Source: Saprospiraceae bacterium
GTDB lineage: Bacteria > Bacteroidota > Bacteroidia > Chitinophagales > Saprospiraceae
Direction of reading: 5' to 3'
Assembly: GCA_016787285.1 (NCBI GenBank)
Contig: JAEUUV010000007.1
Coordinates: forward strand, 1 to 35,364
DNA: 35,364 nt
Every line of letters begins with the position of its first letter. Position 1 is the first letter of the stretch. The position numbers and the translations under genes are program-made. Below are positions 1 to 35,364 of the stretch, piece by piece. The notes under the pieces are model-generated. The model did no database searches. It saw nothing but the letters and a program-made list of their open reading frames with translations, and had not been told where the DNA came from.

Positions 1-1889
1 TCGTTGGTGATGAACGTGGCGCGCACGTCGGTGGTGTCGAGCACCTGCGTGAACAGGTCTTTGGTGTGGCTATAGCCGAGCGTGACCACCGGGTGCCCCT
101 GGTACGTGGGACTGATTTCAAAACTGTTGGTGAACTGCGGGCGCAGCATGGGGTTGCCCTTCTGGTAGGTCAGTTCGTCTAATTTGAACTCAAAAGGGTT
201 CAGGTCCTGATAACTGGGGCGGTCAATGCGGCGGCTATACGTGGCGTTCAGGCCGAGTTTGTCGTTGAACTTGTACGTCAGCGCCGCACTGGGGAACAGT
301 TTGGTATAGTTGGCTTCCACTTTGTCGCCGTTTTGGGGTGTGTTGGCGATGAGGTCGCCGGTGTAGTCCGTGTTTTCCACCCGCAGACCCGCCTGCACAT
401 GCAGTTTGCCCAACTGACGCTGGTAGTTGACGTAACCGGCGCTGGTGCGTTCGCGGTATTTGAAGCGGTTGCTTACCTCCAGGTCTTTGGTTTCCTGACC
501 GTTGACGACGTTGAAAAAGTCGAACGTGTTGTCGGTTTTCACGTTCGCAACCTTGGCGCCGATGCCCAGTGTGCCTTTCAGAAAAGACTGCTCGTAGTCG
601 GCTTTGGCGGTGGTGATCTCGATATCGGTGGGGGTCAGGCTGCGGTAAATGCGTTCGGAAAGGAGGTTTTCGCCGTCGGCAGTGCGGTAGTAGTTGGGCT
701 GAAAACTGTTGCCCCGGATGCGGTATACACCCCGGTCGAGGTCGAGGTTCAGGCTGTGGCCCGAGGTGTCGGCGAAGCGGTAGTTGAGGTTGACGCTGCC
801 GTTGCGGCGGTTGTCGTCCACGGTGTTCGTGGCCGAGAGCAACGTGTCGGGGGCGCCGGTATTTTCCACTTGACCGATGATGGTGTTGCTCGTGCTGCGC
901 CACTCGGACGGCGCCAGGCTGCCGTTGAGCAGCACGCCCAGCGTGTGTTTGTCGTTGATACGCCAGTCGGCGCCGAGGCGGGCGCTGTTCCAGCGGCTGG
1001 TGTTGAAATTTTTGGCTTGCTGGTCGAACCGCAGGCCGTTTTGTTCGCGGAAAAAATTCTGGTCGTTATGCCAGTCGCCGTAGTGGTTGTTGTACGAGCC
1101 GAACAGGTTGAGGCTTTCGGTGCGGTGGTTGAGGCTGAAGTTCAAGCCCGCTTTGGGTGTTTCGCCCTGAATGGCTTCGATACCGATATTGCCGTTGGTG
1201 CCCAGCGCCTTGTTTTGCCGCAATTTGATGTTGATAATGCCCGCGTTTCCGGCAGCGTCGTACTTGGCCGAAGGGTTGCTGATGATTTCGATGTTGGCAA
1301 TATCGGCAGCCTGCATGCCTTTGAGTTGGGCGGCCAGGTCTTTACCGTCAAGCGGCACTTCGCGACCGTCAATGAGCACCCGCAGGCCGTTTTTGCCTTT
1401 GATCGTGACGTTTTCGTTGTTGTCCACCGTCACTCCGGGGGCTTTGCGCAGCAGTTCGAGCGCGTTCAGGCCGGTGGAATTTACGGTACCCTCCACGTTC
1501 AGGATGGTTTTGTCGGCTTTCACTTCGATGACCTGCTTGCGGGCCGTGACGGTCACTTCGCCCAGGGTTTTGGAGCCGTCTTCGAGGCGCAGGTCGCCCA
1601 TGTCGGTGTCTTTGCCGGAGCATTCAAACGCCGGCGATGAGTTTTTCCCGGCGCCAAGCGCGCTTGCGGCGAGGTAGTACCGGCCCGGCTGAATACCCGT
1701 CAGTTCGTAGGCGCCCGACGCATCGGTCATAGCGCCTTTGACGAGGGTGGAGTCTGCCGCCTGGTGCAAGGTGACGGTGGCATACTCGGCGGCGCTGCCG
1801 TCGGCCAGCAGCACCCGTCCGCTAATTTTTTGAGAAAAGGAAACTGTGCCCGAAAGCAGGGCGAGCCACAACAGAAGGATTGATTTCAT
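1..1889 (-). CDS. Outer-membrane beta-barrel (TonB-dependent receptor-like) protein, C-terminus outside window
   Basis: The frame is open from an ATG at 1889 to the window edge, giving 629 codons without the C-terminus. It begins with a signal peptide (MKSILLLWLALLSGTVSFSQ). A carboxypeptidase-regulatory-like beta-sandwich follows at about residues 22-100 (KISGRVLLADG, then a GAYELTGIQPGRYYL-type strand pattern). Next is a plug domain (LLRKAPGVTVD, VLIDGREVPL, IEIISNPSAKYDA, GIINIKL), then beta-barrel strands rich in aromatic residues. This order is that of the OMP_b-brl_3 family of Bacteroidota receptors, outer-membrane proteins usually thought to import or bind a ligand with TonB energy. 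The substrate cannot be read from sequence. No SusD-like partner is visible, but the downstream side is outside the window. The gene stands alone and is divergent from the TPR gene. Confidence 0.88.
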   Translation of the reverse strand, partial: MKSILLLWLALLSGTVSFSQKISGRVLLADGSAAEYATVTLHQAADSTLVKGAMTDASGAYELTGIQPGRYYLAASALGAGKNSSPAFECSGKDTDMGDLRLEDGSKTLGEVTVTARKQVIEVKADKTILNVEGTVNSTGLNALELLRKAPGVTVDNNENVTIKGKNGLRVLIDGREVPLDGKDLAAQLKGMQAADIANIEIISNPSAKYDAAGNAGIINIKLRQNKALGTNGNIGIEAIQGETPKAGLNFSLNHRTESLNLFGSYNNHYGDWHNDQNFFREQNGLRFDQQAKNFNTSRWNSARLGADWRINDKHTLGVLLNGSLAPSEWRSTSNTIIGQVENTGAPDTLLSATNTVDDNRRNGSVNLNYRFADTSGHSLNLDLDRGVYRIRGNSFQPNYYRTADGENLLSERIYRSLTPTDIEITTAKADYEQSFLKGTLGIGAKVANVKTDNTFDFFNVVNGQETKDLEVSNRFKYRERTSAGYVNYQRQLGKLHVQAGLRVENTDYTGDLIANTPQNGDKVEANYTKLFPSAALTYKFNDKLGLNATYSRRIDRPSYQDLNPFEFKLDELTYQKGNPMLRPQFTNSFEISPTYQGHPVVTLGYSHTKDLFTQVLDTTDVRATFITN

Positions 1890-2030
1890 AGCTAAATTAT
1901 TTTTGTCGGCTAAATGCGAAAGGCAAGACAGGCCAACGACAGCAGAGGTTACAGCCGGGCTGCACCGCCCCGATGAAAAGCCGGATCGCCCCGACGAACG
2001 GCCGGAAATTTTTTCTCCGTGATAGCCCTT

Positions 2031-2049
2031 CCAGGTTTGGCAAACCTGG
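2031..2049. repeat. Short palindrome between divergent genes
   Basis: CCAGGTTTG-G-CAAACCTGG is a perfect 9-bp inverted repeat around one base. It lies between two divergent start codons (1889 and 2143), so it cannot be a terminator for either neighbour. It has no T-run. It looks like one of the small dispersed palindromes common in Bacteroidota intergenic DNA, but an operator is also possible. The rest of 1890-2142 shows only a -7 box for the TPR gene. Confidence 0.6.
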
Positions 2050-2100
2050 GAGGTCTAAGCCCCCCAAAACACAAGCCCCCCGACACGCGTTAATTTCCCC

Positions 2101-2108
2101 TACCTTTG
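2101..2108 (+). promoter_or_regulatory. Bacteroidota-type -7 box for the TPR gene
   Basis: TACCTTTG matches the TAnnTTTG consensus of Bacteroidota housekeeping promoters. It lies 34 nt before the ATG at 2143. No convincing -33 TTTG is seen at the usual spacing. Confidence 0.5.
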
Positions 2109-2142
2109 CCGCCCGATTTTTTCGGCCTAACAATCGAACACA

Positions 2143-3966
2143 ATGAAGTTGCACCTACTGCGGATTGCCGCACTGCTCATCGTCTTGTCCGGGTTTGCCG
2201 GCGCCCTTGGCGCGCAAACACCCAACCCGCAACTCGCCAACCAGTACTTCCAGAACGGCGAGTACCAAAAAGCCGCGGAATTGTATCTGCAGCTCATGGA
2301 GGCCGACCGCGGGTTGTCGGACTACTATTTCGATCAATATTTCAACTGCCTGCTTAACCTCGAACAATACGACGAGGGCGAAAAGGCCGTGAAAAAACAA
2401 ATCAAAAAATCGCCCAACAACCCCAAACTGTACGTGCTGTACGGCAACCTGTACGAGCGCATCGGCAAACCCGACGACGCCACGGCGCAGTACGAAACGG
2501 CTATTGCCAAAATGGCGCCCGACTATGCATCTGTGCGCTCGCTGGCCAAAGTTTTTACCGATAACGCCAAGTTCGATCTGGCGATCAAAACCTACGAGCG
2601 CGGCGGCGATATTTTCAAAGACCCCCGGCGTTTTGCCTACGACCTGGCTGAACTGTACCGCCGCAAGGGCAATACACCCAAAATGATCGAATATTACCTG
2701 CTCACCGTGGACGCCGAGCCGGCCCGCCTGCTAACCGTGCAAACCCAACTGGCCCGCTACCTGAACGACGCGGAATACGCCGAACTGCAAGCCCAGTTGT
2801 ACACCCGCCTGCAAGTACAGGACAACCCCGACTTCATCGAATTGCTGGCCTGGTCGTTTGTGCAGCGCAAGGATTTCAAAAATGCCCTCCGCCAGTACAA
2901 GGCGCTCGATAAACGCCTCGGCGAACCCGGACAGCGCATTTACAAATTGGCCGGCGACGCCGCCAATGCCCGCGACTACGACGCCGCCATAGCCGCCTAC
3001 GAGTACATTATTCAGGAAAAAGGCGCTCAAAACCCGTTTTTCTTCGATGCCAAACGCGAAGCCATGAACTGCCGACGACGCAAAATCACGGAAGGATTCG
3101 ACTATACCGTGGAGGAACTGCGCACGCTCGAAGCCGAATACGAAAGTTTTCTGACCCAGTACGAACGCGGCAGGAATACAGCCCACATTGTGATCCAGTT
3201 GGCCGACCTGGAAGCGTACTACATCAACGACCTGCCCAAAGCCGTCAAACTGCTCAGCGAACTTGTTGAGTTGCCGGGACTGAACCGCAGCGTGGTGGCT
3301 CGCGCCAAAATCAACCTCGCAGATTTTTACCTGATGAGCGGCGAAATCTGGGAGAGCACCCTGCTGTACAGCCAGGTGGACAAGGAGTTCCGGGAAGAGA
3401 TGCTGGGGCAGGAGGCGCGTTTCAAGAATGCCAAGTTGTCGTATTTCAATGGCGATTTCGAGTGGTCGCAGGCACAGTTCAATGTGCTCAAAGCCTCCAC
3501 GTCCAAACTCATTTCCAACGACGCGCTCGACCTCTCGGTGTTTATCATGGACAACCTGAACACCGACACCACCACCGACGCCATGGCCATTTATGCGGCT
3601 GCGGAAATGCTGGTGTACCAAAACCGTTTCCCCGAAGCATTTGCCCTGTTGGACAGCCTGCGCACTACATTTCCCGAAAATACCCTGCAGGATGACATCC
3701 TCTACCTCCAGGCGCAGGTGTACGAGAAAAAACGCGACTACCCGAAAGCCGCCGAACTGTACCGTATTGTGGCGGAAAAATACCCCGAAGACATCCGGGC
3801 CGACAACGCGTTGTATGCGCTGGCCATGCTATTGGAAGAAAAACTCAACGAGCCGGAAAAGGCCAAGGAACTGTACGAAAAAATCTTCCTCGACTTTTCC
3901 GGCTCCGTGTTTGCCGTGGATGCACGCAAACGCTTCCGGATTTTGCGGGGCGACAAAGTGCAGTAA
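2143..3966 (+). CDS. Exported tetratricopeptide-repeat protein
   Basis: 607 aa with an N-terminal signal peptide (MKLHLLRIAALLIVLSGFAGALGAQ), so it is probably periplasmic or outer-membrane associated. The mature part is helical TPR units, clear near the N-terminus (LANQYFQNGEYQKAAELYLQ; LYGNLYERIGKPDDATAQYE) and at the C-terminus (AQVYEKKRDYPKAAELYRIV; EEKLNEPEKAKELYEKIF). The last two have the spacing seen in BamD/YbgF-like TPR proteins. TPRs are protein-binding scaffolds and no catalytic motif is visible, so the role is probably in envelope assembly or another complex; the partner is unknown. It converges with guaB, with only 8 nt between the stop codons. Confidence 0.85.
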   Translation: MKLHLLRIAALLIVLSGFAGALGAQTPNPQLANQYFQNGEYQKAAELYLQLMEADRGLSDYYFDQYFNCLLNLEQYDEGEKAVKKQIKKSPNNPKLYVLYGNLYERIGKPDDATAQYETAIAKMAPDYASVRSLAKVFTDNAKFDLAIKTYERGGDIFKDPRRFAYDLAELYRRKGNTPKMIEYYLLTVDAEPARLLTVQTQLARYLNDAEYAELQAQLYTRLQVQDNPDFIELLAWSFVQRKDFKNALRQYKALDKRLGEPGQRIYKLAGDAANARDYDAAIAAYEYIIQEKGAQNPFFFDAKREAMNCRRRKITEGFDYTVEELRTLEAEYESFLTQYERGRNTAHIVIQLADLEAYYINDLPKAVKLLSELVELPGLNRSVVARAKINLADFYLMSGEIWESTLLYSQVDKEFREEMLGQEARFKNAKLSYFNGDFEWSQAQFNVLKASTSKLISNDALDLSVFIMDNLNTDTTTDAMAIYAAAEMLVYQNRFPEAFALLDSLRTTFPENTLQDDILYLQAQVYEKKRDYPKAAELYRIVAEKYPEDIRADNALYALAMLLEEKLNEPEKAKELYEKIFLDFSGSVFAVDARKRFRILRGDKVQ

Positions 3967-3974
3967 ACCTGCTG

Positions 3975-5513
<1,539 letters not shown>

Positions 5514-5516
5514 TCA

Positions 5517-5524
5517 CATCTTTG
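5517..5524 (+). promoter_or_regulatory. Possible -7 box for tadA
   Basis: CATCTTTG (one mismatch to TAnnTTTG) lies 29 nt before the tadA ATG in the 97-bp divergent region shared with guaB. Confidence 0.4.
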
Positions 5525-5553
5525 CCCGGGATAAAAAACACTTCGTGCCGTCC

Positions 5554-6000
5554 ATGCTATCCGTCCACTCCGATACCTATTTTATGCAACAAGCCCTCGC
5601 GGAGGCCAAACAGGCCTACGAGGCCGGCGAGGTGCCCGTGGGTGCGGTGGTTGTGTGCGAAAATCGCATCATTGCCCGGGCGCATAACCAAACCGAGCAG
5701 TTGACCGACGTGACCGCCCACGCCGAAATTCTGGCCCTGACCGCCGCTTCCAACCACCTCGGCAGCAAGTACCTGCCGGAGTGTACGCTGTACGTCACGC
5801 TCGAACCCTGCGTCATGTGCGCCGGAGCGCTGGCCTGGGCGCAAATGGGCCGGGTGGTGTACGGCGCTACCGACGACAAGCGCGGCTTCATGCTGCACGG
5901 CGGCAAAAGTCTGCTGCACCCCAAAACCAAACTCGAAATGGGCGTGCTGGAACACGACTGCGGCATGCTGATGACGGCGTTTTTCCGGGGGAAACGATAG
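5554..6000 (+). CDS. tadA: tRNA-specific adenosine deaminase
   Basis: 148 aa. TadA deaminates A34 to inosine in the anticodon of tRNA-Arg(ACG). The zinc-binding and catalytic motifs of the CDA fold are intact: H56-A-E58 and P-C86-V-M-C89. The surrounding residues (AEAKQAYEAGEVPVGAVVV; LEPCVMCAGAL; VVYGATDDKRG) are typical of TadA rather than guanine or cytosine deaminases. The start at 5554 is chosen because upstream in-frame codons read through the promoter region and the guaB 5' end. It converges with the AraC-type gene, with 2 nt between the stop codons. Confidence 0.92.
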   Translation: MLSVHSDTYFMQQALAEAKQAYEAGEVPVGAVVVCENRIIARAHNQTEQLTDVTAHAEILALTAASNHLGSKYLPECTLYVTLEPCVMCAGALAWAQMGRVVYGATDDKRGFMLHGGKSLLHPKTKLEMGVLEHDCGMLMTAFFRGKR

Positions 6001-6002
6001 GT

Positions 6003-7532
6003 CTATCGCAAACTGGTTTCCCGAATCCGGTATGCCGAAGGCGTCAGTCCGATTTCCTTTTTGAAATACCGGTTGAACGACACCTTGTTGTTGAACCCCG
6101 CCTCGTAGGCAATCTGGATAATTGTGTGCTGAGCGTATGCCGGATCGGCCAGCAGACGCTTGACGTGTTCGACCCGGTAGCGGTTGATCAGTTCAAAAAA
6201 ATTGACCCCGTACTGCTCGTTGATCACCTGCGACAACTGGTGGTGGCTGATGTCGAGATAAGCCGCCAGATCGGTCAGGCGCAATTCGTTTTCCCGAAAA
6301 ACCTGCTCCTCTGCCAGCAGGCGTTCCAGCCGGTTTTTGATGGAAATGCTCGCCCCATCGGTCAGGCTGGAACTCCGGTATTTTTGAACCGGAAAAAAAT
6401 TGCCGATCGGTTCGCTGCGGAACACCCGCCGCTGTACGAGTCCCATGTACGCGACAGCCAAAATGCCCAGCGCCATGACAAAACTGATGGCATAATCCCA
6501 TTGCGGGTTGAAAAACGAACAGCCCACCAGCATGAAGTAGGATAAAAAGGCCAACGTGTACAACAGCATTCCCCGGGCCACCACATTTGTCCAGACTTTG
6601 ATATTGGCGTCCACCTGCCAGTCGTTGCGCGTAGTGTTCCAGATGAGCACCGTGTAAAAAAGCAGGTGCCCGGTCAGCAACACGGGCGAACTACCGATGC
6701 GGAACAAATCGGGCGGGATACCTGTCTGGATACCGAAGTTGGACAAAAAAACAGGCAACGTCAGCAGGCCGGATACAGCCGGCAGGAGGTAGTGCAGCGC
6801 CGCTTCCTTAGCCGTGTAGTCTTCCTGAAACGTGTCTTTTAGGTACAAAAACAGCGATGGCCCGATCAAAAAGGTCAGGAACTGCCACAGGTTTTGCAGG
6901 TAGGGAAACCGGATTGCGAAACCCGTCCAGATGAGGACATACGAGGCGAGCGTAAGCGCGAATGCGAATACCGCCACCGCGAGCCGTTTTTCTCCCGCCG
7001 AAAACCGCGAGTGCCCGAGCAGCAGCACGACACCAATCAGCAGCCCGAGTACGGCTATTGCTGCCAGCGTAGTCGTCCAGAAATTGAACTGTGGCCGTAC
7101 CGAATCCCTCAACCGGACAAATGCCGGGTTATTCCCGGCCAGGCGTTTGAACACTGGTTGCCGGAGCATATTTTCACTGAGTTGTCCAGGCGGAATGGCA
7201 AAAAGTCCCGCCAGTGCCAGACTGTCCTGCCCGAGCGCAGCCAGGCATTTTGCCTCCCAAAACGCGGCAATGTGCTGCCGTTGGCCTTCCAGTTGCCGGA
7301 CTTCCCGAAAGAGTGCCAGTGCCCGTTCCGTCTCTCCGTTTCGGAACAAGCATACGGCGCCGTGAAATTTCATGCTTTCGCTGTGCAAGGGTGTGCGGTG
7401 CAGTTCCGCCGCAATGCCGGCACATTTCTGCCGTGCGACCGCCGATTCGATGGCCTGTGCCGTCAATTGACAGAAAGCAGGGCCTGCGTTTAAAAACAGG
7501 AGCCAAACGGCAAGAAATGCTTTGTTTTTCAT
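6003..7532 (-). CDS. Membrane-anchored AraC-family transcriptional regulator
   Basis: 509 aa. After a signal-like N-terminus (MKNKAFLAVWLLFLNAGPAF) comes a helical segment of about 100 residues that may be TPR-like (ALFREVRQLEGQRQHIAAFW). About seven membrane helices follow, including LAAIAVLGLLIGVVLLLG, LWQFLTFLIGPSLFLYL and MLLYTLAFLSYFMLVGC. The C-terminal ~100 residues are a full AraC DNA-binding domain with two helix-turn-helices (LTDLAAYLDISHHQLSQVIN; IIQIAYEAGFNNKVSFNRYF) ending in GLTPSAYR. The protein presumably senses something in the membrane or periplasm and acts directly at DNA. The start follows the propeller stop by 4 nt, so the two are probably co-transcribed. The target is unknown; the upstream peptidase and propeller genes are candidates. 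Confidence 0.88.
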   Translation of the reverse strand: MKNKAFLAVWLLFLNAGPAFCQLTAQAIESAVARQKCAGIAAELHRTPLHSESMKFHGAVCLFRNGETERALALFREVRQLEGQRQHIAAFWEAKCLAALGQDSLALAGLFAIPPGQLSENMLRQPVFKRLAGNNPAFVRLRDSVRPQFNFWTTTLAAIAVLGLLIGVVLLLGHSRFSAGEKRLAVAVFAFALTLASYVLIWTGFAIRFPYLQNLWQFLTFLIGPSLFLYLKDTFQEDYTAKEAALHYLLPAVSGLLTLPVFLSNFGIQTGIPPDLFRIGSSPVLLTGHLLFYTVLIWNTTRNDWQVDANIKVWTNVVARGMLLYTLAFLSYFMLVGCSFFNPQWDYAISFVMALGILAVAYMGLVQRRVFRSEPIGNFFPVQKYRSSSLTDGASISIKNRLERLLAEEQVFRENELRLTDLAAYLDISHHQLSQVINEQYGVNFFELINRYRVEHVKRLLADPAYAQHTIIQIAYEAGFNNKVSFNRYFKKEIGLTPSAYRIRETSLR

Positions 7533-7536
7533 CGCA

Positions 7537-8661
7537 TCATTTTTGTACCACCACTGTTTGCCGGCCAACAACACCATCAGCAAACCGCGCCACAAGATGG
7601 TACACGCCGGCAGGCATACCGGACGCATCCCAGGTAGCAGTGCTGTCGGCAAAGGTAATTTTCCGCACCAACTGCCCTGCCGAGTTATGCACCTCCAGTT
7701 CCGTCGCTCCCTGCAAGGCATCCGGATCGGCAAACCGGAACAAGGTACCGACGGTGGGCACCACGAATGCCACTTCCCGATATGCTTCGCGTACGGCGGT
7801 AGCGGGTAGCGGGCGCAACACAACAGCGTTGGGCGTGCGCAGGCCAAGTGTACCCGGTGGGACAAAATCGCCGATCAGCGTACCCGCTCCGTCGTACTCC
7901 CGCACCGAGGAGCTGCCGCCACAACCGAGCAGGATATGGCCGTTGGGGAGAAAGGCCACACCTTCGCCCCTGGGTACGCCGGCGATGAACACGCCTTTAA
8001 ATTGCCCTGTGCTGTCGAATCGTTTGACGGAGCCGCCCTCATAATCCAGCACCAGAAGGTCGCCGTTTTCGGTAAACCAGATGTTCGTCGGTCCGATGAG
8101 ATTGGCGCTGATGAAGTTGCCGAGGTCGGCACCGGTGGGGCTGAATTTTCGCACGTACTTGCCGTTGTACGACGACACGTAGAGATTGCCCGCAGTATCC
8201 CAGTCCATCCCGATGCTGTTGGATACGCCCGTGGTCGTGAACTCACCCAGATACGCGCCAGCAAGGGAATAGCGCCGCACCCTGCCGTTGCCGAACCACT
8301 GCAGGACGTACAGCAGGCTGTCGGAACCAAGCCGCATACGGGTGGGGCCTCCGATGCCGGTGGCAAACTCGCCGAGGTAATCCCCCGTACTCAGGTTGAA
8401 TTTGGTAATCCGACCGTTGGAGAAGTTGGACACCAGCACAATGTTTTCATTTTCCAGAAAAAAGAGGTCCTGAGGCCAGGCGAGGTTTTGGGAAATGAAC
8501 ACTTGTCCGTTCGAACCATCGGCATCGAACTTCAGGATTTTCCAGGGCGGGTTTTGAAAATCACCGGCGTCGCTCACGTACACCGAGTAGTTTTGGGCCG
8601 GGAGCAACCCAAGGCAGCAGGCCGTCAGTGCGGCAGCAAGGAAGAATTGTTTTGTTTTCAT
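7537..8661 (-). CDS. Secreted NHL/SMP-30-like beta-propeller protein with T9SS sorting domain
   Basis: 374 aa with a signal peptide (MKTKQFFLAAALTACCLGLLPAQ). The body is repeated beta-propeller blades of the NHL/SMP-30 type, visible as recurring G-R-I/V-x-K/R-F/Y-x-L/P..G..LG.F patterns (GRITKFNLSTGDYLGEF; GRVRRYSLAGAYLGEF; KYVRKFSPTGADLGNF; GSVKRFDSTGQFKGVF). The last ~80 residues form a beta-sandwich (LEVHNSAGQLVRKITF, then MPAGVYHLVARFADG and VVVQK) of the T9SS type A sorting class, which directs export across the outer membrane and often cell-surface anchoring. No catalytic residues can be assigned; ligand binding is likely. It lies between the S41 genes and the AraC regulator in one orientation. 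Confidence 0.85.
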   Translation of the reverse strand: MKTKQFFLAAALTACCLGLLPAQNYSVYVSDAGDFQNPPWKILKFDADGSNGQVFISQNLAWPQDLFFLENENIVLVSNFSNGRITKFNLSTGDYLGEFATGIGGPTRMRLGSDSLLYVLQWFGNGRVRRYSLAGAYLGEFTTTGVSNSIGMDWDTAGNLYVSSYNGKYVRKFSPTGADLGNFISANLIGPTNIWFTENGDLLVLDYEGGSVKRFDSTGQFKGVFIAGVPRGEGVAFLPNGHILLGCGGSSSVREYDGAGTLIGDFVPPGTLGLRTPNAVVLRPLPATAVREAYREVAFVVPTVGTLFRFADPDALQGATELEVHNSAGQLVRKITFADSTATWDASGMPAGVYHLVARFADGVVGRQTVVVQK

Positions 8662-8736
8662 AGCCGTGCATTTGTTTGTGAAATGACGGCGAATCAAGGG
8701 CGAATCGGCGGGGCAGGCGTTTCTTTTTATCAGGAT

Positions 8737-10389
8737 TTACTTTTTGGTTTCGGCCATTTCCTTCAGCATACGCCTGGCATTTTCTCCCACGCTGCCGTCA
8801 GGATCCAGCGCAATGGCTTTTTGGTAAAACTCCACAGCCTTTTCCGTTTGTCCGGCTTGTAAATTTGCTTCTCCAAGGCTATCCCAGGCATTGGCGGAGT
8901 GAGGAAAAAGTCGGGTGTTCAGTTGAAAAACGGACAGCGCCCGATCCGTCTTTTCTCCGTTCAGCAAGTCGTAACCTGCGCGGTTGATGCGGTCTTCGAA
9001 ATTGATGTAGCGGTAGCGCCGGTCGGCCACGATGCGTTGGGCGTCCGTCTCCAGTTGTTCGGTTTGGCCCGACTGGAACAGGGCGCGCAGGTGCGCCATG
9101 GGATCAAGCACGGGGTCATTGTCCGATACTTGCAACGCGGCTTCCAGCACCGGGTCGCGGTTGGAGCGATAGTCGTCGAACGACAGCTCGGCAGCCAGTT
9201 GGGGCGCCAGCCAATCGTCGTTTTCCCACTGGGGTTTGTCCTGCCACCAGGCGAAGGAAAGGAACACGGGTAGTTTGCTTTTGGGCAGTTCCACGCGGCG
9301 ATTGTCGCCGTAAAAGTTGATGTTTTCAGCGGTCGGCTCGCCCACGAAGATGGCGTCGGTGTAGTTGTGCAATTCGTTCACGAGGTTTTGACAGGCCGAA
9401 AACGTACGCCGCCCGATCAGCACGAAAAGTTTGCCGGGTTGGTTGATCTTCTTCGCCCGGATGAGGCCCTGCACAATGGGTTTGTTTTTGTAGTTGTTGC
9501 CGCCACCATTGAGGCGCACATCCAGCACAAAGCGTTCCACGTCGTTCTTTTCCACGAAATCGAATACCCGTTTGTAAAATGCCGCAATGGATTCGTCTTT
9601 GTCGTCCAGCTGCTGGCTCTGGCGCACATACATGGTTTTATGTTCGGGCAGGTATTCGAAGGAGTAGTTTTTGTTGAGATTTTTCAGGTAAAGCGGTGTA
9701 GTCGCGGAGTCGCGCACTGTCAGCCAGGCGCCGCCCGGCGCCACGAAGCCGTACCGCCTCGGAAACCGGAAGGCGTCCTCCGCATCGAAGGTTTTTTCAT
9801 ATGATTTACCGTCCCGCTCCAGTGTCATGGTAATGGTCTGTTTCAGGGATTTTGTGATGCCCTGGGCATGCAGCGCCTCAGGTATAAGCAGAAAATCGAG
9901 GATGTACGCCCGGAAATATTGTTCGTTTTCGACGGGCAACAGCGGACGCAGGGCCTCAAGTGCTTTTTCAACGGGCAGCCCCTCCACACGCAGCAGTTTG
10001 GCGCCAAGCATACCCGCCATTGCCGGGGGGCAGCCTTCCACCCGGATGCCTTCGGAGAACCAGTACAGGTTCATCGGCACGATGTGCGACTTGACGGGCG
10101 CCTGCGACCAACCGATGTCGGTATGCCCGTAACCAAAAGACGAAACGATACGCCCGAATCCGGCCAGAATTTCGTGCGGTTGCAGGGCAGGTATGGTCTG
10201 ATGCAGTTTTTCCACTTCGGCATCCCATTTTTCCGCAGTGATTTTTTTGAACAGAAAAGCGTAGTCCTTGTGTACCGTTTTTTGCAGGAATCGGAGGTCG
10301 GACTGCCAATCGGCGGCGGTGAGGTCCGTTTGGGCGTGGGCGTGGATAAGCAGGAAACCGGATAGAACAAGCGTAAGGAGATGTTTCAT
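8737..10389 (-). CDS. Exported S41-family peptidase with C-terminal TPR
   Basis: 550 aa. The signal peptide is MKHLLTLVLSGFLLIHAHAQ. Residues ~25-130 are a helical N-terminal region with the GYGHTDIG motif (His89). The S41 core runs at about 280-450, with RFVLDVRLNGGGNNYKNKP and the candidate nucleophile Ser331 in IGRRTFSACQN, followed by AIFVGEPT. The usual acidic residue after the nucleophile (as in FSGAEE of its neighbour) is replaced by Cys-Gln, so activity or specificity may differ. The C-terminus holds TPR-like helices (LGEANLQAGQTEKAVEFYQK). It is probably periplasmic. The start was chosen at the signal peptide; the open frame upstream reads through the intergenic hairpin. It follows a second S41 gene and precedes the propeller gene. 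Confidence 0.82.
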   Translation of the reverse strand: MKHLLTLVLSGFLLIHAHAQTDLTAADWQSDLRFLQKTVHKDYAFLFKKITAEKWDAEVEKLHQTIPALQPHEILAGFGRIVSSFGYGHTDIGWSQAPVKSHIVPMNLYWFSEGIRVEGCPPAMAGMLGAKLLRVEGLPVEKALEALRPLLPVENEQYFRAYILDFLLIPEALHAQGITKSLKQTITMTLERDGKSYEKTFDAEDAFRFPRRYGFVAPGGAWLTVRDSATTPLYLKNLNKNYSFEYLPEHKTMYVRQSQQLDDKDESIAAFYKRVFDFVEKNDVERFVLDVRLNGGGNNYKNKPIVQGLIRAKKINQPGKLFVLIGRRTFSACQNLVNELHNYTDAIFVGEPTAENINFYGDNRRVELPKSKLPVFLSFAWWQDKPQWENDDWLAPQLAAELSFDDYRSNRDPVLEAALQVSDNDPVLDPMAHLRALFQSGQTEQLETDAQRIVADRRYRYINFEDRINRAGYDLLNGEKTDRALSVFQLNTRLFPHSANAWDSLGEANLQAGQTEKAVEFYQKAIALDPDGSVGENARRMLKEMAETKK

Positions 10390-10465
10390 AGCGGAGGATA
10401 TGGTTTGTAGTTTTTTCGGGGCATAACGTGGTGTAAAGAAACCGATTGCGATTCGTGCGTTGCGG

Positions 10466-10492
10466 CCTCGCCCCGGGCCTTTTGGGGCGAGG
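10466..10492. repeat. GC-rich hairpin between two S41 genes
   Basis: CCTCGCCCC and GGGGCGAGG form a perfect 9-bp stem with a 9-nt loop. Extra pairing is possible further out (GGCCTC with GAGGCC). It lies about 30 nt after the upstream S41 stop on the minus strand and has no following T-run. It may be an mRNA-processing or attenuation stem rather than an intrinsic terminator. Nothing else is evident in 10390-10520. Confidence 0.5.
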
Positions 10493-10520
10493 AGGTGAGG
10501 CCGAACACGCCCACCCACCT

Positions 10521-11927
10521 TCACGGTCTTTTTACGACTTTCGCCTCTGCCTTTTTCAAATTTTCCTCGAACAAACCCAGGTTGGGGTCGTTGCCGGTTT
10601 TGCCAATCTCCACCGCTTTTCGATAAGCCGTGACCGCTTCTGAATTTTTACCGTTTGCCACGAGCGCCTCACCGTAACTGTCGTACACGTTGGCAGAATG
10701 GGGAAATAGTACCGTATTGCAGTAAAAAACGACTTCGGCTGCCCGGGCTTTTTTGTGGCGCATCAGGTATTCGTAGCCAAGGGCGTTGATGCCCGGTTCG
10801 TCCATCAGGCCGGCGTCACAGTTTTTCCGAAGGCTTGCGAGCACCTTGTCCGTTGAACCTGCTGCCGTGTGATTTTCCAGTGTTTCGAACAGTTCGCGCA
10901 ACAGCGCGGCGTGGGTTTCCCTGTTTTTCCGGCGAAACTCGTCGGCAGCCGCGCCGGCAAGTTCGAGGGCTTTGGCAAGCGCTTCGGCCTCGGGCACTTG
11001 TACTTCGGGCACGACGCCGACGCCTTCCCAGTTTGTTTTTGTGACGGGGTTGACGGCCTTGCCCATCGGGATGAACACCATGAATTTGTCATTCACCGGC
11101 ACCGAGCCGCCCGGGTTGGCGCCGCCGCCGGTGGTTTCGCCCACGAGGGTAGCCCGCTTTTGGGTTTGCATGTTGTAGGAAAACTCCTCGGCGCCCGAAA
11201 ACGTGCGGTTGCCGGTAAGTACAAACAGCGGCACATCGGGCATTTTTTTCCCGCCCACCTTGTCGAGCGTCCAGAATTCCTCCGTGCGGTCGCCGTCCCG
11301 CCAGTACAGGCTGTTCAGGTGCACACGCTTGTCGAAGAAGTAACTGCACAGGTACTGTACCATTGCGGGATTGCCGCCGCCGTTTTTCCGCAGGTCAATG
11401 ATGACGGCGTCGGACGTGGCCAGCAGGGCCATGTAATGGTCGGCAATGGCGGCGCCTGCCTGTGGGTGGGCAAAACCCCTCAGGTCGAGGTAGCCGATAT
11501 TGCCTTCGAGTTTTTGTGCGGCGGCAAAACCTGCCGTGATTTCGCGTTGCCGGACGCGATCCTGAAGCATGGCTTCAGTCATTTGCGCAGGCGTGGCCGC
11601 GGTTTGAACGGCAAATGGGGGCGCAGGCCGCACGCGCAAGTGTTTGTCTTTTGTAATAGCCTGCGCTTCGCGGGTGAGGGCGTCGGCGAAGGACCGAACC
11701 TCCTGAGCGGCATCGAAAACACCGGCTTTGAACTGCTTGCTCAGGTGTTCGCCGGTGGCTTTGGCAATATCCGGGAATACATACCGCTCCTGGAGCAAGG
11801 CCGAGAGTTTCTCGATGGTTTCCTGTTTGAAATCTGCCGTCAGGGCGGTTTCCTGAGCCTGAATCGGATGGGCAAGGAAGGCAGCGAGCAGGTACAGCAC
11901 TGTCAGGGTAAGGTTCCGTTGTTTCAT
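10521..11927 (-). CDS. Exported S41-family peptidase (IRBP/tricorn-like) with TPR tail
   Basis: 468 aa with a signal peptide (MKQRNLTLTVLYLLAAFLAH..AQ). A helical S41 N-terminal domain covers about 30-130 and ends near the candidate catalytic His96 (TKDKHLRVR). The S41 core follows: NIGYLDLRGF, VIIDLRKNGGGNPAMVQ, the nucleophile Ser244 in GNRTFSGAEEF, then LVGETTGGGANPG. This is a complete set for an IRBP-like S41 serine peptidase. The C-terminus has TPR-like helices (YGEALVANGKNSEAVTAYRK). It is probably a periplasmic protein- or peptide-cleaving enzyme. The start was chosen at the signal peptide; an upstream in-frame ATG at 11969 would put 14 residues before it. It is the first gene of a four-gene co-directional run to 6003. 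Confidence 0.88.
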   Translation of the reverse strand: MKQRNLTLTVLYLLAAFLAHPIQAQETALTADFKQETIEKLSALLQERYVFPDIAKATGEHLSKQFKAGVFDAAQEVRSFADALTREAQAITKDKHLRVRPAPPFAVQTAATPAQMTEAMLQDRVRQREITAGFAAAQKLEGNIGYLDLRGFAHPQAGAAIADHYMALLATSDAVIIDLRKNGGGNPAMVQYLCSYFFDKRVHLNSLYWRDGDRTEEFWTLDKVGGKKMPDVPLFVLTGNRTFSGAEEFSYNMQTQKRATLVGETTGGGANPGGSVPVNDKFMVFIPMGKAVNPVTKTNWEGVGVVPEVQVPEAEALAKALELAGAAADEFRRKNRETHAALLRELFETLENHTAAGSTDKVLASLRKNCDAGLMDEPGINALGYEYLMRHKKARAAEVVFYCNTVLFPHSANVYDSYGEALVANGKNSEAVTAYRKAVEIGKTGNDPNLGLFEENLKKAEAKVVKRP

Positions 11928-12019
11928 ACGCGTCAAAATTTTAGAAGTTGCTTTTTCAAACTCTGACACGAATTTGGCCGGGCGGGTTGCGTCGAAGCGG
12001 GATGGGCAGGGATTGGTTC

Positions 12020-12058
12020 AAAAAAAAAGCGGCCACTCCGGGTTTCGGAATGGCCGCT
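12020..12058 (-). terminator. Rho-independent terminator after the Hcp-like gene
   Basis: On the minus strand AGCGGCCA and TGGCCGCT form an 8-bp stem, with three more pairs (TCC/GGA) past one mismatch, followed at once by a run of about nine T. It lies 33 nt after the stop of the Hcp-like gene and ends the patatin/Hcp unit. Confidence 0.85.
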
Positions 12059-12091
12059 GTGGTAACGGATGGTGTTACACCGAGAGGGCGA

Positions 12092-12685
12092 TCACTTTTT
12101 GAGAAACTTGTCCAGCGCCGACTGTGGTGTTTGGCCGGCGCCGAGGTTTTTGACCTTGCCCGATGCGTCCGTCCACTGGAACGTAACTTTCGTGAAATTG
12201 AGGCTGAGCGATTCCATCGGGCGACCGCTGCTGCTTCCTTGCCCTGAAGTGCTGTAGCTGCTGACGAGTACATCCTCCAGCGTGTAGGTGAGGTACTCCT
12301 GCTGGTCGCCACCGGCTTTGCGGCATGTCAATTTGGCTTCTTTGATGTGCTGTCCGCTGGCCGCCGCCTGCATCAGGTCGGGCGAGGACTTGTCGTTCAT
12401 TTTAGTGATGCTGATGTCATGCACAGAGACCTTACCGGCGCCACCGCCGCCGCCGGCCCCGTGTGCTCCGGTTGCTGACGGGTTTGTAGCACCCCAGCTA
12501 AAGGATTCGATGTGTATGCACTCCCGGCATTTGGCGTCGGTTGATTCACCGTCAACGCCATCAATCTTGAGGAAATAGTCCACGTGAGCGGCCTGGGGCT
12601 TGTTCGGGCCGGCAACGCGGTTGGTTTGGGAGAAAACGAGCAGCGGAGCGGCTGCGAAAAGTGTGGCAAACAATACATGTTTCAT
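12092..12685 (-). CDS. Hcp-fold (T6SS tube-like) protein with a signal peptide
   Basis: 197 aa. After a Sec signal peptide (MKHVLFATLFAAAPLLVFSQ) and a short linker, residues ~35-180 follow the Hcp pattern closely: DYFLKIDGVDGESTD, HIESFSWGA, AGGGGGAGKVSVHDISITK, DKSSPDLMQAAASGQHIKEA, AKLTCRKAGG, EYLTYTLEDVLVSSYSTSG and LNFTKVTFQW. Classical Hcp is cytoplasmic and forms the hexameric inner tube of the type VI secretion system. A cleavable signal does not fit that role, so this is probably an exported Hcp-like protein of unknown function. A CxxC pair (KCREC) near residues 52-56 is an addition not usual in Hcp. No other T6SS gene is in the window. A patatin-like lipase gene lies 119 nt upstream on the same strand. 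Confidence 0.85.
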   Translation of the reverse strand: MKHVLFATLFAAAPLLVFSQTNRVAGPNKPQAAHVDYFLKIDGVDGESTDAKCRECIHIESFSWGATNPSATGAHGAGGGGGAGKVSVHDISITKMNDKSSPDLMQAAASGQHIKEAKLTCRKAGGDQQEYLTYTLEDVLVSSYSTSGQGSSSGRPMESLSLNFTKVTFQWTDASGKVKNLGAGQTPQSALDKFLKK

Positions 12686-12804
12686 GACTCAGAGTGTGTG
12701 TTTGTAGAATGTGATGAACAATCATTTTTGACACGACAAAGGTCACGGCCCTGAACCGCGCGAATGTTCAAGGCTTGTGCAAAAAGAGTAAAAAAGGGTA
12801 AAAA

Positions 12805-13986
12805 TCAGGCGGTTTTACCGCTGCCGAGGTCGAATGCTTTCGGAAAATGTTGATCCGTAATCCGCCGCTGCGCGTAAATGCGCCCGACCTGCAGCAACTG
12901 ATCCACCATTTCGGCCTTGTCCATCTCCCGCATTTTCAGGATGGTCTTGTCGTCGAACGGCAGGTGTGGCTTGTCTTCCTGGGTGCCGTCGCGGTTGGTT
13001 TTCGGTTGTTCCAGATACGCCTGATAGCGCAGGTAGTGCAGCATGGGGGCGGGGGTGAGCAGGTCGCCGTGCAGGTCGCCGATCTCCGAGTCAATTTCGA
13101 TGGCGGTAGGGCTTTTGCTGAGGTATTGCAGGAGGAGTTGATTTTGGTAGGTGGCGTCTTCCATGAGCATGTCGGGCACGGTGGCGGCCCATCCGAGCAT
13201 GTTGCTGTCGGCCATTTTTTCGGCGTCTACCACTTTGGTGTAGGTGCCGGTGCCGATGGATACGAGCAGGAGTTTGTCGGCGCCGGTTTCCCAGTGGAAG
13301 GGAAACCCCTTGAGAGTAGCCAGCAGGAAAAGTTGGAACGCCGGGTTGTTGGCCATGCTGACGCCGCCGTCAATGAACACAGCCTGGCGGTTGCCGATGT
13401 CAATGCGTTGGGGCAGGAAATAGGTGGGCGCGGCGGTGCTGGCGCGCACCACTTCGCGCAGGAAGTAGTCCTTGTTGCCGATTTCACCTGCTTTGGCTGG
13501 TTCGAAGTATTTGGCCTTGGGGTGGTTGATCATGGCCCAGGTGCTGAAGGTATCGGCGCGTTTGGCATTCACGCAGAGGCCGGTGCGGATGGCGTCGTCG
13601 CCGAGGCGGATGTCGCCGAAGAGTTTGAGCAACTCTTCCTGCAGGGGTTTGTCGTCGTAGTTGGCTTTGAGTTTGGAGCCGATCTGGAAGACGCTGAACT
13701 TGTCGCCGAAAATTTTGCCGCCCAGTTCGCCGTACAATTGGATCACTTCGGAAACACTGCGCCCGGTAGCCAACAGTGCGGCAATGATGGCGCCGGTGCT
13801 GGTGCCGCCGATGAGGTCGAAGTAATCGCAAAGCAGCAGGTTGGGGTTGCCGTGCCGCTCACGCAGCATGGTTTCGATTTTTTCGAGAAAACCGAGCGAG
13901 ATGGCGCCGCGGATACCGCCGCCGTCCAGAGCAAGCATACGTTTGGGGCCGGGGGAAGAGAGGCGGGAGAGGAGTTGTTGAGACAT
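12805..13986 (-). CDS. Patatin-like phospholipase / acyl hydrolase
   Basis: 393 aa. All patatin elements are present: the oxyanion loop DGGGIRG at residues 21-27, the nucleophile elbow GTSTG with Ser63, and the dyad Asp206 in FIDGGVS. Patatin-fold enzymes hydrolyse acyl esters of phospholipids or related lipids. There is no signal peptide or transmembrane segment, so the protein is probably cytoplasmic or peripheral. The C-terminal ~180 residues have no motif I recognise. The fold resembles that of the CBASS effector CapV, but no cyclic-nucleotide synthase gene is nearby, so a housekeeping or lipid-turnover role is as likely. The start codon lies just beside a heptamer repeat tract. Confidence 0.88.
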   Translation of the reverse strand: MSQQLLSRLSSPGPKRMLALDGGGIRGAISLGFLEKIETMLRERHGNPNLLLCDYFDLIGGTSTGAIIAALLATGRSVSEVIQLYGELGGKIFGDKFSVFQIGSKLKANYDDKPLQEELLKLFGDIRLGDDAIRTGLCVNAKRADTFSTWAMINHPKAKYFEPAKAGEIGNKDYFLREVVRASTAAPTYFLPQRIDIGNRQAVFIDGGVSMANNPAFQLFLLATLKGFPFHWETGADKLLLVSIGTGTYTKVVDAEKMADSNMLGWAATVPDMLMEDATYQNQLLLQYLSKSPTAIEIDSEIGDLHGDLLTPAPMLHYLRYQAYLEQPKTNRDGTQEDKPHLPFDDKTILKMREMDKAEMVDQLLQVGRIYAQRRITDQHFPKAFDLGSGKTA

Positions 13987-13993
13987 TAAACAG

Positions 13994-14049
13994 TTTTGAG
14001 TTTTGAGTTTTGAGTTTTGAGTTTTGAGTTTTGAGTTTTGAGTTTTGAG
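13994..14049. repeat. Heptamer tandem repeat, TTTTGAG x8
   Basis: Eight perfect copies of TTTTGAG in a row, starting 7 nt upstream of the patatin start codon. Four copies of the reverse complement (CTCAAAA) lie 43 nt away, so the two tracts could form a long hairpin. The tract sits in the short region between two divergent genes. Confidence 0.95.
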
Positions 14050-14054
14050 TTGGA

Positions 14055-14062
14055 CAAAAGTA
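14055..14062 (-). promoter_or_regulatory. Possible -7 box for the patatin gene
   Basis: On the minus strand TACTTTTG matches TAnnTTTG exactly. It lies between the two heptamer tracts, so the TTTTGAG tract would be in the 5' leader of the patatin mRNA. Confidence 0.4.
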
Positions 14063-14092
14063 GGTGGTTTTTATGGAGTATTGTTCGGCGCA

Positions 14093-14120
14093 CTCAAAAC
14101 TCAAAACTCAAAACTCAAAA
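14093..14120. repeat. Heptamer tandem repeat, CTCAAAA x4 (inverted partner)
   Basis: Four perfect copies of CTCAAAA, the reverse complement of the TTTTGAG unit at 13994-14049. Together they form an inverted arrangement around a 43-nt spacer. This tract lies upstream of the -7 box of the transglycosylase gene. Confidence 0.95.
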
Positions 14121-14128
14121 CTACCCCT

Positions 14129-14136
14129 TACGTTTG
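14129..14136 (+). promoter_or_regulatory. -7 box for the transglycosylase-like gene
   Basis: TACGTTTG matches TAnnTTTG and ends 10 nt before the ATG at 14147, which implies a very short or absent leader. Confidence 0.45.
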
Positions 14137-14146
14137 CACCCCAACG

Positions 14147-15088
14147 ATGGGGAAGGCCTTTTTCGACTTTTTGCAGCATCTGCTGAGCCAGGACGCCTGG
14201 TTTCGGTGGATCGTGTGCATTGTGCTGGTTTACCTGATCTGGCAAATACTGCGCATCCTGCGCCTGGTACTGCGGCATCTCGTTCGGTGGTTTCGCAAAA
14301 CCTGGCGCTTCACGTTTGTCTGGGGACGCCGCAACCTGCTCGTCATCGCCGCGCTCGGCACCCTGCTCTGGGCCTTCAGCAATCCGCTGCTCGACCTGCT
14401 GCAAAGCATCGAGCAACGCTATTTTTCACCCGTGTTCCTGAACGACTACGGCAACTGGAACGAGGCGCACCTCACCGCTATTTTTGAAGAAGAATTGGGC
14501 AAACAGGTGGACCCGTATCAAAAAATGGTGGTGATGCGCCGTACCCGCGAAATGGCCGAAAAAATACAGTCCACACCGCTGGCTATCTACGAAGCAGCCT
14601 ATCTCGAATGCGGCCTCAACCCCTTCCGGGTGCGTACCGACCGCGTGGCGGCAGGCTGGATTCAGTTTACCCGCGCCGGACTCGCAAGCCTGCGCTACCA
14701 CGGGAAACCCGTTTCGATGAACGAGGTATTCCGCGCCTGCGAAACCCGCGACATCGAGTTTATGATGGACCTAACCGAACTTTACCTCGTGCGCAAATAC
14801 GAACAGTCGGGCCGAAAACCCCTGCACAATACCATTGACCTCTACCTCGCCCTGTTCGCCCCGGCACATATCGGGGCGCCGTCGGACAAAGTCGTGTACG
14901 CCGGCCTGGACAATCCGAGTTATTTCAAAAACGCCGGCCTCGACGGCTGGTTCGTCGTTCGGAATGCCGGCGACAGGCAACAGATCGTTCGCGAACGCGG
15001 CGCCCGCGACGGGAAGATCACGATCTGGGAGATTTACCTGGCCATAGAGGCCAAAAAGGGCAGGCTGGTGCGAAGCTATGCGCGGTAA
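14147..15088 (+). CDS. Membrane-anchored lytic transglycosylase-like (lysozyme-fold) protein
   Basis: 313 aa. Two N-terminal hydrophobic helices (FRWIVCIVLVYLIWQIL; LLVIAALGTLLWAF) anchor it in the inner membrane with the rest probably outside. The soluble part resembles the SLT/phage-type lysozyme fold. Candidate catalytic Glu154 lies in AAYLECGLNPFRV, followed by the AAGWIQFTRAGL strand-helix that matches the usual G-L-x-Q-F/I region. Farther on, DLYLALFAPAHIG is the pattern typical of phage tail lysozymes and related transglycosylases. Such enzymes cleave the MurNAc-GlcNAc bond of peptidoglycan. The start at 14147 is preferred because earlier in-frame codons read through the heptamer tract. 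It is not certain that it is active. Confidence 0.7.
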   Translation: MGKAFFDFLQHLLSQDAWFRWIVCIVLVYLIWQILRILRLVLRHLVRWFRKTWRFTFVWGRRNLLVIAALGTLLWAFSNPLLDLLQSIEQRYFSPVFLNDYGNWNEAHLTAIFEEELGKQVDPYQKMVVMRRTREMAEKIQSTPLAIYEAAYLECGLNPFRVRTDRVAAGWIQFTRAGLASLRYHGKPVSMNEVFRACETRDIEFMMDLTELYLVRKYEQSGRKPLHNTIDLYLALFAPAHIGAPSDKVVYAGLDNPSYFKNAGLDGWFVVRNAGDRQQIVRERGARDGKITIWEIYLAIEAKKGRLVRSYAR

Positions 15089-15160
15089 GGAATTTTGTGC
15101 TCCCCAAAATCCGCTTCCCCTGCATGCCCATTGTTACCGCGCTCGGAAAATCCGAATACC

Positions 15161-15168
15161 TACCTTTG
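15161..15168 (+). promoter_or_regulatory. -7 box for the GH2/GT39 pair
   Basis: TACCTTTG matches TAnnTTTG and lies 44 nt before the beta-mannosidase ATG. It probably drives both the GH2 gene and the GT39 gene that starts 2 nt after it. Confidence 0.5.
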
Positions 15169-15179
15169 CCGCCCAACTT

Positions 15180-15209
15180 AAAAACCCGAAACCCGAAACT
15201 CAAAACTGT
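15180..15209. repeat. Degenerate heptamer repeat in a 5' leader
   Basis: Four 7-nt steps read AACCCGA, AACCCGA, AACTCAA, AACTGTA between the -7 box and the ATG of the GH2 gene. The third step is in the same register as the CTCAAAA units at 14093-14120. Confidence 0.6.
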
Positions 15210-15212
15210 ACC

Positions 15213-17732
15213 ATGCGCCTTGTCATACTGTCCATCCTAACGCTCCTCGCCTACATGCCGGCCGAAACCCAGACCACCGCAGCCCCCATCCGCCAGCCCA
15301 TCCGAACTGCCTGGGAATTTCGTCAGGCGCATACCGGTACCTGGAAAGCCACGACGATGCCCGTCAGCGTACACACCGCCCTGCTCCAGTCCGGCCAGAT
15401 CGAGGACCCGTTTTACGGCGCCAATGAGGAAAAACTCCAGTGGATCGAGCGCGAAGACTGGGAGTTTCAGTGCACCTTCGACGTGGACGAGCAAACGCTG
15501 GCGCGCAAACACGTCGAACTCGTGTTCCGCGGACTCGACACCTACGCGCACGTATTTCTCAACGACAGCCTCGTGCTCGAAACCGATAACATGTTCCGAA
15601 CCTGGCAGGCGGAGGTAAAACGCCACCTCAAACCCACGGGCAACCGCCTGCACATCTATTTCGAAAGTCCGGTGAAAAAAGCGGAACCCGACTGGCAGGC
15701 GCTCGGCTACGAACTTCCGGGCGGCATCCGCACCATGACCCGCAAGGCGCAGTTTCACTACGGCTGGGACTGGGGGCCGCGCTTCGCCGGCTGCGGTATC
15801 CTGAAACTGCCCGAACTGCTCGCCTGGGACGATTTTATTCTGGAAAATGTGTTTGTCACGCCGCAACGCGTGTCCGCCGAAGAGGCCGTACTGGTGGCCC
15901 GTTTTCGCTACCGCTCCGAGATCGAAGCCAAGGTCAATATCGCTTTCCGCGACGGCAAACGCAAGTCGCTCGAAGACCGTATCCTCCAGATCGGCACCCA
16001 CGAGGATTCCATAACCTACACCGTGAACAACCCGCGCCTGTGGTGGTGTGCCGGCATGGGCGAACCCAACCTGTACGACTTCAGTATTGATTTCAAAAAC
16101 GGCTACAACCTGCTCGACCGCTCGGAAATCCGCATGGGCATCCGAACGGTGGAATTGGTCACGGAGCCGGACACCTTCGGCAAGTCGTTCTATTTCAAAC
16201 TCAACGGCAAACCCGTTTTCGCCAAAGGCGCCAACTACATCCCGCAGGATATTTTCCAAGACCGCGTGACCGGCGCCCAGTACAAGCGCCTGCTCGACGA
16301 CGCCGTGGCCGCCAACATGAACATGCTGCGCGTATGGGGCGGCGGCATCTACGAGGACGACCTTTTTTACCAACTCTGCGACGCGCGCGGCATCCTCGTG
16401 TGGCAGGATTTCATGTACGCCTGCGCCATGTACCCCGGCAACGGCAGGTTCCTGAAAAATGCCGCCGCCGAGGCCTACGAACAGATCGAACGCCTGCGCC
16501 AGCACCCCTGCATCGCCCTGTGGTGCGGCAACAACGAAAACAACGAAGCCTGGCACCACTGGGGCTGGCAGATGCAGTTCAATGAAGCCCAGCGCAACCA
16601 GGTCTGGCGTGATTACCAGATTCTGTTCAACGACCTGCTGCCGACCTACGTGGACAACTACGCCGGCGGCGTGCCGTATTGGGAAAGTTCGCCGCAGTTT
16701 GGCCGCGGCAACCCGCGCTCCACCAAAGAGGGCGATTCGCACTACTGGGGCGTGTGGCACGACGAAGAGCCGTTCGACATGTTCAACAAGCGCGTGCCGC
16801 GGTTTATGAGCGAGTATGGTTTCCAGTCGTTTCCCGACTGGGCCACCATCGAGTCGTTTTCCAAACCCGAAGAACGCGTGCTCGACAGCAAGGTGATGCT
16901 CACCCACCAGAAGCACCCGCGCGGCAACGCCCTCATCGCCGAATACCTCAAGCGGGATTTCCGGGTGCCCAAAAACTTCGAGGACTTCGTGTACGTCAGC
17001 CAGCTGCTTCAGGCCGAAGGCATGCGCACCGGCATCGAGGCGCACCGCCGCAACAAACCCTACTGCATGGGCACGCTGTACTGGCAACTGAACGACGTGT
17101 GGCCCGTTGCCTCCTGGTCGAGCATTGACTACCACGGTCGCTGGAAGGCGCTGCACTACTACACCCGCGACGCGTACAGCCCCGTGGTGGCGCTGCCCTG
17201 TGTGGAAGACGACATCCTGAAAGTGTACGTCAGTTCAGATTTGCCGACCGACACGACGTTCAACGTACAGGTACGCGCCTTTTCGCTCGAAGGCAAAAAA
17301 CTGAGCGAAGAACTGGAGATGAATATGTTTGCCGGCCCCGACACCGCCCGCATGGTGTGGCAGGGCTACCTGAAAACCGTGCTCGCCGGCCACAAGGAAG
17401 AGGATGCCGTTGTGGAAATTGTGTTCAAAACCGCCGGCGACACCGTGCTGAACCGCCGCCTGTTTTACCTCGTGCCGCCCAAAAAACTCGCGCTGCCGCG
17501 CACCGAGGTGCGCGTGCTGGTCAACCCGGTGAACGAGGGCTACGAGATCACCCTGCACAGTCCCAAATTAGCCAAAAACGTGTATCTGCGCTCCACCGCC
17601 GACGGCCGGTTCAGCGACAATTACTTCGACCTGTTGCCCGGTGAACGTCGCACGGTGTTGTTCAAAACCGAACAAATACTGGACGACCCGAAGGCCGCTT
17701 TTTCGGTGAAACACCTGCAACAAACCTACTGA
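15213..17732 (+). CDS. Exported beta-mannosidase, glycoside hydrolase family 2
   Basis: 839 aa with a signal peptide (MRLVILSILTLLAYMPAETQ), so it acts in the periplasm or outside the cell. The GH2 layout is complete: an N-terminal sugar-binding sandwich (WEFRQAHTGTWKATTMP), an Ig-like domain, and a TIM barrel with NMNMLRVWGGGIYEDDLFY. The acid/base Glu442 lies in CGNNENNEAWHHWGW and the nucleophile Glu534 in PRFMSEYGFQSFPDW. The MEYGF-like motif and GNNE are typical of beta-mannosidases, which release mannose from the non-reducing end of mannan or N-glycan fragments. The start at the signal peptide replaces a longer open frame that overlaps the previous gene. The GT39 gene follows after 2 nt. 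Confidence 0.92.
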   Translation: MRLVILSILTLLAYMPAETQTTAAPIRQPIRTAWEFRQAHTGTWKATTMPVSVHTALLQSGQIEDPFYGANEEKLQWIEREDWEFQCTFDVDEQTLARKHVELVFRGLDTYAHVFLNDSLVLETDNMFRTWQAEVKRHLKPTGNRLHIYFESPVKKAEPDWQALGYELPGGIRTMTRKAQFHYGWDWGPRFAGCGILKLPELLAWDDFILENVFVTPQRVSAEEAVLVARFRYRSEIEAKVNIAFRDGKRKSLEDRILQIGTHEDSITYTVNNPRLWWCAGMGEPNLYDFSIDFKNGYNLLDRSEIRMGIRTVELVTEPDTFGKSFYFKLNGKPVFAKGANYIPQDIFQDRVTGAQYKRLLDDAVAANMNMLRVWGGGIYEDDLFYQLCDARGILVWQDFMYACAMYPGNGRFLKNAAAEAYEQIERLRQHPCIALWCGNNENNEAWHHWGWQMQFNEAQRNQVWRDYQILFNDLLPTYVDNYAGGVPYWESSPQFGRGNPRSTKEGDSHYWGVWHDEEPFDMFNKRVPRFMSEYGFQSFPDWATIESFSKPEERVLDSKVMLTHQKHPRGNALIAEYLKRDFRVPKNFEDFVYVSQLLQAEGMRTGIEAHRRNKPYCMGTLYWQLNDVWPVASWSSIDYHGRWKALHYYTRDAYSPVVALPCVEDDILKVYVSSDLPTDTTFNVQVRAFSLEGKKLSEELEMNMFAGPDTARMVWQGYLKTVLAGHKEEDAVVEIVFKTAGDTVLNRRLFYLVPPKKLALPRTEVRVLVNPVNEGYEITLHSPKLAKNVYLRSTADGRFSDNYFDLLPGERRTVLFKTEQILDDPKAAFSVKHLQQTY

Positions 17733-17734
17733 CC

Positions 17735-19489
17735 ATGCGGCAAACCCTGACACGTCTGGTTCGCGACCCATGGGCCTGGCTCGGCCTTGGGTTGTTTGCC
17801 GTGTACCTGCGCGGCCTGTTTCTCGACGTGATGGACGTGGATGCCTCGCAGTATGCCTCCATTTCCATGGAAATGCTGCAAACGGGCAACTGGCTGGAGG
17901 TGCAGCACCGCCACGCCGACTACCTCGACAAACCTCCGCTCCTGTTCTGGACTTCGGCGCTGTCGTTCGCCCTGTTCGGGTTGCACAACTGGGCGTACAA
18001 ACTGCCCTCGCTGTTCGGCATCCTCGCCGGGGTGTACGCGACATACCGTTTTTGCCTGCTTTTTTATCCGAAGGAAACCGCCCGTTTTGCCGCATTCATC
18101 CTTGCTGCCTGCATGGGTGTGCTGCTGATGGGCAACGACGTGCGCACCGACACCCTGCTCATGGGCATGACGGCCTGCGCGGTGTGGCGGGTGGCGGTGT
18201 TGTACCGGGCGGCGCGGCCCGGTTTTGCCGAGGTGCTGTGGGCCGGATTTTTTGTGGGCCTGGCCATGCTGGCCAAAGGGCCTATCGGCCTCATCATGCC
18301 TGTTTTTGCCGTGGGGACACACCTGGCACTTCGGCGTGACTGGGCCAGGCTGGTCGAGTGGCGCTGGCTGCTTGCGCTGACGGTGGCGGCGGTCGTGCTG
18401 ATCCCGATGTGTTGGGGACTTTACCACCAGTTTGACCTGCATCCGGAGAAAACCGTGAACGGGCGCACGGGTGTCTCGGGGCTGTACTTTTACTTCTGGG
18501 AGCAGAGTTTCGGACGCATCACGGGGGAAAATGTCTGGAAAAACGACACATCTCCGTTCTATTTTCTGCACGTGTACCTGTGGGCGTTTTTGCCCTGGCC
18601 GCTGCTGCTGATCGGGGCTTTCGGACGCCGGATGACCGATTTGTTCCAGCAAAAAATGCGCCTGCTCCCGGGCGACGAAGCGTTTTCTATCGGGGCATTC
18701 CTGCTGACTTTTGTGGCCTTGTCCATGTCAAAATACAAACTGCCGCACTATATTTTCGTGACGCTTCCCTGGGCAGCGGTGCTTGTGGCGCGTTGGCTGG
18801 CAGGTGCGTACTGCCGAACCCCGTTTGGCGCACACGAGAGCGGGGCGACCACAAGGGTCGCCCCTACGGAGCAGGTGCAGCCCGGGAAAACGGTAGGGGC
18901 GACCCTTGTGGTCGCCCCCCTTGTGGTCGTTCTGCTCCTCGCAGCATCCGCCCTGCTGCTCGCTTTTGTTTTCCCGACAATGAGTGTGTGGAAATGGGCG
19001 ACGTTTTTGGCCCTGTTCGGCGTCGCAGCGGTTTTCCTCTGGAAAAAAACACCGGAACGGCTGGTGCAAAGCGGCGTGCTCGCATTTCTCGGGACGGCTT
19101 TCGTCGTGAATTTTCATTTTTACCCCAACCTGCTGCCGTATCAGAGCACGGCTTCGGCGCCGCGTTTTGCCCGGGAACACGGTATTCCGGCGGAACGAAT
19201 GGGTTTTTTCAACCGCCACGGCCATGCACTCGATTTTTACGCCGGGCATATTTTGACACAAATAGACAGTCCGGAGCAAGCGCGCAGGACGGCTGCCGAA
19301 ACGGGCGATTTCTGGCTGTACACCGACTCGACCGGGCGCGCCCGTCTGGACAGCGCATCCGTGCGATACAACCCGGTGGCTACCTTCGGGCATTTTCAGG
19401 TGGCCCTGCTCAAACCGGAGTTTTTGAGTCCGTCCAAACGCGACAAAACCCTGACGCCGGTGTATTTGTTAAAAATTGAACCGCAGTAA
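17735..19489 (+). CDS. GT39/ArnT-like membrane glycosyltransferase
   Basis: 584 aa, with about ten or more transmembrane helices. The first periplasmic loop holds the acidic motif DVMDVDASQYASISMEML, and KPPLLFW follows a few helices on. Both fit the PMT_2/ArnT GT-C fold, which moves a sugar from a polyprenyl-phosphate donor to lipid A, protein or another acceptor outside the inner membrane. The donor and acceptor are unknown. The gene starts 2 nt after the GH2 stop, so co-expression is likely. Residues ~370-395 (SGATTRVAPTEQVQPGKTVG and the next few) are the translation of an inverted DNA repeat inserted in a loop before the helix VVVLLLAASALLLAFVF. The reading frame is intact through the insert. 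Confidence 0.82.
   Translation: MRQTLTRLVRDPWAWLGLGLFAVYLRGLFLDVMDVDASQYASISMEMLQTGNWLEVQHRHADYLDKPPLLFWTSALSFALFGLHNWAYKLPSLFGILAGVYATYRFCLLFYPKETARFAAFILAACMGVLLMGNDVRTDTLLMGMTACAVWRVAVLYRAARPGFAEVLWAGFFVGLAMLAKGPIGLIMPVFAVGTHLALRRDWARLVEWRWLLALTVAAVVLIPMCWGLYHQFDLHPEKTVNGRTGVSGLYFYFWEQSFGRITGENVWKNDTSPFYFLHVYLWAFLPWPLLLIGAFGRRMTDLFQQKMRLLPGDEAFSIGAFLLTFVALSMSKYKLPHYIFVTLPWAAVLVARWLAGAYCRTPFGAHESGATTRVAPTEQVQPGKTVGATLVVAPLVVVLLLAASALLLAFVFPTMSVWKWATFLALFGVAAVFLWKKTPERLVQSGVLAFLGTAFVVNFHFYPNLLPYQSTASAPRFAREHGIPAERMGFFNRHGHALDFYAGHILTQIDSPEQARRTAAETGDFWLYTDSTGRARLDSASVRYNPVATFGHFQVALLKPEFLSPSKRDKTLTPVYLLKIEPQ
18842..18918. repeat. 26-bp perfect inverted-repeat pair inside the GT39 gene
   Basis: The arm at 18842-18867 and the arm at 18893-18918 are perfect reverse complements of 26 bp separated by 25 nt. 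Each arm is itself a hairpin (GGGGCGACC / GGTCGCCCC). A partial third copy (CCTTGTGGTCG) follows directly. The layout is that of a REP-like mobile palindrome pair. It is translated in frame without a stop. Confidence 0.9.
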
Positions 19490-19555
19490 CATCCTCCAAT
19501 CAGCGATTTTTTCAACATCTTCGCGCAACGAAACCAACCCACAAACAGAAAAATT

Positions 19556-21217
19556 ATGACAGAAAAACCGTGGCTCAAGCACTACCCCAACGGCGTACCG
19601 GCAAACATTGACCCGGATGTGTACCCGCGCCTGACCGACATGCTGGACGAATGCCTGAAAAAATACAGCAACCTGCCGGCGTTCATCTTCATGGGCAAAA
19701 CGCTCACGTTCGGCGAGGTGGATCGCCAGAGCGCCCATTTTGCCGCCTACCTGCATTCCCGTGGCCTGGAACCGGGCGACCGCATCGCCCTGATGATGCC
19801 CAACATGCTCCAGTACCCGATTGCCCTGTTCGGCGCCCTGCGGGCCGGGCTGATTGTGGTGAACACCAATCCGCTGTACACCCCGCGCGAAATGCGCCAC
19901 CAGTTTGTGGACTCCGGCGCCAAGGCCATCGTCATCGCCGAAAACTTTGCCGCCAACCTGGAGCAGATCATCGGCGAGACGCAGATCAAAACCGTGATCC
20001 TGACCAGCATCGGCGAAATGCTGGGCATCAAGGGCGTGCTGGTCAACTTCATCGTGCGGCGGGTGAAAAAAATGGTGCCCAAGTACAACCTGACCAATAC
20101 CGTCTGCTTCACCGACGCGCTCAGGCAGGGCCGGAAATTCACCATCAAGCCGTTCAGCTCCGGCCCCGACGATACGATCATCCTGCAATACACCGGCGGC
20201 ACCACGGGCGTATCCAAAGGCGCCATGCTCACCAACCGCAACCTCGTAGCCAACATGCAGCAAATTCGCGCCTGGCTGATGCCCGTGCTGCCCGAAGGCA
20301 AGGTGGTGGCGCTGTGCCCGCTGCCCTTGTACCACATTTTTGCGTTCACGGTCAACTGCCTGGCATTCATGTCCGTGGGCGGCAGAAACGTGCTCATCGT
20401 CAATGCCCGCGACATTCCGGCGCTCATCAAGGAATGGCGCACCCACAAGCCGAATATTTTTACCGGCGTCAATACGCTGTTCAACGCCCTGCTCAATAAT
20501 GCCGATTTTGCCAAACTCGACTTTTCCACCCTGCGGGCAGCCGTGGGCGGCGGCATGGCCGTGCAACGCGCCGTGGCCGAACGCTGGCAACAAACTACGG
20601 GTTGCCAACTCGTGGAAGGCTACGGCCTGACCGAGTCCAGCCCCGTGCTCTGCGTGAATCCCGTGAATGAAAACAACCGCCTCGGCTCCATCGGTATGCC
20701 GGTGCCGTCCACCGATATCCGGATCGTGAACAACGAAGGACAGGTAGCCAACATCCGCGAAACCGGCGAAATTCAAGGCTATGGCCCGCAAATTATGAAG
20801 GGCTACTGGCAGCGCCCCGACGCCACTGCCGAAGTCATCAAAGACGGCTGGCTCAGCACAGGCGACATCGGCTACATGACCGAAGACGGCTTTTTCCACA
20901 TCGTGGACCGCAAGAAGGACATGATCCTCGTGTCAGGTTTCAATGTGTATCCCAACGAGGTGGAAGACGTGATCGCTACGCACCCCAAGGTTATGGAAGT
21001 AGCCGTGGTGGGGGTGCCCGACGAAAAGTCGGGCGAGGTGGTCAAGGCGTTTATCGTGAAAAAAGACCAAAGCCTGACCGCCGACGAAATCACGGCCTTC
21101 TGCCGGGCGGAAATGACCGGCTACAAAGTGCCCAAGCATATTGAGTTCCGCCAGGAGTTGCCGAAAACCAATGTCGGCAAAATCTTGCGGCGCGCCCTGC
21201 GGGACGAAGCAAAATGA
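19556..21217 (+). CDS. fadD: Long-chain acyl-CoA ligase (AMP-forming)
   Basis: 553 aa. It activates fatty acids to acyl-CoA using ATP, via an acyl-adenylate. The ANL-family signatures are all present: the P-loop YTGGTTGVSKGAMLTNRN, the A5 motif GYGLTESSPV, the A7/A8 region GWLSTGDIGYMTEDGFFHIV with DRKKDMILVSGFNVYPNEVE, and the A10 lysine in GKILRRALR. Length and motifs fit the FadD group. The N-terminus (MTEKPWLKHYPNGVPANID) is the usual one for the group. It has no close operon partner: GT39 ends 66 nt upstream and aconitase begins 151 nt downstream. Substrate chain length is inferred from family resemblance only. Confidence 0.92.
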   Translation: MTEKPWLKHYPNGVPANIDPDVYPRLTDMLDECLKKYSNLPAFIFMGKTLTFGEVDRQSAHFAAYLHSRGLEPGDRIALMMPNMLQYPIALFGALRAGLIVVNTNPLYTPREMRHQFVDSGAKAIVIAENFAANLEQIIGETQIKTVILTSIGEMLGIKGVLVNFIVRRVKKMVPKYNLTNTVCFTDALRQGRKFTIKPFSSGPDDTIILQYTGGTTGVSKGAMLTNRNLVANMQQIRAWLMPVLPEGKVVALCPLPLYHIFAFTVNCLAFMSVGGRNVLIVNARDIPALIKEWRTHKPNIFTGVNTLFNALLNNADFAKLDFSTLRAAVGGGMAVQRAVAERWQQTTGCQLVEGYGLTESSPVLCVNPVNENNRLGSIGMPVPSTDIRIVNNEGQVANIRETGEIQGYGPQIMKGYWQRPDATAEVIKDGWLSTGDIGYMTEDGFFHIVDRKKDMILVSGFNVYPNEVEDVIATHPKVMEVAVVGVPDEKSGEVVKAFIVKKDQSLTADEITAFCRAEMTGYKVPKHIEFRQELPKTNVGKILRRALRDEAK

Positions 21218-21223
21218 GTTGTT

Positions 21224-21231
21224 TACCTTTG
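21224..21231 (+). promoter_or_regulatory. -7 box upstream of aconitase
   Basis: TACCTTTG matches TAnnTTTG. It begins 7 nt after the fadD stop and 145 nt before the aconitase ATG, so the acn mRNA would have a long leader containing a hairpin and a nonamer repeat. Confidence 0.45.
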
Positions 21232-21255
21232 CGCCCGCGCAAACCCCCTCTTATT

Positions 21256-21275
21256 CCCACGGGTGAACCCGTGGG
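21256..21275. repeat. Short palindrome in the aconitase leader
   Basis: CCCACGGGT-GA-ACCCGTGGG is a perfect 9-bp inverted repeat with a 2-nt centre. It has no T-run, so it is not an obvious terminator for fadD. It resembles small dispersed palindromes. Confidence 0.6.
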
Positions 21276-21302
21276 CGGAGAATTGGAACCAATCAACCAG
21301 TA

Positions 21303-21338
21303 CCCGTTAAACCCGTTAAACCCGTTAAACCCGCTCAA
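21303..21338. repeat. Nonamer tandem repeat CCCGTTAAA x3 plus a degenerate copy
   Basis: Three perfect CCCGTTAAA units are followed by CCCGCTCAA, between the -7 box and the aconitase start codon. Confidence 0.9.
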
Positions 21339-21368
21339 CCTTTCAACCGTACAACCGTCAACTGTTCC

Positions 21369-23633
21369 ATGATTTTTGATCTGAAGATGATCCGGGAGTT
21401 TTACAAAAACTACCCGGCCCGCGTGGATGCCGCCAAGGCCAAACTCAAGCGCCCGCTTACCCTTTCCGAAAAAATCCTCTACGCCCACCTGCACCCCGAC
21501 AGCCCGCTGCAGGAATATAAGCGCGGCTCGGACTACGTGTTTTTTCAGGTGGACCGCGTGGCCATGCAGGACGCCACCGCCCAGATGGCCCTGCTCCAGT
21601 TTATGACCTGCGGACGCAAAAAAGTGGCCGTGCCCAGTACCGTACACTGCGACCACCTCATCACTGCCGAAGTGGGCGCCGCCAAAGACATGGTCGTGGC
21701 GCTGGACAAAAACAAGGAGGTGTTCGACTTCCTGTCGTCCGTCAGCCAGAAGTACGGCATCGGGTTCTGGAAACCCGGCGCGGGCATCATCCACCAGATT
21801 GTGTTGGAAAACTACGCTTTCCCCGGCGGCATGATGATCGGTACCGACTCGCACACGGTGAACGCGGGCGGCGCCGGCATGGTAGCCATCGGCGTAGGTG
21901 GCGCCGACGCGGTAGATGCCATGAGCGGCATGGGCTGGGAACTGCAAATGCCCAAACTCATCGGCGTGAAACTCACCGGCAAACTGCGTGGTTGGGCTTC
22001 GCCCAAAGACGTGATCCTGAAAGTGGCGGGCATCCTGACCGTGAAAGGCGGCACGGGCGCCATCGTGGAATATTTCGGCCCCGGCGCCACCAGCATGAGC
22101 GCCACCGGCAAGGGCACCATCTGCAACATGGGCGCTGAAATCGGCGCGACCACCTCCACATTCGGCTACGACAAAAGCATGTTCCGCTACCTCAAGGCCA
22201 CGGGCCGCAACAAGGTGGCCGCCATGTGCAACAAAGTCGCGTCCTACCTTACCGGCGATGCCGAGTGCTACGCCAACCCGGAAAAATACTTCGATCAGGT
22301 GATCGAAATTGACCTGTCCAAACTGGAGCCGCACATCAACGGGCCGTTCACGCCTGATCTGGCCTGGCCGCTCAGCAAGTTTGCAGCCGCCGTTAAAAAG
22401 AACAAATACCCCGCCCAACTCGAAGTCGGCCTCATCGGCTCCTGCACCAACTCTTCCTACGAAGACCTGACCCGTGCGGCTTCTATTGCCCGCCAGGCCA
22501 AGGAGAAAAACCTGGAAGTCAAGGCCGAATTTACCATCACGCCCGGCTCGGAACTGATCCGCTACACCGCCCAGCGCGACGGCATCCTCAGCGACTTCTC
22601 CGAAATCGGCGGCGTGGTGCTGGCCAATGCCTGCGGCCCCTGCATCGGGCAGTGGAGCCGCCATATGGACGACATGAAACGGCCCAATTCGATCATGACC
22701 TCGTTCAACCGCAACTTCACCGGGCGCAACGACGGCAACCCCAACACCCACGCGTTCGTGGCTTCGCCGGAGATCGTCACCGCCTTCGCCATTGCGGGCG
22801 ACCTCACCTTCAACCCGAAAAAAGGCACACTCGTGAACCGCAAGGGCGAAACCGTGAAACTTGATCCGCCCAAAGGCATCGAACTGCCCAAGGCCGGATT
22901 CGCGGTGGAAGACGCCGGCTACATCGCGCCCGCCAAAGGCGGCGTGAAAATTTTGGTGGACAAAAAGTCGGATCGCCTCCAGTTGCTCAAGCCCTTTGTG
23001 CCCATCACCAACGGCGAACTGCAAAACATGCGCGTGCTGATCAAGGCCAAGGGCAAGTGCACCACCGACCACATCAGCATGGCAGGCCCCTGGCTCAAGT
23101 ACCGCGGCCACCTCGAGAACATTTCCAACAACTGCTATATCGGCGCTACCAACGCCTTCAACGATGAGCGTAACAAGGTGTTCAACGCAGAAAACGGCCA
23201 GTACATGGAAGTGCCTGCTTCGGCGCGTGCCTACCAGAAAAAAGGCATCGGTACCATCATCTTCGGCGAGGAAAACCTTGGCGAAGGCAGCAGCCGCGAG
23301 CACGCCGCCATGGAGCCGCGCTACCTTGGTGTGAAAGCCGTGGTGGTCAAATCCTTCGCCCGTATTCACCAGACCAACCTGAAAAAGCAGGGCATGCTGG
23401 CGCTCACGTTCGCCAATCCGGCCGACTACGACAAAGTGCGTCAGGACGACAAAGTGAGCATCCTCGGCTTTGAAAAATTTGCGCCGGGCAAACCCCTGCA
23501 AATCCGCCTCGACCACGCCGACGGCACCACCGAAACCTTCGATGTGCTGCACTCCTACAACGAGCAGCAGATTGACTGGGTACGGGCGGGCAGTGCGCTG
23601 AACAAGATTCGGACGGAGATGGGGGTGAAGTAA
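21369..23633 (+). CDS. acn: Aconitate hydratase (mitochondrial-type)
   Basis: 754 aa. It converts citrate to isocitrate in the TCA cycle with a [4Fe-4S] cluster, in the cytoplasm. Cluster cysteines lie in [11 protein letters not shown] and in [11 protein letters not shown]. Other conserved parts are [13 protein letters not shown], the swivel-domain motif [18 protein letters not shown] and [20 protein letters not shown]. Length and start ([19 protein letters not shown]) suit the mitochondrial-type aconitase common in Bacteroidota. The last 150 bp of the coding sequence is duplicated at 26703-26852, beyond an inserted ABC-3C operon. The gene itself is intact and its terminator follows at 23672-23711. 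Confidence 0.95.
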
Positions 23634-23711
23634 TTGATTCGATTCTTTCGATTGAGCCGATTGATTCGATTGCCGGCTGTTCGCGCACGGGGCGCGGGCA
23701 GCCGGTTTTTT
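23484..23711 (+). repeat. Direct repeat, upstream copy: acn 3' end plus terminator
   Basis: 228 bp that recur at 26703-26930 without gaps and with eight mismatches (at 23486, 23534, 23553, 23554, 23588, 23664, 23687, 23688). It covers the last 150 bp of acn, a GATTCGATT-rich spacer and the acn terminator. The longest identical block is 75 bp (23589-23663). Confidence 0.97.
23672..23711 (+). terminator. Rho-independent terminator of acn
   Basis: GCCGGCTG pairs with CAGCCGGT's stem side (CCGGCTG/CAGCCGG), with an inner CGCGC/GCGCG stem, then six T. It lies 38 nt after the acn stop. The two differences from the downstream copy fall in the loop. Confidence 0.85.
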
Positions 23712-23715
23712 AGGT

Positions 23716-23746
23716 TTTGGAAAATCAAACCTTTTGTTTTCCTTTG
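23716..23746 (+). promoter_or_regulatory. Promoter of the ABC-3C operon
   Basis: A -33 TTTG at 23716-23719 and a -7 TTCCTTTG at 23739-23746 (one mismatch to TAnnTTTG) are separated by 19 nt, the usual spacing. The -33 element begins 4 nt past the end of the duplicated acn terminator, so the cassette carries its own promoter. Confidence 0.5.
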
Positions 23747-23778
23747 CACAGCAATAAGCCTACTGCTCATACCGCTTT

Positions 23779-24726
23779 ATGAATCACGCCGAACGATACT
23801 TTGCCCAAAAACTCTTCCGCAACAAAGTGCTGGAATGCAAAGGCAGTGAATTTCAAAAGTTTTTTGCTCAAATAATGGGCAGAGCCTACCCTGACTTTAC
23901 AAGCATTAAGCCGCAAGGCAAGTTGGGAGACTGGAAAAATGACGGATATGATCGCAAAACAGGAGTATTTTATCAAGTTTACGCTCCTGAGCAACCAGAA
24001 AAGAATAAACCTGCGGAGGCAATTAAAAAACTCACTGAAGCCTTCGAGGGGATTTTGGAAAAATGGAATGCGCTGACACCGGTGCGAAAGTTCTATTTTG
24101 CCTTCAACGATGAGTTCAGGTTTGCTCATCCAGAAGTAGAGGCTAGCCTTCTCAACTTAACAAAAAAGCATGGCATCCCATGTGAACCATTTTTAGCGAA
24201 AGATTTGCAGCGTGTATTCGAAGGGCTTTCTGATGAAGACATAATGTTTTGTCTTGATTGTCACATCCCGAATGTAGATGAACTTTATCCGATTGTGAGC
24301 GGCGACGCATTGAGAGAAGTGGTTAAGCATATTTTACAACTTCCTTTTGATATCCGGAAGCCTATTGCTTCAGCTCGCCCCGGCTTTGTTAAAAAAATAC
24401 AGTTCAATTCCCTGAGCAGCCAAGTAGCTGATTTGTTGAAAATGGGAGAATTTCAAATCGGGACACTCCAAACATATTTTGAATTGGAGTCTGATCTCAA
24501 GTCAATTCTCCAAGAGAAGTTTTCGGGCCTCTATGAGCAAGGGAAAAAAGAAATAGTGGGAGACCATGATGAACGAAGCGATGAAATATTTTTCTACATT
24601 TTTGGGAAATCTACCCCCACTGAAACCCCAAGCCATGCTATTTCACCTGCCATCATCGCGCTGATGTCCTACTATTTTGAAAGTTGTGATATTTTTGAAC
24701 CGCCCAAAACCGAACTTTTTGACTGA
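23779..24726 (+). CDS. ABC-3C system effector with N-terminal restriction-endonuclease-like domain
   Basis: 315 aa, no signal peptide. The first ~80 residues look like a restriction-endonuclease fold: SEFQKFFAQIMGRAYPDF, then GKLGDWKNDGY (candidate Asp51), then GVFYQVYAPEQ (Gln66-x-Tyr68 where ExK/QxK is usual). This GD..NDG...YQVYAPE pattern recurs in nuclease effectors next to ABC-three-component ATPases. The middle (~80-200) is alpha/beta and includes KFYFAFNDEFR and HGIPCEPFLAKDLQRVFEGL. The C-terminal ~100 residues are probably the domain that contacts the partner proteins. Its stop codon overlaps the next start (TGATG). The proposed role is DNA cleavage when the ATPase is triggered, as suggested for this class; activity is not proven, because the lysine of a classic PD-(D/E)xK site is not evident. 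Confidence 0.72.
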   Translation: MNHAERYFAQKLFRNKVLECKGSEFQKFFAQIMGRAYPDFTSIKPQGKLGDWKNDGYDRKTGVFYQVYAPEQPEKNKPAEAIKKLTEAFEGILEKWNALTPVRKFYFAFNDEFRFAHPEVEASLLNLTKKHGIPCEPFLAKDLQRVFEGLSDEDIMFCLDCHIPNVDELYPIVSGDALREVVKHILQLPFDIRKPIASARPGFVKKIQFNSLSSQVADLLKMGEFQIGTLQTYFELESDLKSILQEKFSGLYEQGKKEIVGDHDERSDEIFFYIFGKSTPTETPSHAISPAIIALMSYYFESCDIFEPPKTELFD

Positions 24727-24971
24727 TGATTCTACCTGATAAACATATCACAATCTCGCAGTCCCTGCTAGGGCTGGGCGGTTATATTTTGACGGTTTTG
24801 GACTCTCCTCAAACCATTGACGAACTGTGGCAACAACTTGAAAAAACACTCGGCTCTCCTAAGTTTCCGACCAACCATACCTTTGAAAACATGATTCTGG
24901 CCCTCAATTTCTTGTACTTGATCCGGGCTATTGATTATACGCCTGAAGGAAAAATCGAGACATGCGCCTGA
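24726..24971 (+). CDS. ABC-3C middle component, MC6-like
   Basis: 81 aa. The opening MILPDKHITISQSLLGLGGYILTVL and the helical rest (IDELWQQLEK; FENMILALNFLYLIRAIDYT) match the small winged-helix middle components of ABC-3C systems, best the MC6 group. The role is inferred to be a linker between effector and ATPase, or a DNA- or signal-reading subunit. It overlaps the effector gene by 1 nt and the ATPase gene by 10 nt, so its translation is likely coupled to both. It is short but fits the family length. Confidence 0.78.
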   Translation: MILPDKHITISQSLLGLGGYILTVLDSPQTIDELWQQLEKTLGSPKFPTNHTFENMILALNFLYLIRAIDYTPEGKIETCA

Positions 24972-26695
24972 TAAAATTGTCTGCCAACCAAGAGAGTTTT
25001 CGCACCATCGAATTCAACACGACTGGGCTTTCACTTATTTTGGCCAGCAAGAAGGTGGAAGACACGCTCAAAACCTATAATAGTACAGGAAAGTCGCTTT
25101 CAATTGCCCTCACCCATTTCTGTCTGGGTTCGTCCAACAACAAAGCATTTGGAGAAAACCTGCCAGATTGGGAGTTCCAACTGCAATTTGAGATTAATGG
25201 GAAGGCGTACGAAAGCCGAAGATCGACCAAAAAACAGGGCGATATTTTCTTGAACAACAAGAAATATTCCCTTGAGAAATTCAGGGGGTTCATGTTTGAT
25301 ATGTTGTTCGAGACCCCTGAACAAGCCGAATACATCTCATTTCGCTCTCTCATCTCGCGGTTTATTCGTCCTGGAAAATTTGCCTACAATGATGCCACTA
25401 TATACATCCGGAAAGAGCAAGACCCTGTTCGTCAATTGAACAATGCCTACTTACTGGGGCTCGACACAAAACTAATCTCCGACAAACTTCGGTTCAGAAA
25501 AGAACTGAAAGAGGCCAAGGATTTCAAGAAGCAATTAGAAGGCAACCCTGATTTCAAGGCCTTTTTGGAAAAGCAGCCTGTCAGACTTAACCCAGATATC
25601 AAAATAAAGAGCCTCAAAGATGAGATTGAGCGGCTGCAAAAATCCTTGCAATCCTTTGTGATTGCAGAGGACTACAATTCGCTCAAATTGGAAGCAGACA
25701 AAAAAACAAGGGAGATCGCTGAAAGGATGAACGAGGTGGTACGCTTCAAAAATGTCATCGCCAATATTGAAAACACACTGCTTCTAAGAAAGGATATTCC
25801 CGTTGAAAAGGTACTCAAGATGTATGACGAAGCCAAGGTAGAGATACCGGACTTGGTCAAGAGGACTGCCCAAGAGGCAGAGCAGTTTCACCTGAAAATT
25901 CTGTCTGATCGAACTTCACGATTAATCAAGGAAAAACAAAAATTTGAGGGATTAGTAGCAGCCGAAAACGCAAAAATTGCTCTGCTTGACCGCGAAAGAT
26001 CAGAACTGCTCCAATTTTTGAAAGGTCGAGGCGCTTTGGAGGAATATCTCGACTTGACCCGAAGAATAACTGATGCGACTCAGCAACTTGAAAAATTTGA
26101 ATTTTTCAAAGAATTTACAACCAAACAAAAAAACAGAATCAATGAAATCGAAATTGCTCTTAAAGACGGCAATATCCAGGCGAACAACTACTTGAGTGAA
26201 AATGAGGCGCTTTTAGAAGATAATATTGCACTCTTCCAGTCTATCGTTCGTGACTGCTACGATGACAAAACAGCTGGCATTAACGTGGCCAACAATGAGG
26301 GTGATAACCAAATTCGCTTCAACATCGATCCTTACATTGATACTGGTGGAAGTGGAGGCGGCGTAGACAAGGTGGAAATATTTTGCTATGATTGGATGAT
26401 TTTGCTGGCGCAACACCATCACCAAGTTAAAGTCATATGGCATGATAGTTTAATTTTTGAAGGAGTGGATACACGTCAAAAATCTACACTTCTAAAATTT
26501 GCATTAGAACAATCCGAACAAAAAGGATTGCAGTACATCATCGCACTTAATCAGAATGAGTTCGATGACATCCAAAATCAGTTTCCTGAAATTGCAAGAA
26601 GGCTCTATCATAGGTGTGTTTTAGAATTGACTGATGAATCAGATGAAATGAAGTTGCTGGGGCAGAGAGTGATAATGGAGTATGACAAAGGGTAG
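24962..26695 (+). CDS. ABC-3C SMC/Rad50-like ATPase (DUF2326-like)
   Basis: 577 aa, cytoplasmic. An N-terminal ATPase half carries the Walker A-like segment YNSTGKSLS (Lys44). A central region from about residue 155 to 430 is rich in Lys/Glu/Leu heptads, that is, coiled coil (KIKSLKDEIERLQKSLQSF; EADKKTREIAERMNEV). The C-terminal half has an ABC-signature-like DTGGSGGGVDK and the Walker B region VKVIWHDSLIFEGVDTRQ. The last two match the DUF2326 tail typical of ABC-3C ATPases. The Walker B Asp is followed by Ser, so the usual catalytic Glu is not in its normal place. The expected role is sensing or holding DNA and gating the effector nuclease. The gene starts inside the middle-component gene and stops 7 nt before the duplicated acn tail. 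Confidence 0.82.
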   Translation: MRLIKLSANQESFRTIEFNTTGLSLILASKKVEDTLKTYNSTGKSLSIALTHFCLGSSNNKAFGENLPDWEFQLQFEINGKAYESRRSTKKQGDIFLNNKKYSLEKFRGFMFDMLFETPEQAEYISFRSLISRFIRPGKFAYNDATIYIRKEQDPVRQLNNAYLLGLDTKLISDKLRFRKELKEAKDFKKQLEGNPDFKAFLEKQPVRLNPDIKIKSLKDEIERLQKSLQSFVIAEDYNSLKLEADKKTREIAERMNEVVRFKNVIANIENTLLLRKDIPVEKVLKMYDEAKVEIPDLVKRTAQEAEQFHLKILSDRTSRLIKEKQKFEGLVAAENAKIALLDRERSELLQFLKGRGALEEYLDLTRRITDATQQLEKFEFFKEFTTKQKNRINEIEIALKDGNIQANNYLSENEALLEDNIALFQSIVRDCYDDKTAGINVANNEGDNQIRFNIDPYIDTGGSGGGVDKVEIFCYDWMILLAQHHHQVKVIWHDSLIFEGVDTRQKSTLLKFALEQSEQKGLQYIIALNQNEFDDIQNQFPEIARRLYHRCVLELTDESDEMKLLGQRVIMEYDKG

Positions 26696-26702
26696 CATCC
26701 AC

Positions 26703-26852
26703 CCCGGCAAACCCCTGCAAATCCGCCTCGACCACGCCGACGGCACCACCGACACCTTCGATGTGCTGCACAGCTACAACGAGCAGCAGATTGACTGGGT
26801 ACGGGCAGGCAGTGCGCTGAACAAGATTCGGACGGAGATGGGGGTGAAGTAA
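26703..26852 (+). pseudogene. Remnant of the aconitase 3' end
   Basis: The last 50 codons of acn, including the TAA stop, in the same orientation and without frameshift but lacking a start and the first ~700 codons. Compared with the intact gene it has GAC for GAA (D/E), AGC for TCC (Ser) and GCA for GCG (Ala), plus one change at its first few bases. Confidence 0.93.
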
Positions 26853-26890
26853 TTGATTCGATTCTTTCGATTGAGCCGATTGGTTCGATT

Positions 26891-26930
26891 GCCGGCTGTT
26901 CGCGCGTGGGGCGCGGGCAGCCGGTTTTTT
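26891..26930 (+). terminator. Duplicated acn terminator, now ending the ABC-3C operon
   Basis: Same stem and six-T tail as the acn terminator, with GT instead of AC in the loop. It is the first terminator after the ATPase stop codon. Confidence 0.82.
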
Positions 26931-26972
26931 CATGCCGACACATTTGCCGTCCGGATTTTTCCCGCCCTTGAA

Positions 26973-26980
26973 TACCTTTG
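26973..26980 (+). promoter_or_regulatory. -7 box for apaG
   Basis: TACCTTTG matches TAnnTTTG and lies 37 nt before the apaG ATG, just past the duplicated terminator. Confidence 0.5.
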
Positions 26981-27017
26981 CTGCCACCCGCTCACAGCCA
27001 AACAACAACGGCGCACG

Positions 27018-27404
27018 ATGGAGACGCTCACCACCAACCACATTACCGTCAGCGTAGAGACGGAGTACCAGCCGGAACATTCCAATCCGCGCACGGGCAA
27101 ATACATTTTCGCGTACCACATCAGCATCGAAAACGGCAGCCTGCACACCGTGCAGTTGTTGCGCCGCCACTGGCTCATTCAGGATGCCTGCGGCACCCTG
27201 CGCGAAGTGGAAGGCGAGGGCGTGGTGGGGCTGCAGCCGGTGCTGGCGCCCGGGGCGGCGCACCGGTACTCGTCGTTTTGCAACCTCGATACCGATACCG
27301 GAAAAATGACGGGTGCCTACCTGATGGCGCGCACCGACGACGGCTCCATGTTCGAGGCCAATATTCCCGAGTTTGTGATGTTGGCGCCGTTCAAACTGAA
27401 TTGA
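27018..27404 (+). CDS. apaG: ApaG-domain protein
   Basis: 128 aa, the usual ApaG length. The single fibronectin-III-like domain is complete: ITVSVETEYQPEHS, KYIFAYHISIENGS, VQLLRRHWLIQDACG, GEGVVGLQPVLAPGAAHRYS and TGKMTGAYLM. ApaG proteins are linked in enterobacteria to Co2+ resistance and Mg2+ efflux; their molecular role is unclear. The start METLTTNHI is chosen because the longer open frame reads back through the acn terminator. It would have been the direct downstream neighbour of acn before the cassette arrived. It converges with the next gene. Confidence 0.93.
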   Translation: METLTTNHITVSVETEYQPEHSNPRTGKYIFAYHISIENGSLHTVQLLRRHWLIQDACGTLREVEGEGVVGLQPVLAPGAAHRYSSFCNLDTDTGKMTGAYLMARTDDGSMFEANIPEFVMLAPFKLN

Positions 27405-27418
27405 GCCGGGTAAAACAA

Positions 27419-28906
27419 TCAATCGGAAGTTGGTTGTGGGTATTCAAGGGACGGTTCAAGCCGGCCTTTTTCCTGTGCTTTTTTCAAAAGCCATTGGTAC
27501 TCGAAAATATCGGAATTTGCCTGGATTTGGGATATGATTGTCTTCGCCCTCAGGATATTGCCGTTCGGGCAACGGTAAAGACGTGCCAAGGCATTCAGGA
27601 ACAACCGGAGAGCATGGAGCCGTTCCGGATTAACTTTGTGGGAAATGTTCCGGTTCAAAAAAAGCCGGAATGCGTCCATCCGGTAGGGAAATAATTCCGA
27701 ATTGAGTTCATAAAGGATTTGGAGTTCAAGGACTCGTATAAATTGCTGGACACTGGTATCCGGTATCTTTTGAGGCAATGCATCCAACGCTTTTTCCTGG
27801 GATCCTGTATAGAAGTGGTAACGGGCCAGATTGTAACGAAAATAGGCGTCATCTTCTGTTTCTCCGGCAATTTTGTTTTTATGCTCTTGCAATATTTCCA
27901 GAGCAACCTCCGAATATCCGAGCATCAAGGCGACTTTAACAACAGATTCCAGGGTTTGAGGCAGAATCTTGTCGTGGTAATACAGGTGGCCGTTAGCCAT
28001 GTTATCCCGGGCAACTTCCAGATACCGCATGCCTATGTCCGGATTTTTACTTGCATTGAACCAGATGAGCAGAATATTTCGGAGTATAGCCCATCCTCGC
28101 TTTTTGTCTTCATCCAACAGACTTACCTCATTTTTCTTCAGCCAAAACACTAATTGTTCAAATACCGGCAAATCCGGTTTTTTGGAGGCCGATAACCAAT
28201 TGTATTGATTTCCGAGGTACAGCAGAGGATTCTCCTGGTTGATGCTTTCCGCAAAAGGCTGTTCCTTCAGGATGTGCAGGGTCAATTCAGAGGGCTTAAA
28301 CTCAAATCGGTCGCTGAATGCGGAAGCGGACGTAGTCAGATCCATCTTCGATATCTGATAAAACAGGTAAAGCGCCTCAAAGGCCTCGTTGAATGGTAAA
28401 TTCGGTGTTTTAAAGGCTTGCATAATTTGTTGATCTACTTCACAAACGCATAATTGCACCTGATACAGGTAACGGATCGCCCCCCCCGTAGCAGCCTGTG
28501 CCAATATCTGACGCGCCTCCGTCAAGGCCGCATCGCTGTATTTTAACAATTGTCGTTTTTGAAAAGACCGGGCTAATCTTAATTGCTTTTCCAATTCATT
28601 TGCATGGAGTCGGTTCTCCTCCATGGAAAGGAAGTTCAACACATGCTGGTGAAGTTCTGCGATGTATTTTTCCAGCCTCCGATTTGGGAGGGGTGTCCCT
28701 GTAAAAAAAACCTGGGGCAATGTTGAAACATTTGTACTGCTATTGGCAGGTTGATTGATCCATTCCAGGCTGATATCCAGCAAATGCAACAAATTATCGG
28801 CTTTTTTGCCGTTCAAAAAGTAAGGCGATGATACGTATTTTCGTAGCCGTCTGCGTTCAGGGGCGGTCAAGGTCTGGAGAATCCTGAATAAGCGTTCAAA
28901 GCCCAT
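27419..28906 (-). CDS. Conserved-looking helical protein of unknown function
   Basis: 495 aa with no signal peptide or membrane segment. It opens with MGFERLFRILQTLTAPERRR and SPYFLNGKKADNLLHLLDIS. The rest is predicted mostly helical, with TPR-like spacing in parts (ILQEHKNKIAGETEDDAYFR; LARYHFYTGSQEKALDALPQ). I do not recognise a family with an assigned function. It is AT-richer than most genes in the window, though less so than the ABC-3C cassette. It could be a scaffold protein. It converges with apaG (14 nt between the genes) and is divergent from the adhesin. Confidence 0.78.
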   Translation of the reverse strand: MGFERLFRILQTLTAPERRRLRKYVSSPYFLNGKKADNLLHLLDISLEWINQPANSSTNVSTLPQVFFTGTPLPNRRLEKYIAELHQHVLNFLSMEENRLHANELEKQLRLARSFQKRQLLKYSDAALTEARQILAQAATGGAIRYLYQVQLCVCEVDQQIMQAFKTPNLPFNEAFEALYLFYQISKMDLTTSASAFSDRFEFKPSELTLHILKEQPFAESINQENPLLYLGNQYNWLSASKKPDLPVFEQLVFWLKKNEVSLLDEDKKRGWAILRNILLIWFNASKNPDIGMRYLEVARDNMANGHLYYHDKILPQTLESVVKVALMLGYSEVALEILQEHKNKIAGETEDDAYFRYNLARYHFYTGSQEKALDALPQKIPDTSVQQFIRVLELQILYELNSELFPYRMDAFRLFLNRNISHKVNPERLHALRLFLNALARLYRCPNGNILRAKTIISQIQANSDIFEYQWLLKKAQEKGRLEPSLEYPQPTSD

Positions 28907-29151
28907 ATTCTTGGTTTACTGAAAAAATGGCAGATCGAATCAGAAATTGTCTGTAAAACCATGGGCAAAATGCAGCGTATCTGCCCTCTTATGACCAGTT
29001 TTATTCCAATATCGGGCAAATAAACACCAGTCAAGGGTTATCAAACCATGTTCAAACCCTCTTTTTTTGTCCATATTTTCGCCAAAGCCAATGCTTTATT
29101 TTTGTCACTCCCCAAAAATGATCTTGTACTTTCACCGTAAATGCTCCTGTT
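28907..29151. other. Divergent intergenic region upstream of the adhesin
   Basis: 245 bp of AT-rich DNA between the unknown gene (-) and the adhesin (+). Apart from a -7 box at 29097 I see no RNA gene, hairpin or repeat here. Confidence 0.6.
29097..29104 (+). promoter_or_regulatory. -7 box for the adhesin
   Basis: TATTTTTG matches TAnnTTTG, 47 nt before the ATG. A TTTG at 29066-29069 is too far upstream (27 nt) to be a standard -33 element. Confidence 0.4.
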
Positions 29152-32100
29152 ATGAAACATTGTTACGTCCCCCATTTGCTCGTCGGAATACTACTCTTTG
29201 CAGTGTCCAGTCCGAGGGCTCAATGTCCGATAACCGTTAATGCCGGCGACGACATATTGCTCTGCTCCCCCGCGCCATCGGTACAATTAAACGGAGATAT
29301 TTCAGGCGACTACTACGATTTTGCCTGGTCGCCAACCACCGGCATGAGCAATTCCAAGTCGCTTACACCCACCGTCACGGTGAATCAAAACAGGGAGTAT
29401 GTGCTGACTGCGCGAAAAATTATCAGCGAGATCAATCTGGTCGAGAACGGCGATTTCGAGTCGGGAAATACAGGCTTTTCCACCGACTATCTGTACAGCC
29501 CGGGAGACGTTTCGTCGCAGGGAACCTACGACGTTTCCCCAGGTGTCGTTTATCCGTACTCCCCGCCGGCGTTCAATTGTACCGATCACTCGGGTAGCGG
29601 CAATATGCTTTTTGTACATGCCGACCTGATAGCAGGTAGTGAAACCTGGTGCCAGGTAGTTCCGGTGACTCCCAATACTGATTATTTTGTCTCCGTCTGG
29701 ATCATGAATATGAACACTACATTCAATCTGGACATGCGGGTAAACGGAACTACGATCGGCACATTCAGTTACAATGCGGGGCCAATTTTGCCGTTTTGCC
29801 AGTGGCACCAACTGGCCCAAGTGTGGAACAGTGGAAATAACACTACCGCTACACTTTGCTTTGTGCGCACCCCCACTTATCATGCCTTTTACGGCCTTGA
29901 CGATATTTCTTTTTCCCCAATGTGCTCCGTTACAGACACTGTCGCCATTCGGGTGACCAATGTGGTCGCTGCAGCCTCCCCCGCATTGGTCACCCTCCCC
30001 TGCGAAGGCTACGTCACCACACTCAGCGGTCAAGGCTCCAGCACAGGGCCGGGCATTATACACAACTGGGAAACCGCCGACGGCCATATTCTTTCCGGAC
30101 AAAACACCCTGAACCCGACCATTGACGCACCCGGGACCTACACCCTGACGGTGACGCTGGAAGACGCACTCGGCCCCTGCACCAAAACGGCTACTGTAAC
30201 CATGAAACCCGGCGAACCCCTCCAACCCTGGATTCAGGACCCCGGGCCGTTGGACTGCAACAACCCCACTCAAAACCTGCTGGCTCAGGCCAACCTGCCG
30301 GGTACTAAAACCTACCAGTGGACGGCCGGGCCGGGCGGGAATATTGTCTCCGGGACCAATCAGGCCGTGGCCAAGGTGGACCAACCCGGCGAGTACACGG
30401 TGCTGGTGACGATGGCACTGACCGGCTGCACCGCCACCGCTTCTATTCAGGTGGGCGCTGAAAACCTGCCCACGGCTGCCGTCGCCCCTCCGGACACACT
30501 TCAGGCGCTGCCCGATACGATACAACTTTCGGGTACGGTAACACCTGCCAATGCCAATGTGCACTGGAGTACCCCCGACGGCCGGATTGTATCCGGCGCT
30601 AATACCTTGTCGCCGTTGATCTCGGCGCCGGGCACGTACGTGCTCACCGTCACGCACCCGACGACAGGATGCACGGCTACAGCCGTCGTAGTGGTAGCGG
30701 CAACCAACAACTGCTCCATCAGCGTGGATGCCGGGCCGGATCTTCTCCTGTGTGCACCAGCGCCGTCCGTTCAACTCAGCGGAGACATTTCAGGCGATTA
30801 CTACGATTTCGCCTGGTCGCCTACCACCGGTATGAGCAATTCAAAGTCGCTTACACCTACTGTGACGGTGAATCAAAACATGCAGTATGTGCTGACCGGC
30901 AGGAGAGTTATCAGCGAAATCAATCTGGTCGAGAACGGCGATTTCGAGTCGGGAAATACCGGCTTTACCACCGATTATCAGTATAGCCCGGGAGACGTCA
31001 CGGCACAAGGCACCTACGACATTTCCACGAATGTAGTTTTCCCGTATCCTCTCTCACTCAATTGCACGGACCATTCCGGCAGCGGCAGTATGCTTTTTGC
31101 ACATGCCGACCTGGTGCCGGGTAGCGAAACCTGGTGCCAGACAGTTCCGGTGACTCCCAATACCGATTATTATTTTTCCACCTGGATTCAGCCTACCAAC
31201 CATGTTGTTACGTTGAATTTGCAGATAAACGGGGTAGTTGTAGCCGCTTATGCCCACAACCCCGGGCCAAATTGGCAGTTTTGCCAATGGTATCAGGCAG
31301 CAGGCATCTGGAACAGCGGAAACAATACTACCGCATCCCTTTGTATCGTACGCACCCCCACTTATCATGCCATTTACGCCATTGACGACATCTCTTTTTC
31401 GCCAATGTGCAGCGCCACAGATACCGTTGCCGTTCGCGTCACCAATGTAACCGCTACCGCCTCTCCCGCATTGTTTACCATCCCCTGCGAAGGTTTTGTC
31501 ACCACACTCAGCGGTCAAGGCTCCAGCACAGGGCCGGGCATTACCTACAACTGGGAAACCGCAGACGGCCATATTCTTTCCGGACAAAACACCCTGAACC
31601 CGACCATTGACGCGCCCGGCACCTACACCCTGACGGTGACGCTGGAAGACGCGCTCGGCCCCTGCACCAAAACGGCCACTGTAACCGTGAAGCCCGGCGA
31701 ACCCCTCCAGCCCTGGATTCAGGACCCCGGGCCGTTGGACTGCAACAACCCCACTCAAAACCTGCTGGCTCAGGCCAACCTGCCGGGTACTAAAACCTAC
31801 CAGTGGACGGCCGGGCCGGGCGGGAATATTGTCTCCGGGGCCAATCAGGCCGTGGCCAAGGTAGACCAGCCCGGTGAGTACACGGTGCTGGTGACGATGG
31901 CTTTGACCGGCTGCACCGCCACCGCATCCATCCAGGTGGGCGCCGAAAACCTGCCCACGGCTGCCGTCACCCCTCCGGACACACTTCAGGCGCTGCCCGA
32001 TACGATCCAACTTTTTGGTTTGGCCACACCTGTCAATGCCGAGGTACACTGGAGTACCGCCGACGGCCAGATTGTATCCGGCGCTAATACCTCGTCGCCG

Positions 32101-35100
32101 CTGGTTTCGGCGCCGGGCACATACGTGCTCACCGTCACGCACCCGACCACGGGTTGCACAGCCACGGCCAGTATAGTGGTGGTGGCCGAAGACAGCTGCC
32201 CTTCGGGTGTGTTTGCCGGAGCGGATGACTTGGTGTGCCAACCCGGCCAGAGCACGCAACTGAGCGGCGCGATTTCCGCCACCTGGTACGACGCCGTTTG
32301 GTCGCCGGCACAGTACCTGTCCGACCCTTCGGTGCTCAACCCGGTAGCCACTGTTGCACAAAACACCGAGTTTATCTTGTCCGCCCGGCTGTATCAGCCC
32401 ACCCGGAACCTGTTGGTCAACGGTAATTTTGAAGCCGGCGGCAGTGGTTTTTCCAGCGACCTGATGCCCAACCCGACCGACCTGAGCCTGCCTGGACGCT
32501 ACGCGGTTTTGCCCAATGCCGCGACAGCCGATCCCGTGCTGCCCGCTTGCGGCGACCATACCTCCGGCGCCGGCAACCTGCTTGCGGCCCGCCTGCCTGC
32601 GTCGCCGGGGGCGCAACACCTTTGGTGCCAAAACGTGGCGGTCAAACCCGGCACAGAATACCTCTTGTCGGCCTGGGCACTGCGGCTGGCCGGTAACCCG
32701 GTTCTTGATTTGCAGATCAACAACACCGTGCTGGAAACCCTGAGCCTGCCCCCGGATTCCTGCGTTTGGCATCATTGGCGCAGCGTCTGGCACAGCGGGA
32801 TGAGCACGACGGCCGAGGTGTGTATCGGCGCTGACGGCGGTGGCGCATTGGCACTGGACGACCTGTTTTTCACCCCCCTGTGCATGGAGCGAGACACCGT
32901 TTTGGTGCTGATAGCCGACCAGCCGGTGGTGGCTGTGGCTTCAACACCAGGCGTGTTGAATTGTACAGTGCAAACGCTTGCGCTGAGCGCCGCCGGCTCC
33001 AGTACTGGAATGTACCACTGGAACACAGCGGACGGCAACATTATAGCCGGAGCGGAAACGCCGAATCCGACCGTAGACGCCCCGGGAACCTACTTGCTGA
33101 CGGTAACGGACGCAGCCAACGGCTGCACGGCCACCGCCGAAACCGAAGTGAGCGAGGATGTGGCTGCGCCACAAATCAGCGTATTGCTGCCGGCTGTACT
33201 GACCTGCGCCGTCACCACACTGGCGTTACAAGGAACAAACGCTGCCCCTTCAGGTAGTTTTTCCTACCTGTGGACGGCGTCTAACGGCGGAAATATCGTC
33301 TCCGGCGGAAACACCCTCAAGCCGGAAATCAACGCAGCAGGCACCTACAACCTGCTGGCCACCAATACAACCAACGGCTGCACGGCTGTGGCCGAAACAC
33401 AAGTGGATGCCGACGGTGATGAACCGGATGCCGCTCTTTCCGTAGCAGGAACACTGGATTGCAATTTCACGCCGGTCAATCTGACCAATACCTCCAACAC
33501 CGATCCTGCCCTGCTTGATCACAACTGGACGGCGCCCGACGGCGGCACTGTGAACACCGGTGCCAATCCGGTGCTGGCAGCCGGGCAGCCGGGCACATAT
33601 TTACTCACGCTGACGAACACGCAAAACGGCTGTACCACCACCGCCGAAGCCACCGTCGGACAGGACGATCCTGTGGTTGCCGACCTGATCACCCAAAGTG
33701 ATGCTACCTGCTTCGGCGCTTCCGACGGGTCACTCAGCGTTTCCGGCTCGGGTGGCGACGGTGTGTTCACCTACCTGTGGGATAATGGCGAAACGAACAG
33801 CAGCCTTTTCGGACTTCCGGCCGGGACTTACACGGTTACTGCAACAGATGAGCGAGGATGTACGGCAACCGGAGTGTTTATTATCAATCAACCCGACATA
33901 CTCCAACCCAATGCAGTTGCTACGGCAATTACGGCGCCGGGCGGCTCCGATGGTACGGCCTCGGCCAATCCTGCCGGCGGCACCGGGCCTTACACGTTCG
34001 AGTGGACGGGCGGCTCCACCAGCCAGACCATCATCGGCCTCTCCGCCGGTAATTACACCGTGACCGTCACCGACGCCAACGGCTGCACCGCTCAGCAGAC
34101 CGTCAATGTCTTCGGCGGCGCCTGTGATCTGGCCGCACAAACCACCTCCAACGACCCGGCCTGCCACGGCGGCACGGGCGGTACAGCCACCGCCATACCC
34201 GGCGGCGGCACCTCGCCTTTCACCTTCCTGTGGAGTAACGGCCAGACGGGCCAGACCGCTACCGGCCTTGGGGCCGACACCTACACCGTAGTCGTCTCCG
34301 ACGCCAACGGCTGCACCGTGGACGCCGATGTCACCCTGAGCGAACCGCCACTGCTGACCCTGAACCAAGGCACTGTGTCCGATGCTTCCTGTCCCGACAC
34401 ACCCGACGGATCCGCTACCGTGATCCCCGGCGGCGGAACGGGAAATATCGCCATCACCTGGAGCAACGGCGAAACCGGCCCGACGGCCAACGCACTTCCC
34501 GCCGGCCCGCACACCGCCACGGCTACCGACGAAAACGGCTGTACAACCGAACTGACTGTAACCGTGACGGCCAACGACACCGAAGCCCCGGTACTCACCG
34601 GCGGCCCGGTAACCCTGCCCCTTGGCCCGGCGGGTGTCATCAGCCTGACCCTGCAAAACCTCGGCGTGACGGCCACCGACAACTGCGAACTGGCCGGAGA
34701 CGACATCGTGCCGCCCAATTTCGACTGCCTGCAGTTGGGCACACACACCGTAACCGTCACGGCCTACGATGCCGCCGGCAACAGCAGCAGCCTGAACATT
34801 CAGGTAAAAATTGTGGATGACCTAGCCCCGCAGGTAACCTGCCCGGCCAACATCGTGCAGTGTGCCGACAACCGCACCGTGCAGTACCTGGCCCCTGTGG
34901 CCACCGACAACTGCCTGATGCTCGGCGGATTTTTTGAACTGCTCGAAGGACTCCCCAGCGGCTCGCAGTTCCCCACCGGCACCACATTCACGACGTACAC
35001 GTTCACCGATGCCAGCGGCAATGTAGGCGGCTGCTCGTTCACGGTCACCATCCTGACGCCGATCACAGTGGCGGTAGACGAACTGGCCCACGACGTGGGC

Positions 35101-35364
35101 GGCCAGGGTATCGGAAAAATTCTGGTGAGCACCGCAGGCAGCCAACCGGGCTACACCTACGAGTGGAAACGCGACGGACAAACCGTGGCCACCACGGAAG
35201 ACCTCGTGGGCGTGAACGCCGGTACCTACACCCTGATCGTGACCGATTCCAAGGGCTGCTCCACAGTTGCAGGCCCGTTTGTGGTAGACGATCTGGTGAG
35301 CACCGGCACTCCGGACTGGTCCAAATTAGTGTCGGTGTACCCCAATCCGACGGCGGGCTGGGTC
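29152..35364 (+). CDS. Giant T9SS-exported multi-domain adhesin with SprB repeats, cut by window end
   Basis: At least 2071 codons, open from the ATG to the window end. A signal peptide (MKHCYVPHLLVGILLFAVSS..AQ) is followed by three units, each with a Cys-rich start, a WSPTTGMSNSKS-type strand region, a jelly-roll binding domain (LVENGDFESGNTGFS ... LDDISFSP) and Ig/PKD-like domains (GTYTLTVTLEDA). Units 1 and 2 are near copies; unit 3 (from 32197) is diverged. Further Ig-like domains lead to about four SprB repeats at 33670-34575 (ATCFGASDGSLSVSGSGG; LPAGTYTVTATDERGC), then two HYR-like domains (CPANIVQCADNRTVQ). The end, SVYPNPTAGWV, is the beginning of a T9SS type A sorting domain. The protein is probably on the cell surface and serves adhesion or gliding; SprB in Flavobacterium is a gliding adhesin. 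Confidence 0.9.
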   Translation, partial: MKHCYVPHLLVGILLFAVSSPRAQCPITVNAGDDILLCSPAPSVQLNGDISGDYYDFAWSPTTGMSNSKSLTPTVTVNQNREYVLTARKIISEINLVENGDFESGNTGFSTDYLYSPGDVSSQGTYDVSPGVVYPYSPPAFNCTDHSGSGNMLFVHADLIAGSETWCQVVPVTPNTDYFVSVWIMNMNTTFNLDMRVNGTTIGTFSYNAGPILPFCQWHQLAQVWNSGNNTTATLCFVRTPTYHAFYGLDDISFSPMCSVTDTVAIRVTNVVAAASPALVTLPCEGYVTTLSGQGSSTGPGIIHNWETADGHILSGQNTLNPTIDAPGTYTLTVTLEDALGPCTKTATVTMKPGEPLQPWIQDPGPLDCNNPTQNLLAQANLPGTKTYQWTAGPGGNIVSGTNQAVAKVDQPGEYTVLVTMALTGCTATASIQVGAENLPTAAVAPPDTLQALPDTIQLSGTVTPANANVHWSTPDGRIVSGANTLSPLISAPGTYVLTVTHPTTGCTATAVVVVAATNNCSISVDAGPDLLLCAPAPSVQLSGDISGDYYDFAWSPTTGMSNSKSLTPTVTVNQNMQYVLTGRRVISEINLVENGDFESGNTGFTTDYQYSPGDVTAQGTYDISTNVVFPYPLSLNCTDHSGSGSMLFAHADLVPGSETWCQTVPVTPNTDYYFSTWIQPTNHVVTLNLQINGVVVAAYAHNPGPNWQFCQWYQAAGIWNSGNNTTASLCIVRTPTYHAIYAIDDISFSPMCSATDTVAVRVTNVTATASPALFTIPCEGFVTTLSGQGSSTGPGITYNWETADGHILSGQNTLNPTIDAPGTYTLTVTLEDALGPCTKTATVTVKPGEPLQPWIQDPGPLDCNNPTQNLLAQANLPGTKTYQWTAGPGGNIVSGANQAVAKVDQPGEYTVLVTMALTGCTATASIQVGAENLPTAAVTPPDTLQALPDTIQLFGLATPVNAEVHWSTADGQIVSGANTSSPLVSAPGTYVLTVTHPTTGCTATASIVVVAEDSCPSGVFAGADDLVCQPGQSTQLSGAISATWYDAVWSPAQYLSDPSVLNPVATVAQNTEFILSARLYQPTRNLLVNGNFEAGGSGFSSDLMPNPTDLSLPGRYAVLPNAATADPVLPACGDHTSGAGNLLAARLPASPGAQHLWCQNVAVKPGTEYLLSAWALRLAGNPVLDLQINNTVLETLSLPPDSCVWHHWRSVWHSGMSTTAEVCIGADGGGALALDDLFFTPLCMERDTVLVLIADQPVVAVASTPGVLNCTVQTLALSAAGSSTGMYHWNTADGNIIAGAETPNPTVDAPGTYLLTVTDAANGCTATAETEVSEDVAAPQISVLLPAVLTCAVTTLALQGTNAAPSGSFSYLWTASNGGNIVSGGNTLKPEINAAGTYNLLATNTTNGCTAVAETQVDADGDEPDAALSVAGTLDCNFTPVNLTNTSNTDPALLDHNWTAPDGGTVNTGANPVLAAGQPGTYLLTLTNTQNGCTTTAEATVGQDDPVVADLITQSDATCFGASDGSLSVSGSGGDGVFTYLWDNGETNSSLFGLPAGTYTVTATDERGCTATGVFIINQPDILQPNAVATAITAPGGSDGTASANPAGGTGPYTFEWTGGSTSQTIIGLSAGNYTVTVTDANGCTAQQTVNVFGGACDLAAQTTSNDPACHGGTGGTATAIPGGGTSPFTFLWSNGQTGQTATGLGADTYTVVVSDANGCTVDADVTLSEPPLLTLNQGTVSDASCPDTPDGSATVIPGGGTGNIAITWSNGETGPTANALPAGPHTATATDENGCTTELTVTVTANDTEAPVLTGGPVTLPLGPAGVISLTLQNLGVTATDNCELAGDDIVPPNFDCLQLGTHTVTVTAYDAAGNSSSLNIQVKIVDDLAPQVTCPANIVQCADNRTVQYLAPVATDNCLMLGGFFELLEGLPSGSQFPTGTTFTTYTFTDASGNVGGCSFTVTILTPITVAVDELAHDVGGQGIGKILVSTAGSQPGYTYEWKRDGQTVATTEDLVGVNAGTYTLIVTDSKGCSTVAGPFVVDDLVSTGTPDWSKLVSVYPNPTAGWV
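29224..30711 (+). repeat. Adhesin internal tandem duplication, unit 1
   Basis: 496 codons, closely matched by the next 495 codons. The copies differ by one codon (PYSPPAFNC here, PYPLSLNC in unit 2). A run of 129 bp (30226-30354) is identical between units. Confidence 0.92.
30712..32196 (+). repeat. Adhesin internal tandem duplication, unit 2
   Basis: 495 codons homologous to unit 1. The part from about 31490 to 31990 is nearly identical to unit 1, while 31030-31400 is clearly more diverged. Confidence 0.92.

Follow-up and report, generated by a model that had tools for sequence, protein, structure and literature searches.

Excerpts of the restriction-modification literature describe, since 2000, an "insertion with long target duplication" that leaves repeats of about 100 bp (Nobusato et al. 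2000; Furuta et al. 2010; both via PMC1643837, PMC3031569 and PMC3874152). A second precedent concerns a gene of the TCA cycle: e14 in E. coli icd is accompanied by a 165-bp duplication with 12 nucleotide exchanges and two Glu/Asp replacements, as summarized in part of PMC11148124 (Hill et al. 1989, via PMC11148124 and PMC6379469). In laboratory E. coli, according to the relevant portions of PMC3240628, single crossovers left gene-end duplications of 109-950 bp in 14 sequenced clones, a diagnostic PCR product was obtained in 56 of 60 clones, and rare one-sided events were also found. For effector arrays of V. cholerae, an excerpt of PMC5361080 proposes a comparable one-sided route. ABC-3C operons, which a review counts within the Lamassu superfamily (PMC10586767, in excerpt), are the cargo of the locus described here.

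This locus lies in a 35,364-nt stretch of the genome of a Saprospiraceae bacterium (GCA_016787285.1, contig JAEUUV010000007.1; hereafter the window), where an ABC-3C operon stands between the aconitase gene acn and a second copy of the acn tail. Judged by the excerpts above, it resembles the restriction-modification insertions in being a self-sufficient defence-type unit with no known mobile element and target repeats of about 100 bp. It differs from them in its cargo, although the general mechanism may still be common to both, and in its repeat, which in the clear cases is the 3' tail of a gene that is left whole and in the window includes a terminator. It differs also in that three of four testable tail pairs diverge mostly silently, so that these are not plain target copies. 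With e14, as excerpted, the locus shares a TCA-cycle gene as target, a duplicated 3' tail, a restored gene and few, mostly silent, differences, and the original prediction that such a target was novel gives way to this earlier case. Unlike e14, a prophage with an integrase, the insert here holds three genes and no recombinase open reading frame (ORF), and the layout is found at several target genes.

The likeness to homology-facilitated illegitimate recombination (HFIR) and to single crossovers, in the portions of PMC3240628 and PMC5361080 concerned, lies in one-sided homology that adds foreign genes beside a conserved gene and in the partial duplication of the homologous gene end that is left behind. 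In the laboratory, unlike here, HFIR mostly removes DNA of the recipient, and it was single crossovers that gave rise to the duplications (same excerpts); the route proposed for our locus is read from its anatomy. Among ABC-3C systems, the PDC-M68-like ones are the nearest, with a CTD10 effector, MC6 and a DUF2326 ATPase in one operon. The open-licence literature searched, as far as its accessible excerpts go, yielded no report of gene-tail duplication for ABC-3C. Measured against those excerpts, what is new here is the ABC-3C cargo, the gene-tail frame with its terminator and the evidence for different alleles; the general kind of event is already known.

An ABC-3C operon between two acn tails

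In this part of the window, all genes and repeat copies lie on the forward strand. The acn gene (21369..23633) encodes a complete aconitate hydratase of 754 aa with Aconitase and Aconitase_C domains, and its match to TIGR01340 (1081 bits; cut-off 825) bears out the claim that the upstream tail keeps the gene whole. Behind it follow three overlapping or closely spaced genes: an effector-type gene of 315 aa (23779..24726) with CTD10 (PDC-M68A; 40.9 bits, cut-off 28.1), the middle component MC6 of 81 aa (24726..24971; 71.4 bits, cut-off 27.2) and an ATPase of 577 aa (24962..26695) that matches DUF2326 (PF10088; 99.3 bits, cut-off 28.7) and PDC-M68B (281 bits across residues 3-569). With its ATPase, middle component and effector CTD all above the Pfam cut-offs, the cassette is an ABC-3C operon, as had been proposed, and by its family it would be of defence type. 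The window's ORF list places only these three genes between the tails, and no recombinase or integrase, in agreement with the earlier reading. The first gene past the second tail is apaG (27018..27404; ApaG domain match).

Repeat search and alignment confirmed the predicted pair of 228-bp direct copies bracketing the operon, at 23484..23711 and 26703..26930, with a spacing of 3219, no gaps and 8 mismatches (96% identity). The upstream copy comprises the last 49 codons of acn with stop and terminator, and its downstream counterpart is an acn tail truncated at the 5' end, again with stop and terminator. The match sets in at the Pro codon within ...APGKPLQ... (49 codons ahead of the acn stop) and ends with the T-run of the terminator. 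Between the ATPase stop (26693-26695) and the downstream copy lie 7 nt, within one base of the 8 nt originally given for this remnant. Chance was ruled out as the origin of the pair, whose longest exact run is 75 nt, against 13-17 nt for the longest exact direct repeats in 20 dinucleotide shuffles of the window. A 129-nt exact repeat was also reported in the window; it is too long to belong to the 228-bp pair.

Genome-wide, the whole 228-bp repeat occurs at these two places only. The remaining 62 of 64 matches to it are short and confined to repeat positions 130-199, an interspersed repeat that sits between the acn stop and the terminator; in the upstream copy, a piece of about 40 nt at 23633..23672, given without strand, corresponds to the many matches around repeat positions 150-189. 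A terminator-like stem-loop of 15 pairs with a T-run is predicted at 23672..23706 and a second one, also of 15 pairs, at 26891..26925, both on the forward strand. The second is placed so that it would end the cassette transcript. No tRNA was found in the window, and no Rfam element at 23000-27500.

Gene tails around related operons

Twenty related loci came from searches of the genus, class and phylum. In genome_contigs, a single-sequence search with the window's ATPase (P0002) returned no close relatives, and a search with an alignment (A1) matched 145 places, from which 80 loci were kept. A minority of these related DUF2326 ABC-3C operons sit between a gene and a copy of that gene's tail. 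In G007, a genome of the same genus (locus L144), the tails are those of malQ, for a 4-alpha-glucanotransferase, and are identical over 65 bp. The hsdR gene provides the tails at L149 (with EcoEI_R_C; 167 bp, 86%), L220 (with EcoR124_C; 195 bp, 96%) and L221 (with EcoR124_C, truncated where the contig ends; 135 bp, 88%), the last with a DNA-specificity gene past the second tail. In L188, which comes from an archaeal record with the title Methanoperedens, the tail is that of hsdS and is recognized at the protein level only (51%). Tail pieces of the L149-type hsdR lie on both sides at L150 and L151; at L150 the upstream piece is located 3 kb ahead of the ATPase. At neither locus was any substantial part of the gene's body found within the 12 kb examined.

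At L144, L149, L151, L220 and L221 the second tail begins 6 to 71 nt past the matched ATPase end. The segment enclosed by the two tails measures 2991 bp in the window, 3083 at L144, 3030 at L149, 2930 at L220, 3045 at L151 and 2380 at L221, where the effector gene looks degraded. By the ORF lists, this segment holds the operon and no further gene; the family searches cover the window's three genes and the L188 effector. The direct repeats of the window, L144, L149, L151, L220 and L221 are long and variable (65-228 bp). The targets differ as well (acn, malQ, two kinds of hsdR, and hsdS), with no single family-wide attachment site, and such a spread over several genes, together with the lack of a recombinase, speaks against a fixed site of attachment. 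The better-supported statement is that tail duplication follows the cassette class, that is, some ABC-3C operons wherever they are located, rather than acn. Five loci stand outside the clear cases: L159 has a 173-bp inverted repeat, L214 has paralogous genes, and L177, L209 and L175 have no gene-tail assignment. Phage records gave no match, and 61 plasmid records carry distant relatives. A single query with the DNA of an Aeromonas relative against E. coli genomes, intended for a population test of the empty site, gave no match.

Direct repeats of 50 bp or more closely flank 8 of 85 ABC-3C loci, counted after removal of seven duplicate records, and an inverted pair flanks one more. Of 455 control positions, obtained by shifting within 64 of these loci, none had such a repeat. 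Each locus contributed several shifts, which are not independent; the comparison by locus (8/85 vs 0/64) gives P 0.011. Five of the eight are gene tails or remnants (window, L144, L149, L151 and L220), the others being the paralogous genes at L214, and L177 and L209. When the tail protein of the upstream gene was used instead, 6 of 63 loci were positive (L214 included) vs 0 of 203 control ORFs. In this protein test L144 matched an overlapping ORF in another frame, its malQ assignment drawing on other evidence, and L188, missed by the DNA test, was caught; L221 lay outside the DNA-test window. The idea itself was formed on the window and the 20 related loci examined first. Of the genome_contigs loci, which came later, 71 were eligible; L220, L221 and L188 are the clear gene-tail cases from this later set, and the 71 include repeats of earlier loci (L163, L182, L202, L229 and L242) and of L216 (L217).

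Two of these survey results count against the reading of entry by recombination that we favour below. No such repeat, direct or inverted, was found at 76 of the 85 loci, as would be expected if repeats decay or if other entry routes exist. Background repeats also occur within the genus, in somewhat different windows, at 1 of 29 apaG, 1 of 19 HigBA and 1 of 24 SLFN loci; when read, the apaG case is an intergenic repeat, the HigBA case a terminator with a tRNA-like piece and the SLFN case an uncertain 82% repeat.

For malQ, an uninterrupted target is available in the same genus. In G006, malQ has no second tail and is followed by short repeats and then by G007's next gene, whose protein is 51% identical; that genome lacks all three of the cassette proteins of G007. 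In G009, malQ is followed by a different insert of 10.7 kb, and the common flank begins again 9 nt past the point where G007 has its second tail. The flanks of G006 and G009 indicate that the downstream tail of G007 stands in native surroundings. By comparison with malQ, the downstream acn tail would likewise be the native copy.

The acn site in related genomes

The genus sample comprised 42 genomes, including that of the window (G000). An acn 3' end was found in 39 relatives, which gave 40 flanks, and none in G016 and G024. In an acn tree, the nearest relative in this sample is G032. Apart from G000, no genome of the sample carries the cassette (0 of 41). The operon as a common genus trait was ruled out, since the ATPase (P0002) matches only 2 of 42 genomes, G000 and G007, the latter a distant relative at 23% identity.

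Relatives had been expected to show either an empty site, with acn, one terminator and apaG in a row, or other cargo followed by a second acn tail; neither appeared. Among the 40 fetched flanks, tblastn detected one acn tail per flank and no apaG, and at the DNA level a second acn tail was absent from all 38 relatives' flanks (the window itself gives 228 bp), 32 of which reach the window's spacing; the flanks of G012 and G030 were too short for this DNA test. What the test returned were short matches. In G039, an internal piece of acn matches over 43 nt at a distance of 8.2 kb downstream; in G022, a copy resembling the terminator (38 nt, 84%) lies 3.2 kb downstream, past HigBA and one further gene; local repeats were returned for G003, G028, G031, G032, G033 and G038. 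Of the 42 genomes, 40 have apaG, and at the 14 apaG loci read in relatives no acn-side sequence of the window lies beside it. Its absence from the acn flanks and the absence of acn-side sequence at these loci indicate that the right-hand neighbour is itself a change. With no acn-apaG counterpart among the 40 flanks to the uninterrupted malQ of G006, the parental state at acn itself is unseen.

Other genes do appear behind acn. HigB_toxin is directly behind it in G006, G022 and G037, and the partner gene of the acn-linked HigB clusters with the HTH_3 protein of G037; G030 has a HigA-like gene of the same cluster in this position and G021 an SLFN_AlbA_2 protein. Toxin-antitoxin or Schlafen-type genes thus lie directly behind acn in 5 of 39 relatives, which suggests that the site is perhaps a busy one. 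Relative to all genus loci, the acn-linked share is 3 of 21 for HigB and 1 of 26 for SLFN. The HigB of G022 is 82% identical to that of G010, which is not behind acn, vs 71 and 69% to the acn-linked HigB of G006 and G037, and a tree groups it with the G010-type copy at a support of only 0.74. Cargo has likely arrived two or more times, though this is not proven. The original prediction of the acn 3' end as an exchange site keeps moderate support from this cargo, in a survey of acn alone, a gene named beforehand; further acn tails around other cargo were not found.

Tail divergence and possible routes of entry

The differences between paired tails bear on how they came together. The window tails differ in 4 codons, 3 silent and 1 replacing (one Glu/Asp; neutral P 0.019), and at the differing sites the codons of both copies also occur in relatives' acn genes. 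At L149, 14 codons differ, 9 silent and 5 replacing (0 of 20,000 simulations), and at L221, 12 codons differ, 7 silent and 5 replacing (P 0.0016). The L220 tails are not silent-skewed (P 0.28). In three of the four testable pairs the two tails therefore seem to be different alleles, which apparently diverged inside working genes and were then joined, and this fits incoming DNA with its own gene tail recombining with the resident gene. The result at L220 counts against that reading. So do the two 65-bp tails of G007, which are identical and both carry the same two differences from G009; a plain local duplication fits them equally well.

We consider it probable that the ABC-3C operon entered behind acn by host homologous recombination and not by a recombinase of its own. 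Donor DNA from a close relative would have brought an acn tail and terminator already joined to the cassette, and would have recombined with the resident acn, presumably through RecA. The incoming molecule could have been a circle, integrated in one crossover, or linear, in which case one end would have paired by homology and the other been joined illegitimately. With transfer in this direction, the product would be a complete acn with its terminator, the cassette, a 5'-truncated acn tail with terminator, and the old neighbour. The target gene would remain whole, and both transcripts could end properly.

An e14-like insertion by an integrase at the acn 3' end, with all but the defence operon lost later or with the enzyme acting in trans, would produce the same anatomy, and this counts against host recombination. 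The case of e14 shows the same picture of a duplicated icd tail and a restored target (PMC11148124, in excerpt), and between the acn tails, too, there is one Glu/Asp replacement besides silent changes. As part of a mobile element, a gene tail also evolves as coding sequence, which would yield this codon pattern. We nevertheless regard such an origin as unlikely. Between the tails, neither the window nor the other flanked segments read show a recombinase ORF. The inserts, located at several unrelated genes, contain nothing beyond the operon, whereas members of one integrase family would be expected to share a single target. In addition, other cargo with a second acn tail is missing from the 38 relatives' flanks.

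Equally improbable, in our judgement, is a plain insertion with target duplication, in which a transposition-like or break-repair step copies 65-230 bp and the truncated copy then decays. Long, variable target duplications with no known mobile element are described for restriction-modification units in parts of PMC3874152, PMC3031569 and PMC1643837, and both the identical tails of G007 and the L220 tails without silent skew agree with simple copying. Under simple copying, however, the truncated copy would decay evenly, and the silent skew in three of the four testable pairs is unlike such decay. A rearrangement that brought a duplicated acn tail and apaG to an operon already behind acn, or a mis-joining of strains in this assembly of 345 contigs, would account for the lack of apaG in relatives' acn flanks (0/40) and of acn-side sequence at 14 apaG loci, but is very hard to credit since the tail-operon-tail layout recurs in unrelated genomes, including G007, which is in 9 contigs.

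Beyond the window, host recombination invites a broader and more tentative suggestion, namely that some ABC-3C operons are recombinase-free mobile cassettes that use a captured host-gene tail as a homology arm; this is possible, and may well prove too general. If it held, recombination between the two tails would pop the unit out as a circle, which could enter the same gene of another strain. The target gene would always be left whole, and the cassette would gain its own terminator where the tail has one. Each cassette would have a gene-sized address, such as acn, malQ, hsdR or hsdS, without coding an integration enzyme.

In our judgement, the entry into genomes of small defence operons that have neither integrases nor transposases is poorly explained. 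A gene tail serving as a homology arm would be a simple answer, one that predicts where such operons could land, why the target gene survives and why a second terminator may be present, and also that donor and recipient alleles stand side by side. It would further supply a search rule: a second, 5'-truncated gene 3' end a few kb downstream may mark a recent arrival, whatever the cargo.

Sequences behind acn and apaG

An interspersed repeat of ~40 nt lies between the acn stop and the terminator (window 23633-23672). It has 62 other short matches in the same genome (G000), where it is frequently arranged in tandem with a 27-nt spacing, and several relatives carry different short repeats in this interval. 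The open reading frames found behind acn in relatives include three that we take, judging by eye, to be transposase-like (RAYT-type; L052 in G028, L073 in G033 and L078 in G038) and one, in L068 of G041, that is presumably DUF1016-like on the same basis. The region after apaG contains long direct repeats at 29230-31608 and 33940-34318. Their lengths are 300 and 130 nt (82-86%, with a spacing of ~1485) and 151 nt (72%), and they probably represent repetitive coding sequence.

Surroundings of related ABC-3C operons

ABC-3C operons repeatedly adjoin genes of type I restriction-modification systems or remnants of such genes; they are placed behind hsdR or hsdS at six loci (L149, L150, L151, L188, L220 and L221). 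At a further locus, L159, the operon is framed by an inverted repeat (173 bp, 87%), with one copy ~1.5 kb before the ATPase gene and the other just after it.

Other cargo and the malQ site

A HigBA pair in the same-genus genome G033 (L282) is flanked by a 130-bp direct repeat (1199-1328 and 2265-2394; 96%) that contains a terminator-like stretch. This locus may follow the same habit as the repeat-flanked ABC-3C cassettes, with other cargo. The repeat also includes a stretch that resembles, by eye, a tRNA gene's 3' half; no complete tRNA was found with ARAGORN.

The 3' end of malQ holds an ABC-3C cassette in G007, whereas its close relative G009 carries a different, 10.7-kb insert at the same place (L255, 4418-15081). 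The malQ site, therefore, also accepts varied cargo.
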